Source: Aquimarina sp. Aq107
GTDB lineage: Bacteria > Bacteroidota > Bacteroidia > Flavobacteriales > Flavobacteriaceae
Direction of reading: 5' to 3'
NCBI RefSeq assembly: GCF_943733665.1
Contig: NZ_OX030782.1
Coordinates: 330,001-394,000, forward strand
DNA: 64,000 nt
Part shown: piece by piece, positions 1 to 64,000 of the stretch
How the letters are laid out: each line of letters starts with the position of its first letter
Position numbering within the stretch: position 1 is the stretch's first letter
Translations under genes and position numbers: made by a program
The notes under the pieces: model-generated
Told to the model about the DNA's origin: nothing
Seen by the model: only the letters and a program-made list of their open reading frames with translations
Database searches by the model: none

Positions 1-1
1 T

Positions 2-937
2 AAAGCAGTTTCTCCATTACTTAAGAGTTATTATGGAACAGGAGGAGACTTAAATGTTGATGAGATCCACGAAGTAATACCTATTACAGAGAACTGTGGA
101 GTTTGGCATCCGCAAGAAGGAGTTTTTAACGGGCATTTTCAGCCAACAGAAGCTGATAAGATAAATAGAATTGGGCAATTGCGACAAGGAGTTATAAAGG
201 TTTTGGAGAACACAACTTTTTCTCCTGATGTATCAAGAAAATATACGGTAGCCGATATGATTACTGGATATGGAGTAGCTGAAGCAGTAAGACATTATTA
301 TGATATTTATGGTGGTACTGTAAAAGGTAAAAAGGCGGTTGTACAAGGTTTTGGAAATGTAGGGTCTGCAGCAGCATATTATCTTTCGGAAATGGGAGCT
401 AAGGTTGTTGGAATTATTGATCATGCTGGTGGATTAATTAATGAAGATGGTTTTTCTTTTGAAGAAATAAAAGAACTTTACCTTAATAAAAAAGGAAATA
501 AATTATATAGTGAAACACTAATTCCTTTTGAAGAATTAAATAATAAAATATGGTCTTTGCAAACCGAGATTTTTGCTCCTTGCGCTGCATCTAGATTAAT
601 TACAAAAGATCAGATTACTCAAATGATGAATTCTGGTTTGGAAGTAATTTCTTGTGGAGCGAATGTACCTTTTGCAGATAAAGAAATATTTTTTGGTTCT
701 ATTATGGAGTACACGGATGAGCAAGTGAGTTTAATTCCTGATTTTATTTCTAATTGTGGAATGGCAAGGGTGTTTGCTTATTTTATGGAGAGAAGAGTTT
801 TGATGACAGATGAAGCGATTTTTAATGATACGTCTTTAACAATAAGAGATGCAATACAAAGAATATTTGATAAGAATAATTCTAATAAAAATATAAGTAG
901 AACGGCGTTTGAGATTGCTTTCAAACAGTTAGTTTAA
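2..937 (+). CDS. Glu/Leu/Phe/Val-type amino-acid dehydrogenase, C-terminal part (5' end outside window)
   Basis: The frame is open from base 2, so the gene starts upstream; an internal TTG at 179 is not a credible start because conserved sequence precedes it (GTGGDLNVDEIHEV, WHPQEGVFNGHF). The visible part carries the NAD(P)-binding Rossmann fold of this family: VVQGFGNVGSAAAYYL followed by the acidic region GIIDHAGG. Downstream IFAPCAASRLI and LIPDFISNCGMA match the family's conserved positions for substrate-domain closure. The enzyme catalyses reversible oxidative deamination of an amino acid to a 2-oxo acid in the cytoplasm; whether it prefers Leu, Val or Glu cannot be decided here. The nhaB gene follows after 27 bp on the same strand, so co-transcription is possible. 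Confidence 0.85.
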   Translation, partial: KAVSPLLKSYYGTGGDLNVDEIHEVIPITENCGVWHPQEGVFNGHFQPTEADKINRIGQLRQGVIKVLENTTFSPDVSRKYTVADMITGYGVAEAVRHYYDIYGGTVKGKKAVVQGFGNVGSAAAYYLSEMGAKVVGIIDHAGGLINEDGFSFEEIKELYLNKKGNKLYSETLIPFEELNNKIWSLQTEIFAPCAASRLITKDQITQMMNSGLEVISCGANVPFADKEIFFGSIMEYTDEQVSLIPDFISNCGMARVFAYFMERRVLMTDEAIFNDTSLTIRDAIQRIFDKNNSNKNISRTAFEIAFKQLV

Positions 938-964
938 TTATTATACAAATTAATTACATATACT

Positions 965-2437
965 ATGTTTAAATATTTTCTAGGTAATAGTCCTAAATGG
1001 TTTAAAACCGTAATGATAGGATTTCTAATCTTTAATGTGTTTTCGTTTTTTTTCCTCGGTAAGACAATTACGTCTTGGATATTTATTGCAGAATTCATTT
1101 TTACATTAGCAATGGCGCTAAAATGTTATCCCTTGCAGTCAGGAGGACTATTGGCAATAGAAATTTTAGCACTTAACCTTACTACTCCAAAGAATGCGTA
1201 TCACGAGGTGGATCAAAATTTAGAAGTAGTATTACTTTTGGTATTTATGGTGGCTGGGATTTATTTTATGAAGCCATTATTAATGTACATTTTTAGTAAG
1301 GTTTTTACTAAAATAAAATCAAAAATGATATTGTCCATGCTGTTTGTTTTTCTGTCAGCAATACTTTCAGCTTTTCTGGATGCATTAACCGTTACAGCGG
1401 TGTTAATTAGTGTTGCTGTTGGTTTTTATGGAGTGTACCATAAAATTCATTCTATGCCCGCTTCTGATTTTGATCAAGATGGATCACTGGATCGAAAAGA
1501 ACTTAGTGGTGAAACATTGGAGGAGTTTAGAAGTTTTTTAAGGAGTTTAGTGATGCATGGAGTAGTGGGAACTGCCTTAGGAGGAGTATGTACTTTGGTG
1601 GGAGAACCTCAAAATCTGTTAATAGGAGAAAGAATGGGATGGGATTTTATAGAATTCTTCATTAAAATGGCTCCTATCACATTACCAGTATTAGCCGCTG
1701 GATTATTAACTACAGTAGTTCTAGAGTTAACAGGTTCGTTTGGATTTGGAGCTAAGTTACCAGAAGTGGCAAGAAGAATTATTGAGAATTATACTGATCA
1801 AGAAGATGCAAATAGATCAGATAAGGCAAAATATGGATTGATAGTGCAAGGAGTGTCCGCTATACTTCTTATTATTGGTTTAGCATTGCATTTAGCACCT
1901 GTGGGATTTATTGGTTTGGCATTGATAATTATACAAACTGCCTTTATGGGAATTACAGAAGAACACCAATTAGGAAAAGCTTTTGAAGAGGCGCTTCCAT
2001 TTACAGGATTATTGGTAGTTTTCTTTGTTATCGTAGCTATGATTCATGATCAACATCTTTTTTCACCTATAATTGATTGGGCATTGTCTCTGGATCCATC
2101 TAAACAACCTTCGATGTTTTATGTGGCTAACGGATTGCTATCTATGATTAGTGATAATGTATTTGTTGCTACTGTATATATCGGAGAGGTAAAACAGGCA
2201 TTTGATAATGGTGTTATAACGAGAGAACAATTCGAAAAATTAGCTATTGCTATAAATACAGGAACAAATTTACCTAGTGTTGCAACACCTAATGGTCAAG
2301 CAGCGTTCTTATTCTTACTTACTTCTTCTTTAGCTCCACTTATTGGTTTGTCTTATGGAAGAATGGTTAAAATGGCATTACCATATACTATTATACTTGG
2401 TGGTGTAGGTCTTTTAGGAATAATTTATGTATTATAA
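965..2437 (+). CDS. nhaB: Na+/H+ antiporter NhaB with EF-hand-like loop
   Basis: A 490-residue polytopic inner-membrane protein. Long stretches match what I know of E. coli Nha[11 protein letters not shown] at the N-terminus, [73 protein letters not shown], and [18 protein letters not shown] near the C-terminus. It exchanges sodium for protons, giving sodium and pH homeostasis. The odd point is residues 168-179 ([12 protein letters not shown]), a complete DxDxDGxxxxxE calcium-binding loop in the hydrophilic segment after the early transmembrane helices, where E. coli NhaB has an unrelated acidic stretch. Gene assignment is firm; calcium binding is inference. Confidence 0.92.
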
Positions 2438-2473
2438 CAATCATTAAAAATATACTTAACCTATAGAAATAAC

Positions 2474-2487
2474 GTTAGTATACTAAC
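2474..2487. promoter_or_regulatory. 14-bp perfect palindrome upstream of exbB
   Basis: GTTAGTATACTAAC is a perfect dyad lying 22 bp before the exbB start codon, in the 71-bp gap after nhaB. It could be an operator for a dimeric repressor controlling the exbB-exbD-tonB operon. No regulator is identified nearby, and short AT-rich palindromes arise by chance, so this is only a candidate. Confidence 0.3.
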
Positions 2488-2508
2488 ACTAAATTAACAA
2501 GAACAAAT

Positions 2509-3210
2509 ATGACCCATTTATTGATGCTTGGTATGTTAGCCCAAAATACCAAAGAAATTGATCCGGAAGCAGAAGAAAAAACATTGTCCATTATCGATTT
2601 ATTGCTTAGTGGAGGAACAGGAGGAGTAGTTATTATAGCTATACTTTTTGTTTTGTTATTTGTAGCAGTTTATATTTATTTCGAAAGAATTTTTGCAATT
2701 AAAGCAGCATCTAAATATGATGAAAGTTTTATGCATCAAATTAGAGATAATGTTGCAAGTGGTAAGATTGAAGCTGCAAAAATTCTATGTGCGCAGACTA
2801 ATAACCCTGTTGCTAGGTTAACCGAAAAAGGAATTTCGAGAATTGGAAATCCTTTAGAAGATATTAATAAAGCAATAGAAAATGCAGGTCGACTAGAAGT
2901 TTATAAATTGGAGAAAAACGTAAGTATTTTAGCTACTGTTGCTGGTGCTGCTCCAATGATAGGATTTTTAGGTACTGTAATTGGTATGATTTTAGCTTTT
3001 CATAATTTGGCATCAAGTTCAGGAAGTGCAGACATGGGATCATTAGCAGAAGGTATTTATACTGCAATGACCACTACGGTTGCTGGATTAGTAGTTGGTA
3101 TTGTCGCTTATATAGGATATAATCATTTAGTAGTAAGAACAGATAAGGTTATTCATCAAATGGAGGCAACTACAGTGGATTTCCTTGATTTATTAAACGA
3201 ACCTGCTTAA
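2509..3210 (+). CDS. exbB: MotA/TolQ/ExbB proton channel family protein
   Basis: A 233-residue inner-membrane protein. A first transmembrane helix lies at about residues 38-62 (VVIIAILFVLLFVAVYIYF), followed by a cytoplasmic domain, then two further helices around 145-170 and 185-205. The family signature is clear: VAGAAPMIGFLGTVIGMI and LAEGIYTAMTTTVAGLVVGI. With ExbD it forms the proton-driven motor that energises TonB and hence outer-membrane transport. The exbD start follows one base after its stop codon and a TonB-like gene follows that, giving a complete ExbB-ExbD-TonB operon. Confidence 0.93.
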   Translation: MTHLLMLGMLAQNTKEIDPEAEEKTLSIIDLLLSGGTGGVVIIAILFVLLFVAVYIYFERIFAIKAASKYDESFMHQIRDNVASGKIEAAKILCAQTNNPVARLTEKGISRIGNPLEDINKAIENAGRLEVYKLEKNVSILATVAGAAPMIGFLGTVIGMILAFHNLASSSGSADMGSLAEGIYTAMTTTVAGLVVGIVAYIGYNHLVVRTDKVIHQMEATTVDFLDLLNEPA

Positions 3211-3211
3211 T

Positions 3212-3604
3212 ATGAATTTAAGAGGAAGAAATAAAGTAAGTCCAGAATTCAGTATGTCGTCTATGACGGATATTGTGTTTTTGTTGCTAGTGTTCTTTTT
3301 ATTAACATCGCCAACAATTACGCCTGAAGCACTTGATTTAATCTTGCCAAAAGCTAAAGGTAAGAGTTCTAACGTTCAAAATATATCAGTTAGTATTACT
3401 AATAAGTTGCAGTACTATGTAGATAATGAACGAGTGAGTCAGAGTAGATTAGAATCTACCTTGTTAACTAAGTTGTCAGGTAAAAATGAGCCTACTATTA
3501 TACTAAGAGCTGAAGAAGGAGTTCCTATTGAAAAAGCTGTTGGTGTAATGGATATAGCAAATAGAAATAAATTTAAAGTAATCTTAGCTGTAAAACCAGA
3601 ATAA
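3212..3604 (+). CDS. exbD: Biopolymer transporter ExbD/TolR family
   Basis: A 130-residue protein with the standard ExbD layout: a short cytoplasmic N-terminus, one transmembrane helix at about residues 18-38 (MTDIVFLLLVFFLLTSPT) and a periplasmic domain. The conserved aspartate of the helix (MTDIVFLLLVFF), needed for proton flow in the family, is present. It is the partner of the ExbB gene one base upstream and of the TonB-like protein that starts about 4 bases after its stop. Confidence 0.92.
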   Translation: MNLRGRNKVSPEFSMSSMTDIVFLLLVFFLLTSPTITPEALDLILPKAKGKSSNVQNISVSITNKLQYYVDNERVSQSRLESTLLTKLSGKNEPTIILRAEEGVPIEKAVGVMDIANRNKFKVILAVKPE

Positions 3605-3607
3605 TTG

Positions 3608-4495
3608 ATGTTGAAACTAGATACAAAACATAAAAAAAAGTCTTTTATAATAACCATAATACTGCATGTGGCTATTATTTTTTTATTGTTTTATCTAGGG
3701 TTAAGTCAACTAGATCCGGATCCTGAAGGTGGTATAGCTGTTAATTTTGGAACAACATTAACTGGATCAGGAGATATTCAGCCGACAGAGGCTATAAAAT
3801 CATCTCCAAAACAAACAACTCCAGAATCCGCTTCAGATGTCCCTGAACCAGAACCTGAAACACCTGAGATTACCGAAGAGGTGGTTACTCAGGATATTGA
3901 TGATGCTCCTGTAGTAGAGGAAAAACCAAAAAAAGAACCTCAAAAAAAGGTAGAGAAACCGAAAGAAAAACCAAAAAATAAGCCAGCTGAAAAAAAAGTT
4001 AAAGAAAAGCCAGTAGAAAAAGTTGAGGAAAAGAAACCGGATCCTAAACCAGATAAGTCGACTTTAGATATATTAGATAGCTTTTCTAATGGCCCTAAGA
4101 GTGATGGTAAAGCTAAGGGAGGAGAAGGAGATGATGGAAAACCTGGAGATAAAGGTAATCCTAATGGGAACCCTTATGCTACTAGTTATTATGGACAACC
4201 AGGTCCAGGAGGTACAGGAGGAGTTGGATATGGTCTTAACGGAAGAGGAAGACCAACAAATTCTAAAGTAGTGCAAGAGTGTAATGAAGCTGGACGAGTG
4301 GTAGTAAAAATTATTGTTAATAGGTCAGGTAAGGTTGTTCAGGCTATTCCTGGAGTTAAAGGCACTACAAATAGTGCTAAGTGTCTTCTAGATCCTGCTA
4401 AGAAGACAGCGCTTACTTTTAAGTGGAAAGCTGATCCAAAAGCTCCAGTCAAGCAAATTGGTTTCGTAGAAGTGACTTTTGGTTTAGGTGAATAA
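3608..4495 (+). CDS. TonB-like energy transducer
   Basis: About 295 residues. I choose the ATG at 3608 over the in-frame TTG immediately before it. A lysine-rich start leads into one transmembrane anchor (FIITIILHVAIIFLLFYLGL, residues about 13-32). A long Pro/Glu/Lys linker follows (about residues 58-155), then a glycine-rich stretch, then a C-terminal beta-rich module (GRVVVKIIVNRSGKVVQAI) resembling the TonB C-terminal domain. It would span the periplasm and pass ExbB/ExbD energy to TonB-dependent receptors. The position directly after exbB-exbD supports this. The C-terminal domain is divergent, so TonB/TolA superfamily is the safest level of call. Confidence 0.82.
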   Translation: MLKLDTKHKKKSFIITIILHVAIIFLLFYLGLSQLDPDPEGGIAVNFGTTLTGSGDIQPTEAIKSSPKQTTPESASDVPEPEPETPEITEEVVTQDIDDAPVVEEKPKKEPQKKVEKPKEKPKNKPAEKKVKEKPVEKVEEKKPDPKPDKSTLDILDSFSNGPKSDGKAKGGEGDDGKPGDKGNPNGNPYATSYYGQPGPGGTGGVGYGLNGRGRPTNSKVVQECNEAGRVVVKIIVNRSGKVVQAIPGVKGTTNSAKCLLDPAKKTALTFKWKADPKAPVKQIGFVEVTFGLGE

Positions 4496-4631
4496 CTATA
4501 ATTTATATTGATAATTTTAAACTTTTCTTCATATAAATAATAAGTTCTTTTTTTAACTTTAAAAATGGAACGAATTTTATAAATCAATAATTAAAGAATT
4601 TAATATCGACTATCAAACAACTTTAAAGTGG

Positions 4632-5822
4632 ATGTTTGCACAGTTACCAATGTATCAGCGTCAGGGTGCAAGCGCATATAAAATTGATTTAACAAATACA
4701 GTTAATTTAGTAACTTATCTTAAAAATCCTGAAAGTGAATTCAGGAGTATTCATGTAGCAGGAACCAATGGGAAAGGGTCGACTAGTCATATGCTTGCTT
4801 CTGTTTTACAAGAATCCGGATATAAAGTCGGCTTGTATACTTCACCTCACCTTAAAGATTTTAGAGAACGAATTCGTGTTAATGGAAAAGTTATAAGCAA
4901 AGAATATGTAGTGAATTTTATTTCAGAGCATAGATCTTATTTTGAAGCAAATCAATTATCGTTTTTTGAAATGACTGTCGGCTTAGCTTTTCAATATTTT
5001 TCTGAATCTAATGTGGATATTGCAATAATTGAAGCGGGTCTAGGTGGTAGGTTAGATTCTACAAATATTATTATACCAGAGGTTTCTGTTATTACTAACA
5101 TAGGATTAGATCATACACAGTTTTTGGGAAATACATTGAGAGAAATTGCGAGAGAAAAGGCAGGAATTATTAAAAATAACATACCTGTTGTTGTAGGTAG
5201 AACAACTGACGAGACGAAGGAAGTATTTGAAAAAAAGGCTTTAGAACATCATAGTGATATCTATTTTGCTTTTGATTACCAGGGTGTTGTTTTTAGTACG
5301 GATCTAAAAGGTAGGTATCAGGGCGAAAATATGAAAACCGTATTGCAAACAATTCTTATACTTCAAGAAAAAGGTTGGAGTATTAGTAATGAGAGTATGG
5401 AGAAAGGTCTAGCAAATGTTGTAAAGAACACAAGTTTGTTAGGTAGGTGGCAGATATTAGGGGAAAATCCAAAAGTTATATGTGATACTGCGCATAATGA
5501 AGATGGCTTAACGTATGTGATGAAACAGTTGTCAGAGGAAAAGTATGATACTTTGCATATAGTTTTAGGTGTGGTAAATGATAAAGATTTACATAATATT
5601 TTACCTTTATTTCCTGTAAATGCTATTTATTATTTTGCAAAACCTGACATAGGAAGAGGATTAGAAGTAGAAATATTAAAGGAAACAGCGTTAATTTTTA
5701 ATTTAAAAGGAAAAGGTTATAGTTCTGTGTCGTTAGCTTATAAGACTGCTTTACAGGAAGCTAGCAATGAGGATTTGATCTATGTTGGTGGCAGTACATT
5801 CGTAATTGCAGAAATAATTTAA
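4632..5822 (+). CDS. folC: Dihydrofolate synthase / folylpolyglutamate synthase
   Basis: A 396-residue Mur-ligase-type ATP-dependent enzyme that adds glutamate to (dihydro)folate. Visible motifs are the P-loop HVAGTNGKGSTSHMLASVL, YTSPHLKDFRERIRVNG, EAGLGGRLDSTN, ITNIGLDHTQFLG and GRWQILGENPKVICDTAHN. The annotated ATG aligns about 9 residues inside the usual flavobacterial N-terminus. The codons before it (4605-4631) read IDYQTTLKW in frame, matching the family's expected MxYQxTLxW start, but the first of these codons is ATC, not ATG. The true start may therefore be non-AUG at 4605, or the protein may be slightly short. Function is secure; the start is not. Confidence 0.92.
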   Translation: MFAQLPMYQRQGASAYKIDLTNTVNLVTYLKNPESEFRSIHVAGTNGKGSTSHMLASVLQESGYKVGLYTSPHLKDFRERIRVNGKVISKEYVVNFISEHRSYFEANQLSFFEMTVGLAFQYFSESNVDIAIIEAGLGGRLDSTNIIIPEVSVITNIGLDHTQFLGNTLREIAREKAGIIKNNIPVVVGRTTDETKEVFEKKALEHHSDIYFAFDYQGVVFSTDLKGRYQGENMKTVLQTILILQEKGWSISNESMEKGLANVVKNTSLLGRWQILGENPKVICDTAHNEDGLTYVMKQLSEEKYDTLHIVLGVVNDKDLHNILPLFPVNAIYYFAKPDIGRGLEVEILKETALIFNLKGKGYSSVSLAYKTALQEASNEDLIYVGGSTFVIAEII

Positions 5823-5839
5823 TTTTTCTTTCAAATTCT

Positions 5840-5870
5840 TTTGGTAGACTGTAAAACTGTGTTATATTTG
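5840..5870 (+). promoter_or_regulatory. Bacteroidota-type promoter of tRNA-Val
   Basis: TTTG at 5840-5843 and TATATTTG at 5863-5870 are separated by exactly 19 bp, matching the Bacteroidota -33 (TTTG) and -7 (TAnnTTTG) consensus. The tRNA begins 37 bp after the -7 box. This is the best promoter in the window and supports the taxonomic placement. Confidence 0.8.
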
Positions 5871-5907
5871 CATCCGCAATCACGAATAAGGGTTGCGAAA
5901 ACATAGA

Positions 5908-5985
5908 GGGCAATTAGCTCAGTTGGTTCAGAGCACCTCGTTTACACCGAGGGGGTCGGGGGTTCGAATCCCTCATTGCCCACCA
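5908..5985 (+). tRNA. tRNA-Val (anticodon TAC)
   Basis: The cloverleaf folds fully: acceptor GGGCAAT pairs over 7 bp with ATTGCCC, the D arm is GCTC/GAGC, the anticodon stem CCTCG/CGAGG encloses the loop TTTACAC with anticodon TAC, and the T arm contains TTCGAAT. The discriminator base A is followed by an encoded CCA (5983-5985). It lies between folC and a convergent minus-strand peptidase gene, with its own promoter and terminator. Confidence 0.96.
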
Positions 5986-6018
5986 AAAAAATCCATTCAA
6001 TTTTGAATGGATTTTTTT
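5986..6018 (+). terminator. Intrinsic terminator after tRNA-Val
   Basis: ATCCATTC (5991-5998) pairs with GAATGGAT (6005-6012) around the loop AATTTT. An A-run precedes and a T-run follows the stem, which can extend the pairing and form the U-tract. It starts directly after the CCA end. Confidence 0.85.
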
Positions 6019-6219
6019 ATTTTAAATTACCCTAACGATAGACTCATTGAATCAAAATCAGATTAATCCTAAGGTTTGAAATATGATCATGATTGTTATG
6101 TAGAGTCTGAGTTAATTCTAATGAAGTAGTTTTAAATTAGAAAACACTTTAAGAATACACTATTATTTTAGGAATAAAGATTAGGGTGTCTAAAAATTAT
6201 CATTATAAGAAAAAATTAA

Positions 6220-8397
6220 TTATTTTAATTGATAATCTGGATGACCTGTTTGCCATAGTAAAAAAGTCATTATTTTAGATAATTCTTTATCTTTTTTATT
6301 AGCAGAAGCTTCAAACCCATGACCACCTTCAAAATCAACATCCAATAAGACTGGATTATTAGAATTGCCTTCTTCCTGTAATTTTGCAGCAAATTTAGCT
6401 GGTTGCCATGGGGGTACACGTGAATCATTCATGCCAGCGGTAAGATAAACTGCCGGATATTTTGTTCCTTTTTTAAGATTGTGATAGGCATCCATTTCTA
6501 ATAATGCTTGAAACTCTATAGAGTCTTTGACAGTGCCAAATTCTTTAATGTTATTTTGACCATTAGGGCCAAATTCGGAGCGTAACATATTCAACGTCCC
6601 AACTCGAATAGCGGCAGCTTTATAAAGGTCTGGGCGTTCTGTGATTGCTCTGCCGATGGTAATACCACCTGCACTAGCTCCCCAAAGTGCTGTTTTATCT
6701 TTATTTGTGTAATTATTATTAATCAGATATGTCGTGCAGGCAATCAAATCTTTCCATGAATTAGGTTTAGTAGTTTTACGCCCTCCTAAATGCCAATCAT
6801 CTCCTTTTTCTCCTCCTCCACGAACGTGAGCTGTTGCGTAGATACCACCCTCTTCTAACCAATACAATAAATAATTATATAAAAAGGGAGAGTTGGACCA
6901 TTTATACGCTCCATATGCGTTAATTAGCATTCTATTTTGACCATTTAACTTGGTTCCTTTTCTATATATAATTGATAAAGGTACCATAACTCCATCATGT
7001 GATGGAATTTCAATTTCTTCAACAATTATGTCTTTTAAAAAATCATATTGAGTAACTGGTACTAAATCTATTGATTCAAATTGCTTTGTTTCGTGATTTA
7101 GAATATACGTTTCCTTATAACTAGTCCAACCTTCTATTGTAATTCTTAGTTCAGAAAAATCGATTCCGTGTGAAGACAAATTGATATTACCAGAAGGTTT
7201 GGGAAGCTTAATTTCGGATTCTTTTGTAGTTAGATGATCTCGAAAAAATAATTTAGCTTCAACTCCATTTTTTGTTTTTACGTAATAAATTCCGTCTTTA
7301 GTTATTTCGAAATCAGATATTACAGATGAATTTTGTTCCGGAACTAATATTGTGGCATCTTCAAAATTAGGTGCGTCTAGATTAACTTTACAAATTTTGA
7401 AATTGGAGGCTCCTTTGGCAGTTCGATAATATAGATCACTACCATAGAGAAAAAACTGTTTAATTTTTTCTTGTTTTCCATAAAGCTTTTTCCAATTTAT
7501 CTTTTCTTGGGATATATTTTTTATTTCTTCGTAATAAGTATCTCTGTAAGATGATACTCCAGCAATTGAAGCAAGAACATATTTATTTTTAGGATGTGTG
7601 AAATAGATAATAGGAAAATCCTCTTGTTTGATATTAATTTTTGGGTTATTCTTTTTAGAAAATATGGTTTTAAGTTTATCTACTTTTTTATTTAAATAAT
7701 AGATTTTAGCCTCAGCTAGAAAAGAATAATCTTTGTTTTTGGTATCTGTAATTGGAGTGTAGGTGTAAATGAACCCTTCATTATTTGATAGCCATTCGAC
7801 TCCTCCTAAGGAATTGGGTAATGCATTGGGTAGCGTATCAGAAACTATTTTTTTTGTTTTTACATCCATCACAAAAAGTTGAGAAAACTCTTCGTCATTC
7901 TTAGTTATGCTTAAGACTATTTTGCTGGAATCCCAATTTGGTTGAATGTAGTTTATAGAATAAGATTCATCCGAAGAAGGTTTGAAATCTTTTGGATCAT
8001 ATAAAATTTCTTCTGATCCGTTTAAACCATTTCTCAGGTAGACTTTAGATGTTGTTTCAATTTTTGAACGTTTTAAATAAAAGTGAATATCATCTTGACT
8101 AATTTTCAATTTAGTAATAATACTTTCATTATCGTTTCTCTTTTTTTCAATGGATTTTTGAATTTTAACTATTCCTGGATTATGACCAAAAGCTTTCTCA
8201 GTTTCTGTTTTTTGGTCTTTTAACCAATTTATAGTTACTGAATCATTTAAATTCTCTAGTATTCGATATGTATCTTCAATTTTTTGGCCATAATACTCAT
8301 CTACAATATTTGAATCTTTCAAAGCTTCAGTTTTTTCTTTTTCTTTACATTGAATTGCGACTACCAGAAGTAGAAATACACTTAATTTTCTTATCAT
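6220..8397 (-). CDS. Prolyl oligopeptidase family (S9) serine peptidase, predicted lipoprotein
   Basis: I place the start at the ATG at 8397 (725 residues), because it gives a lipoprotein signal (MIRKLSVFLLLVVAIQC, lipobox cysteine at residue 17). The reading frame extends further upstream, but that extension runs across a terminator hairpin and the small gene at 8465-8617, so it is not coding. The N-terminal half is a beta-propeller-like region; the C-terminal half is an alpha/beta hydrolase. The catalytic triad is visible: Ser in WGASAGG (about residue 575), Asp in MNDSRVPPWQP (about 657), His in FEGGHGFE (about 693). It would cleave peptides after proline or related residues at the cell envelope. 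Its position right after a GG-leader precursor is notable because some class III lanthipeptide leader peptidases (FlaP, AplP) are prolyl oligopeptidases; a role here is inference. Confidence 0.9.
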   Translation of the reverse strand: MIRKLSVFLLLVVAIQCKEKEKTEALKDSNIVDEYYGQKIEDTYRILENLNDSVTINWLKDQKTETEKAFGHNPGIVKIQKSIEKKRNDNESIITKLKISQDDIHFYLKRSKIETTSKVYLRNGLNGSEEILYDPKDFKPSSDESYSINYIQPNWDSSKIVLSITKNDEEFSQLFVMDVKTKKIVSDTLPNALPNSLGGVEWLSNNEGFIYTYTPITDTKNKDYSFLAEAKIYYLNKKVDKLKTIFSKKNNPKINIKQEDFPIIYFTHPKNKYVLASIAGVSSYRDTYYEEIKNISQEKINWKKLYGKQEKIKQFFLYGSDLYYRTAKGASNFKICKVNLDAPNFEDATILVPEQNSSVISDFEITKDGIYYVKTKNGVEAKLFFRDHLTTKESEIKLPKPSGNINLSSHGIDFSELRITIEGWTSYKETYILNHETKQFESIDLVPVTQYDFLKDIIVEEIEIPSHDGVMVPLSIIYRKGTKLNGQNRMLINAYGAYKWSNSPFLYNYLLYWLEEGGIYATAHVRGGGEKGDDWHLGGRKTTKPNSWKDLIACTTYLINNNYTNKDKTALWGASAGGITIGRAITERPDLYKAAAIRVGTLNMLRSEFGPNGQNNIKEFGTVKDSIEFQALLEMDAYHNLKKGTKYPAVYLTAGMNDSRVPPWQPAKFAAKLQEEGNSNNPVLLDVDFEGGHGFEASANKKDKELSKIMTFLLWQTGHPDYQLK

Positions 8398-8409
8398 ACG
8401 CTTACTAAA

Positions 8410-8449
8410 AAAAAACCATCTGATACTTATTAAGTAATCAGATGGTTTG
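8410..8449 (-). terminator. Intrinsic terminator after the RiPP precursor gene
   Basis: On the minus strand AACCATCTGATTACTTA is followed by TAAGTATCAGATGGTT, a long near-perfect hairpin, and then a run of nine T. It sits between the stop of the small precursor gene (8465) and the start of the peptidase (8397). This arrangement would give a short abundant precursor transcript with partial read-through into the peptidase. Confidence 0.75.
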
Positions 8450-8464
8450 ATGTTGTTACCAAAA

Positions 8465-8617
8465 TTAACATAATTGCAGGGTCGCTTGAGTATTTTGACC
8501 GGAATCGTCGTCATCAAGCAGCGCAGCAAATCCTCCTTTGATTGTTCTGGAGTTATTTAATTTTGAAATTTGAAATTTTTCGAAACTTAATTTGTTTTTT
8601 TTTCTGTCTTTTTTCAT
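8465..8617 (-). CDS. RiPP precursor peptide with GG-type leader (Bacteroidota class I lanthipeptide-like)
   Basis: A 50-codon gene, ATG at 8617 and TAA at 8465. The lysine-rich start is followed by the leader pattern LSFEKFQISKLNNSRTIKGG, which is the hallmark of Bacteroidota GG-family natural-product precursors (hydrophobic positions at alternating spacing, KLN, then IKGG at residues 26-29). Cleavage after Gly29 would release a 21-residue core containing four consecutive Asp (35-38), Ser39, Thr43, Thr46 and a C-terminal Cys50, compatible with one dehydroamino-acid/thioether event. It lies between a membrane AraC-type regulator and a prolyl oligopeptidase, has a TAnnTTTG box at 8654-8661 and a strong terminator. 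No LanB, LanC or transporter gene is in the window, so any modification enzymes must act in trans. The leader match is strong; the modification type is inference. Confidence 0.78.
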   Translation of the reverse strand: MKKDRKKNKLSFEKFQISKLNNSRTIKGGFAALLDDDDSGQNTQATLQLC

Positions 8618-8653
8618 TGTGTGAATTTAAATAGGGTTAACTGATTTCTGTCA

Positions 8654-8661
8654 CAAATGTA
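8654..8661 (-). promoter_or_regulatory. -7 promoter box of the RiPP precursor gene
   Basis: On the minus strand the sequence is TACATTTG, an exact TAnnTTTG box, 36 bp before the precursor ATG. No good TTTG -33 element is found at the right distance, which fits a promoter that depends on an activator bound at the palindrome 8698-8711. Confidence 0.55.
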
Positions 8662-8697
8662 ATGGGATTTTTAACTAAATTTTAAGCCTATATGCTT

Positions 8698-8711
8698 AAA
8701 TTCATGAATTT
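8698..8711. promoter_or_regulatory. Palindromic operator, copy 1 (upstream of precursor gene)
   Basis: AAATTCATGAATTT is a perfect 14-bp dyad, two bases after the stop codon of the AraC-type regulator gene. Its centre is about 47 bp upstream of the precursor's -7 box, a typical activator position. The same core occurs twice more upstream of the regulator gene (10599-10635) and was not noticed in other intergenic gaps of the window. Confidence 0.55.
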
Positions 8712-8713
8712 CA

Positions 8714-10399
8714 TCACCTATTTTCCGCTATTTTGTTCTTTAAATTCTTTAAAAAATAAGAAGGGTAGATCCCAGTGTTTTTATGGAAAGCGGTAGTAAA
8801 AGACTGTGCTGTATTAAAGCCAAATTCTTTGGCAATGGCTTTTATAGTATAGGATCGTAATTTAGAGTCCTCGGTTAGTCTTGTTACTGCATAATCGATC
8901 CTGAGATTATTAATGTATTGAGAAAAAGAAGTCTTTTTCTTTGTATTTATTATTTTTGATAAATAACCATTATTGGTATTTAATTCTTTGGCAAGCAAAC
9001 TTAAAGTGTATTGTTTTGTTACAAATTGATTACTTCTTTCGAATTTATCAAGCTTACTTAGAATCGTATCGACTACTTCAGATGGTAAATCAATATCTTC
9101 TCTTCGACTTTTCTCTTTAGGATGCGTACTATTTTTCTTTACTGCATGTTCATTCCGGTTTTCTAATAAGATTTTAAACCGTTTTTTGTTTATTAAATTT
9201 CTTCTACCAACATAAATAATAATCGCTGACAAAATCAAAACGAATAGAACTAAAAACCAATTTATCAGTTTTTCTGTTTTTTTCTCCGTTTCAAGTTTTG
9301 TTATCAGTTTTTCTTTTTCCGAAATTAATTTTGGAGTATCATATTGTTCTGCTATCTGTTTACTTAGATTCGTAGGTCTAGTTTTAAGAATACTATCCAC
9401 GGATAGTAATTTCTTTATGATTTCTAATTGTTTTTCAGCATTGTCTTCATATTTTTTGAATAAAGCTTCATAGGCATCTCGTGCTTGAAGAATTACTTGA
9501 GGACTTTTTTTATAGGTAGAATCAACTTTATCAAGATAATATATGGACTTTGTTTTATCATTAATCGAATCATAAATACTGCTAATATGTATGTAATTCA
9601 TAGCAAGTGAAATTTTCTTGTCTTCTATTAATGAAGTCCCTTTAATCATACTGTCTAGGGCGGTTTTGTATTCCTTTTGTATCAATTTGGCACTTCCATA
9701 CGATAGTAAAAAAAGTGGATACAAATATTTATCCTCAGTATCCGAGCTTACTTGTATCCCTTTCTTGCTATAGAATTGAGCAGAATCTGCCCTTTTATTA
9801 AGTATGTAAGCATTAGAAATAGCGAATAAAGATTTTAAATACTGTTTTTTATGTTTTTCTTGATGCTCTAGTTTTTTAAAAAAAGACATATTTTCCTTAA
9901 AAATATTAAATGCTTCATTGTTTTCATGAATTTTACTTTTAAGTAATCCTATGTAATGTCTTATAATTAACTGTTTGAATTCATCTTTTTGCTCACTATA
10001 ATATTCATTCGCTTTTAGATAATTTTTTAATGCTTCGTTATATTCTACTACATAATAAAGCTGTATTCCTTTTTGTAAATAACCTTTAGCCAGATAAGCT
10101 TTGTCTTCAAGGTTTTGCGACACTTGGATGATACTATCAGAATATTTAACGGCATCCTCAGAATGACTAAATATTTCAGAAAGCGTGTAATAAGCCTCTG
10201 CAAGCTCAGCAACATTATTATTTTGTTTGACCAAATTTAGGTATTGATTCGCTAGTGATTTTTTGCGAAATTCATTGCTTTCACTCTTTATTTTATTGGA
10301 GTATAAGATTGATAATGAATCTTGTTTTTGTATTTGATTTGCGCATAAAATATTAACAAAAAATAATAGTAGTATTAAAAAAGAAAACTCATTTCTCAT
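8714..10399 (-). CDS. TPR-repeat membrane-anchored AraC-family transcriptional regulator
   Basis: A 561-residue protein. Residues 1-19 form a signal peptide (FSFLILLLFFVNILCA). Residues about 30-330 are helical TPR-type repeats rich in paired Ala/Tyr/Leu positions (for example AKGYLQKGIQLYYVVEYNEA). A coiled segment and one transmembrane helix at about 379-397 (WFLVLFVLILSAIIIYVG) follow. The C-terminal about 100 residues are an AraC-type double helix-turn-helix (YTLSLLAKELNTNNGYLSKI and IKAIAKEFGFNTAQSFTTAF). The predicted topology puts the TPR sensor outside the cytoplasm and the DNA-binding domain inside, the layout of many Bacteroidota one-protein sensors. Palindromes flanking the gene suggest it controls itself and the adjacent RiPP precursor. 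Confidence 0.88.
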   Translation of the reverse strand: MRNEFSFLILLLFFVNILCANQIQKQDSLSILYSNKIKSESNEFRKKSLANQYLNLVKQNNNVAELAEAYYTLSEIFSHSEDAVKYSDSIIQVSQNLEDKAYLAKGYLQKGIQLYYVVEYNEALKNYLKANEYYSEQKDEFKQLIIRHYIGLLKSKIHENNEAFNIFKENMSFFKKLEHQEKHKKQYLKSLFAISNAYILNKRADSAQFYSKKGIQVSSDTEDKYLYPLFLLSYGSAKLIQKEYKTALDSMIKGTSLIEDKKISLAMNYIHISSIYDSINDKTKSIYYLDKVDSTYKKSPQVILQARDAYEALFKKYEDNAEKQLEIIKKLLSVDSILKTRPTNLSKQIAEQYDTPKLISEKEKLITKLETEKKTEKLINWFLVLFVLILSAIIIYVGRRNLINKKRFKILLENRNEHAVKKNSTHPKEKSRREDIDLPSEVVDTILSKLDKFERSNQFVTKQYTLSLLAKELNTNNGYLSKIINTKKKTSFSQYINNLRIDYAVTRLTEDSKLRSYTIKAIAKEFGFNTAQSFTTAFHKNTGIYPSYFLKNLKNKIAENR

Positions 10400-11195
10400 A
10401 CATTCAATTTCGATATAAAATTTTAGGTTTAAAGGTAAAAATAGAATGGTTATTGAGAATTAAAGAAAAGTTAAATTCGTGTTTTTATCCATTTTTTAGC
10501 CTGTATACTTATTACAAAAATAATTAAAGTCTTTATTAATGTCTTTTTTTTTTGTAAAGTTTTGATATACAGGTTTTTTTAAGTTGAAAAAATGAATTGA
10601 AATTCATGAATTTCAAGCTTATATTCATGAATTTCAGTTGTATCTATTTTCATATTCCACATAATATATAGACTTTTGAATTATTAACGATTTATTAATG
10701 ATTTTAAAAAGGAATCATTTCAAATGTTTCTTGAAATTTGTTGAACAGCTAGGTTGATTTATGTTTTACATTAATAATATAAATTAACACTTATGATCGG
10801 AAAATAAATTGTTTTATTTGAAATTATAAAACTTTAGAATAGGTTATCCTATTTATGAAATAATCTTTGGAAGTATTTTTTGAATAGAAAAATTATATAA
10901 TCCGAAGATTATAATATAACAAATTTTGATATAAAATAGCTCAACTTTAAAAGGATACAGCATTACAAATTCTGTTGAAAGTTAAGTTGTGAAGAAGACA
11001 TAGTTTTTCGAAATAATCCCATTTTTTGGAAAAGTCACGCATATGTCACTTTTGGAAATTTCTAGAAATAGAGATTTTGGGAGTGCAGGAGGCGAAGCCA
11101 TATCAAAACCTCATTTTAATATACATTTTTTTAAGTTTTACATTCTTGTTGACACAGGAGTGTATGTAAATGTCTCACATATAAATCATTAACTC
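10400..11195. other. 796-bp divergent intergenic region
   Basis: The region separates the minus-strand AraC-type regulator from the plus-strand NusG paralogue. It holds two palindromic operator copies (10599-10635). A TAnnTTTG-like box on the minus strand (CAAAAATA at 10515-10522 on the plus strand, TATTTTTG as transcribed) could be the regulator's -7 element. I found no convincing promoter for the NusG paralogue. Near its right end is a locally G-rich block (11079-11099) with a small GGC-GAA-GCC hairpin. A 49-codon open frame (11043-11192) ends three bases before the NusG-paralogue start; it matches nothing I recognise. Confidence 0.5.
10599..10635. promoter_or_regulatory. Two palindromic operator copies in phase (copies 2 and 3)
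   Basis: GAAATTCATGAATTTC (10599-10614) is a perfect 16-bp dyad and TATTCATGAATTTC (10622-10635) a second copy. Their centres are 21 bp apart, two helical turns, so two dimers would bind on one face. The core equals that of copy 1 at 8698-8711. They lie about 200 bp upstream of the AraC-type regulator start and about 560 bp upstream of the NusG paralogue; autoregulation is the simplest reading. Confidence 0.55.
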
Positions 11196-11723
11196 ATGTC
11201 AAAAACTTTTAAAACCGGTTGGTATGTCCTGTATGTTAAATCATGTCAGGAGAAAAAAGTTCACGATCTTTTACAAGAAGATCAATTAGAATCTTTTTTA
11301 CCCGTAGTGAAAACTATTAGAAAATGGAGTGATAGAAAAAAGATTGCTTTTAAACCTCTTTTTACTTCTTATGTATTTGTAAAGATTAATTCACCTTTAG
11401 ATTTTCATAAAGCACTTTCCGTAAATGGCGCTTGTGCTTATATCCGATTTGGGAGCGAATATGCAATAGTAAAGGATCAAGAGATTTTAAACATTAAATT
11501 ATTTTTAGGATCTAACGAAATTTCTAATGTAGAAACTTCTAATAGAACATTTAAAATAGGTGAAATCAAGAAAATTAACTACGGATCACTAAGTGGCCTG
11601 GAGTGTGAGATCTTAAAAGTTAACAACACCAATAAACTTATCGTAAGGATAGATTCATTGCAACAGAGTATTATAGCTACAATTCCTTCTTGCCATATTG
11701 TAGATATTCATAAGGTAGCATAA
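11196..11723 (+). CDS. NusG paralogue, UpxY-type transcription antiterminator
   Basis: A 175-residue protein with an N-terminal NGN domain (WYVLYVKSCQEKKVHDLL, then KPLFTSYVFVKI and YIRFGSEYAIV) and a C-terminal KOW-type domain (about residues 115-150, KIGEIKKINYGSLSGLECEI). It lacks the insertions of housekeeping NusG and resembles UpxY/RfaH-type specialised factors, which board RNA polymerase at one leader and suppress pausing and termination. It lies 177 bp upstream of the first synthetase, with two hairpins between. In other phyla NusG paralogues serve long antibiotic operons (LoaP in Bacillus, TaA in Myxococcus), so antitermination of this NRPS/PKS operon is the natural inference. Confidence 0.87.
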   Translation: MSKTFKTGWYVLYVKSCQEKKVHDLLQEDQLESFLPVVKTIRKWSDRKKIAFKPLFTSYVFVKINSPLDFHKALSVNGACAYIRFGSEYAIVKDQEILNIKLFLGSNEISNVETSNRTFKIGEIKKINYGSLSGLECEILKVNNTNKLIVRIDSLQQSIIATIPSCHIVDIHKVA

Positions 11724-11780
11724 TATTAATCAAGCTATTTAAGCTACAAATCTACATACATTAAATTCCTGAAAAAAATC

Positions 11781-11823
11781 AAGTTTATATCATCTAAGTA
11801 AATTATATAGATGATATAAACTT
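11781..11823 (+). promoter_or_regulatory. Perfect 16-bp leader hairpin between NusG paralogue and NRPS1
   Basis: AAGTTTATATCATCTA (11781-11796) is exactly complementary to 11808-11823 with an 11-nt loop. No T-run follows, so it is not a standard terminator. Its place between the antiterminator gene and the first giant NRPS gene makes it a candidate recruitment or pausing element. Confidence 0.6.
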
Positions 11824-11839
11824 AGTAAAATATTATGTT

Positions 11840-11857
11840 CGATTGGGTTTCCAATTG
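11840..11857 (+). promoter_or_regulatory. Second leader hairpin before NRPS1
   Basis: ATTGG (11842-11846) pairs with CCAAT (11851-11855) around GTTT, extendable by a G-T and a C-G pair. It follows the 16-bp hairpin by 18 nt and ends about 43 nt before the NRPS1 start. Confidence 0.4.
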
Positions 11858-11900
11858 ATATGATAATAGTTTAATTTTTGGAGCGTACTAAATAATTAGA

Positions 11901-14900
11901 ATGGATATGATTCAGAAAAAAATTACAACAAAATATTGGGTTAATAAACTGGAAGGTTTTTCTTCTGACGATTTAAATACTTCTATGGAGTTAATTTCAT
12001 CTGAAGATAGTATTTCAATAAAAGCAGAGGATTTATCCTATTTTTATAAATTAACCTCAGATAATCATATTGCTGAATTTACGATTCTTTTAACCGTTTT
12101 CAATACGCTTTTACAACGTTATTTTGGGGAATGTTATATGATTTTCTCGGATGATTTGATTCCTGATGAAGATATTTCATTATTATATCGTTTTTCAGCT
12201 ATAAACAATAAAATATTTAAACAGTTTCTTCAAGAAGTTAAGGAAGAAGTTCAGGATGTATACAAGCATAAAGGTTATGATTTAGATACGTTTGAAGGAA
12301 AAGAATTTGAAAAATATACGCCATATGGATTTTCTTATAATGGAATTAAAAATAATTCTTCTTCATTTTCATTAAAAGTAACTAAGCAAGAAAATAAAGA
12401 TATTAGAATTTCTATACTTTTTTCAGAAAATTTTGTAAAGAAGGAGCTTGCAAGTCATTTCCTAAATAGATTTAGTGTTTGGGTTAAAGAATTAGAAGAA
12501 AACATAGAAAAGCAGGTTTCCCAAATCGCAATCATATCCGAAGAAGAAAAAGAAAAGCTAGTATCTGCAGTTGATACTGTAGATACTGTAGGTTCTTTGT
12601 CAGATACAATCATTTCATTATTTCAATCTCAGGTCACCAATACTCCTAATGATATTGCTCTTGAATATGAAGGAAAGGAATTCACTTATAAAGAAATTAA
12701 TGACCGATCTAATCAATTAGCTCATTATTTGGTAGAAAAAATAGGTATTTCTTCTGGTGATTTTGTTGGAGTGAAATTAGTAAGGACTGAAAAATTATTA
12801 ATTTCACTTTTGGCTGTACTTAAAACAGGAGCTACGTATGTGCCTATTGATGTAACTTATCCTGAGGAGAGAATTGCTTACATAGAAAGTGATAGTAATT
12901 GTAAATTGGTCATTGACCAGCAACAAATAAATCAGTTTGAGAAAGATCAACTTAAGTATTCAAAACAGAATATAAAAACTGATACTAAATCGAGTGATTT
13001 AGCCTATATCATTTATACTTCGGGAACTACTGGAAATCCTAAAGGTGTAATGATTACCCATCAGAATGCGGTTGCTTTGATTAATTGGGCAAAGGATGAA
13101 TTTAAAAACACTGATTTTGAGGTAGTGTATGCAGCTACATCACATTGTTTTGATCTCTCTGTTTTTGAATTCTTTTATACGTTATCAGTAGGGAAGAAAA
13201 TAAAATTATTGGATAATGCACTAGAAATAGGAGAGCATATAGAAAACGATAGCAAGGTGTTATTAAATACAGTTCCTTCCAGTATTCGAAACGTACTAGA
13301 AGAAGCTTATGATTTATCAAATGTATGTGCTGTGAACTTGGCAGGAGAACCTTTTCCTGTAGATATAGCTCAAAAACTTTTAACTACAAAAGCAGAGATT
13401 AGAAATCTTTATGGTCCATCAGAGGACACTACTTATAGTACATGTTATAAATTATTAAATAAAGAAGTATATAAATCAATTCCTATAGGGAAACCTATTA
13501 CGAATACTCAAGTCTATATTTTAGATGAAAACTTACAGTTGTTACCTTCAGGCGCAATAGGGAAATTATATGTTTCTGGAGTTGGAGTAACGAAAGGGTA
13601 TTTGAATCGTCCAGAATTAACCGCTGAAAAGTTTATAGAAAATCCATATTGTTCTGGAGAACGAATTTACGATACTGGAGATTTGGCAAGATGGCTTCCA
13701 GATGGAAATATTGAATTTTTAGGACGAAAAGATCATCAGGTAAAATTAAGAGGATATCGTATAGAATTAGGCGAGATAGAAAATTCGATATCAGATTTTT
13801 CTGAAGATGTTTTGCAAGCTGTTGTAGCGGTTAAAAAAGTTAAGGAAAAAGAAATTTTAGTTGGTTACTATGTTGAGAATAATGTTATTGATAAATCTGA
13901 ATTAAGAGATTATTTAAGCATCCGTTTACCATCCTACATGATTCCGACTTATTTTATTGCAATAGATTTCGTTCCTCTTACCCCAAATGGAAAAGTAAAT
14001 AAAAAAGCACTTTCCGAAATTACTACAGTAGATATCGTTAAAAAGGATTATGTAGCACCTAGAGATAAAACAGAGCAAGATTTAGTGAATATATGGGAAG
14101 AGGTGTTAGGAATAAAAAACATTGGTGTTAAGGACAATTTTTTTGAGTTGGGAGGTCATAGTCTTATGATTTCACAAATTATAAATAAGGCTTATAAGGC
14201 TATGGGAGCCAATATCCCTTTTAAGTCTTTTTACACAAATCCAACAATCGAAGATATAAGGAAAACCTTAAAAAATGATACGTTTATCTCAATAGAAACG
14301 GCTCGCATTTCGGATTCTTATCCGATTACATCATCACAACATCGTTTATGGTTGCTAAGTCAAATAGAGGAGAGTACACAAGCATATCATATTAGAGGAG
14401 CTGTATCTTTAGAAGGAAATGTGGATATCGAAAAATTTGAGGAGGCATTTCATTATGTAGTTAGCCGTCATGAAATATTACGTACATATTTTGATAATAA
14501 TGAGGAGGGTATTCTAAGACAGTACGTATTATCAAAAGCGGATTTTGATTTTGAATTAATAGTAAAGGATTTTTCTAAATCGGATGTACCTTATGAAAAA
14601 GTTGCGAATTATATAAAAGAACAAAAAGGTAAAGGATATGATTTGTCTAAAGCTCCTTTATTTGATGCATCATTATTAAAAATTAATGATGACAACTTTG
14701 TGTTTTTCCTATCAATGCATCATATTATTAGTGATGGTTGGTCATTAGAGATTTTAACTTCGGAGATTGTAGAAAGCTATAAACAACTACAATCAGAAAA
14801 TTCTTTAAAGCTACCGGATTTACCAATACAGTTTAAAGATTATGCAGTTTGGTTGGAAGAAACAAATACCGAAAGTGCATTAAAGAAATCAAAAGAATAT

Positions 14901-17900
14901 TGGTTAAATGTTTTTCAAGGAGAATTACCAGTGCTGGATTTACCAACTTATAAAAATCGTCCACTTGTAAAAACATATACAGGTAAGGAGGTAAATTATA
15001 ATTTTTCAAAAGAGATTTTATCTAATCTGAAGGTATTTTCACAGAAACATCAAGTTACCTTATTTATGACTTTGATGTCTGGAATTAAAACCTTGCTTTC
15101 AAAATATAGTAATCAGAAGGATATCATCATAGGTACACCAATCGCAGGAAGAGAACATCCTGATCTTGAACCACAAATAGGTCTGTATTTAAATACATTA
15201 GCAATAAGAACCAAGTTAAATAGAGAGGATAGTTTTTTAGATATACTTCAAAAAGAAAAACAACAATTATTAGGAGCGTATTCACATCAAAAATATCCTT
15301 TCGATAAACTAGTAGAAGAACTTGGAGTAGCAAGAGATCCTTCCAGATCACCATTATTTGATGTAATGGTTATATTACAAAATCAAAAACAATTATCGGA
15401 TTTCCAAAATAGAGAAGACCTTCAGGAATTAGTGGTAAGTCCATTTAACATAACGCGTGAGACTTCTCAGTTTGATCTTTCTTTTGCATTTATAGAGAAA
15501 GAAGATTTGTCACTTCATATAACGTATAATACAGATATTTATGAAGAGTCTTTTGTAATAGAAATCTTTTCTCATTTGGAAAATTTATTTGAACAAGTAT
15601 TAGTTTCTGATCATATTAGGCTAGAAGATATAGATGTACTAACAAAGTTAGAAAAGCATAAAATATTAGTAGATTTTAACAATACTAAAGTAACTTACCC
15701 AAAGGATAAGACTACTGTAGATCTATTTAATGATCAAGTTAAAAAAACACCTGATCAAGTAGCTTTAATTTTTGAAGAAAAAGAGGTTACATATGAGGAG
15801 CTTGATAAGTTATCTAGTCAATTAGCTAATTATCTAATAGTTAATTACAAAATAGATGTCGAGGACTTGATAGCAGTCAAATTAGATAGAAGCGAATGGC
15901 TTATAATTTCTTTGCTGGCTGTATTAAAAACCGGAGGAGCTTATGTGTCAATTGATCCTACTAGTGATGCTTACGAACGTTCAGCATATATCGAAAATGA
16001 TAGTAATTGTAAAGCTGTAATTAATAATGAATTACTAGATCATTTTAAATCTCAGCAACGCAATTATGAAGAGAGATTACCAGAAGTACCTTTGAAACCG
16101 GAGCATCTTATGTACGTAATTTATACTTCAGGTTCGACTGGTAGACCAAAAGGAGTAATGGTTGAGCATAAAAGTTTAGTAAATTATATAAAAAATCAAT
16201 CTTTAGAATTTGATTTTGATAGTACAGAACGTGTTTTATTATTTTCTAATCCAACATTTGATGCATCCGTAGAACAATTGTTTTTGACCTTATTGAATGG
16301 CGCATCATTAATCATAATATCAAAGGAGTATATCATTGATCCTTCAAGGTTTGTAAGAGCCTTAAAAGAATATGATATAACACATTTTCATTCTACACCA
16401 ACTTATTTACAACATTTAAATGATCTTAAATCTTGTGAAAATATAAGAAGAATAGTCTCTGGTGGTGAAGCATGCTCAAGAGATCTAATTATGAAAATGA
16501 GTAGTGTTTCAGATTTTTATAACAAGTATGGACCTACAGAAACAACAATTAGTTCTACAATTTGTAAGATTAATAAAAATCAATTTAAAGGAAACATCGT
16601 ATCTATTGGAAGTCCAATAGCAAATACTCAAATATATGTATTATCAGAAGGTCTTGGATTGTTACCTGTTGGAGTAGTAGGAGAAATATGCATTTCAGGA
16701 GAAGGACTATCAAGAGGATATTTAAATCAACCAGAGTTGACATCTACAAAGTTTGTGGAAAACCCTTATTTAGCAGGGGGAAAAATATATAAAACAGGTG
16801 ATTTAGGTCGTTGGTTGCCAGATGGAACAATAGAATTCATCGGAAGAAAAGATGACCAAGTTAAAATTAGAGGGTATCGTATAGAGTTAGGAGAGATTGA
16901 GAATGTTATGTTATCTCAAAATTTTATAAATCAGTGTTCTGTTGTAACACAGAAAGTTGAAGGTGAAGAGGTAATTGTAGCTTATTTGGTAGCCGAAAAA
17001 CCGTTGGATAAAAAAGATTTACGTTTATCTCTAAGTAAAGAATTACCTGATTATATGTTACCGAGTTATTATGTAGAGATAGATGCTATTCCATTGACAC
17101 CAAACGGTAAAGTAGATAAAAAAGCATTACCTCCAGTAGGGAATCAGGATGTAGCCCTTCAAGAATATGTAGCTCCTACCAATGATTTACAAGTAAAGTT
17201 AGTGTCTATTTGGGAAAATGTGTTAGGCGTAGAAGGTATTGGTATCACTGATAACTTCTTTGAATTGGGAGGGCATAGCTTAAAAATAACGCTGTTGGTT
17301 AATAAAATCAAACAACATTTAGATTTAGAAATATCCGTAAGAGACATGTTTCTAAATCCTACAATTGAAGGAGTAGTTTCCAAATTAGAAGCGAGTATTT
17401 ACCATAGTATTCCAAAAGCATCTCAGAAAGAAAGTTATAGTTTAACATCTTCTCAGAGACGTATATGGGTTATGAGTCAATTTGAGGAAGGAAATGTAGC
17501 ATATAACATACCTAGTGCATTTAAACTAAAAGGTAGATTTCATCCAGATAAGTTATCTCAGGCTTTTACTAAGATAGTTGATAGGCATGAAGTACTACGT
17601 ACCGTTTTCAGGGGAAATGATCAAGAAGAGGTAAGACAGCATATTTTGGATGCTAACTCAATGGATATAACATTAGAATTTGTGGATATAAGTTCAGAAT
17701 CAGATTCTTCTGCACTATTAGAAGATTTAGTTGTTTCAAATCAAAACCATGTTTTTGATTTATATAATGGTCCATTATTCAAAGGAATGGTTATCAAGTT
17801 AACTCCAGAGAATCATGTACTGCTGCTAAATATGCATCATATTATTGGAGATGGTTGGTCGATGGAGATATTGAGCAAAGAATTTATAACAGTCTATAAC

Positions 17901-20558
17901 AGCTTAGTTACCAGTCAAGAAGTAGATCTTTGCGAATTATCTATACAATATAAAGACTATGCTGAATGGCAAATAAGTAAAGAACAACTTCAACAATTAG
18001 ATAAAGAAAAAGAATATTGGCATAAGAAATTATCTGGTAATTTACCTGTACTAGAGCTTCCAGTAAATAAGATGAGGCCGAAAATGAAGACATATAATGG
18101 AGATTCATTTTCTTATAGTTTTTCTAAGGATTTAAGTACATCTATACAATTGTTTAGTAAGAAACGTGGAGCAAGTTTATTTATGACTTTGATGTCAGGA
18201 ATTAACGGCTTGTTATCACGATATGTTAATACAGGTGACATTATTATTGGTACACCAGTAGCTGGACGAAATCATTTAGATTTAGAACAACAAATAGGAC
18301 TGTATTTGAATACTTTAGCTATTCGTACTCAATTTGATAAGAATGCAAGCTTTGAAGATTTGTTGTCAATTCAAAAATCTACACTATTAGATGCCTATTC
18401 CAATCAAAAATACCCGTTCGATACTTTGGTTGATGAATTGGCTACTAATAGAGATACCGGAAGATCAGCACTATTTGATGTTATGGTGGTCTTACAAAAT
18501 CAACATAATTTACTAGGTTCTTCAGATCTAGGATTAGAAGAATTATCATTAGAGCCTTATTTAGATGTTCAAAGGAAAGTAACTCCGTTTGATCTTAGTT
18601 TCATTTTCTCCGAGCAAGAAGGGAAAATTTCTTTACATCTGGAATATAATACTGATATTTATGATGCTGTGTTTATTGAAAAACTTGTATGTCATTTAGA
18701 AAGTTTCTTAGAAAATTCTATTGATGATCCAAGTCTTAGCATTACAGATATTAATTTCTTGAAAACTCAAGAAGAACATCAGTTGTTACATGAATTCAAC
18801 AATACAGATATTATATATCCAAAGGGTAAGACAGTTGTAGATATATTTATTGATCAAGCCATCAAAACTCCAAATTCAACTGCTATCTTTTTCGAAGGAA
18901 AAAAAATAACATATAAAGAATTAGATGAATTGTCAAATGAATTGGGAAATTATTTGAAATCAAATTATACTCTTGATATTGAAGACCTTATCGGTGTAAA
19001 ATTAGAAAGGAGTGATTCGTTGATAATTAGTTTACTAGCAATTTTAAAATTAGGATGTGCTTATGTTCCTATTGATCCAAATTATCCAGAACAACGAATA
19101 TCGTTTGTTGAAAAAGATAGCAATTGTAAGTTAACTATAGACATCGATTTACTAGAATTATTTAGATCTTCAGAACCTCAATCAAAAGAGCTTCCAATAG
19201 TATCAATAAAACCAACAAATTTAGCATACGTAATTTATACATCAGGTTCCACAGGGAAGCCTAAAGGAGTTATGATAGAACATGGTAGTTTATTAAATCT
19301 GTGTTTCTGGCATATGGATGCCTATGACTTAAAGATCTCAAGTAGAGGAACTTTATTTGCAGGATCTGGATTTGACGCTTCTGTTTGGGAGATTTATCCA
19401 TATTTGTTATCAGGTGGTTCATTATATCCTATTGCTAGTAAAGGAGTTAGGTATGATGTTAACTTGCTTAAAGATTTTTTAGACCAACATGAAATCACAC
19501 ATTCCTATTTGCCAACAAGGATTTGCGAACAGTTAGTATTAGAAAGTTTGGAACTGGAACGTACAAAAATTTTGACTGGAGGTGAAGCACTTAAGTTACC
19601 TGAGGGAATTAAAAACTTAAAGATCTATAATAATTACGGGCCTTCAGAAAATACTGTTGTTACTACTAGTTTTAATTTAAAAGATCATTTAGAAGATGCA
19701 ATACCTATTGGTCGTCCTATTTCAAATACCAAGGTGTATATTCTATCCGATTCATTGAGATTACAACCAGTTGGAGTAGTTGGAGAGTTATGTGTTTCTG
19801 GAGTAGGTTTGTCTAGAGGTTATCTTAATCACAAGGAGATGACATCCGAAAAATTTATAAGTCATCCTTTTATGGTTGATGGACGATTATATAAGACAGG
19901 AGACTTAGCTCGTTGGTTGCCTAATGGTACTATTGAGTATATCGGTAGAAAAGATGATCAGATAAAAATAAGAGGTTATCGAATAGAACTGGGAGAAATT
20001 GAAAATGTAATAGCTTCTCGATCTGGAATAGAACAAGCTTTAGTACAAGTAGATGTGCAAAACGGAGATCAAGTACTTGTGGCTTATATTGTATCTAAAG
20101 AAGCATTTGATAAGCAATCACTACGAGCCTCTTTAAGTCAGGAACTACCAGATTATATGGTACCTAGTTATTATGTGAATTTAGATGTTATTCCTTTGAC
20201 CGCAAATGGAAAAGTAGATAAACACGCACTGCCATCAGTTGGAATAGAAGATCTTATTCGACAAGAATATGTAGCTCCTACTAATGAGATAGAAGAACAT
20301 TTAGTATCTATATGGGAGGATGTTTTAGGAATAGAAAAAATTGGAATTACTGATAACTTTTTTGAATTAGGTGGGAATAGCCTAAAAGCAACAATTCTGG
20401 TTAATAGAATAAATAAAGCTTTTGACAAAAGGTTCTCGATTCAAGATCTATACGATACTCAGGAAATAGTTGGGGTATCAACAAAGTTAAAATTCATTGT
20501 TTTTCAAAACCAATTAAAATCCGATAACATTGACGATTTTGATGAAGTAATAATATAA
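11901..20558 (+). CDS. NRPS1: half-C-A(Ala)-T-C-A-T-C-A(Leu)-T
   Basis: A 2885-residue synthetase with three modules. Residues 1-230 are only the second half of a condensation domain (starting at KYWVNKLEG, with FTILLTVFNTLL but no HHxxxDG), so this looks like the loading protein. Then A1 (about 240-705, YTSGTTGNPKG near 370), T1 (LGGHS near 751), C (HHIISDG near 940), A2 (YTSGSTGRPKG near 1404), T2 (LGGHS near 1783), C (HHIIGDG near 1978), A3 (YTSGSTGKPKG near 2443), T3 (LGGNS near 2818). Pocket codes read by eye: A1 DLFNNALTY (the microcystin Ala code), A2 DAEHVGKIS (unassigned), A3 DAWSLGNVV (Leu type). The tail ends DFDEVII, a likely docking motif for the TubC domain of the next protein. 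Confidence 0.93.
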   Translation: MDMIQKKITTKYWVNKLEGFSSDDLNTSMELISSEDSISIKAEDLSYFYKLTSDNHIAEFTILLTVFNTLLQRYFGECYMIFSDDLIPDEDISLLYRFSAINNKIFKQFLQEVKEEVQDVYKHKGYDLDTFEGKEFEKYTPYGFSYNGIKNNSSSFSLKVTKQENKDIRISILFSENFVKKELASHFLNRFSVWVKELEENIEKQVSQIAIISEEEKEKLVSAVDTVDTVGSLSDTIISLFQSQVTNTPNDIALEYEGKEFTYKEINDRSNQLAHYLVEKIGISSGDFVGVKLVRTEKLLISLLAVLKTGATYVPIDVTYPEERIAYIESDSNCKLVIDQQQINQFEKDQLKYSKQNIKTDTKSSDLAYIIYTSGTTGNPKGVMITHQNAVALINWAKDEFKNTDFEVVYAATSHCFDLSVFEFFYTLSVGKKIKLLDNALEIGEHIENDSKVLLNTVPSSIRNVLEEAYDLSNVCAVNLAGEPFPVDIAQKLLTTKAEIRNLYGPSEDTTYSTCYKLLNKEVYKSIPIGKPITNTQVYILDENLQLLPSGAIGKLYVSGVGVTKGYLNRPELTAEKFIENPYCSGERIYDTGDLARWLPDGNIEFLGRKDHQVKLRGYRIELGEIENSISDFSEDVLQAVVAVKKVKEKEILVGYYVENNVIDKSELRDYLSIRLPSYMIPTYFIAIDFVPLTPNGKVNKKALSEITTVDIVKKDYVAPRDKTEQDLVNIWEEVLGIKNIGVKDNFFELGGHSLMISQIINKAYKAMGANIPFKSFYTNPTIEDIRKTLKNDTFISIETARISDSYPITSSQHRLWLLSQIEESTQAYHIRGAVSLEGNVDIEKFEEAFHYVVSRHEILRTYFDNNEEGILRQYVLSKADFDFELIVKDFSKSDVPYEKVANYIKEQKGKGYDLSKAPLFDASLLKINDDNFVFFLSMHHIISDGWSLEILTSEIVESYKQLQSENSLKLPDLPIQFKDYAVWLEETNTESALKKSKEYWLNVFQGELPVLDLPTYKNRPLVKTYTGKEVNYNFSKEILSNLKVFSQKHQVTLFMTLMSGIKTLLSKYSNQKDIIIGTPIAGREHPDLEPQIGLYLNTLAIRTKLNREDSFLDILQKEKQQLLGAYSHQKYPFDKLVEELGVARDPSRSPLFDVMVILQNQKQLSDFQNREDLQELVVSPFNITRETSQFDLSFAFIEKEDLSLHITYNTDIYEESFVIEIFSHLENLFEQVLVSDHIRLEDIDVLTKLEKHKILVDFNNTKVTYPKDKTTVDLFNDQVKKTPDQVALIFEEKEVTYEELDKLSSQLANYLIVNYKIDVEDLIAVKLDRSEWLIISLLAVLKTGGAYVSIDPTSDAYERSAYIENDSNCKAVINNELLDHFKSQQRNYEERLPEVPLKPEHLMYVIYTSGSTGRPKGVMVEHKSLVNYIKNQSLEFDFDSTERVLLFSNPTFDASVEQLFLTLLNGASLIIISKEYIIDPSRFVRALKEYDITHFHSTPTYLQHLNDLKSCENIRRIVSGGEACSRDLIMKMSSVSDFYNKYGPTETTISSTICKINKNQFKGNIVSIGSPIANTQIYVLSEGLGLLPVGVVGEICISGEGLSRGYLNQPELTSTKFVENPYLAGGKIYKTGDLGRWLPDGTIEFIGRKDDQVKIRGYRIELGEIENVMLSQNFINQCSVVTQKVEGEEVIVAYLVAEKPLDKKDLRLSLSKELPDYMLPSYYVEIDAIPLTPNGKVDKKALPPVGNQDVALQEYVAPTNDLQVKLVSIWENVLGVEGIGITDNFFELGGHSLKITLLVNKIKQHLDLEISVRDMFLNPTIEGVVSKLEASIYHSIPKASQKESYSLTSSQRRIWVMSQFEEGNVAYNIPSAFKLKGRFHPDKLSQAFTKIVDRHEVLRTVFRGNDQEEVRQHILDANSMDITLEFVDISSESDSSALLEDLVVSNQNHVFDLYNGPLFKGMVIKLTPENHVLLLNMHHIIGDGWSMEILSKEFITVYNSLVTSQEVDLCELSIQYKDYAEWQISKEQLQQLDKEKEYWHKKLSGNLPVLELPVNKMRPKMKTYNGDSFSYSFSKDLSTSIQLFSKKRGASLFMTLMSGINGLLSRYVNTGDIIIGTPVAGRNHLDLEQQIGLYLNTLAIRTQFDKNASFEDLLSIQKSTLLDAYSNQKYPFDTLVDELATNRDTGRSALFDVMVVLQNQHNLLGSSDLGLEELSLEPYLDVQRKVTPFDLSFIFSEQEGKISLHLEYNTDIYDAVFIEKLVCHLESFLENSIDDPSLSITDINFLKTQEEHQLLHEFNNTDIIYPKGKTVVDIFIDQAIKTPNSTAIFFEGKKITYKELDELSNELGNYLKSNYTLDIEDLIGVKLERSDSLIISLLAILKLGCAYVPIDPNYPEQRISFVEKDSNCKLTIDIDLLELFRSSEPQSKELPIVSIKPTNLAYVIYTSGSTGKPKGVMIEHGSLLNLCFWHMDAYDLKISSRGTLFAGSGFDASVWEIYPYLLSGGSLYPIASKGVRYDVNLLKDFLDQHEITHSYLPTRICEQLVLESLELERTKILTGGEALKLPEGIKNLKIYNNYGPSENTVVTTSFNLKDHLEDAIPIGRPISNTKVYILSDSLRLQPVGVVGELCVSGVGLSRGYLNHKEMTSEKFISHPFMVDGRLYKTGDLARWLPNGTIEYIGRKDDQIKIRGYRIELGEIENVIASRSGIEQALVQVDVQNGDQVLVAYIVSKEAFDKQSLRASLSQELPDYMVPSYYVNLDVIPLTANGKVDKHALPSVGIEDLIRQEYVAPTNEIEEHLVSIWEDVLGIEKIGITDNFFELGGNSLKATILVNRINKAFDKRFSIQDLYDTQEIVGVSTKLKFIVFQNQLKSDNIDDFDEVII

Positions 20559-20668
20559 AATATCTACTGGTTTTATTGTTTGACCAGAACTTACTTGCAC
20601 TAATTTATACTGAGATCAAAACAAGATCAATATTCAATTTATTTGACTTAAAGTCATTGTAATACCTG

Positions 20669-20711
20669 TATACTGATATCCGAAATTTAACTTCAGATAT
20701 ATATCAGTATA
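20669..20711 (+). other. Hairpin in the NRPS1-NRPS2 gap
   Basis: TATACTGATAT (20669-20679) is exactly complementary to ATATCAGTATA (20701-20711), enclosing 21 nt that may pair further. It fills the 170-bp gap, ending 18 bases before the GTG start of NRPS2. No U-tract follows, so it could be an RNA processing, stability or pausing element. Confidence 0.5.
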
Positions 20712-20728
20712 ATCTTAAAAAATATATC

Positions 20729-23700
20729 GTGATTGAAAATTTAATTCATACGCTGGAATCATTAAGTATTGGTGTTAAAGTACAAGATGGAGATATAAAA
20801 ATTAATGCTCCAAAAGGTGTTTTAACCAATGAAATTGTGAACGATATCAAAACTCATAAAGAGCAGTTGATTAGTTTACTTTCTTCATATGAGCCTATAC
20901 CGAGGTCAACTGAAAAGGAGTATTATGATCTCACCTCTTCTCAAAGACGTTTATGGACATTAAGTCAGTTCGATGAAGGTAGTATGGCTTATAATATATT
21001 TGGAGCATTCGAACTTCATGGAATATTAGATCTTGATAAACTATCATTGGCATTCAACCACCTAATTAGTAGACATGAAAGTTTACGCACAGTTTTTGAA
21101 GAAAATAAAAGTGGAGAGTTAGGCCAATATATAATTCCGATAAAAGAGCACTCTTCAGTATTAAAATTTATTGATCTCAGGGAAAATATTACAGAAGAAA
21201 TTATAGCAAATCGTGTTACATCTTTTCAGAGACATATTTTCGATTTAGAAAACGGACCGCTATTTATTGGAGAGATTATGAAAGTTTCTCCTGATCGATA
21301 TGTATTGGTATTTAATATGCATCATATTATTGGAGATGGATGGTCTATGGCTGTGTTAAAGAAGGAGTTTATGCTTATTTATAACACACTAGTATCAGGA
21401 AGTAGTCTAGAATTACCAGAATTGAATATTCAATATAAAGACTATTCTGAATGGCAAAATAGTAAAGTTCAACAGGAGAATTTGAAAAAATCAGAGTCAT
21501 TTTGGCTGGATATGTTGAAGGGGGATTTACCAATATTAGAATTACCTTTTCAGAAAGTTAGACCAAAACTAAAAACATATAATGGTTCTAATAGCAAACA
21601 TATATTTTCTAAAGCATTTACTTCACAACTTAATGCATATAGACAACAAAATGAGGTAACCACATTTATGGTTTTAATGGCAGCTGTAAATGGTTTGTTT
21701 TCAAGATATACAAATACTGAAGATTTTGTACTAGGAACTCCTGTGGCAGGGAGAGAACATCCGGATTTAGAAGAGCAAGTTGGTTTGTACTTGAATACTT
21801 TGGCTATTCGAACTCAATTCGAAAAATCAACAAGTTTTAAAGAATTACTGGCAATTCAAAAATCCACTTTATTAGATGCTTATTCACATCAAAACTACCC
21901 TTTTGATGAGTTGATTGATGAATTGCATTTAAAGAGAGATATGAGTCGATCAGCTTTGTTTGATATTATGGTTGTCTTTCAAAATCAACAAGAGGTAGTC
22001 GATCCGGAAGGATCGCTTTTTAATGAAGTTGAATTAGTACCATATCAAAATACAGACAAGTCATTTAGCAAATTTGATATTACACTCGTTTTTTCCGAAC
22101 AAGACTCACAATTGAACTTAGACTTAGAATTCAATACAGATATTTATGAAGCTGTTTTTATAGAAAAAATAGCGCTGCATTTAGAAAATTTCTTACAAGA
22201 ATGTATCGCCAATTCTGATCAAAGTGTTACTAAGATTAATTATTTAAGCGAATTAGAGGAGAAACAAATAATATATGATTTTAATGACACTCTAACTCCA
22301 TACCCAAGTAGTAAAACAATTGTAGATCTGTTTGTTGAACAAGCTATAAATACTCCTGATGCAATTGCAATAACATTTGAAGAAAAAGAGCTAACCTATA
22401 AAGAATTGGATGAGCTATCCAACCAATTGGCAAATTACTTAATAAGTAATTATGATATTGAAATTGAAGATTTAGTTGGTGTTAAATTAGATCGCAGCGA
22501 ATGGTTAATAATTACTTTGTTAGCTGTTTTAAAAACTGGTGGCGCATATGTTCCTATTGATCCAAATTATCCGGAACAACGTATCGCATATATTGAAAAG
22601 GATAGCAAATGTAAGTTTACCATTGATGAAGATTTACTAGAGTCATTTAGGAATTCTGAAACTTCATTGAAATCGCTACCAAAAGTTAAGACCAAAGCGA
22701 ATCATCTCGCGTATGTGATGTATACTTCGGGATCGACAGGAACCCCTAAAGGCGTATTAATTGAGCAACAAAGTATTATTCGCTTGGTAAAATCATCCAA
22801 CTATTATCAATTTGCACCATCAGATGTATTGTTAACAACAGGGGCATTTTCATTTGATGCTACTACATTCGAGTATTGGGGAACTTTATTAAATGGATCG
22901 AAGTTAGTCATCTGTACTAAAGATGTGTTGCTAAATAGTACATTATTGAATAAACAAATTAAAGATACTGCAGTTAACGTAATGTGGTTTACTTCTGGAT
23001 GGTTCAATCAACTGGTTGATAATGATATAGGGATATTTGAATCGTTAGAAACAGTTTTGGTAGGAGGAGATAAATTATCAGCTGGACATATTAGTACTAT
23101 TAAGGAGGTTTTTCCAAATCTGAAATTAATTAATGGTTATGGTCCAACGGAAAATACTACATTTTCTTTGACTCACAACATAACTGAAGTAGAAAATGAA
23201 ATACCTATTGGATCTCCAATAAGTAATAGCACAGTATATATCTTGAATGATGATCTACAAGTACAACCAATTGGTATAGTAGGGGAAATCTGTTTAGGAG
23301 GAGATGGTTTAGCAAGAGGATATCTGAATGATCCTGATCTTACTTCTGCGAGGTTTATAACACATCCTTTTTTGGATAATAGTCGATTATATAGAACAGG
23401 TGATTTAGGTCGTTGGTTAGCTGATGGTACCGTAGAGTTTATGGGGCGAAAAGATGATCAAGTAAAGATTAGAGGGTATCGTATCGAACTTGGGGAAATA
23501 GAAAATGTGATTCTAAGAAAAAAATCGATAGATCAATGTGTAGTTACAGTTGATAAAGTTCAAGAAGAAAATGCAATTATATCTTATCTGGTTAGTGCAG
23601 AAACTATAGATAAAAAAGAATTGAGATCTGAACTAAGCAAAGAACTACCGGATTACATGTTACCTAGCTACTATGTTTCCTTAGATAAAATACCACTAAC

Positions 23701-26700
23701 TCCCAACGGTAAGGTAGATAAGAAAGCATTATCAAAGATTGGAAAGGAAGACTTGATTCAAAAAGAATATGTAGCACCTAAGAATGAGTTAGAAGAACAG
23801 TTAGTGTCGATCTGGGAAGATGTATTAGGAGTAGAAGATATAGGAGTCACAGACAACTTTTTTGAATTAGGAGGGCATAGTCTAAAAGTAACTTTGGTAT
23901 GTAATAAAATAAAGCAAATATTGGGTCTCGAGTTAGGAATAAAGGATATGTTTCTCGATCCTACTATTACTGGGATAGCTTTGAGATTGCAAAAGAATAC
24001 ACAATCGGATATTCCTAAAGCAGAAGAAAAAGAAAATTATCCGTTGACGTTTTCTCAAAAAAGACTTTGGATTTTAAGTCAGTTTGAAGAAGGTAGTATC
24101 GCATATAATATTCCAGGAGCTTATGAATTGAAAGGTGTAGTAGCTATTGATAAACTAAAAAAAGCACTTAGAGCTATTATAGAAAGACATGAAAGCCTAC
24201 GAACAGTTTTTTTAACCGATGATCATGGAGATGTACGTCAATATATAAAGAGTATCGATGAGGTTGAAGTGATAATTGATCAAAAAGATTTAAGTAATGT
24301 AATCGATCAATCTTCTGCAGTTTCATCAATTATCGAAAATAGTAACAAACATCGTTTTGATCTCGGTGACGCACCGCTTTTAAAATTACAGTTAGTTACA
24401 TTATCTCAAGAAAAGCATTTATTACTATTTAATATGCATCATATCATCAGTGATGGATGGTCAATGGAGGTACTTAGTAAAGAATTTGCAGTAATATATG
24501 GTAGTTTGTTAAATAATAAGAATATTATTTTACCTACACTATCACTTCAATATAAGGACTATGCAGAGTGGTTAACAGGAGAATTACAACAGTCTAAATT
24601 ACAAGAATCCAAAGATTTTTGGCTAGATAAATTTAAAGGTGATTTACCAGTTTTAGAACTTCCAACGTATCAATCTAGACCTAAAATCAAGACATACAAA
24701 GGTGACGCATCAACATATACTTTTTCAAAAGATTTTAGTCATCGTTTGCAACTGTTTTCAGAAAAAAGAGGAGCAAGTTTATTTATGACTGTAATGGCAG
24801 GTATAAATGGTTTGTTTTCGAGATATACAGGATTGAGTGATATAGTATTGGGAACTCCAATAGCAGGAAGAGATCATCCAGATCTAGAAGGACAGATAGG
24901 TTTATTTCTAAATACATTGGCCATCCGTACTCAGTTTCAGAAATCATATACTTTTGATGATCTTTTAGAGATACAAAAAAGCACATTATTAGATGCATAT
25001 TCACATCAAGATTATCCTTTTGATGATTTAGTAAATACTTTAGATCTACATCGTGATATGAGTCGTTCTGCTCTATTTGATGTAATGGTAGTATTTCAAA
25101 ACCAAAGAGGATTACTAGAATCTGATGATTCTTCTATAGAAGGACTAACATTTAATGAATACAAGAATAATCATAGAAAGGTAAGTCAATTTGATATTAG
25201 TTTTATCTTTTCTGTAAAGGAAGATTGTTTGCATTTATACTTAGAATATAATACCGATTTATATAAGTCATCATTTATAGAAAAACTATTCAAACATCTC
25301 GAAGGTTTTTTAAATGGATGTATTTCAAAACCTCTACAAAGTATACAAACTATTGATTATTTAACTCAATCAGAGCGAACCCAATTATTAGATGATTTTA
25401 ATACAACAGAGGCTTCATTTCCAGAAAATGAGACAATTGTAGATTTATTTTTAGCACAAGTAAAAAAGATACCAAAAGCTACTGCAGTTATATATGAAGA
25501 AAAAGAATTTACCTATCAGGAATTAGATGAGCTTTCAAATGAATTATCTCATTTTTTGTCAAAAAATTACCCTCTTAATTTAGAAGACTTAATAGGCGTT
25601 AAACTAAATAGAGATGAATGGTTAGTAGTATCATTGTTAGCAATTTTAAAACTTGGTTGTGCTTATGTACCAATAGATCCGAAATATCCAAAACAGAGAA
25701 TAGCATATATTGAAAAAGATAGTAGGTGTAAAGTTATTATAGATGATAACTTGCTATCAATTTTTAAAGAAGAAAAGAATACCTCAAAAGAGCCTGTTGA
25801 TGTACAAATTAGCTCGTCTAATATTGCTTACATAATTTACACATCAGGTTCTACAGGAATACCAAAAGGAGTAATGATAAAGCATAGCAATGCAGTGTCA
25901 ATGCTCAACTGGAGTAAACTTGAATTTTCATCTACTGATTTTGAAATGTTGTATGCGGTGACTTCTCATTGTTTTGATTTATCGGTTTTTGAAATTTTTT
26001 ATCCTTTAACTATTGGTAAGAAAATTAGAGTAATAGATAATGGCTTATCAATTACTAAATACCTTTCAAAAGATAAGAAGATACTAATAAATACTGTTCC
26101 TTCTGTAGTAGATAGCTTATTAGAACATAATATACCTTTTGATAATATTGTGGGTATTAATATGGCGGGAGAACCGATTCCTATTTCTTTAAGTAACGCA
26201 TTATTGAAATATGATGTAGAGTTAAGAAATTTATATGGCCCTTCTGAAGATACCACTTATAGTAGCTGTTATCATATAGATAAACTTCATGAACAATCAT
26301 TACCGATAGGAAAACCTATATCAAACACTCAGTTTTATATCCTGTCAGATGAACTTTTATTACAACCTATTGGAGTAGTGGGAGAGATCTGTATATCGGG
26401 TGAAGGATTATCATCAGGATATTTAAACAAAGTTGAACTCACGAATGAGAAATTTGTGCCAAATCCATATCAACCTGGAGAATTAATGTATAGAACTGGT
26501 GATTTGGGAAAATGGTTAGCGGATGGTACAATAGGTTTTATAGGAAGACAAGATGATCAGGTTAAGATTCGTGGACATCGAATTGAACTGGGAGAAATTG
26601 AACATGCATTAACTCAAGAAGAATCAGTAATAAATTCTGTTGTATTAACAAAAGATTACAAAGGAGAAAAAACTATTGTGGCTTACTTAGTAGGAAACAA

Positions 26701-27148
26701 TTTGGATCAACACAAATTACGAGAATCTCTTTTGGAACAGCTACCGATTTATATGCTTCCATCATATTATAAATTTTTGGAAGAGATCCCATTAACGCCC
26801 AATGGTAAAATTGATAAAAAAGCTTTATTAGAATTAGAAGATTTAGAATCTAGTAGTCAGGAATATGTGGCACCTAGAAATAAGTTGGAAAGAGAATTGG
26901 TAGAAGAATGGAAAGATCTATTAGAAATAGACCAAGTTGGAATAAGAGATAACTTTTTTGAGTTAGGAGGACATAGTTTAACCGTTAATGCGCTTCTAAA
27001 TCGTATAAATGTCAACTACAAAACGGTAATCAAAATAGAACAATTCTTTAGTTCACCTACCATTGAGTTCTTGTCATTACATATTGAAAATGTACAATGG
27101 CAAAACGAAGAAGTAAAACAAATCGAGAAGAAAAAAATTATTATATAA
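20729..27148 (+). CDS. NRPS2: TubC-C-A(Val)-T-C-A(Ala)-T
   Basis: A 2139-residue two-module synthetase. It begins with GTG, chosen because the N-terminal docking domain needs the whole frame. Residues 1-55 are a TubC-type beta-hairpin docking domain (SIGVKVQDGDIKINAPKG). Then C (HHIIGDG near 198), A4 (about 531-1000, YTSGSTGTPKG near 664), T (LGGHS near 1050), C (HHIISDG near 1237), A5 (about 1571-2030), T (LGGHS near 2074). Pocket codes by eye: A4 DAFWLGGTF, valine type; A5 DLFNNALTY, alanine, closely similar to A1 of NRPS1. The C-terminus ends KKKIII. The next gene starts one base after the stop, so the two are translationally close. Confidence 0.93.
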   Translation: MIENLIHTLESLSIGVKVQDGDIKINAPKGVLTNEIVNDIKTHKEQLISLLSSYEPIPRSTEKEYYDLTSSQRRLWTLSQFDEGSMAYNIFGAFELHGILDLDKLSLAFNHLISRHESLRTVFEENKSGELGQYIIPIKEHSSVLKFIDLRENITEEIIANRVTSFQRHIFDLENGPLFIGEIMKVSPDRYVLVFNMHHIIGDGWSMAVLKKEFMLIYNTLVSGSSLELPELNIQYKDYSEWQNSKVQQENLKKSESFWLDMLKGDLPILELPFQKVRPKLKTYNGSNSKHIFSKAFTSQLNAYRQQNEVTTFMVLMAAVNGLFSRYTNTEDFVLGTPVAGREHPDLEEQVGLYLNTLAIRTQFEKSTSFKELLAIQKSTLLDAYSHQNYPFDELIDELHLKRDMSRSALFDIMVVFQNQQEVVDPEGSLFNEVELVPYQNTDKSFSKFDITLVFSEQDSQLNLDLEFNTDIYEAVFIEKIALHLENFLQECIANSDQSVTKINYLSELEEKQIIYDFNDTLTPYPSSKTIVDLFVEQAINTPDAIAITFEEKELTYKELDELSNQLANYLISNYDIEIEDLVGVKLDRSEWLIITLLAVLKTGGAYVPIDPNYPEQRIAYIEKDSKCKFTIDEDLLESFRNSETSLKSLPKVKTKANHLAYVMYTSGSTGTPKGVLIEQQSIIRLVKSSNYYQFAPSDVLLTTGAFSFDATTFEYWGTLLNGSKLVICTKDVLLNSTLLNKQIKDTAVNVMWFTSGWFNQLVDNDIGIFESLETVLVGGDKLSAGHISTIKEVFPNLKLINGYGPTENTTFSLTHNITEVENEIPIGSPISNSTVYILNDDLQVQPIGIVGEICLGGDGLARGYLNDPDLTSARFITHPFLDNSRLYRTGDLGRWLADGTVEFMGRKDDQVKIRGYRIELGEIENVILRKKSIDQCVVTVDKVQEENAIISYLVSAETIDKKELRSELSKELPDYMLPSYYVSLDKIPLTPNGKVDKKALSKIGKEDLIQKEYVAPKNELEEQLVSIWEDVLGVEDIGVTDNFFELGGHSLKVTLVCNKIKQILGLELGIKDMFLDPTITGIALRLQKNTQSDIPKAEEKENYPLTFSQKRLWILSQFEEGSIAYNIPGAYELKGVVAIDKLKKALRAIIERHESLRTVFLTDDHGDVRQYIKSIDEVEVIIDQKDLSNVIDQSSAVSSIIENSNKHRFDLGDAPLLKLQLVTLSQEKHLLLFNMHHIISDGWSMEVLSKEFAVIYGSLLNNKNIILPTLSLQYKDYAEWLTGELQQSKLQESKDFWLDKFKGDLPVLELPTYQSRPKIKTYKGDASTYTFSKDFSHRLQLFSEKRGASLFMTVMAGINGLFSRYTGLSDIVLGTPIAGRDHPDLEGQIGLFLNTLAIRTQFQKSYTFDDLLEIQKSTLLDAYSHQDYPFDDLVNTLDLHRDMSRSALFDVMVVFQNQRGLLESDDSSIEGLTFNEYKNNHRKVSQFDISFIFSVKEDCLHLYLEYNTDLYKSSFIEKLFKHLEGFLNGCISKPLQSIQTIDYLTQSERTQLLDDFNTTEASFPENETIVDLFLAQVKKIPKATAVIYEEKEFTYQELDELSNELSHFLSKNYPLNLEDLIGVKLNRDEWLVVSLLAILKLGCAYVPIDPKYPKQRIAYIEKDSRCKVIIDDNLLSIFKEEKNTSKEPVDVQISSSNIAYIIYTSGSTGIPKGVMIKHSNAVSMLNWSKLEFSSTDFEMLYAVTSHCFDLSVFEIFYPLTIGKKIRVIDNGLSITKYLSKDKKILINTVPSVVDSLLEHNIPFDNIVGINMAGEPIPISLSNALLKYDVELRNLYGPSEDTTYSSCYHIDKLHEQSLPIGKPISNTQFYILSDELLLQPIGVVGEICISGEGLSSGYLNKVELTNEKFVPNPYQPGELMYRTGDLGKWLADGTIGFIGRQDDQVKIRGHRIELGEIEHALTQEESVINSVVLTKDYKGEKTIVAYLVGNNLDQHKLRESLLEQLPIYMLPSYYKFLEEIPLTPNGKIDKKALLELEDLESSSQEYVAPRNKLERELVEEWKDLLEIDQVGIRDNFFELGGHSLTVNALLNRINVNYKTVIKIEQFFSSPTIEFLSLHIENVQWQNEEVKQIEKKKIII

Positions 27149-27149
27149 A

Positions 27150-30100
27150 ATGGAAGTAGCAGCTTTAATAAAGAAAATTCGAGATAACGGCTTAGGAATA
27201 AAATTATTAGAAGGGAATCTGGAACTTGTTTTTTATAAGGATGATGTAGATGATTCTCTTATAGAACTTGTTAAAGATAACAAGGAGAATATTATAGAAT
27301 ATTTGAATTCTATTTCTGTTGAAAAGAATCAAATGGAGATCCCTATGTCACTCGATATGGAAACATATTCCATAACTTCTTCTCAATTTAGGTTTTGGAT
27401 CTTATGTCAGATGCAAGAGATTAATGCTGCATATAACATACCTTTTGTTTTGAAGATGGAAGGAGATCTGGACATCACTATCCTTAACACGACTTTCAAA
27501 AGGTTAATGGAACGCCATGAAATTTTGAGAAGCAAATTTGTGGAGTCCGAAAATGGTGATATAAGACAAAAAATAATTAATGTTGAGGAGGTTGGTTTTG
27601 AGGTAAATGAGCATGAAGTTTTAGATAGTCAGTCTATCGGGAAGGAGATAACTAAACTTGCAAGCAGTCCATTTGACTTGAAAAGTAACTCATTATTTAA
27701 AGTTGATCTTATTCATAGTGGAAGTAATATTTATTATTTATGTTTCAATATTCATCATATTATTAGTGATGCAAGATCAATTGAAATTATCATTAAAGAA
27801 TTAGGAGAGATATACAATTCATTGATTTCAGGTAAAAAGATTGAATTACCAGTACTTAGCATACAATTTAAAGATTATAGTGAATGGAGTAATAACACAA
27901 ACAATCTTGATAAGGAAGAAAAGTATTGGTTAGAAAAATTTAAAGGACAACTTCCAGTAATTAATTTACCTACCTATCAGTTACGACCAGCAACCAAAAC
28001 ATATGCAGGGTCAAGTTATGTAAACAATCTTGATCAAGAATTATTAAAAGAACTTAGATCGTTTTCTAGGAAAAACAAGGGAACTCTCTTTATGACGTTA
28101 ATGGCAGCTCTCAATGGACTGCTATATAGATATTCTTCACAAACAGATATCATTTTAGGAACACCTGTTTCTGGAAGGAATAATTCTCAATTGCAAAATC
28201 AAATAGGTTTATACATCAATACATTACCTATTAGAACACAATTTGAAGCGACCACTTCTTTCTTTGAATTGTTCCAATTACTAAAAGAAAATCTGGAATC
28301 GGCATATGCTAATTCTAATTATTCATTTGGAGATTTAGTAGACAAACTAAATCTAAAAAGAGATGTAAGTCGTACACCTTTATTTGACATTCTGGTTACC
28401 CATCAACAAAAGAATGATAATTCTTTAAAGACGGAAGACAGTTTTACAAATTTAAAGTGTTCTTTCTATAATGATTTCGAAAACACAGTTAGTAAATATG
28501 ATATTACTTTTAATTTCTTAGAAGATAATAACGATTTAAGTCTTTTTATAGAATACAATACCGATATTTTTGAAGAAGAGTTTATACAGAATTTAGCGTT
28601 CAATTTTGAAGAATTTTTAAAGACGTCTATTGATAAACCTAATGTAGAAGTTCAAAAAGTACCACTAGTAAATAGTGAAGAAGAAGACAGGCTGTTAAAT
28701 TTATTCAATGACACCAAGGTTTCATATAACCCTAAAAAAACAGTAGTCGAAGACTTTTTAGATCAGGCCTCTAGCACTCCCGATAAAATAGCGCTTGCAT
28801 ACCAAAATGAAGAAATAACATATGCAGAGTTAAATGAGAGATCAAATCAATTAGCCCACTATTTATTCGCTTCAGGAATTCAGGAAAGTTCTGCTGTTGC
28901 ATTGTGTATAGATCGTTCTATTGAATTGATGATTGGAATACTTGGAATCTTAAAAAGTGGTGCTACTTATTTACCATTAGATCCATCATATCCAATAGAT
29001 CGTATTGATTATATGGTCGAAGATAGTAAGGCTCAGTTTTTAATTACAAAAGAAGAAATTGCAGGGCTCTTACCAAAAAATGCAAATATTATTTCTTTTG
29101 AAGAGGAGTCTATTTGGGAATGCTCAAAAGAAAACTTAGAATTCTTACCAACATTTTCAAATGCAGCATACGTCATTTATACTTCGGGTACTACTGGAAA
29201 ACCAAAAGGAGTACTGGTAACACATAAAAACTTATCCAATTTCTTTGTGGGATTGAATGATAGATTTGGTCAGCTAGAAAAAGATGAGAATTGGCTTGCT
29301 GTTACAAGTATAAATTTTGACATCTCAATTTTAGAAACTATTTGGACGCTAACCAGAGGTAGTAAAATTGTGTTACAACCAGATAGGCCTGTTTTGCTAA
29401 CAGACAATACATCAGCTATGGATTTTAGCTTATTGTATTTTGCAGCTCAAGAAGAAATTGCATTTGAAAATAAGTACAAATTATTATTAGAAGGTGCCAA
29501 ATTCGCTGATGAAAATGGATTCGAAGCGATTTGGATTCCAGAGAGACATTTCCATAGTTTTGGAGATCAATTTCCGAACCCTTCTGTAGCAGCAGCAGCA
29601 GTATCCACCATTACAAATAATGTTACCATACGATCAGGAAGTGTTGTGTTGCCATTACACGATCCTGTAAGAGTGGCAGAAGAATGGTCTATGGTAGATA
29701 ATTTATCAAATGGAAGAGTAGAAATGTCCATAGCATCTGGTTGGCATCCAAATGATTTTGTTTTGGCTCCAGATGACTACCATACACGTCATCAAAAGAT
29801 GCAGGATAAATTAAATACGGTAGTTGAATTATGGGAAGGAGGAACACTAACACGAAAAAATGGAGTTGGTAAGGATACCACTTTCAGAATACATCCAAAG
29901 CCAATTCAGAGTAAATTACCTATTTGGATTACTTCTGGAGGAAATGTGAAAACATTTGAATATGCAGGATCTATTGGAGCTAATGTATTAACGCATTTAC
30001 TTGGGCAAAGTATAGAAGATCTTGAATTTAAAATCGACAGCTATAGAAAAGCCCTGAAAGAAAATGGGTTTGATCCTGAAAAAGGGAAAGTTTCATTAAT

Positions 30101-33100
30101 GTTACACACTTTTGTTAGTGATGATCTTTCTTTTGTAAAAGAAACTGTAGAAGAACCATTTAAAAATTATTTACGTCATTCGGCAAACCTGATGAAATCT
30201 ATCGCTGATGATAAGGGGCTTGATTTAGAGAAAGACCTTGATGTGTTGATTGAAATGGGGTTCCAACGTTTTTATAAAACAAGTGGTTTATTTGGAACTC
30301 CAGAAACCTGTATGAAACGCATTCAGGAATTATATAAAGTTGGAGTAAATGAAATCGCGTGCTTAATAGACTATGGAATTGACACGAATATTGTTTTATC
30401 AAATTTAGAGCACTTGAAAGGATTACAGGATTTGATATCAAGATCAAAAACTCAAAATCAGTTCTTAAAAAAACGAATGGAGTTAGACTGGTCTACTTCT
30501 AGTTTGATAAAAGAAAATCAGATAACACACCTGCAATCAACTCCATCTTTTATTCAAGAGTTATTAATAGATAAAGAAGGTAGAGATGCTTTAGAACAGA
30601 TTGAAACCTTATTAATCGGGGGTGAGGCGCTTCCATTGTCTTTGTCCAGACAATTAGAAGAGCTTAGAAAAAAACCACTTTTTAATATGTATGGCCCAAC
30701 CGAAACTACTATTTGGTCTACTATTAAAGAAATATATGAAGATCGTAATATAAGTATTGGAAAACCAATAGCTAACACCCAGATATATATACTAAATAGT
30801 TCTAATCAACTATGTCCTACTGGAGTAATAGGTGAATTGTGTATAGGAGGAGACGGAGTTTCTAAAGGATATTTGGGTAGACAAGATTTGACTGATGAAA
30901 AATTTATAACTAACCATTTTTCTGGAAAAGGTAAAATCTATAAAACCGGTGATTTAGCACGTTGGTTGCCTAATGGAGAATTAGAATGTCTGGGAAGAAT
31001 AGATAATCAGGTAAAAATTAATGGGCATAGGATTGAACTTGGTGAAATCGAAAATAGTATTGAAGAATTTCCTGGAATTATAAAAAGTGTAGTGAATTCT
31101 GTTGATAATAATGGAACTAAAAGCCTAGCAGCATATTTAACAATAAATGAAGCATACAATGCTAATGATTTGTTAGAATACCTAAATCTAAAATTACCTA
31201 AGTATATGGTTCCATCATTTTTGATGGTATTAGATGAGTTTCCAATGACCCTAAATGGTAAAATAGATAGAAAATCTCTTCCAGAACCAAATGTTTCCAA
31301 TATAAGTAAAAACAAGTTTGTAGCTCCAAAAAATGATTCAGAAAGAATACTGGTTGAGATCTGGGAAAAAGTTCTAAAATCTGAAAATATCGGGACTGAA
31401 GATAACTTTTTTGAACTAGGTGGAAATTCACTTTTGGTGATGCGTATGCTAACACATATTCGAAATGAATTTAAAGTAGAAATATCAATTGTAGAATTTT
31501 TCACCACAAAAAACATTCAGGATCTTTCAGGTTTAATTGCGGAAAAAGAAAATACAGATAGTATTACCGAAATTAAATTTGTAGAAAACAAACCACAATA
31601 TCCCCAATTATCTTTTTCACAAGAACGACTTTGGTTCCTTGATAAATTAAGTGGAAGTACTCATTACCATATGCCTCTAATTTTTGATTTAGATGGTCAG
31701 GTGAATTTTGAAATCTTAGAAAAAGCCTTTAAAACAATAATCGAAAGACATAAAGTTTTGCGAACCATATATCTCCAAAACAAAGGAGAAGCATATCAGA
31801 AAGTCATTCCATTTGATCAATGGAAAATGAATTTAGTTCGTGACTTTGAGAATATGGGTGATACAAGTATCGAACAATTAATAATTAGTGAAATTCATAA
31901 ACCTTTTGATCTTGAAAAAGACTATATGCTAAAAGCAAGTGTTTTTTCTGAAAGTGATGAGACCTCAAAGTTATTGATTTTAATGCATCATATCGCTTCA
32001 GATGGGTGGTCAGTTTCATTATTGTTAAAAGAACTTGAACTTCTTTATAACGGATTAATAAATGACCCTACTTTTAAGCTAAAACCTTTAGATATACAAT
32101 ATGTTGACTACAGTATTTGGCAAAGGGAACAAATTAAAGGTGATTTTATCGACAAACAATTATCATATTGGAAAGCACATTTAAAAGATTTAGAGCCATT
32201 AAACCTTCCAATCGACTTTCCTAGAAAGGCCCAACAAAGTTTTCAAGGAGATCATTATCATTTTACTATAGATACAGATACTTCAAAAAGAGTATACGAT
32301 TATTCAGAGAAAGAAGGCACTACGCTTTTTATGACATTATTAACTACGTTCAAAGTGCTATTGAGTAGGTATAGTAATCAAACTGATATTTGTATAGGAA
32401 CACCTATTGCCAATAGAGAACAAGAAGAAGTGGATAAGTTAATTGGCTTTTTTATCAATACCTTGGCATTACGCAGTAACCTTGATGGAAATCCTAAATT
32501 TAATGATTTATTAAAAACGATAAAGGAAAATACATTAAATGCTTACGCTCATAAGCATGCACCATTTGAACAGGTAGTAAACCAGACAGTGAAAACAAGA
32601 GATTTGAGCAGAAGTCCTTTGTTTCAAGTAATGTTTGTTCTTCAAAATAAAGAAGAAAATCCAGAATATAAACTAGGAGATGTTACTCTTAAATCTGGTC
32701 CTTATACTTACGAAAAATCTCAGTTTGAATTAATTTTTAGTGTTACAGAAACACCAAAGGGACTAAGTGTGGGTGTTAAGTATTGTAGCGACTTATTTAA
32801 AGAAGAAACAATAGTACAATTGGCGCAACACTATAAAAATCTAATACATTCAGTACTTGATAATCCAAACCAGAATATTAATAACATAGAGTTCTTAGAT
32901 GTAGATGAAAAACAAGAGCTGTTAGAAAGTTATAATGATACTTTGGTTACCTATCAAAAAGAGTTAGTGATTAATTCATTATTTAATCAAAAAGTAATTC
33001 AATCACCAGATAATGTAGCGATTAAATATGAGCAGAATTCATTAAGTTATTTGGAGTTAGATCAGATTTCCAATCAGTTAGCCAGATATCTACAAGCTAC

Positions 33101-34739
33101 CTATTCTATTGATAGAGGAGATATCATAGGTGTAGAATTGGAAAGATCAGAATGGCTTATTGTAACAATGCTAGCAGTATTTAAATTAGGGTGTACTTAT
33201 CTGCCAATAGATCCAAGTTTTCCTGAAGTTAGAAAAGAATATATCATTAATGATAGTAACTGTAAAAGGATAATTAAATCCACTTTGATAGATGAATTTG
33301 ATAACTGTAAACAAGATTTTGACGAAAAAGGATTAGATGTAAAGGTTGAACCAGGTAATCTAGCTTATATCATATATACTTCTGGTACTACAGGTAAGCC
33401 TAAAGGAGTAATGATTACGCATCAAGCAATTTTGAACACCATTTTATCTCAAATAGATGCTTTTAAAATTAATTCCTTTGAGAATTGTTTACAATTTTCA
33501 AATCAATGTTTCGATTCCTCAATCTTTGAAATATTGATCAGTCTATTAGGAGGAGCTACATTGGTGATTTTGGAAGAATCAATGAAATTAGACATACCAG
33601 CTTTTATCAATTATATTGAAAAGCATCAAGTTACATTGGCAATATTGCCTCCGTCATTCGTAACGCTCTTAGACGTAGATAAACTATCAACGATAAAACG
33701 ACTTGTTACAGCAGGAGAGGAAGCTCCAATACAAAAAGCCAAAGAGTTTTCTGAAATAGGGATCTATACGAATGGATATGGTCCAACAGAAAGCAGCGTA
33801 TGTACACTGACGTATGAAGGAGAAATAGGTGACAAAATTCCGGTAGGAAAACCAATAGCAAATACCAAGGTTTATATTTTATCCGAAGATCTCGAATTAC
33901 AACCAAAAGGAGTCATGGGTGAGTTATGTATAGCAGGTGCCGGATTATCCATAGGATATTTAAACCGCCCAGAATTGACTAAAGAAAAATTTGTAGATAA
34001 TCCTTTTGTTGTTGGTGAAAAGTTATACCGTACCGGAGATTTGGCTAGATGGTTGCCTAATGGAAATATTGACTTTTTAGGTAGGAAGGATTCACAAGTG
34101 AAAATTAGAGGATATAGAATAGAGTTGGGAGAAGTCGAGTATGTTCTATTAGAACAAAAGAACTTGGTTAAGCAGGCAATTGCAGCGATAACAGAAAAAA
34201 ACGGGATGCCTATACTAGTATCATATATTGTTCCTGGCGATGAGTATAATAAAGAAGAGTTAAAGACTATTCTTAGGAGAAACTTGCCGGACTATATGAT
34301 CCCAAGCTTTTTCATCGAAATTGATGAAGTAGCAGTAACTTCTAATGGTAAAATAGATAAAGCAAAGTTACCTGATATAGATCAGCAGAGCCTTGTAAAA
34401 CAGAAGTATGTTGCCGCAGAAAATGATATTGAAGATAAAATAGTACAAATAATATCAGATGAATTTGATATTCCAATAGGAAGAATCGGAGTAAATGATA
34501 ACTTTTTCGATTTAGGAGGTAATTCTATCAATATGGTTAAAGTTTTATCAGTTTTGAATGCTGAGTTTATAGAGGAAATAAAGATTGTTCACCTTTTTCA
34601 ATATCCTACAGTACGTAGCCTTACAAAGGCATTTTTTAATAAGAATGATAGTATCATTGAAGAAGAAACTAGTGAAGAGTTAGAGGAAGATTTTGATTTT
34701 GATGAGGAACTAAATGAGTTTACAAATTTAATAGATTAA
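27150..34739 (+). CDS. NRPS3: TubC-C-A(Gly)[luciferase-like monooxygenase]-T-C-A(aromatic?)-T
   Basis: A 2529-residue synthetase. TubC docking (1-55), C with the altered motif HHIISDA (near 201), then an A domain interrupted between core motifs A4 (FDISILETIW, near 723) and A5 (YGPTETT, near 1181) by about 340 residues (757-1098) of an FMN-dependent luciferase-like monooxygenase (FAAQEE, WIPERHFHSFG, PNPSVAAAAVSTITNNVTIRSGS, ASGWHPNDFV, IWITSGG). This matches the MupA/Atu3671 family that I know as an NRPS-embedded domain. The pocket code of the split A domain reads DILQLGMIW, glycine type. Then T (LGGNS near 1419), C (HHIASDG near 1612), A (YTSGTTGKPKG near 2077; code DSFIVAGVC, possibly aromatic), T (LGGNS near 2450) and an acidic tail that would dock to the following ketosynthase. 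Confidence 0.92.
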   Translation: MEVAALIKKIRDNGLGIKLLEGNLELVFYKDDVDDSLIELVKDNKENIIEYLNSISVEKNQMEIPMSLDMETYSITSSQFRFWILCQMQEINAAYNIPFVLKMEGDLDITILNTTFKRLMERHEILRSKFVESENGDIRQKIINVEEVGFEVNEHEVLDSQSIGKEITKLASSPFDLKSNSLFKVDLIHSGSNIYYLCFNIHHIISDARSIEIIIKELGEIYNSLISGKKIELPVLSIQFKDYSEWSNNTNNLDKEEKYWLEKFKGQLPVINLPTYQLRPATKTYAGSSYVNNLDQELLKELRSFSRKNKGTLFMTLMAALNGLLYRYSSQTDIILGTPVSGRNNSQLQNQIGLYINTLPIRTQFEATTSFFELFQLLKENLESAYANSNYSFGDLVDKLNLKRDVSRTPLFDILVTHQQKNDNSLKTEDSFTNLKCSFYNDFENTVSKYDITFNFLEDNNDLSLFIEYNTDIFEEEFIQNLAFNFEEFLKTSIDKPNVEVQKVPLVNSEEEDRLLNLFNDTKVSYNPKKTVVEDFLDQASSTPDKIALAYQNEEITYAELNERSNQLAHYLFASGIQESSAVALCIDRSIELMIGILGILKSGATYLPLDPSYPIDRIDYMVEDSKAQFLITKEEIAGLLPKNANIISFEEESIWECSKENLEFLPTFSNAAYVIYTSGTTGKPKGVLVTHKNLSNFFVGLNDRFGQLEKDENWLAVTSINFDISILETIWTLTRGSKIVLQPDRPVLLTDNTSAMDFSLLYFAAQEEIAFENKYKLLLEGAKFADENGFEAIWIPERHFHSFGDQFPNPSVAAAAVSTITNNVTIRSGSVVLPLHDPVRVAEEWSMVDNLSNGRVEMSIASGWHPNDFVLAPDDYHTRHQKMQDKLNTVVELWEGGTLTRKNGVGKDTTFRIHPKPIQSKLPIWITSGGNVKTFEYAGSIGANVLTHLLGQSIEDLEFKIDSYRKALKENGFDPEKGKVSLMLHTFVSDDLSFVKETVEEPFKNYLRHSANLMKSIADDKGLDLEKDLDVLIEMGFQRFYKTSGLFGTPETCMKRIQELYKVGVNEIACLIDYGIDTNIVLSNLEHLKGLQDLISRSKTQNQFLKKRMELDWSTSSLIKENQITHLQSTPSFIQELLIDKEGRDALEQIETLLIGGEALPLSLSRQLEELRKKPLFNMYGPTETTIWSTIKEIYEDRNISIGKPIANTQIYILNSSNQLCPTGVIGELCIGGDGVSKGYLGRQDLTDEKFITNHFSGKGKIYKTGDLARWLPNGELECLGRIDNQVKINGHRIELGEIENSIEEFPGIIKSVVNSVDNNGTKSLAAYLTINEAYNANDLLEYLNLKLPKYMVPSFLMVLDEFPMTLNGKIDRKSLPEPNVSNISKNKFVAPKNDSERILVEIWEKVLKSENIGTEDNFFELGGNSLLVMRMLTHIRNEFKVEISIVEFFTTKNIQDLSGLIAEKENTDSITEIKFVENKPQYPQLSFSQERLWFLDKLSGSTHYHMPLIFDLDGQVNFEILEKAFKTIIERHKVLRTIYLQNKGEAYQKVIPFDQWKMNLVRDFENMGDTSIEQLIISEIHKPFDLEKDYMLKASVFSESDETSKLLILMHHIASDGWSVSLLLKELELLYNGLINDPTFKLKPLDIQYVDYSIWQREQIKGDFIDKQLSYWKAHLKDLEPLNLPIDFPRKAQQSFQGDHYHFTIDTDTSKRVYDYSEKEGTTLFMTLLTTFKVLLSRYSNQTDICIGTPIANREQEEVDKLIGFFINTLALRSNLDGNPKFNDLLKTIKENTLNAYAHKHAPFEQVVNQTVKTRDLSRSPLFQVMFVLQNKEENPEYKLGDVTLKSGPYTYEKSQFELIFSVTETPKGLSVGVKYCSDLFKEETIVQLAQHYKNLIHSVLDNPNQNINNIEFLDVDEKQELLESYNDTLVTYQKELVINSLFNQKVIQSPDNVAIKYEQNSLSYLELDQISNQLARYLQATYSIDRGDIIGVELERSEWLIVTMLAVFKLGCTYLPIDPSFPEVRKEYIINDSNCKRIIKSTLIDEFDNCKQDFDEKGLDVKVEPGNLAYIIYTSGTTGKPKGVMITHQAILNTILSQIDAFKINSFENCLQFSNQCFDSSIFEILISLLGGATLVILEESMKLDIPAFINYIEKHQVTLAILPPSFVTLLDVDKLSTIKRLVTAGEEAPIQKAKEFSEIGIYTNGYGPTESSVCTLTYEGEIGDKIPVGKPIANTKVYILSEDLELQPKGVMGELCIAGAGLSIGYLNRPELTKEKFVDNPFVVGEKLYRTGDLARWLPNGNIDFLGRKDSQVKIRGYRIELGEVEYVLLEQKNLVKQAIAAITEKNGMPILVSYIVPGDEYNKEELKTILRRNLPDYMIPSFFIEIDEVAVTSNGKIDKAKLPDIDQQSLVKQKYVAAENDIEDKIVQIISDEFDIPIGRIGVNDNFFDLGGNSINMVKVLSVLNAEFIEEIKIVHLFQYPTVRSLTKAFFNKNDSIIEEETSEELEEDFDFDEELNEFTNLID

Positions 34740-34743
34740 AGAG

Positions 34744-37700
34744 ATGAATAAAGGTCAAAATAAAACAGACATTGCAATTATAGGGATGTCTTGTAAATTC
34801 CCAAAGTCTAATGATGCTAAGGAATTTTGGACTAATGTAAGTGAAGGTAATGAACTATTTGGATTTTATTCAGATGAAGAGTTATTGAAACATGGATATT
34901 CAGAAGATAAAATTTCGAAATCAAATTTTGTAAAGAGTAAGATAGAAATACCAGATGTAGAAAGTTTTGATTATCGTTTTTTTAATTATACTAAAGCCGA
35001 AGCGGAAATGATGGATCCGCAATCTAGGATATTACATGAGCAAGTATGGTTAGCTCTGGAAGACGCTTCGTGTGATATTTCTAATTATAAGAAAAAAATA
35101 GGTTTATTTTTGACAGCCTCTAATAATGAGTTATGGTTGGCTCATTCTAAAATAAATCCTAATGATAAAGTAAATCCTTTTTATATATCTCAATTAGCAG
35201 ATAATAAATTTTCAAATACACTAATTTCATATAAATTAAACCTTAAAGGTCCTAGTTATTATATCAATACGGCTTGCTCAAGTTCACTTACAGCTGTTCA
35301 TTTAGCATGTAGAAACTTACTCTTAAAAGAATGTTCCATGGCGGTCGCAGGAGGGGCAAAGATTGTTTCTAATGTGAATAAAGGATATACTTTTCAAGAG
35401 GGGATGATATTTTCAAAGGATGGATATTGTAAAGCATTTGATGAAGATTCATCAGGAACCATTTCAGGTGAAGGATCTGGAGTAGTTGTTTTAAAGAGGT
35501 TAGATGATGCAATCAATGATGGAGATCAAATATATGCAGTTATTAAAAGTTCTGCTGTTAATAATGATGGCGGAAATAAAGTAGGATATACAGCTCCGAG
35601 TATAGACGGTCAATCAAACTGCATAAAATTAGCACATAAAATAGCAAAAATAGATCCGAATACAATTACTTATGTAGAAGCTCATGGAACTGGAACAAAG
35701 TTAGGTGACCCTATAGAGATTGGAGCATTAAATAAAGCTTTTAATTATGATAAAAATCATAAATGTTATATTGGTTCAGTAAAAACAAATCTTGGACATT
35801 TAGACACTGCTGCAGGCATTACCGGATTAATAAAAACTGCCTTAGCCATTAATAACAAATTAATTCCTCCTTCTTTAAATTTTACAAGACCAAATCCTGA
35901 AATTAATTTTGAAGAAGGCCCTTTTCAAGTTGTTACAGAATTAAAGCAATGGCAGACTTCTGTAGAAAATCCAATTAGAGCAGGAGTGAGTAGTTTTGGA
36001 ATAGGAGGAACCAATGCGCATGTGATTTTGGAAGAAGCACCGTTTAGAAAGACTACAAGTCGTTCTAGACCGTATCAGTTACTTACTTACTCGGCAAATA
36101 CCTTTAATTCTTTAACCAATTATTCTAAAAGCTTAAGTAAGTTCCTAGAAAGTGAAAAAGAGATGAATTTAGCTGATGTGGCTTATTCTTTAAATACAGG
36201 TAGGAAATCATTTAAATATAGAAATTATATCGTCTCTGAAAACGATATGAAGGCATTACAAAACTCAAAGTTTTCTAATAATAGTGCAGGAAATGAATCT
36301 AGTGCATTAAAAAAGAATATAGTTTTTCTTTTCTCAGGCCAAGGCAGTCAATATTTTAAGATGGGAAAAGATCTGTATGAACAGGAAACATACTTCAAAA
36401 ATTTAATGGATAATGGTTTCGATATCTTGAAAAGTATCACAAATTTAAATTTTAAAAAAATAATTGGATATACTGAAGAAGACGAGGTTGATGAGACGTT
36501 GATAAATGAAACACAATATACACAGCCACTGTTATTTTTAATTGAATATAGCATTGCAAAACTACTTTTACATTGGGGAGTTTCTCCAAAACATATGATT
36601 GGCCATAGTCTTGGAGAGTATGTTGTAGCTTGTATAAGTGGAGTTTTTTCTTTTGAGGATGGATTAGAACTTGTTGTAAGAAGAGGCGAGTTGATGAGTA
36701 AAACATCTGAAGGCGCAATGTTATATGTTGATTTATCGAGAGACAAAGTAGAAAGATTTTTGAATGAAGATCTTTCAATTGCAGCAATTAATACTCCAGA
36801 TACTGTTGTTATATCCGGTAAAAAGAAAGCTATAGAAAATCTGATTTCTAGGCTAGAAAAAGAGGAAATAACTACTATTAAACTTAAAACTTCGCATGCC
36901 TTTCATTCTATTCTAATGGATGAAATTATCGAAGATTTTAAGAAAGTGTTAGAGGAAATTAGCTTTAACGAACCTAAAATGAGTTTCATATCCAATTTAT
37001 ATGGCAAAGAAATTTCGGATAATATTTCACCAGAATATTGGATAAATCATTTAAGAAATACAGTAAGGTTTTCAGATGGAATTAACTCTATTTCAGAAGC
37101 AGAGAATCTACTATTTGTTGAAATAGGACCAGGGAATACTTTATTAAATTTTTGTAAGAAAAACATAAAGTCAAGTGAAATTTTTCAGACAATTCGTCAC
37201 CCTAAAGAAATGGTAGACGATAATCAAAAACTTACCATTTTTCTTGGAGAATTATATACTAAAGGGGTAGATCTTAATTGGGAAAATTATTACGAAAAAG
37301 AGGTTAGAAATAAAGTTTCAATTCCTAAGTATTGTTTTGATAAATATGTATTGGATGTTAAAGTAGATCCATTTGAAAATATATCAGACTTAAATATAAA
37401 GGATTCATTGAAGTCAATATCTGATTGGTTTTATGAACCGTCATGGAAAAGAAAAAATAGACTGAACAATGTTGGTTATAAGGAAAATGAAATATTTTTA
37501 ATTTTTGAAGATTCTATAGGATACAGTAAGTTACTAGTTGAGAAATTTAGAAATAAGAATAATTTTTTCGTTATTAAAAAATCAAAAGAATTTTTAAGTC
37601 ACGACAATAATCATTTTGAATTAGATACCGAAAATGAAAATCATTTAAAATTATTATTTAAAGAATTGTCCTTAGAAGACTCGAAAACTTTGAATGTAAT

Positions 37701-39180
37701 TCAGATGAACTCACTTGGAAAGGAAGAGTACAAAGAAAGCTTATCTGAATTTAATACCACAGTAAGTATCGTTCAAAGTATTAAATCTTGCTATCAAAGA
37801 AATAAAATCAACCTGTATATTTTAACCAATAATGTTAACAATGTTATAGGAAATGAAGAGATTAATCTTAATAATTCAATCAATTCAGGAATACCAGTTA
37901 TAATATCCCAAGAGAATAATAATATTAATTGTTGTTGTATAGATCTAGCTTTGGATGATAATAAAAGTGAAGTGATATCAAATGTTTTTAAAGAAATTAA
38001 TTCAAATATCTCTGACAACTACATAGCTTATAGAAATAAATATAGATGGGTAAAAAGTTTTAATCCTGTAAAAATTGAAAAAACTAAAGAATCCACAAGA
38101 ATTAGAGAAAAAGGAACTTATTTAATTACAGGTGGCTTAGGTAATTTAGGTTATTTACACGCTAAACATTTGTTAGAAAATTACAATGCTTCGGTAATTA
38201 TTTTAGGAAGGAGTGAAATTGAAAATAATTTTGATAATAATAAGAAAGCATTAAGATTTGAAGAGTTAAGTCAAATAGGTAATGCAAAATACTATAATGT
38301 TGATTTAAAGGATCTGAGTTCTTTGCAAAAAATAGTAGATAATATTGAAGATACTATAGGGGAAATAAATGGTGTTTTTCATTTTGAAGGCACTATTTCG
38401 GGTAATTCTATAAAAGTTATGGATTTCTTAGATAAAGGAGACCTAGATGAGCAATTTGAAGCTAAAGTTTTGAGTACAATTACCTTGGGAAAAATATTTT
38501 ATAATAAACAACTAGATTTTTGTTTATTATCTTCTTCATTGTCAACTATAATTGGAGGTAAGGAGTCGATTGCTTATGTAGCTGCTAACTCCTTTTTAGA
38601 TTCATTTTGTAACTCAGAGGTCATTAAAAATTGTATAACCATTAATTATGATGGATTTAGTTTTAATAACCAATCCGGTAATAATGGTATTAATTCGGAT
38701 AATGTAATTGATATTTTAAATAGAGTTCTGTCGTTAAACGATATTAATCAAATAATTGTTTCAACCAGGGATATAGACTACAGATTGTCTGAGTGGATTA
38801 CTAATAATAAGGAAAATAACAGAGAAAATACTATAAATGATACTTTAGGAAAAAGCAAAATAGACGAAATCGATGTTGATCGATCACTTTTATCTTCTAA
38901 TTATATTGAGCCTACTTCCCCAATTGAAATGAAACTGATTGATTTATTTCAAAACCTTTTCGATTTAAATAAGATAGGAATAGAAGATAATTTTTTGGAA
39001 TTAGGAGGGAATTCTTTACTGGCGACTCAGCTAATTAATAAAATTAATAAGGAGTTGGAAATAGAGATATCAATTTCTGAAGTCCTAACCAATAACACCA
39101 TTAAAGATTTAGCACTGTTAGTTGAAGAAAGACAATGGTTACAAGATGAAAGGGAGTTATCTAATGAAATCATATTATAA
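34744..39180 (+). CDS. PKS1: type I KS-AT-KR-ACP module
   Basis: A 1478-residue single-module polyketide synthase, four bases after NRPS3. KS (about 9-430) has the catalytic Cys in NTACSSSLTAVH (near 178) and both His motifs (EAHGTGT, NLGHLDTAAG). AT (about 525-830) has GHSLGEYV (near 620) and HAFH (near 718), the malonyl-CoA specificity motif. KR (about 1120-1330) has TGGLGNLG and the Ser/Tyr/Asn set (LLSSSLST, YVAANSF), so it should be active. ACP has LGGNS near 1415. There is no DH or ER, so the product keeps a beta-hydroxy group. It follows an aminoacyl module, so it should give a statine-like gamma-amino-beta-hydroxy acid. The tail ends SNEIIL, fitting the TubC domain of the next protein. 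Confidence 0.92.
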   Translation: MNKGQNKTDIAIIGMSCKFPKSNDAKEFWTNVSEGNELFGFYSDEELLKHGYSEDKISKSNFVKSKIEIPDVESFDYRFFNYTKAEAEMMDPQSRILHEQVWLALEDASCDISNYKKKIGLFLTASNNELWLAHSKINPNDKVNPFYISQLADNKFSNTLISYKLNLKGPSYYINTACSSSLTAVHLACRNLLLKECSMAVAGGAKIVSNVNKGYTFQEGMIFSKDGYCKAFDEDSSGTISGEGSGVVVLKRLDDAINDGDQIYAVIKSSAVNNDGGNKVGYTAPSIDGQSNCIKLAHKIAKIDPNTITYVEAHGTGTKLGDPIEIGALNKAFNYDKNHKCYIGSVKTNLGHLDTAAGITGLIKTALAINNKLIPPSLNFTRPNPEINFEEGPFQVVTELKQWQTSVENPIRAGVSSFGIGGTNAHVILEEAPFRKTTSRSRPYQLLTYSANTFNSLTNYSKSLSKFLESEKEMNLADVAYSLNTGRKSFKYRNYIVSENDMKALQNSKFSNNSAGNESSALKKNIVFLFSGQGSQYFKMGKDLYEQETYFKNLMDNGFDILKSITNLNFKKIIGYTEEDEVDETLINETQYTQPLLFLIEYSIAKLLLHWGVSPKHMIGHSLGEYVVACISGVFSFEDGLELVVRRGELMSKTSEGAMLYVDLSRDKVERFLNEDLSIAAINTPDTVVISGKKKAIENLISRLEKEEITTIKLKTSHAFHSILMDEIIEDFKKVLEEISFNEPKMSFISNLYGKEISDNISPEYWINHLRNTVRFSDGINSISEAENLLFVEIGPGNTLLNFCKKNIKSSEIFQTIRHPKEMVDDNQKLTIFLGELYTKGVDLNWENYYEKEVRNKVSIPKYCFDKYVLDVKVDPFENISDLNIKDSLKSISDWFYEPSWKRKNRLNNVGYKENEIFLIFEDSIGYSKLLVEKFRNKNNFFVIKKSKEFLSHDNNHFELDTENENHLKLLFKELSLEDSKTLNVIQMNSLGKEEYKESLSEFNTTVSIVQSIKSCYQRNKINLYILTNNVNNVIGNEEINLNNSINSGIPVIISQENNNINCCCIDLALDDNKSEVISNVFKEINSNISDNYIAYRNKYRWVKSFNPVKIEKTKESTRIREKGTYLITGGLGNLGYLHAKHLLENYNASVIILGRSEIENNFDNNKKALRFEELSQIGNAKYYNVDLKDLSSLQKIVDNIEDTIGEINGVFHFEGTISGNSIKVMDFLDKGDLDEQFEAKVLSTITLGKIFYNKQLDFCLLSSSLSTIIGGKESIAYVAANSFLDSFCNSEVIKNCITINYDGFSFNNQSGNNGINSDNVIDILNRVLSLNDINQIIVSTRDIDYRLSEWITNNKENNRENTINDTLGKSKIDEIDVDRSLLSSNYIEPTSPIEMKLIDLFQNLFDLNKIGIEDNFLELGGNSLLATQLINKINKELEIEISISEVLTNNTIKDLALLVEERQWLQDERELSNEIIL

Positions 39181-39218
39181 TCTTCTTTGGTGTAATAGGA
39201 TTAAACATAAATTCACAG

Positions 39219-42200
39219 ATGAGAAATTTGCTTAAAGAATTACGAGAGCACAATATTTACGTTTCATTACAAGGGGAAGAACTTAAATTGAAATTTAATG
39301 GAGAAAAGCTTCCTGATGATTTAATTTCAAGAATTAAAGAGTATAAACAGGAAATAATAAAGTACTTAAAACAAGGGAGTCAACAAAATAATTCTAAGGA
39401 AAAAATTCCAAATACGCTTTTATCCGAAGAAGGTTATATGTTATCAAATTCACAAAATAGATTATGGATTTTGGATCAGGCAGAAGGAGGGTTACCGGCA
39501 TATAATATTAGTAATCAAACTATTTTAGATGGTAATTATAATATTGATCTTTTTAAAGAAGCGATTTTTCTATTGCTAGATCGTCATGAAATACTAAGAA
39601 CTGTTTTTAGAAAGAACAATGAGGGAGAACCGCGACAATTTGTATTATCCAGCGAGGAAATTAATTTTAAGATAGATTATGTAGATTTAAGAGGAGAAGA
39701 AGAGCAAAATGAAGCCATTATCAACTTTATAAAAAAAGATACGTACAGAGTGTTTTCTATTGAAAAAGGGCCTCTATTATCAGCAGCATTGATTCATTTG
39801 GAAAACGAAATATATATATTCCATTATAATATGCACCATATAATAAGTGATGGATGGTCTTTAAAAATACTTGCCAATGAGGTAATAAAAATATATAATA
39901 ATTTGTGTTCTGATGAAATCGGAACTTTAAGACCATTAAGGATTCAATATAAAGATTTTGCTGCTTGGCAAAGTGCCAAAATTGAAAATGGGAATTATTC
40001 GGCGCATCAAAACTTTTGGAATAAACACCTTTCGGGGAAATTACCTCAATTGAATTTACCTTCAAATAAGCAAAGGCCTTCGATAAAGACCAATAAAGGA
40101 GAATTACTAGAAATGTATTTGCCTAGTAAAGTAGTTTCAGGCTTACATTCATTTGCCCAACAAAATAATGGCTCTTTATTTATTAGTATACTATCTATTT
40201 GGAATATTTTAATGCATAAATATAGTGGAGAAAAAGATATCATTATCGGAACTCCCGTGGCTGGACGTGAACATATAGATTTAGAAAATCAAATAGGCTT
40301 TTATGTAAATACACTCGCGCTAAGAAATAATGTAGATCCAGATAATACTTTTATTGAACATTACAATTATACGAAAGAGAGAGTTCTGTCAGCGCTCTCT
40401 TATCAGACATATCCTTTTGATCTCTTAGTTAACGAATTAAATATCCAAAGAGATCCAAGTAGAAATGTTGTGTTTGACATTATGTTGGCTTTACAGAATA
40501 CAGAAAAAATATCTAAATCCGAAAATCATGAAATAACTCCAGGCGAAGTTTATTCTAAAGGCGAGTCTAGAACCAAATTCGACATGGGAATAACTTTTTT
40601 TGAAGTAGAATCTTTATTAAAGTTTCAGATCAATTTTAATACAGCTATTTATGACAAAGAAATGATTACCCAAATGATGCATCATTTTAAACTGTTGTCT
40701 GAAGCATGTATTACTTCCAATAAAGTAAAGATTCGTGATATTGATTTTTTATCAGAAAAAGAAAAACAAAAACAACTTTTTGATTTTAATTCTTTTAATC
40801 TAGGAGATAATGATGGAAAAACATTTCTTGAATATTTTAATGAAAAAGTCAAACGATTTCCGAAACATATAGCAATTCAAAAAGAAAATAGAAAAATAAG
40901 TTACAACCAATTAGATAGTGATTCAAATCAAATAGCAAATTTTTTGATTAAAAATGGAATTAGAAAGGGAGATTTTATACCATTCTCTCTAGCTGATAAA
41001 GTTGATGCAATTACAACGATGTTGGGGGTTATGAAAGTTGGAGCTGCTTATGTACCTATATATGATAGATTTATAAAAGGAGAGGTAAACACTATTCTTA
41101 ATGATATAGAAGCAAAACTATTTATTACAGATTTATCCATTAAAGAAGAGAAAGGAAATATTGATGATGTTTCTTTAGTAAGTTATGAAGATATGCTCTC
41201 AGATTCTTTTGAATCTGAAATAACCGAGCCTATTAAAATAGATAAGGAAGATATTGTGTATGTTATCTATACATCGGGAACAACCGGTAAACCTAAAGGT
41301 GTATTGGTAACCCATGGTAATCTGAGTGATTATTTATTAGGATTGACACAAAAACTTAATATCGAAAAGAAAAGCCATTATGGTTTAATGTCAACTTTAG
41401 GTGCAGATTTAGGATATACATTTCTTTATGGAGCATTAGCAACAGCAGGTACATTACATGTATTTTCAGACGAAATGCTTAAGGACAGTCCTAAGTTAAT
41501 CTCTTATTTTGAAAACAATGTCATTGATTATATTAAAATTGTTCCTGAACATTGGAACTCTATTCATAATGATGGGACACATCTTATCCCTCAAAAGGCT
41601 ATTGTTTTTGGAGGAAGTGTGTTAAATATGAGGGTAATTGAAAATTTAAACAGAAGTAGAGCTAAAATAGATATTTATAATCATTATGGACCAACAGAAA
41701 CCACAATTGGTAAATTAATGCATAAAGTAGATCTTTCGTACCGATATAACAGTGTATATATAGGGAAACCTTTTTCGAATACAAAAATATATGTTTTAGG
41801 GTCCAATTTAGAGTTGTTGCCTATTGGATGTGAAGGAGAATTATGCATTGGAGGTGATGGTGTATCTAAGGGATATTTGAATAGAAAGAATCTTACCGAT
41901 GAAAAATATATATCAAATCCTTACTGTAAGAGTGAAAAGTTATATAGAACAGGTGATATTGTAAAGTGGAACTCAGATGGACAAATTGTTTTTCTTGGAC
42001 GAAAAGATGATCAATTAAAAATTAGAGGTTATCGTGTTGAACCAGATGAAATTGTTAATAATTTAATCAGTTTTGAAGAAATAAAAGAAGCAATTGTTGT
42101 ATTAAAAAATGAGAATTCAGAAGATTATTTATGTGCCTATTTGGTTATTAATTCTGATACAATTGATCTTCGTCAGGTGCGTGAAAAATTAGAAGATATT

Positions 42201-42617
42201 TTGCCTTTATATATGATTCCAAACTTTTTTATAGAAGTGGATAGTATACCTTTGACATCAAACGGGAAAATAAATAAAGATGCATTACCCTCACCTTTAT
42301 CAAAAGGTGTTCTTCAACAAAAAGAATATATAGCGCCCAGAAATGAAATGGAAATTAAGTTGGTAGAGGTTTGGAAAGAACTTCTAGGAATTGAAAGAAT
42401 TGGTATTAATGAAAACTTTTTTGAATTAGGAGGCCATAGTTTAAAATTAATAAAACTTGTAAATGCCTACCATAAAATTTTCAATGTAGAAATAAAATTA
42501 AAAGATTTATTCGTTTTTAAGACCATTGAAAAACATGCAGAATTAATAGAAGTTCAAAGCTTAATTAATAATCAAAATAATACATCAAAAAAAGATGAGG
42601 AAACGATATCTTTTTAA
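39219..42617 (+). CDS. NRPS4: TubC-C-A(Asp)-T
   Basis: A 1132-residue one-module synthetase starting 38 bases after PKS1. TubC docking domain (1-52, NIYVSLQGEELKLKF), C (HHIISDG near 207), A (about 547-1020, YTSGTTGKPKG near 684) and T (LGGHS near 1065). The A domain is of a divergent group: the usual FDxS motif is replaced by LGADLGYTFLYGAL. The pocket code nevertheless reads DLTKVGHIG, identical to the classical Asp code of surfactin synthetase. It would add L-Asp after the statine-like unit. The C-terminus ends EETISF. Confidence 0.92.
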   Translation: MRNLLKELREHNIYVSLQGEELKLKFNGEKLPDDLISRIKEYKQEIIKYLKQGSQQNNSKEKIPNTLLSEEGYMLSNSQNRLWILDQAEGGLPAYNISNQTILDGNYNIDLFKEAIFLLLDRHEILRTVFRKNNEGEPRQFVLSSEEINFKIDYVDLRGEEEQNEAIINFIKKDTYRVFSIEKGPLLSAALIHLENEIYIFHYNMHHIISDGWSLKILANEVIKIYNNLCSDEIGTLRPLRIQYKDFAAWQSAKIENGNYSAHQNFWNKHLSGKLPQLNLPSNKQRPSIKTNKGELLEMYLPSKVVSGLHSFAQQNNGSLFISILSIWNILMHKYSGEKDIIIGTPVAGREHIDLENQIGFYVNTLALRNNVDPDNTFIEHYNYTKERVLSALSYQTYPFDLLVNELNIQRDPSRNVVFDIMLALQNTEKISKSENHEITPGEVYSKGESRTKFDMGITFFEVESLLKFQINFNTAIYDKEMITQMMHHFKLLSEACITSNKVKIRDIDFLSEKEKQKQLFDFNSFNLGDNDGKTFLEYFNEKVKRFPKHIAIQKENRKISYNQLDSDSNQIANFLIKNGIRKGDFIPFSLADKVDAITTMLGVMKVGAAYVPIYDRFIKGEVNTILNDIEAKLFITDLSIKEEKGNIDDVSLVSYEDMLSDSFESEITEPIKIDKEDIVYVIYTSGTTGKPKGVLVTHGNLSDYLLGLTQKLNIEKKSHYGLMSTLGADLGYTFLYGALATAGTLHVFSDEMLKDSPKLISYFENNVIDYIKIVPEHWNSIHNDGTHLIPQKAIVFGGSVLNMRVIENLNRSRAKIDIYNHYGPTETTIGKLMHKVDLSYRYNSVYIGKPFSNTKIYVLGSNLELLPIGCEGELCIGGDGVSKGYLNRKNLTDEKYISNPYCKSEKLYRTGDIVKWNSDGQIVFLGRKDDQLKIRGYRVEPDEIVNNLISFEEIKEAIVVLKNENSEDYLCAYLVINSDTIDLRQVREKLEDILPLYMIPNFFIEVDSIPLTSNGKINKDALPSPLSKGVLQQKEYIAPRNEMEIKLVEVWKELLGIERIGINENFFELGGHSLKLIKLVNAYHKIFNVEIKLKDLFVFKTIEKHAELIEVQSLINNQNNTSKKDEETISF

Positions 42618-42654
42618 ATAGAAGCCATCAAATTTTTGATTTTAGAAAATACTA

Positions 42655-42684
42655 TAGCCTTAGCTATATAAGGTTAGTTTTTTA
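42655..42684 (+). terminator. Terminator-like hairpin inside the operon (NRPS4 - C protein gap)
   Basis: TAGCCTTA (42655-42662) pairs with TAAGGTTA (42669-42676), one G-T pair, around a 6-nt loop. It is followed by G and six T. This has intrinsic-terminator form although the operon clearly continues, so it may act as an attenuator that the NusG paralogue overrides. Confidence 0.5.
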
Positions 42685-42722
42685 GAATATAGAGAAGATA
42701 AGGTTCACTATAAAATTTAAAA

Positions 42723-44321
42723 ATGAACATTATGAATAGTGATATTTTAAATTTATTGAAAGAATTAAAAAAACTCGAAGCAAGATTATATGTTGAAAAT
42801 GGAGTTTTAAAACTAGATATACAAAAAGAATTACTTACAGATACTCTAAAAAATGAAATTAAAGAAAATAAAGAAACCTTAATAGATTTATTAAGCGTTA
42901 AAAGAAATAATGAATATGAAGCTATAGAGAAATCAGAAAGAAAATTATCGTATCCGTTAAGTGAACAGCAAGAACAAATTTGGCTAGCTTGTCAAATGAA
43001 AAATGGATCGCGGGCATTTAATATGCCTACTTATATCGAATTTGGGAATGATTTTGAAATAAATAAATTTAAAAAAGCGATATATGAGGTTATTAAAAGA
43101 TACGATATTCTTCGAACAATTTTTGTAAATGAAGATGGTATAGTAAGACAAAAAGTTATTTCCTATAAGGAGTTTAATTTTAAAATTTTAGAGAAAAACC
43201 TCGAAGTTGAGAATGATTATAATTTGGTAGAGAAACATATTATTGAAGATACATCAAAAGAATTTGATTTAACTCAATATCCTCTGTTTAAAATTCATTT
43301 ACTAAAGTTATCTAATAATAAGTTTGTAGTATACTATAATCTTCATCATATAATATGTGATGGATGGTCATCAGAAATTTTGAGAAATGAAATTTTTAAC
43401 TACTATAAATCAGATGATATTAGTAATGTGTATTCAGAATTGGATACTCAGTATTCAGATTATGCAGTATGGCAAAAAGGAAATAGAGATAAGTTGTATT
43501 TCAAAAATAAAGATTTTTGGAAATCAAAACTAGATAAAGGAATGGTTCCTTTAGATTTAAATTTTGCAAACCCCAGACCTAAAAGTAAGAAATATGAAGG
43601 TAGATCAGAGTCAGTTATTTTACCTAAAGAGTATTTATATAAATTAGAAAGTATAGGGAAGAAAGAGCATATAACACTTTACATGCATTTACTTGCTATT
43701 TCCTCTTTACTGCTTTATAAGTTTTCATATCAAAAAAACTTAGTAATTGGTACAGCAATGTCAGGTAGAACACATCCTGATTTAGAAAATCAATTAGGGT
43801 GTTTTGTGAGATCCGTTCCATTATTTTTTAATATTAACCAAGAATTAGACTATTCAAACTATATAAAAGAAACCCAAAAAACTGTTCTAGAGGCTAGGGA
43901 TAATCAAGATTTTTCTTTTCATAAATTATTAAAAGAATTAAATTATAGAGTGGTTCCTTCAAGAGGGTTATTATTTGATGTAGTGGTTGTAATTGACCAA
44001 AATTTATCAGATGTGGCCAATAGTAAGAGTCAAGTAAATCCTTTAAGATTAGAAGTAAATAACAGTAAACATGATCTTACATTTTACTTTGGTTATTATG
44101 GTGATACAGTAAGTTTATCTGTCGTTTATAATACCATCTTATTTGAAGAAAAAGATATTAAATCTTTTGTGAATAGTTTTCTTGATTTGACAAGATCCGT
44201 CAGTGAAGATTCGACTATAAAAATAGAAACTCTAATGTCAAGTTTATCAGATGTTGAAGAAGATAAAGAATATAAGACTTTTCTGGATCTGGTAACAGAC
44301 GAAATTAGCGATGATTTTTAA
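42723..44321 (+). CDS. Stand-alone NRPS condensation protein: TubC-C
   Basis: A 532-residue protein holding only an N-terminal TubC-type docking domain (about 5-56) and one condensation domain with intact HHIICDG (near 208) and YPLSEQQEQIW at its start. The tail ends TDEISDDF. The matching adenylation and carrier domains begin the protein encoded two genes downstream (NRPS5, A-T-C), so one module is split between C and A. Breaks at this point are unusual because C and A normally share a rigid interface. Its C-terminal SDDF resembles the SEDF end of NRPS5, which also hands over to an A-first protein. Confidence 0.9.
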   Translation: MNIMNSDILNLLKELKKLEARLYVENGVLKLDIQKELLTDTLKNEIKENKETLIDLLSVKRNNEYEAIEKSERKLSYPLSEQQEQIWLACQMKNGSRAFNMPTYIEFGNDFEINKFKKAIYEVIKRYDILRTIFVNEDGIVRQKVISYKEFNFKILEKNLEVENDYNLVEKHIIEDTSKEFDLTQYPLFKIHLLKLSNNKFVVYYNLHHIICDGWSSEILRNEIFNYYKSDDISNVYSELDTQYSDYAVWQKGNRDKLYFKNKDFWKSKLDKGMVPLDLNFANPRPKSKKYEGRSESVILPKEYLYKLESIGKKEHITLYMHLLAISSLLLYKFSYQKNLVIGTAMSGRTHPDLENQLGCFVRSVPLFFNINQELDYSNYIKETQKTVLEARDNQDFSFHKLLKELNYRVVPSRGLLFDVVVVIDQNLSDVANSKSQVNPLRLEVNNSKHDLTFYFGYYGDTVSLSVVYNTILFEEKDIKSFVNSFLDLTRSVSEDSTIKIETLMSSLSDVEEDKEYKTFLDLVTDEISDDF

Positions 44322-44621
44322 GTTTAATCGTTATTCAAATAAAGTGTTTTTTTGATACCATTTCAGTAAAAGTTAAGATGAAAATAGAACTCTTCATTAA
44401 TGACTATCTACAGAAATCTATTAAAACGACCTCGTCTTAAACTGTAAATATTTAATACAGTTTTTAAAAACTCACTTAATTAAGAAAGTAACTTTTTTCC
44501 TGTTAACTCCATGTTATTTAGGTATGTCTATATAAGAATAGGCATGGTTTTAAAATGTATTGGGTGTAATACAGAATTTGGGTTATCAATTTTCTAATTA
44601 CCATATAAATACAATAATAAG
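44322..44621. other. 300-bp gap before the racemase, with terminator-like hairpin
   Basis: AAACTGTA (44439-44446) pairs perfectly with TACAGTTT (44456-44463) and runs into five T, a terminator-like structure. A weaker hairpin (ATGTCTAT/ATAGGCAT, about 44524-44545) follows. I found no TAnnTTTG box before the racemase, so an internal promoter is not supported. The gap divides the operon into two blocks. Confidence 0.5.
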
Positions 44622-45356
44622 TTGAAAAAAAAGATTGGAATTATTTCCGGTATGGGAACAAGAGCTGGGTTGTATTTTGTCAATAAATTGATTGATCAAA
44701 TACATGCGCCTAAGGATCAGGATTTTCCGGAGTTTATATTACATAACAATAGTAGTGTTCCAGATAGGACTTTAGCTATAGTATATGGAAAAGAATCTCC
44801 AGAAAGAGAACTGTTAAGGTCCATAAAGATGATGAACGAGTTACAAGTTGATTATATTGTTTTAACCTGTATAACCTCGTATCATTTTGTTAATATGTTG
44901 GATAAAGAGTTGCTTAAGAATATTTTAAATCCAGTAGAACTAACTATAAATGTATTATTACAAAAAGGCTACAGAAGAATTGGTCTTATGGCTACAACAG
45001 GGACAATAAAGTCGAAGCTTTTTCATAAACACTCTGAAGAAATAGATTTGATTACACTGAATGAAAAAGAACAGGAAGAACTTTTTATGAAGTCTATTTA
45101 TATGGATGGTGGTTTAAAATCCTCCGAAATTAAGGAAGAAGCATATTATCTTTTCGAAAAAGCATTTGATACTCTTAAAGAGTATGAAGTAGATGTTATG
45201 GTAGGAGGATGCTCCGAAGTCCAGATCGGATATGAGAATATTACAACCAAAATCCCATACATTGATACAATGTCGGTACTAGTTGATGAAGTTATAAAAG
45301 TAATGAATCTAAAGAAAACTACTAATGAACAAGAAGCTGATACATTCCTTGTTTGA
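44622..45356 (+). CDS. Aspartate/glutamate-type amino-acid racemase
   Basis: A 244-residue PLP-independent racemase. The TTG start is chosen because the conserved N-terminus KKIGIISGMGT begins there. The two catalytic cysteines are visible: LTCITSYH near residue 88 and GGCSEVQIG near 199, equivalents of the CNTAH and GCTE motifs. It interconverts L and D forms of Asp or Glu in the cytoplasm. Its 3' end overlaps the NRPS5 start by 32 bases in another frame, implying translational coupling. NRPS5 and NRPS6 open with A domains whose pockets resemble that of the microcystin D-methyl-aspartate module, whose cluster also carries an Asp racemase (McyF). Supply of D-Asp or D-Glu to those modules is the likely role. 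Confidence 0.88.
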   Translation: MKKKIGIISGMGTRAGLYFVNKLIDQIHAPKDQDFPEFILHNNSSVPDRTLAIVYGKESPERELLRSIKMMNELQVDYIVLTCITSYHFVNMLDKELLKNILNPVELTINVLLQKGYRRIGLMATTGTIKSKLFHKHSEEIDLITLNEKEQEELFMKSIYMDGGLKSSEIKEEAYYLFEKAFDTLKEYEVDVMVGGCSEVQIGYENITTKIPYIDTMSVLVDEVIKVMNLKKTTNEQEADTFLV

Positions 45357-48300
45357 AGGTAAAGTTGAGCAGTATAAAACCAATGTGGCAATAGAATCTG
45401 CTTTAGGAAACTTTACATACGATCAATTAAATAATATTACCAATAAGATAGCTTTTTTATTACGTAATTATAGTAACAAGCAAGATTGTGTTGCAACATA
45501 TTTCAATCAGGAGCTATTCTATATATTTTCAATAATAGGGGTTTTTAAATCGGGAGGAATATATGTTCCTATTGATAAAAAATATAAGAGAAATCATTGG
45601 AGAGAATTATTTGAAACTGTTCAACCTCAGGTTATTTTAACTAGTAAGGAACATATAACAGATATTGAAACTTTTAGTGAGATTTTTAATTATAAAGTTC
45701 CTAACATTATCTTATTTGACTGGAAAGAGAATTCATTAGATTTCTGGTATTATAAGAAGGAAGAAGAAAAAAAGATAGATGTAGCCGCTTTTAATAAAAA
45801 TATAACCTTACCAGAGATGACAGGAGAAGAGGCTAATTATATCTTTTTTACTTCTGGTTCTACGGGATCACCAAAGATGGTATTAGGAAAGCATAAAAGC
45901 TTAAGTCATTTTATACATTGGGAGTCAGAAACTTTTAAAGTTACTGAAAAAGATAGAGTAGGTCAATTCACATCATTTTCTTTTGACGCATCATTAAGAG
46001 ATGTATTTCTACCCCTTGCTAATGGAGGAACTATATGTATACCTCCTCAAGAGATAAGAGCAAACATTGTAAAATTGTGTCAATGGATGAGGAAAAGTAA
46101 AATTACATTAATTCATACTGTCCCAACTTTCTTTCGATTACTTCTTTCCGAGGATAATACTACAGAAGAGTTCCATTTAAGGCATGTATTTCTGGCCGGT
46201 GAAAAATTGTATAAAAGAGATGTAATCAACTGGCAAAACAAATACGGTAATAAAACGAAAATAACTAACTTTTATGGAGCTACAGAATCTACATTGATTA
46301 AAACTTTTTACACGGTAAAAGAAAAGATAACAGGAGATTTTTCTGACCTTTTATCTGTTGGCAAACCAATCTCTAAAACAGTAATTCTTATCCTAAATTC
46401 TAATAACAAATTGTGTCGTATAGGAGAGAAAGGAGAGATATTTATAAAAACACCATTTCTATCCAAAGGATATTTTAAGAACCCTATAGAAACTTCAAAG
46501 CGTTTTATTCAAAACCCATTATCTTCTACTCCAGATATAATATATAAAACAGGAGATTTTGGACAATACGATAAGGATAGAAATATTATAGTATTAGGGA
46601 GAAAAGATGCTATCGTAAAGCTTAATGGAGTAAGAATTGATCTTAATTCTATAGAACAAGTAATTTTATCCATAGAAGAAATTGCAGATGTTAAATGTAT
46701 ATTACACGACAGAGGTGAAGATTCTAATTTGGTTTGTTTTTATAAAGCAAATGTAAATTTGGACAAAGCTGTACAGGTACATTGTTCTGAGTTTTTATCT
46801 TTTTATGAAGTTCCATCCTTATACATCCATCTTGAAGATTTTCCAACTAATGCAAATGGGAAAGTTGATATTCAAGTACTAAAAAACAAGATCAAAGAAC
46901 AAAGAACACAAAAAGTAAAAAGAACCAATTGGAGCAAAATACAGGAAGATATAGTAAACATTTGGCAATCGATCTTGAAAATAGATACCATAAGTATAGA
47001 AGACAATTTTTTTCTTATTGGTGGACAAAGTATTAATGCAATACAATTAATAGCGGCTTATCAGAAATTTTTCGAAGTAGAACTAAACTTAAATGACATT
47101 TTTGAGAACCCTGTTTTAGAATCACATGAATACTTGATATTAAAGTCAAAGAAAAAGGACTATATAGAAATCAAAAAAAATGAGATAGTAGATAAAATTC
47201 CATTGTCATTTTCTCAAAAAAGTATTTGGACTGCTTGTCAATTATTTGGTTCAGAAACCTATAATATGCCTAGTTATATAAAGTTGCCTTCTGATATTGA
47301 TCAAGAGCTTTTTGAGAAAGCCGTTTATAAAACCATTGAACGACATGAAATTTTAAGGACTGTTTTTAAACAACATGGAGAAGAAACATATCAATCAGTG
47401 ATATCTAATGAAGACTTTAATTTCAAAATAAAATATACAGATTTTTCTGAGAAATTAGATGCCGAAGAAAATGCAATGGTATATGTGAACAATGACTCTT
47501 ACATACCATTTGATTTAGAAAAGGGGCCTCTAATAAGGGCAACGGTAATAAAAATAGATCAAAACTATTCACTTTTTTATTACAATATGCATCATTTAAT
47601 ATCAGATGCAGAATCTATTAAACTTTTGTCTTCGGATATAATGAGTTTTTACAATCTTCTTAATGGCACAAGGGTAGAGGCTATTCCTGAACTCAGAATT
47701 CAATACAAGGATTATGCAATTTGGCAAAATGAGACTATAAAAAATTATAACGATCAAGAAAAGTACTGGTTATCAATTTATAAAAATAATATACCCAAAC
47801 TTACATTATCAATAGCTAAAAGTAATCATTTAGAAAAATACAAGGGAAAAATGCTTTATTCCCAAATTAACGAGGTGCTTTTTGATAAAATATCAGCATT
47901 TAACCAAGCGAATAGTCTTACCTTCTATATTCAATTTTATACTGCCTTAAGTATTTTGATATATAAATATTCGCATGAAAAAGACATCATTATAGGTAGT
48001 CCTTTTAGCAGTAGATCTCACTGGGATCTAAAAGAGCAAATAGGATTACACCTTAATACACTTGCTATAAGAAGTAAAATTGATAAAAAACAATCTTTAA
48101 TTCAGTATTTTGAAGATGTCAAGAAAAATGTACTTCGTGCTCAAGAAAATAAAGATTATCCTTTTGACTTATTAGTTCAAAATGTTAACACCAATAAGGG
48201 AAGCTTAACTAATCCTATTTTTAAAGTATTTCTCGTTGTAAATCATATAGATGTAGAAAGTAAATTAGAACTTGAACAAGAAGATCCAATAGTAGAAACA

Positions 48301-48561
48301 AAAACTAAGTTCGATATCTCTTTCCGATTTACGGTTTTAAAAAACAAAGTAAATTATTCATTAATCTTTAATAATTCAATTTTTGAAGAATCTGATATCG
48401 TAGACTTTAATAAAGATTTTTTGAAATTATTAGAGTATATAATTGATAATCCTCAAACTACCATTGCTGAGTCTGAAAATATCCTAAAAACTGAAATTGA
48501 TCAGGAAGAACATGACTCTTTTAAAGAACAATTTGAAACTCATTTTTCTGAGGATTTTTAA
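45325..48561 (+). CDS. NRPS5: A(DARH-type, acidic amino acid)-T-C
   Basis: A 1078-residue protein of unusual A-T-C order. It starts directly with A (P-loop FTSGSTGSPKMV near 175, FDASLRD near 220, YGATEST). T has the variant IGGQS (near 560). C carries HHLISDA (near 756), with Ala for the usual Gly, the same change as in the first C of NRPS3. The pocket code reads DARHFAFLI; DARH matches the first four positions of the McyB code for beta-linked D-methyl-aspartate. The missing C domain is on the stand-alone protein upstream; its own C serves the first A-T of NRPS6. The tail ends FETHFSEDF. The N-terminus MNKKLIHSLFE is near-identical in pattern to that of NRPS6. Confidence 0.9.
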   Translation: MNKKLIHSLFEGKVEQYKTNVAIESALGNFTYDQLNNITNKIAFLLRNYSNKQDCVATYFNQELFYIFSIIGVFKSGGIYVPIDKKYKRNHWRELFETVQPQVILTSKEHITDIETFSEIFNYKVPNIILFDWKENSLDFWYYKKEEEKKIDVAAFNKNITLPEMTGEEANYIFFTSGSTGSPKMVLGKHKSLSHFIHWESETFKVTEKDRVGQFTSFSFDASLRDVFLPLANGGTICIPPQEIRANIVKLCQWMRKSKITLIHTVPTFFRLLLSEDNTTEEFHLRHVFLAGEKLYKRDVINWQNKYGNKTKITNFYGATESTLIKTFYTVKEKITGDFSDLLSVGKPISKTVILILNSNNKLCRIGEKGEIFIKTPFLSKGYFKNPIETSKRFIQNPLSSTPDIIYKTGDFGQYDKDRNIIVLGRKDAIVKLNGVRIDLNSIEQVILSIEEIADVKCILHDRGEDSNLVCFYKANVNLDKAVQVHCSEFLSFYEVPSLYIHLEDFPTNANGKVDIQVLKNKIKEQRTQKVKRTNWSKIQEDIVNIWQSILKIDTISIEDNFFLIGGQSINAIQLIAAYQKFFEVELNLNDIFENPVLESHEYLILKSKKKDYIEIKKNEIVDKIPLSFSQKSIWTACQLFGSETYNMPSYIKLPSDIDQELFEKAVYKTIERHEILRTVFKQHGEETYQSVISNEDFNFKIKYTDFSEKLDAEENAMVYVNNDSYIPFDLEKGPLIRATVIKIDQNYSLFYYNMHHLISDAESIKLLSSDIMSFYNLLNGTRVEAIPELRIQYKDYAIWQNETIKNYNDQEKYWLSIYKNNIPKLTLSIAKSNHLEKYKGKMLYSQINEVLFDKISAFNQANSLTFYIQFYTALSILIYKYSHEKDIIIGSPFSSRSHWDLKEQIGLHLNTLAIRSKIDKKQSLIQYFEDVKKNVLRAQENKDYPFDLLVQNVNTNKGSLTNPIFKVFLVVNHIDVESKLELEQEDPIVETKTKFDISFRFTVLKNKVNYSLIFNNSIFEESDIVDFNKDFLKLLEYIIDNPQTTIAESENILKTEIDQEEHDSFKEQFETHFSEDF

Positions 48562-48701
48562 CCTTATCCAGAATAATATAATTCCCTTAGATGATCACTT
48601 AGGATGTTTTGTGTTTCTAATACTATGCATTTAATAAGTTACACCTTTCACAAAGATTAATTTCTTTAAACAATTAAATAAAATTTCATTTTCACAAAAT
48701 C

Positions 48702-51700
48702 ATGAATAAAAAAGTAGTACATACTGTTTTTGAAACTGTCGTTGAAAAATTTCAAGATAAAATAGCTATTCAATCAGATAGTCAAAATATAACCTATTCA
48801 AAACTTAATACTTTTGCAAATAACATAGCCTCTGTATTGATAAATAATGATATTAATAAAGGAGATAAGGTGGCCACACTATTTTCTGATGAAATACTTA
48901 ATATCATTTCTTTAATAGGTATTTTCAAATCCAACTCGATCTATATTCCGATTGATAGAAATTTTAAAGAAAACCATTGGAAAGAAATCTACACAGTAAT
49001 TAAACCTAAAATTTTATTATTAGATAAAAAAGGTGTAGAGGAAATCGAAAAATATAATTCTCAATTCGAATATACGATTCCTCATATTATTGTTTTAAGT
49101 TTTGACAACAATGATTTGGAAATAAATGGTTTAGGTGAAAATGATACAAAGGAGTTAATTGGAGTTACATCATCTGATATGAATCCAAATCTTGAGATTT
49201 CTGGAGAAGATTCAAATTATATTTTCTTTACCTCAGGGTCTTCTGGAGCACCAAAAATGGTGCTGGGACAACATAAAAGTTTAAGCCATTATATACACTG
49301 GGAAGTTAATGAATTTAACATCTCTCAAGATGTTAGGCTAGGTTTTTTAGGCAGTATGTCATTTGATGCTTCACTGCGAGATGTTTTTGTGCCATTGATC
49401 AGTGGTGGTACGATTTGTATACCTCCCCAAAACGTTAAAAATAACTTTGTTCTACTATCAGATTGGATAAGAAATGAAAAAATCAGCTTAATTCATACGG
49501 TACCAACTATTTTTAGAACATTGTTGATAGAAGATACGAATTCTGATCCTTTTAAGGATTTGGAATTATTGTTCTTGGCAGGAGAAAAGTTATTCTATAA
49601 AGACATTATCAATTGGAGAGAACGATATGGGAACAACACTCTGATGGTTAATTTATATGGAGCTACAGAATCGACATTAGTTAAAACATTTTATAAGATA
49701 GAGGATAATATAAATAGTCCTTCTTCTGATGTCGTAAGTATTGGGAAAGCTATTTCTAATTCGGGGATCTTAATTCTGAACAAAGAAAATGAAGTCTGCG
49801 AAATTAATGAAGTAGGAAGGATTTTCATAAAAACACCTTTTTTGTCTAAAGGTTACTATAAGGATGAAAAACTTACAGCTAAGAAATTTATACAAAACCC
49901 ACTTAATTTAGAAAAAGATATTATTTATGATAGTGGAGATTATGGTAAATATGATGCGCAAAGAAATGTAACAATAATTGGGAGAGAAGACGGGATTGTA
50001 AAAATTAATGGCGTAAGAGTTGATACCAACTATGTTGAACAGGTGATTATTGCTTCTGATAAGGTACGGATGACCAAATGTTTACTTTTAGAAGGTATTG
50101 AAAAGGAATATAATCTTTATTGTTTTTATCAGAGCTCCGAGGATGGAATTGAAAACGATATTAAAAAGTATAGTCTATCAAAATTATCTACTTATGAAGT
50201 ACCTTCCTTTTTCATACCTCTTAAACAGATACCGTTTAATGTAAATAAGAAAATTGATGTTAAGGCTCTAAAAACTATAGCAAAGGAGTACTTGAATTCA
50301 AAAAAAGAACCGGAAGTATATAATGAGACAGAGGGGAAATTAAAACTAATATGGAAGGAACTTTTAGGTGTTGAGACAATTTCTTTAGAAGATAATTTTT
50401 TATTTCTGGGAGGGAATAGTATAAAACTTATACGCCTTAATTCGAGAATTAGTAATACGTTTAACGTAGCACTTAATATTACAGAGTTATTTTCTAATTT
50501 AACTATAAAGTCGCAATCGAAGTTAATAAGAAGTAAAGAACAAAAAGTTGTTGAGTATATTGAAAAAACGGATGAAAAGGAAAACCACATAGTAACTCCA
50601 TCACAGTATAGACTTTGGGTTATGTCCAAAATTCCGAAAAATTCGGTAGCATTTAATATGCCAAGACAAGTAAAGTTGGATGGTAATATTGAGATAAATC
50701 TTTTACAAAAAGCAATACTATCAGTAATCAAGAGACACGAAATGTTAAGAACTGTGTTTGTCTCTCCGAATGATGAAGAAGTTTTTCAAAAAGTGTTAGG
50801 TATTGATGATATTAGTTTTAGGGTAAATTTTAAAGATTTTGAAGACAAGACTTCAGAATTTGAAGATTATATTTCGAAAGATGCGAACGAGCCATTTGAC
50901 CTCGAAAAAGGCCCTTTGTTTAGATGTTGTCTAATCAAAATTAATGGGGGATATATATTTTATACTAATATGCATCATATTATAAGTGATGGATGGTCCG
51001 AAGAGGTTTTGATTAAAGAAGTTAATCTCTTTTATGATGCATATCTTAAAGATGAAAAGCCTGTTCTTCCCGAACTAAAAATACAATACAAGGATTATTC
51101 AGCTTGGTTAAGCACGAGGTTTGATTCTAATACAATAGAAGGTCAAAAAGACTATTGGGCAAATAAATTGGAAGGAGAACTGCCAAGGATAGATTTTATA
51201 ACAAATAAAAATCGCCCATCTATCAAAACTTTTAATGGTAGAAAACTTAGTACTTCTATAAATAAGGATGTAATAAAAGAACTTAATTCATTTTGTAATG
51301 AAAACGAAGGAAGTATTTTCATAGGAATATTATCTGCTATAAAAATTTTATTAAGCAAGTATACACATAATAACGATATAATCATTGGAGCACCAATTGC
51401 AGGAAGAGATGCGTTAGAACTGGAAAATTTAATTGGTTATTTTGGGAATATTCTTGTACTAAGAAATCAAATAGATCAACAGAAAAGTTTCTTAGATATT
51501 TTTAATAGTATCAAAAATAATACATTAGAGGCTTATGCAAATCAGCAGTATCCTTTTAATGATATTGTAAACGATTTGGGAATTAAAACGGATTTAAGTA
51601 GAAATCCCATTTTCGATATTTCGGTTACTTTTCATAATATTTCAAAGAAAGATATCTTAACCGAAGACAATTTTGAAGAAGGTTTAATCATAGATTCTGG

Positions 51701-54700
51701 AGCTTGTTTTAGTAAAAATGATATAGAATTTCATTTTGGGGAAACTAGGGATTCATTAGTAATGACTCTTAAGTTTAATGAAGATGTATATGGAAAAGAT
51801 TTTATAGAAAATTTAATAAAACACTTCAAAAGTATTTTATCAAACCTTTTAAAAGAATCAAAAAAGAGTATTTCGGGAATTAATTATATCTCAAGTCAGG
51901 AACTTAAGATGCTAGTTGAGGATAATAATTCTACTCGTGTGAATTATTCTCCTACAAATCTTGTTTCAGGTTTCAAAGCTATTACAGATACCAACCCGGA
52001 TACTTTGGCAATGTTTTTTGAAGGGACTGAACTTAGTTATAAGGAGTTAGATGAAATATCAAATCAATTTGCTAATTGCCTCAGGAATGATTATGGGATT
52101 AAGCCAGGAGATAGGGTTGGAGTTCATTTGTTACGTAGTGAAAAGGTTATCGTATCTATTTTAGGGATTTTAAAGGCAGGAGCGGTTTATGTTCCTATCG
52201 ATCCAGATTTACCAGAGTATCGCAAATCTCATATTCTGGAAGATTCGTCTGTTAGTTTATTAATTACAGAGACGATGTTTATGTTTGATTTGGAGTATTA
52301 TTCTGGGGATTTGTTAGCAGTTGATGTTGAGTTTGATGAATGTAATTATGCTTCAGATTCCTTGGATATCGTTATTGAAGATTCTATGTTGGCCTATATT
52401 ATTTATACTTCAGGTTCAACTGGTTTGCCTAAAGGGGTTATGATTTCACACGGTAGTATTATCAATACTATCTTGTCTCAAATTTCAATTTTTAACCTGT
52501 CGGATTGTACAAGGAGTTTGCAATTTGCTTCCTATTCCTTTGATGCTTCTATATCAGAAATTTTTATCACTTTATTATCAGGAAGTAGTTTATATATAGT
52601 AGGGGATCGGGAGCGAAATGATCCGGAAGCTTTAACAGATTATCTTACAACTAATAAAATAGAAATAGCTACACTTCCCCCTGCATATTTACGCTTGATG
52701 GATATAAAAAGTCTATCGAATTTAAAATATTTAGTTACAGCAGGAGAATCTCCAGACTACGATGTAGTAAAAGCTTTTTTGAATTATGGTACTTATTTTA
52801 ATGCTTATGGTCCTACAGAGACGAGTATTTGTGGTACGATACTTCGTATAGATCAAGGTACAGAATTATTTTCAGGTCCTATAAGTATTGGTAGTCCAAT
52901 TTGGAATACGGAAGTTTATATTTTGGATACATATAATAATGTACAGCCAGAAGGTATTTCGGGAGAAATTTGCATAGGAGGCCAAGGATTGGCGGAAGGA
53001 TATTTGAACCAAGAAGAGCTAACACAAACTCGTTTTATTTCGCATCCGTTTAAGTCAGGAGAGAAGCTTTACAAAACAGGAGATTTAGGTAGATGGTTAC
53101 CGGATGGTACGATAGAATATTTAGGTAGACAAGATGATCAGGTAAAAGTAAACGGTCATCGTATAGAGCTAGGAGAGATAGAGTTTCAACTACGAAGTAA
53201 ACCTTCAATTAAGGAAGCGGCTGTTTTTGTACAAGAGGATAAAGGTCAGAAGAGTTTGGTTAGTTATTTGGTATCAGATCAAGAAGAAACAAGTGATAGT
53301 CTACGAACGTTTTTGAGGTCTAGACTACCAGAATATATGGTTCCTAATACCTATATTCAATTAGATCATATACCTATTACTAGTAATGGTAAAGTAGATA
53401 AGAAGTTGCTATCTAAAGAGGAATTTACAGAGATTTCTACAGGTATTGAATATGAAGCACCGGTTACAGAAGAACAAAAAGCTTTGGTACTCGTTTGTCA
53501 AGATGTTCTTAATAGGGAGCAGATAAGTATGCGAGATAATTTTTATAATCTTGGAGGAGATTCTATCAAATCGATTCAAGTAGTATCTCGTTTAAAACAA
53601 CATGGATATCAATTAAAAGTAGAGGATATATTACGTTATCCTATACTTATAGAATTATCATCACATATTACAGGGGAGATTCGAGATATAGATCAAGCTA
53701 CGGTAGAAGGAACTTTAGCCTTAACACCGATTCAGGAATTCTTTTTTAAAGATCTTGCGACGGAGAACCCTCATTATTATAATCAATCCTTGGTTTTAAG
53801 GAGTTCAGAAGATATAGATGGAGATGTGTTGGAAAAGAGTATAGCTGCATTATGTAGCCATCATGATGCTCTTCGTATGATTTATAATCGATCAGAAACA
53901 AGTTGGACTCAAACCAATAAAGGGAGTTCTGGTACTCATTATGAAATAAGCTACTATGATCTTCGGGGAGAAACAAATGCTAAGGATAAGCTTTATGAGT
54001 TAGGTTCTGCCTTACAATCTAGTATTAATATAGAGTTCGGCCCGTTGTTTAAGATAGGTCATTTCCGATTGGATGATGGAGACAGAATAGCTTTAATATT
54101 ACATCATTTAGTAGTTGATGGAGTTTCTTGGCGTATTCTTTTAGAGGACCTAACTGCATTATATGAAGGATATCGATCCAATACTGCAGTATCATTACCA
54201 TTGAAGACAGATTCTTTTAAATATTGGTCAGATGCATTACAGGAATATTCTAAGAGTGAAGCTTTAGAAGTGGAACAAGAGTATTGGCAATCTTTGCTAA
54301 AAGATCAAAGTTTGAAGGCATTACCCACAGATAAAAATCCAATAGGAGTAACAACAATTAACAGTAGGGAGAGTTTTGCGCTAAGCCCTGAGGTTACCAA
54401 TTTGTTACAGACAAAGGTTCATGGGGTTTATAACACAGAAGTTAATGATGTTTTACTCACAGGGTTAGGTTTAGCTCTAAAAGAGGTTTTTGGTTTAGAG
54501 AAGAGTTTGATTAAGTTAGAGGGACATGGTCGTGAGCAAATCAAGGAAGAGTTAGATATAAGTAGAACAGTAGGTTGGTTTACTACAACGTATCCATTGG
54601 TAATTGATATTTCAAAGGATAGTTTGTCATCAGCTTTGGTAAATGTTAAAGAATCTATAAGAAAGGTTCCAAATAAAGGCATTGGTTATGGAATATTGAA

Positions 54701-57700
54701 GTATTTAACTCAAAGTATAAAAGAAGATATCAAGCCTAGAATATTGTTCAATTACCTTGGGGATTTTGGTAATACAGCAGGTGTTAAAAAAGGGGGTGTT
54801 TTTGAATATTCTGGGGATAATATTGGAGCGTCTATAGATAAGAGAAATGGAGAGGATACTGTTTTAGATATTTCTGGTATTATGGCAGGTGAAGAGTTAA
54901 ACATTTCTATCCGCTATTCCGATGAGGTATATAACTCAGAGACAATCGAACGCTTATCAGAGTCATATCATAAGCACCTAAAAGGGTTGATAGAGGAATT
55001 ATCAGCAAATGAGTTTAGTAAAATAACACCTTCAGATTTAACTTTTAAAGAGCTAACAGTAGAAGAGTTAGATGTCATCAATAGCAATAATAATATAGAG
55101 GATTTATATAAATTATCTCCTTTGCAATTAGGAATATATTATCACTGGTTGTCTAGTAGCTCGAGCTTTATGTATTTAGAGCAAATTTCTTATAGAATTT
55201 TATCAAATAATGTTCAGGTTGATGTTTTAAAGGAAGCTTATGATAAATTGGTTCATAGACATGCAGCATTAAGAACTAGCTTTACCAATGCTTATGCTGG
55301 AACACCACTTCAGGTAGTACATAAATCAGTGCCTAGTAATTTTTCGTATGAAAAAGTACCTGATGGTATAGGTAAACAGGAGAAAGAAACCTTTACTCAG
55401 TCCAGAAAGATACAAGATAGAGAAGAAGGTTTTAATTTGGAATCAGGATCTCAAATGCGACTTAAGGTAATTGAAATTGATTCTGGAGAGTATGAGTTTA
55501 TCTGGAGTCACCATCATATCATTATGGATGGATGGTGTATGAGTATATTAATTAATGATTTTTATCAATTAATCAATTCAATAGAACTTCCTAAACCATC
55601 TAAATACTCAGAATATATAAAATGGATCGATAAAATAAATGAAAAAGATTCCTTGGGATATTGGAAAAGCTATTTAAAAGGATATGATACAGCGGTTAAA
55701 ATTCCTTTTTCCATTTCAACAGAAAACAGATCATATGTAGAGAATAAAGAGGAGTTTATAATAAAACCTGATGTCTACGATCAAATATCAAAATTATGTA
55801 ATCAAGAAGGAGTTACTGTTAACACTTTTATTCAGGGTGTGTGGGGGTATTTACTTTCTAGATATAATGATAAGGAAGACGTAGTTTTTGGAACTATTGT
55901 ATCTGGTCGACCTGGCAATTTAAAGGGGGTTGAAACTATGATAGGTATGTTTAGTAATACTATTCCTGTAAGAATTACTTCAAAAGATGAAACACCTATA
56001 AGTTTACTTCAGAAAATACATAAAAAAGGTATTGAAGGAAATTCGCATCACTACCTTGGTTTGGGTAGTATTCAATCTGAAAGTGAATTAGGGATGAATT
56101 TAATTAATCATATTATGATTTTTGAAAATTATCCAGTTCAAGAAGTTATTGAGGAAGATTTCAATTCAGGAAATAGTATTCAAAACTCTAGAATAGAATC
56201 AGTAGATTTTTTTGATCAATCAAATTATGATTTCAATATTGTAATAATACCTAATCCAGATTCATTAAGGGTTAAAATCCGCTATAATACTTTAAAATAT
56301 AGTGAAGAAGGTATTCGCACAATAGTTGAGCATATGCAAATTATGATCGAGGAGTTTTTATATAACTCTGATCAAGAACTTACCACCTTAAACTACCTTC
56401 CAGAGAAAGAGATTAACTCTTTGGTTTCGGAAAAAAATGCTACAGAAGTAACTTATTCGGTGAGTGATTTAGTTTCAGGTTTTGAATCTATTGTGAATTC
56501 TCATTCTGATAGTTTAGCATTGTATTTTAATGATACTCGTCTCACCTATAGTGAATTGGATGAGTTGTCTAATCAATTGTCTCATTGTTTACGTGATAAT
56601 TATAGTATTAAACCTGGAGATCGTGTGGGGGTGCATTTAACGCGTAGTGATCGTGTTATTGTTTCGATTTTAGGTATTTTAAAGTTAGGAGCGGTTTATG
56701 TTCCTATTGATCCAGATTTACCAGAATATCGCAAATCTCATATTCTGGAAGATTCGTCTGTTAATTTATTAATTACAGAGACGATGTTTATGTTTGATTT
56801 GGAGTATTATTCTGGGGATTTATTAGCGATAGATGTTGAGTTTGATGGTTCTGACTATGCTTCGGATTCCTTAGGTGTTGTTATTGAAGATTCTATGTTA
56901 GCTTATATTATCTACACTTCAGGTTCAACAGGTTTGCCCAAAGGAGTTATGGTTTCTCGTGGTAGTATTATTAATACGATTATGTCACAGATTTCAATAT
57001 TCTGTATGTTGGATTGTCGCCATAGTTTACAATTTGCTTCTTACTCTTTTGATGCTTCTATATCAGAGATTTTTATCACATTATTATCAGGATGTGGTTT
57101 GTTTATAGCGAGTGATAATGAGCGTACGGATCCTAAATTACTAGAAGATTTTATTAAGTTACATGAAATAGATATCGCCACATTACCTCCTGCCTATCTT
57201 CGATTGATGGATGTAGAGAGTTTACGGGATATGAGATATCTGGTTACTGCTGGAGAGTCTCCTGATTATGAAAGTGTTAAGTCATATCTATCTTATGGTA
57301 CTTATTTTAATGCTTATGGTCCTACAGAGACAAGTATTTGTGGTACGATACTTCGCATAGATCAAGGAACAGAATTATCATCAGGTCCTATTAGCATTGG
57401 TAGTCCAATCTGTAACACTGAAGTCTATATATTAGATTCGAATAATAATATACTACCGGAAGGAGTTATAGGAGAGCTTTGTATTGGGGGTAAAGGGTTA
57501 GCAGAAGGATATGTGAATCAGGAAGCATTAACAGCTACACGTTTTATAACTCATCCTTTTAAAGAAGATGCTAGATTATATAAGACTGGAGATTTAGCAC
57601 GTTGGTTACCTGATAGTACGATTGAGTATTTGGGTAGACGGGATGATCAAGTAAAGATTAATGGTCACAGGATTGAGTTAGGAGAGGTTGAATTTCAACT

Positions 57701-60700
57701 TCGTAGTAAGAATTCGATTCAAGAAGTTGCAGTTCTGGTGGATTCATCAGGTTCATCAAAAGAACTAGTAGCTTATTTAGTTTCAGAAGAAGAGGAGACT
57801 TCAGATAGTTTACGTAGTTATTTAAAGAAGTTGCTTCCTGACTATATGATTCCTACTAGTTATGTTCAATTAGATGAGATTCCGATTAATAATAATGGTA
57901 AGGTGGATAAGAAAGCTTTATCAAAAGAAGTGTTCACTACGTTGGATACAGGTATTGTTTATGAGGCTCCTGTTACAGATGAGCAACATGCTTTGGTTTC
58001 GGTTTGTCAAGATGTTTTGAATAGAAATCAAATAGGCTTACGAGATAATTTTTATAATCTGGGAGGGGATTCTATAAAATCTATACAGGTTGTTTCCCGA
58101 TTAAAACAACAGGGGTATCAATTAAGGGTAGAAGATATTTTACGTACACCTATTCTTGGAGAACTTTCAACCTATATTACAGGAGATATTCGTGATATAG
58201 ACCAAGGTTTGGTGGAAGGAGATATAATTTTAACCCCTATTCAGGAATTCTTTTTTCAGGACTTAGGGAAAGCCAATCCACATCATTATAATCAATCTGT
58301 TGTACTTCGTAGTTCGGAGGCAATCGATCAAGATTTTTTAGAAAGAAGTATAGCTACATTATGTGAGCATCATGACGCTCTTCGTATGGTTTATCAGGAT
58401 TCATCAGATGGCTGGATTCAAACGAATGGTGATGTTTCTAAGGATAATTATGAGATCATTTATTATGATCTACAAGGTGATACAAATGCAACTACTCGAA
58501 TACAAGAAATAGGTTCTTCGATACAATCAAGTATTAATCTCGAGACAGGTCCTTTATTTAAGATAGGTCATTTTAGATTAGATGATGGTGATCGTTTGGC
58601 ATTGATTATCCATCATTTGGCAGTCGATGGAGTTTCTTGGCGTATTCTTTTGGAAGATTTATCATCACTATATAATGGTTATGCATTAGAGACTTCGGTA
58701 TCATTACCGCTAAAGACAGACTCATTTCAATATTGGTCTAATTTACTTCAGGATTATGCAAAGAGTGAATCATTAGAAGGGGAACTTGAGTACTGGAAGT
58801 CTTTAGTCGAAGAGGGAAGTTTTGGTCGCCTTCCAGTAGATAAGGAAACATCGGGTCCTTTAAAGATTAATACAAATCAGGGTTTTGTGATAAGTGAGGA
58901 AGTCACAAACTTGCTGCAAACCAAAGTACATAGTGTTTATAATACTGAGATTAATGATGTTTTATTAACAGGATTAGGATTAGCTATTAAAGATGTTTTT
59001 GACTTAGACAAGAGTATAATTAAGATGGAAGGTCATGGTCGAGAACAAATCACAGAGGATATTGACGTTAGTCGAACGGTAGGATGGTTTACTTCAGTAT
59101 ATCCATTTTTGTTAAGGGCCAACGATTTGTCATCAGAAGAGGCATTGGTTCAGGTTAAAGAGGATCTGAGAAAGATCCCGAATAAAGGTATTGGTTATGG
59201 AGTACTTAAATATTTAACAGATCAACTACCAGGTGATATACATCCAGAAATATTATTTAATTATTTAGGGGATTTTGGGGATAAAATAGGAGGGAATAAA
59301 GATGGTTTCTTCGAATATTCTAACGAAAATATCGGTGCTAGTGTTGCTAAAGAAAATAGTCAGGATACTCTTTTAGATATTTCTGGTATAATGATAGGAG
59401 GTCGTTTAAATATTTCTATCCGATATTGTGATAAAGTATATGAATCAGATACCATCAAGAGGTTGAGTGAATCATATAACAAACATTTAGAATCACTAAT
59501 ATTACAATTGTCAGATAAAGAAGCAAGCTGTATTACTCCATCAGATTTAACATTCAAAGGTCTTACTATTCAGGAATTGTCTGAGATAAATAAAGATCAA
59601 ACCATAGAAGATATATATAAATTATCACCATTACAGTTAGGAATATATTTCCATTGGTTAACAAGTAGTTCTACGTTACTGTATTTTGAACAAACAACAT
59701 ATAGAATAAATTCTTTAGATCTTAATACAAATGATTTAAAAGAAGCGTATGATCAATTGGTTTCCAGATATGCAGTATTAAGAACCAGTTTCACTAACGC
59801 GTATGCAGGAACACCTCTCCAGATAGTTCATAAAACAGTACCAAGTAATTTTTTCTATGAAAAAGTATCTGATATTTTAGATCAAAGTGAACAAGAAAAG
59901 TATATAGAAGCTGCAAAAGAACAAGATAGAGAAGAAGGATTTGAATTAGAAGCTCCTTCGCAGATGCGATTAAAAATATTTGAACTCAAGAATGGAGAAT
60001 TTGAGTTTATCTGGAGTCATCATCATGTAATATTAGATGGTTGGTGTACCAGTATATTAATTAATGATTTTTATCAAATATTAGATTCTATTCAGAAGAA
60101 AAAGGAACTTAAATTATCTAAGCCAGCAGATTATGTAAACTATATAAAATGGTTAGAACGAAGAGATAAAAAGGACTCACTTGATTTTTGGAAAAATTAT
60201 CTTTTAGGTTTCAATGAAGTACCGGAGATTCCTTTTAAAAATATTGAATATGCTAATACAGCATATAAAGAATTAAAAGAACGGTTATCTATTGAAGGAG
60301 AATTGTTTGATAAGATAAATGAACTTTGTCAAGCAAAAGGGGTTACATTAAATTCATTAATGCAAAGTGTTTGGGGATACTTGTTATCTAGATATAATGA
60401 TGTTAATGATGTAGTTTTTGGAACTGTAGTTTCTGGTAGACCTGGCGATTTAAAAGGGATTGAAGAAATGATTGGTTTATTCAGTAATATGATACCAGTC
60501 CGACTATCTTATGAAAGAGATGCTACGCCAGTCGATTTAATATATCAAATGAAAGAGAATTCGATAAACTGCGGATCTCATCACTATTTAAATTTAGCCG
60601 AAGTTCAATCACAAAGTTCAATAAAGAAAGATCTTATAAATAGTATTATTGTTTTTGAAAACTTTCCAATTCAAGAACGTTTGAACCAATCAGATTCTGT

Positions 60701-62792
60701 TGATATCAATGTAGAATCTGTTGGAGGAACTGACCAGTCAAATTATGATTTTAACTTGACAATTTTACCTACTGCTTCTTCTATTAAAATAAACTTCAGG
60801 TATAACGAATCTAAATATGATTCTGAAGGAATTAAACTATTAGTAAGTCATTTTTATAGATTACTTGAAAGATTTTCAAATGCTCCAGAAGAACCTTTAT
60901 ATTCTTTTAATTATATCTCTGATGAAGAGGTAAATCAAATTACAAATACTTTTAATGTATCAGAAATAAAGCCTTCAAACAAAACAATTCTGGATGACTT
61001 TTCTGAACAAGTAAAACAAAAACCAAATGAAATAGTAGTTAGAGATATAAATGGAGAATTGACATATGAAGAAATAAACAAACTGTCAGACCAATTAGCT
61101 TATGAATTAAAAAATAATCATGGTATTAGTAAAAGGGATTTAGTAGGTATACAAATAGAACCTAGTAATTGGATTTTAGTAGCTGTCTTAGGTATATTGA
61201 AATCTGGAGCAGCATTCGTACCTATCGATGAAAAATTGCCAAGGATTCGAAAAGAATTTATAGTTAATGATGCTAACATCAAATTATTGATCACTGATTC
61301 AAATAGTATGTTTGATCTTGATTATTATGAAGAAAAAGTATTAGCAATTGATATCGAATTAGATATATCAAAAGAAATAGATCCTCTAGATTACAATCTA
61401 TCAAATGACTTGCCTGCATATATTATTTATACTTCGGGATCTACAGGAAACCCTAAAGGAGTTATTATAGAACATAAATCGTTATATAATTATATATCCT
61501 GGGGTAAATCATATTACTTAGAAAATAATTTGATCAATACTAATTTTGGATTGTTTACATCTCTTTCTTTTGACCTTACAATATCAAGTTTGTTTTTACC
61601 GCTTGTTTCGGGAGGTGCGGTACAAGTTTTTGAAGTAGCAGATAATTTAACCAATGTATTATCAACATATTTGGACAGTAATATATCGTGTATCAAACTA
61701 ACTCCTGCTCACGTTAGTTTATTGGATGGTCTGGATTTAAAATCAGAAACAATAGAATTAGCAATAATTGGTGGAGATACTTTAAATAAACAACATATTA
61801 GGATACTTAGAGATATAAACCCTTCTATTAAAATATTTAATGAATATGGTCCTACAGAGTGTACCGTAGGATGTATAACCGAAGAAATTAATAAGCATCA
61901 AGATTTAATTTCGATAGGTTATCCTATTGATAATACTAAAATTTATATTCTGGATCAAAATAACAATATACAACCTAAGGGAGTTATTGGTGAAATTTGT
62001 GTCGCAGGAGTAGGCTTGGCTAACGGATATCTTAATCGTTCTGATCTTACTAAAGAAAAGTTTATTCAAAATCCGTTTAATATATCCGAAAAATTATATA
62101 AAACAGGCGACTTAGGAAGATGGTTAGAAGATGGGAAAATTGAATTTTTAGGAAGAAAAGATAATCAAGTAAAAATTAGAGGGTATAGAATAGAACTTAA
62201 CGAGATAGTTTCTTGTATGCAGACTTTAGAACAAATAAGAGATTGTGTGGTTATATCTAGAGCTAATAATTCAGGAAATAAGGAATTAGTAGCATATTAT
62301 ATTTCTGATCAAGAGATCAAGTTAGAATTTATACAAAATTATTTATTAGAAAGATTACCGGAGTATATGGTTCCTGATCATATCATCAGTATAGATAAAA
62401 TTCCATTAACAATAAATGGTAAGGTTGATAAAGATCAACTACCAAAAGTAGATAAGTCTATTTCTTCGAAGAATTATGTTGCGCCAAGAAATGAAATTGA
62501 GGAAAGATTAATACAATTAATCGCAGATTTATTGAATAGAGAAAAAAATGAAATCGGGATTAATGATAACTTTTTTGATCTGGGTATGAATTCATTGGAA
62601 ATGATGAAAATGGAAAATTTAATACGTCGAAAATTTGGGGTAGAAATCAGGATGGCTTTATTGTTCAAGTATCCAAACGTTAATGAACTGACTAATCTGT
62701 TTTTGCAGGATAACAACGATAAAGTGGAAAAAGAAGAAGAGAAAGATTATGCTCCTGAGATTGACGAGATTCTCGACATTATATCAGAATAA
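48702..62792 (+). CDS. NRPS6: A(DARH-type)-T-C-A(aromatic)-T-E-C-A(aromatic)-T-E-C-A(Asn)-T
   Basis: A 4696-residue synthetase. Order with approximate residues: A (FTSGSSGAPK 176), T (LGGNS 563), C (HHIISDG 758), A (YTSGSTGLPKG 1235), T (LGGDS 1612), E (HHLVVDG 1800, EGHGREQ 1938, FNYLGDFG 2015), C (HHHIIMDG 2269), A (2738), T (LGGDS 3115), E (HHLAVDG 3303, EGHGREQ 3441, FNYLGDFG 3520), C (HHHVILDG 3771), A (4243), T (LGMNS 4622). Pocket codes by eye: DARHFALLV (acidic, beta-linked type), DASTVAAIC twice (Phe/Tyr type), DLSKIGEVG (Asn). The two epimerisation modules give D residues and the following C domains have the D-acceptor look. Modules 2 and 3 are a tandem duplication. The acidic amphipathic tail should dock to the next ketosynthase. 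Confidence 0.93.
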   Translation: MNKKVVHTVFETVVEKFQDKIAIQSDSQNITYSKLNTFANNIASVLINNDINKGDKVATLFSDEILNIISLIGIFKSNSIYIPIDRNFKENHWKEIYTVIKPKILLLDKKGVEEIEKYNSQFEYTIPHIIVLSFDNNDLEINGLGENDTKELIGVTSSDMNPNLEISGEDSNYIFFTSGSSGAPKMVLGQHKSLSHYIHWEVNEFNISQDVRLGFLGSMSFDASLRDVFVPLISGGTICIPPQNVKNNFVLLSDWIRNEKISLIHTVPTIFRTLLIEDTNSDPFKDLELLFLAGEKLFYKDIINWRERYGNNTLMVNLYGATESTLVKTFYKIEDNINSPSSDVVSIGKAISNSGILILNKENEVCEINEVGRIFIKTPFLSKGYYKDEKLTAKKFIQNPLNLEKDIIYDSGDYGKYDAQRNVTIIGREDGIVKINGVRVDTNYVEQVIIASDKVRMTKCLLLEGIEKEYNLYCFYQSSEDGIENDIKKYSLSKLSTYEVPSFFIPLKQIPFNVNKKIDVKALKTIAKEYLNSKKEPEVYNETEGKLKLIWKELLGVETISLEDNFLFLGGNSIKLIRLNSRISNTFNVALNITELFSNLTIKSQSKLIRSKEQKVVEYIEKTDEKENHIVTPSQYRLWVMSKIPKNSVAFNMPRQVKLDGNIEINLLQKAILSVIKRHEMLRTVFVSPNDEEVFQKVLGIDDISFRVNFKDFEDKTSEFEDYISKDANEPFDLEKGPLFRCCLIKINGGYIFYTNMHHIISDGWSEEVLIKEVNLFYDAYLKDEKPVLPELKIQYKDYSAWLSTRFDSNTIEGQKDYWANKLEGELPRIDFITNKNRPSIKTFNGRKLSTSINKDVIKELNSFCNENEGSIFIGILSAIKILLSKYTHNNDIIIGAPIAGRDALELENLIGYFGNILVLRNQIDQQKSFLDIFNSIKNNTLEAYANQQYPFNDIVNDLGIKTDLSRNPIFDISVTFHNISKKDILTEDNFEEGLIIDSGACFSKNDIEFHFGETRDSLVMTLKFNEDVYGKDFIENLIKHFKSILSNLLKESKKSISGINYISSQELKMLVEDNNSTRVNYSPTNLVSGFKAITDTNPDTLAMFFEGTELSYKELDEISNQFANCLRNDYGIKPGDRVGVHLLRSEKVIVSILGILKAGAVYVPIDPDLPEYRKSHILEDSSVSLLITETMFMFDLEYYSGDLLAVDVEFDECNYASDSLDIVIEDSMLAYIIYTSGSTGLPKGVMISHGSIINTILSQISIFNLSDCTRSLQFASYSFDASISEIFITLLSGSSLYIVGDRERNDPEALTDYLTTNKIEIATLPPAYLRLMDIKSLSNLKYLVTAGESPDYDVVKAFLNYGTYFNAYGPTETSICGTILRIDQGTELFSGPISIGSPIWNTEVYILDTYNNVQPEGISGEICIGGQGLAEGYLNQEELTQTRFISHPFKSGEKLYKTGDLGRWLPDGTIEYLGRQDDQVKVNGHRIELGEIEFQLRSKPSIKEAAVFVQEDKGQKSLVSYLVSDQEETSDSLRTFLRSRLPEYMVPNTYIQLDHIPITSNGKVDKKLLSKEEFTEISTGIEYEAPVTEEQKALVLVCQDVLNREQISMRDNFYNLGGDSIKSIQVVSRLKQHGYQLKVEDILRYPILIELSSHITGEIRDIDQATVEGTLALTPIQEFFFKDLATENPHYYNQSLVLRSSEDIDGDVLEKSIAALCSHHDALRMIYNRSETSWTQTNKGSSGTHYEISYYDLRGETNAKDKLYELGSALQSSINIEFGPLFKIGHFRLDDGDRIALILHHLVVDGVSWRILLEDLTALYEGYRSNTAVSLPLKTDSFKYWSDALQEYSKSEALEVEQEYWQSLLKDQSLKALPTDKNPIGVTTINSRESFALSPEVTNLLQTKVHGVYNTEVNDVLLTGLGLALKEVFGLEKSLIKLEGHGREQIKEELDISRTVGWFTTTYPLVIDISKDSLSSALVNVKESIRKVPNKGIGYGILKYLTQSIKEDIKPRILFNYLGDFGNTAGVKKGGVFEYSGDNIGASIDKRNGEDTVLDISGIMAGEELNISIRYSDEVYNSETIERLSESYHKHLKGLIEELSANEFSKITPSDLTFKELTVEELDVINSNNNIEDLYKLSPLQLGIYYHWLSSSSSFMYLEQISYRILSNNVQVDVLKEAYDKLVHRHAALRTSFTNAYAGTPLQVVHKSVPSNFSYEKVPDGIGKQEKETFTQSRKIQDREEGFNLESGSQMRLKVIEIDSGEYEFIWSHHHIIMDGWCMSILINDFYQLINSIELPKPSKYSEYIKWIDKINEKDSLGYWKSYLKGYDTAVKIPFSISTENRSYVENKEEFIIKPDVYDQISKLCNQEGVTVNTFIQGVWGYLLSRYNDKEDVVFGTIVSGRPGNLKGVETMIGMFSNTIPVRITSKDETPISLLQKIHKKGIEGNSHHYLGLGSIQSESELGMNLINHIMIFENYPVQEVIEEDFNSGNSIQNSRIESVDFFDQSNYDFNIVIIPNPDSLRVKIRYNTLKYSEEGIRTIVEHMQIMIEEFLYNSDQELTTLNYLPEKEINSLVSEKNATEVTYSVSDLVSGFESIVNSHSDSLALYFNDTRLTYSELDELSNQLSHCLRDNYSIKPGDRVGVHLTRSDRVIVSILGILKLGAVYVPIDPDLPEYRKSHILEDSSVNLLITETMFMFDLEYYSGDLLAIDVEFDGSDYASDSLGVVIEDSMLAYIIYTSGSTGLPKGVMVSRGSIINTIMSQISIFCMLDCRHSLQFASYSFDASISEIFITLLSGCGLFIASDNERTDPKLLEDFIKLHEIDIATLPPAYLRLMDVESLRDMRYLVTAGESPDYESVKSYLSYGTYFNAYGPTETSICGTILRIDQGTELSSGPISIGSPICNTEVYILDSNNNILPEGVIGELCIGGKGLAEGYVNQEALTATRFITHPFKEDARLYKTGDLARWLPDSTIEYLGRRDDQVKINGHRIELGEVEFQLRSKNSIQEVAVLVDSSGSSKELVAYLVSEEEETSDSLRSYLKKLLPDYMIPTSYVQLDEIPINNNGKVDKKALSKEVFTTLDTGIVYEAPVTDEQHALVSVCQDVLNRNQIGLRDNFYNLGGDSIKSIQVVSRLKQQGYQLRVEDILRTPILGELSTYITGDIRDIDQGLVEGDIILTPIQEFFFQDLGKANPHHYNQSVVLRSSEAIDQDFLERSIATLCEHHDALRMVYQDSSDGWIQTNGDVSKDNYEIIYYDLQGDTNATTRIQEIGSSIQSSINLETGPLFKIGHFRLDDGDRLALIIHHLAVDGVSWRILLEDLSSLYNGYALETSVSLPLKTDSFQYWSNLLQDYAKSESLEGELEYWKSLVEEGSFGRLPVDKETSGPLKINTNQGFVISEEVTNLLQTKVHSVYNTEINDVLLTGLGLAIKDVFDLDKSIIKMEGHGREQITEDIDVSRTVGWFTSVYPFLLRANDLSSEEALVQVKEDLRKIPNKGIGYGVLKYLTDQLPGDIHPEILFNYLGDFGDKIGGNKDGFFEYSNENIGASVAKENSQDTLLDISGIMIGGRLNISIRYCDKVYESDTIKRLSESYNKHLESLILQLSDKEASCITPSDLTFKGLTIQELSEINKDQTIEDIYKLSPLQLGIYFHWLTSSSTLLYFEQTTYRINSLDLNTNDLKEAYDQLVSRYAVLRTSFTNAYAGTPLQIVHKTVPSNFFYEKVSDILDQSEQEKYIEAAKEQDREEGFELEAPSQMRLKIFELKNGEFEFIWSHHHVILDGWCTSILINDFYQILDSIQKKKELKLSKPADYVNYIKWLERRDKKDSLDFWKNYLLGFNEVPEIPFKNIEYANTAYKELKERLSIEGELFDKINELCQAKGVTLNSLMQSVWGYLLSRYNDVNDVVFGTVVSGRPGDLKGIEEMIGLFSNMIPVRLSYERDATPVDLIYQMKENSINCGSHHYLNLAEVQSQSSIKKDLINSIIVFENFPIQERLNQSDSVDINVESVGGTDQSNYDFNLTILPTASSIKINFRYNESKYDSEGIKLLVSHFYRLLERFSNAPEEPLYSFNYISDEEVNQITNTFNVSEIKPSNKTILDDFSEQVKQKPNEIVVRDINGELTYEEINKLSDQLAYELKNNHGISKRDLVGIQIEPSNWILVAVLGILKSGAAFVPIDEKLPRIRKEFIVNDANIKLLITDSNSMFDLDYYEEKVLAIDIELDISKEIDPLDYNLSNDLPAYIIYTSGSTGNPKGVIIEHKSLYNYISWGKSYYLENNLINTNFGLFTSLSFDLTISSLFLPLVSGGAVQVFEVADNLTNVLSTYLDSNISCIKLTPAHVSLLDGLDLKSETIELAIIGGDTLNKQHIRILRDINPSIKIFNEYGPTECTVGCITEEINKHQDLISIGYPIDNTKIYILDQNNNIQPKGVIGEICVAGVGLANGYLNRSDLTKEKFIQNPFNISEKLYKTGDLGRWLEDGKIEFLGRKDNQVKIRGYRIELNEIVSCMQTLEQIRDCVVISRANNSGNKELVAYYISDQEIKLEFIQNYLLERLPEYMVPDHIISIDKIPLTINGKVDKDQLPKVDKSISSKNYVAPRNEIEERLIQLIADLLNREKNEIGINDNFFDLGMNSLEMMKMENLIRRKFGVEIRMALLFKYPNVNELTNLFLQDNNDKVEKEEEKDYAPEIDEILDIISE
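51960..56468 (+). repeat. Tandem module duplication, unit 1 (A-T-E-C)
   Basis: First copy of a roughly 4.5-kb coding repeat in NRPS6. Matching landmarks in the A, T and E domains and the start of C are offset by exactly 4509 bp from unit 2. The stretch around 52190-52320 is almost identical in DNA to 56700-56830. Confidence 0.85.
56469..60960 (+). repeat. Tandem module duplication, unit 2 (A-T-E-C)
   Basis: Second copy. The offset to unit 1 stays at 4509 bp through the A, T and E domains and drifts by 9 bp only late in the C domain. Identity is highest in the A core and E domain and lower in the C domain, so the C part has diverged more or the A-E part has been homogenised. Confidence 0.85.
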
Positions 62793-62803
62793 TATTTGAT
62801 TTT

Positions 62804-64000
62804 ATGAAAAATAAAGTTAGTAAAAAAGACATTGCAGTAATTGGGCTTTCTTGTAAGTTCAATAAAGCATCTAATTATATAGAATACTGGGATAACCTCG
62901 TTAATGGTGTTGAAATGCTAGATCATTATGAGGCCAGTGATCTTATAAAAAAAGGTGTTGATGAAGGAATTGTAAATAATCCAAATTTTATAAAAGTTAG
63001 CTCATTTGTAAATAACCCAGAAAGTTTTGACTATCCTTTTTTTGGATATACTAAGGAAGAAGCAAATGCAATGGATCCGCAGATAAGAATCTTGCATGAA
63101 CAAGTTTGGTTAGCTTTAGAGGATGCAGGTTGTAATATCTCTAAATCTAAAGATAAAATTGGACTGTATTTAGCGGCTAGTGAAAATCTAAACTGGCTAG
63201 CACATTCGATGCTTAATCAAAATGAGAAGATAGCTCCTTTTTATCAGTCAAAAATTTCTAATAAAAATTATATAAGTTCATTAATTTCATATAATCTTAA
63301 TCTAACAGGGCCAAGTTATTATATAGATACAGCATGTTCAAGTTCTTTATCTGCTGTTCATATGGCTTGTAGAAGTTTATTATTAAGAGAATGTTCTATT
63401 GCAGTTTCTGGAGGAATCAAAATAAATCCAGTAAAGAATTATGGTTACTTTTATCAGGATGGAATGACCGTATCTAAGGATGGTAAATGTAAATCATTTG
63501 ATAGTGATTCTTCAGGAACTGTAGGAGGAAATGGAGCTGGAGTTGTAGTTCTTAAAAGATTAGAAGAAGCTATTGAGGATGGAGATCCAATTCATGCTAT
63601 CATTAAATCCTCTGCAGTAAATAACGATGGGAGAAGGAAAGTTGGATATACGGCTCCAAGTGTTACTGGACAAGCTGATTGTATTAAATCTGCACATAAA
63701 TTTGCAGGAGTCGATTCAAAAACAATTACATATGTAGAAACACACGGGACAGCAACAAAATTAGGTGATCCAATAGAAATTGATGCTCTAAATGAGGCTT
63801 TTGATTATAACTCAGATCATAAATGTGCTATAGGTTCTGTCAAAACAAATCTTGGTCATTTAGATACAGCTGCAGGAGTTGCAGGTCTAATAAAAACGTG
63901 TTTGGCATTAAGCAAAAGAAGCATACCTCCTTCCTTACATTTCAATGAACCAAATCCAAACATTGATTTTGATTCAGGACCCTTTTATGTAAATAGTAAA
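62804..64000 (+). CDS. PKS2: type I polyketide synthase, ketosynthase domain (3' end outside window)
   Basis: The frame starts at ATG 62804, 11 bases after NRPS6, and is open for 399 codons to the end of the window. It encodes a ketosynthase with the catalytic Cys in DTACSSSLSAVH (near residue 177) and the His motifs ETHGTATKLGDP and NLGHLDTAAG. It resembles the KS of PKS1 over its whole visible length, including the N-terminus (KKDIAVIGLSCKF) and MDPQIRILHEQVW. It would condense a malonyl-type unit onto the chain after the Asn module. AT and later domains are beyond the window, so the assembly line continues. Confidence 0.92.
   Translation, partial: MKNKVSKKDIAVIGLSCKFNKASNYIEYWDNLVNGVEMLDHYEASDLIKKGVDEGIVNNPNFIKVSSFVNNPESFDYPFFGYTKEEANAMDPQIRILHEQVWLALEDAGCNISKSKDKIGLYLAASENLNWLAHSMLNQNEKIAPFYQSKISNKNYISSLISYNLNLTGPSYYIDTACSSSLSAVHMACRSLLLRECSIAVSGGIKINPVKNYGYFYQDGMTVSKDGKCKSFDSDSSGTVGGNGAGVVVLKRLEEAIEDGDPIHAIIKSSAVNNDGRRKVGYTAPSVTGQADCIKSAHKFAGVDSKTITYVETHGTATKLGDPIEIDALNEAFDYNSDHKCAIGSVKTNLGHLDTAAGVAGLIKTCLALSKRSIPPSLHFNEPNPNIDFDSGPFYVNSK

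Follow-up and report, generated by a model that had tools for sequence, protein, structure and literature searches.

As judged from gene order in related genomes, a 50-codon gene of Aquimarina sp. Aq107 occupies the middle position in a recurring cassette that consists of a membrane regulator (REG), a small peptide with a GG leader and a prolyl oligopeptidase (POP). The reading that we favour, with a probability of about 0.6, holds that this precursor is the product gene of a REG-controlled cassette, and that the peptide is matured in trans by LanB and LanC, exported, processed by the peptidase and sensed by REG. REG would be a one-component membrane regulator that binds a palindrome located 5′ of both the REG gene and the peptide promoter and activates the peptide gene, while a terminator after the peptide would hold the peptidase lower. 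The leader (LxFxKx5L, GG) would be recognised by a split LanB (and LanC) that is encoded once elsewhere; LanB would dehydrate the core, LanC may cyclise it (one Cys, three Ser/Thr), and a C39-ABC/HlyD system, also encoded elsewhere, would cut after the GG and export the peptide. An extracytoplasmic peptidase would then trim or destroy the product, and the matured peptide would probably be sensed by the TPR region of REG, which amounts to autoinduction.

The precursor gene and its leader

The window is the whole 64,000-nucleotide stretch of contig NZ_OX030782.1 that was analysed; its relevant features are collected in Table 1. L and G numbers denote the loci and the genomes compared, respectively. 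The peptide is encoded on the minus strand by a 153-nt open reading frame, and its translation comprises a 29-residue leader ending in GG (MKKDRKKNKLSFEKFQISKLNNSRTIKGG) and a 21-residue core (FAALLDDDDSGQNTQATLQLC). A preliminary description of this DNA had proposed a GG-leader gene of 50 codons, which was found in this frame, and its account of the core is exact in the length of 21 residues, the DDDD run, the single Ser, the two Thr and the Cys at the C-terminus. It was also right in that the gene overlaps a false N-terminal extension of the peptidase: the longer peptidase frame, 6220-8529, starts with TTG, the likelier start is the ATG at 8397, and the relative in L063 begins at the corresponding place.

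Table 1. Features of the cassette in the window
Feature	Position	Strand	Remarks
Prolyl oligopeptidase-family protein (S9), lipoprotein-like N-terminus (by eye)	6220..8397	-	Pfam Peptidase_S9, S9_N
Intrinsic terminator-like hairpin between peptide and peptidase	8416..8445	-	folding energy vs shuffles
GG-leader precursor peptide gene, 50 aa	8465..8617	-	leader 8531-8617, core 8468-8530, stop 8465-8467
Bacteroidota-type -7 box TACATTTG (TAnnTTTG), predicted peptide promoter	8654..8661	-	
Putative REG operator GAAATTCATGAATTTA 5′ of peptide	8697..8712	-	
REG: predicted signal peptide, periplasmic TPR-like region, TM helix (aa ~375-403), cytoplasmic HTH_18 (AraC-type)	8714..10399	-	
TAnnTTTG box TATTTTTG 5′ of REG	10515..10522	-	
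Putative REG operator 5′ of REG, perfect palindrome GAAATTCATGAATTTC	10599..10614	.	one of three exact genome sites
Weaker second palindrome copy 5′ of REG	10620..10635	+	2 mismatches

On comparison with A. litoralis, the frame is a real gene. Over 49 codons the two peptides differ at 40 nucleotides and 14 amino acids, and the nucleotide differences are distributed over the codon positions as 12/4/24. Uniform random substitution leads to an expected 26 amino acid changes, and none of 5000 simulations came as low as 14; the coding constraint that the preliminary description had made the refuting test is thus apparent. Within the core, codons 1-15 (a span chosen post hoc, with the alignment already seen) carry 11 nucleotide changes and a single amino acid change, which 0 of 5000 simulations equalled, whereas the last six residues differ, with one codon gap and with the exception of the final Cys. 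The core is therefore conserved in its first 15 residues, DDDD included; in the leader, nine of 29 residues differ. A spurious frame in the intergenic region between REG and the peptidase is an exceedingly improbable explanation: the frame is indeed short, overlaps another open frame and scores under a curated leader cut-off, but the codon-position pattern and the simulations speak against chance, the slot is likewise occupied in dozens of loci, and this reading was rejected on the conservation in A. litoralis. A leader HMM applied to the 360 small ORFs of the window gave the peptide 55.1 bits and the runner-up 5.3; the window peptide is among the 41 training rows of this HMM, of which the test for coding constraint is independent.

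The synonymous divergence from A. litoralis is uneven: dS is estimated at 2.2 in the peptide, which has only 28 synonymous sites, at 0.16 in REG and at 0.52 in the peptidase (dN 0.047), and in the ~96 nt 5′ of the peptide ATG all 95 of 95 aligned bases are identical, with one internal 1-base gap. Because the substitution rates of peptide, REG, peptidase and upstream region differ so much, recombination around the peptide is likely.

The Asp4 core had been called unusual, yet acidic runs recur in peptidase-linked cassettes. Asp4 as a unique oddity was accordingly discarded: runs of at least three acidic residues are found in 6/18 POP-linked and 3/68 other cores (p=0.002), and the mean acidic fraction is 0.177 in POP-linked cores versus 0.113 (p=7e-4, related loci kept in). 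The core boundary in these counts follows a crude rule, the first GG or AG past residue 15, which yields a core of at least eight residues for 86 of 88 peptides; nine of the 86 are free of Cys.

Neither of the two model searches suggested in the preliminary description returned a match above threshold. NCBIfam NF038153, the class I lanthipeptide leader model, gave the window peptide 13.5 bits under a cut-off of 22, and TIGR04149 (rSAM-modified RiPP) was not listed for it at E<=10, with HMMER filters that drop most matches above 0.1. In 43 precursors taken from the set of 88, and at a lax E<=1, NF038153 matched 22 and TIGR04149 seven; NF038180 (leader_pinensin) matched only one of the 43, at E 0.3, which sets window-type precursors apart from pinensins. 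The window leader motif, LSFEKFQISKL, has LxLxKx5L in a relaxed form only, with F replacing the second L, and the GG is present; the A. litoralis orthologue has the exact motif (LNLKKLKISKL), as do 55 of the 88 precursors in its strict and 75 in its relaxed form. According to Walker et al. 2020 (PMC7268733), LxLxKx5L leaders, many with a GG end, are found in various Bacteroidetes class I LanA. By its motif, the window leader belongs with those of Bacteroidota class I lanthipeptides; the earlier claim of a Bacteroidota natural-product leader stands in the form of LxLxKx5L...GG, although NF038153 stays under its cut-off.

A recurring cassette and its regulatory sequences

Homologues between the same two neighbours had been proposed as a check and were found as recurring REG-leader-POP loci. 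Of 29 loci selected by leader, one per Aquimarina genome and each the top-scoring leader match there, 26 have a REG homologue upstream on the same strand (the exceptions are L040, L045 and L053). Starting from REG, 56 of 79 loci (the kept part of 132 relatives, several from one genome) have a same-strand leader that scores more than 12 bits downstream of REG, with a distance of -7 to 377 bp between REG and the first leader. Elsewhere among the 7455 small ORFs of this set, only four leader matches exceed 12 bits, and a further REG copy precedes three of the four (L119, L142, L162). The 41 training leaders of the HMM overlap the 79 loci (e.g. L025, L084), so that HMM scores in these loci are not independent; adjacency is. 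The HMM misses at 23/79 REG loci, three of which (L125, L139, L147) hold a divergent GG peptide in the slot that was recognised by eye, afterwards; one clade on the REG tree, made up of Lutibacter and related REG (L109, L111, L112, L116, L118, L152), has no leader-HMM match downstream. Arrays of three to four leader peptides behind one REG occur at L054, L092, L098, L099, L101, L102, L104, L105, L110, L113 and L121; the array cores differ from one another, but a motif resembling [SI]TKTxP or STKTxxxG recurs close to their C-termini.

REG is a protein of 561 aa encoded 5′ of the peptide on the same strand, and is 97% identical to its A. litoralis CCMR20 counterpart (L084). Pfam detects HTH_18 (2.4e-14) and a weak TPR_12 (0.0086); in the REG relative from the LanB cluster of the same genome, TPR_12 is strong (7e-17). 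The topology is predicted from hydropathy, and both hydrophobic segments are found in 58 of 62 aligned REG proteins. The Aq107 genome encodes eight full-length REG copies, five with adjoining leaders, and gives ten REG matches at E<=1e-10 overall; a search of viral contigs found no REG relatives. Rap, PlcR and Rgg are RRNPP receptors, and ComC/ComAB is a GG-pheromone system. A REG profile run against the PDB matches RapJ (4gyo, E 9e-10), but the eukaryotic TPR proteins TONSOKU and GPSM2 score better, and the Rap match is therefore only suggestive. REG departs from the RRNPP arrangement of a cytoplasmic sensor and a re-imported peptide, since the signal peptide and TM helix place its TPR region outside by prediction. 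Covariation between core and REG was considered as proof of a ligand and dropped: a Mantel-type test (1629/1711 pairs, 59/61 cassettes) gave a weak r of 0.110 for the sensor (p 0.001) versus 0.139 for the HTH, and a sensor value that is not above that of the HTH does not discriminate.

The preliminary description had credited the peptide with its own -7 box, operator and terminator, and candidates for all three are present. The -7 box TACATTTG belongs to a type found in 21/57 cassettes versus 6.2 expected (mononucleotide shuffle), with 20 of the 21 boxes 28-46 nt before the ATG. The hairpin (stems 8437-8445/8416-8424, followed by a T run) has a folding energy of -17.5 kcal/mol (z -5.9, matched by 0/200 shuffles), and a similar hairpin is seen by eye in A. 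litoralis. A simple sigma-70/terminator scan listed neither the -7 box nor the hairpin, both of which are probably excluded by its consensus and its 3-8 loop limit.

The palindrome GAAATTCATGAATTT[A/C] 5′ of the peptide has an exact copy 5′ of REG. Its three matches at <=2 mismatches in the window are equalled by 7/100 shuffles and hence not significant in the window alone; a count over the whole genome tests the palindrome more stringently. In the 5.5 Mb of the genome, the pattern GAAATTYATRAATTTC is found exactly at three sites, which all belong to two REG-peptide loci, that of the window and L054, the latter without POP. At <=1 mismatch there are ten genome sites, four of them at these two loci, versus one for a reversed control pattern; the remaining six look like chance occurrences, and four of the six lie inside ORFs. 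Since the pattern was derived from the REG-peptide sites, the presence of these sites carries no independent weight; what does is how rare they are elsewhere and that they are placed in pairs. Other REG branches carry other common palindromes (e.g. GTTTCCGGAAAC), and in a rank test on 57 of 61 cassettes, in which related loci have the motif in common, the own REG-upstream region ranked ahead of those of other cassettes, with a median rank fraction of 0.196, a place in the top 5% in 13/57 and the first place in five. The operator centre lies ~45 bp 5′ of the -7 box, a position that would suit an activator. In A. litoralis (L061/L084), REG and peptide are separated by a ~280-bp insert relative to the window that contains, by eye, a decayed second REG 3′ end and a duplicate operator-promoter region, and is perhaps the scar of a cassette duplication or exchange.

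POP carries the sequence stretches GASAGG, DSRVP and GGHG. It lies 3′ of the peptide in many cassettes, a second case in the same genome being L055. On the REG tree, POP linkage requires at least 13 changes; it comes and goes, which makes POP optional. Core proline, considered as the mark of a POP substrate, is seen by eye in LanB-free cores and is absent from the window core; it was given no weight.

Several further observations concern the surroundings. Adjoining the cassette, on the plus strand (window 11196-20558), are a NusG/UpxY-like protein and then a 2885-aa NRPS, both identified by eye, and at ~5910-5985 the window has a sequence that resembles a tRNA gene. Elsewhere in the genome (L082, near 1851634), a GG-type small peptide lies directly 5′ of a different HTH-like protein of 343 aa, possibly another peptide-regulator pair.

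Maturation with and without LanB

Near the peptide, no LanB or LanC was seen within the window. A whole-genome search, which the preliminary description had recommended, found both enzymes elsewhere, at a single locus at 4.55 Mb (PF04738, PF14028, PF05147) that is not adjacent to the peptide. The N and C parts of this LanB are on separate proteins (L056), and the locus also holds LanC, two leaders and its own REG. A C39-ABC exporter with an HlyD partner is encoded in the genome as well, away from the peptide, and eight leaders of the window type are found at five REG loci. The orphan setting reported earlier is thus correct as far as the neighbourhood goes, but it is not unusual, given that 52 Aquimarina genomes have up to 16 leader matches and 0-3 LanB matches per genome.

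The distribution of leaders follows that of LanB. Leaders at E<=0.1 are found in 35/41 LanB-positive and 0/11 LanB-negative Aquimarina genomes (p=2e-7, relatedness and genome size uncorrected), for which reason it is likely that the window peptide is modified in trans by the single LanB/LanC locus. The corresponding counts are 28/41 versus 0/11 at E<=0.01 and 38/41 versus 5/11 at E<=1, and among genomes that are at least 90% complete, strong leaders occur in 35/39 LanB-positive and 0/7 LanB-negative ones. LanB, REG, leader and POP stand side by side at L086, L114, L132 (Tenacibaculum skagerrakense) and L155 (A. longa). As separate observations, a LanC-like protein is encoded at 3375825-3376937 of the Aq107 genome (L006/L057) with no LanB match nearby, and L129 has, 6-7 kb 5′ of REG and in the opposite orientation, a tandem set of four GG peptides of a different type (MKKLxLNK...SCxNGSRKxKxCC) near LanB- and LanC-like ORFs.

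Another explanation is an antimicrobial lanthipeptide beside a REG that answers an unrelated envelope cue. This reading, which we regard as distinctly unlikely, draws on relatives located near LanB, on the 22 of 43 precursors matched by NF038153 at E<=1, and on a leader motif reported for Bacteroidetes class I LanA (PMC7268733). It sits poorly with the lack of an obvious immunity gene between REG and the peptidase (by eye), with the retention of the first 15 core residues despite high silent divergence, and with POP-linked cores that, by eye, have no conserved Ser/Thr-Cys pattern.

LanB is present in 17 of 19 genomes behind 20 chosen loci. The two without a LanB match are those of L139 (Hyunsoonleella pacifica) and L147 (an uncultured member of the Flavobacteriaceae), the completeness of both being unstated, and their slot peptides have Cys-free cores and no LxLxKx5L; the genome of the third divergent slot peptide, L125, has LanB. 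A 3-row profile of these slot peptides, run over 397 family genomes, gave a match at E<=0.1 in 43 of them and ranked the window peptide fourth-best (E 1e-4 per one genome). REG adjoins the peptide in eight of 17 loci examined (L173, L174, L176, which is the window locus, L178, L179, L183, L185 and L186), and L174, L178 and L179 are new REG-peptide-POP cassettes in G214, G391 and G180. These three genomes are 99-100% complete and have no LanB match; their cores, FADKGPIRRDKLKRPKHGF, TNGPIDRDKIKIPIRR and GDGPIDRDKIRTSERR, lack Cys and contain no more than two Ser/Thr. Among the ten genomes checked overall, LanB is present in G155 and G293 (LanB-type leaders beside REG), in G419 (intermediate leader) and in G438 and G208, while G336 has none and G345 a 35-residue remnant.

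In L205 and L206 (G391, G180), REG, peptide, POP, C39-ABC and an HlyD-like protein follow in this order on the same strand, with no recognised modification gene between cassette and exporter; at L204, a C39/HlyD exporter pair lies next door and is convergent. These assignments come from Pfam for the L204 HlyD and five L205 proteins (peptide and flanks excluded), and from BLAST and position for L206. The REGs of the LanB-less cassettes group with that of L125 in a single clade of weak support (SH-aLRT 80, long branch L204 included), so that the LanB-less cassettes count as about one evolutionary event. As LanB-less cassettes with Cys-free cores exist in five Flavobacteriaceae, the basic function of the cassette need not be a lanthionine product, and 'lanthipeptide' may describe maturation in the window lineage, not the basic function of the module.

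These cassettes are an argument for a somewhat unlikely alternative, in which the peptide is an essentially unmodified or incidentally modified pheromone that is exported and cut by C39-ABC and sensed by the TPR region of REG, with the peptidase maturing or degrading the signal. REG-peptide-POP without a LanB match and with Cys-free cores in all five genomes (L139, L147, G214, G391, G180), the continuation of L205 and L206 into C39-ABC and HlyD, the rank of the window peptide in the slot-peptide profile and the match of the REG profile to Rap peptide receptors all point in this direction. The window lineage, however, has LanB, a LanB-type leader and a C-terminal Cys; LanB also occurs with L125, one of the three profile rows; the LanB-less REGs share one weak clade with L125; the completeness of the L139 and L147 genomes is unstated; REG is beside the peptide in only eight of 17 profile loci; covariation is not sensor-specific; and TONSOKU and GPSM2 outscore Rap.

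We retain maturation by LanB/LanC in trans followed by export, processing and sensing as the preferred reading, against which count the NF038153 miss, a core with a single Cys and three Ser/Thr, the unconserved last six core residues, the 9/86 Cys-free cores, the lack of correction of the LanB-leader correlation for relatedness and genome size and its counts at E<=1 (38/41 versus 5/11), the 23/79 REG loci without a leader-HMM match, the weak core-REG covariation, the optional POP and the window-only palindrome matches (7/100 shuffles). A broader proposal, possible but tentative, is that REG and the GG-leader peptide form a ligand-receptor pair, in which a one-component TPR-AraC receptor of the Bacteroidota that spans the membrane would recognise an exported peptide, C39-ABC/HlyD would be the exporter and POP a signal-processing enzyme, and LanB/LanC would modify the signal in trans in part of the family, so that several peptide circuits would run in parallel in one genome through a single modification enzyme (eight leaders and five REG loci in Aq107).

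Known systems and wider implications

Pinensins are lanthipeptides of Chitinophaga, from the same phylum, and as at L056, their LanB has its N and C parts on separate proteins, a split mentioned in PMC7268733. With the Bacteroidetes class I lanthipeptides of that paper and of NF038153, the Aq107 system shares the leader motif, the GG end and a genome that encodes a split LanB, LanC and a C39 exporter; it differs in that LanB/LanC are not adjacent, in the REG-POP cassette, in an acidic core that has a single Cys and three Ser/Thr, and in the HMM score under the cut-off. In its leader type and its LanB in trans, it is an extension of these known class I lanthipeptides. LanPB are the prolyl oligopeptidases of class III lanthipeptides (PMC7268733) and are alike in that an S9 peptidase gene accompanies a lanthipeptide-type precursor, but here the leader is of class I type, the host is a member of the Bacteroidota, the POP is apparently extracytoplasmic, and the arrangement also occurs in LanB-less genomes.

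The resemblance to RRNPP and ComC/ComAB lies in a TPR sensor with an output that adjoins a small GG-leader peptide, and in the C39 and HlyD genes of L204-L206. Unlike RRNPP receptors, REG is a predicted membrane-spanning protein whose TPR region lies outside and whose AraC HTH lies inside, and its ligand is putative. In the open-licence literature that was searched, no description was found of the REG-peptide-peptidase module, its operator or its LanB-free form. The Bacteroidota are not known to us to have a well-established quorum-sensing system based on peptides.

The operator, the cassette and its LanB-free variant offer direct tests either way. If the peptide is a lanthipeptide, it shows how genome-dispersed precursors share one LanB, and neighbourhood mining would undercount such precursors. 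If it is the ligand of REG, the cassette would represent a novel class of signalling between cells, and this in a phylum abundant in oceans and guts.
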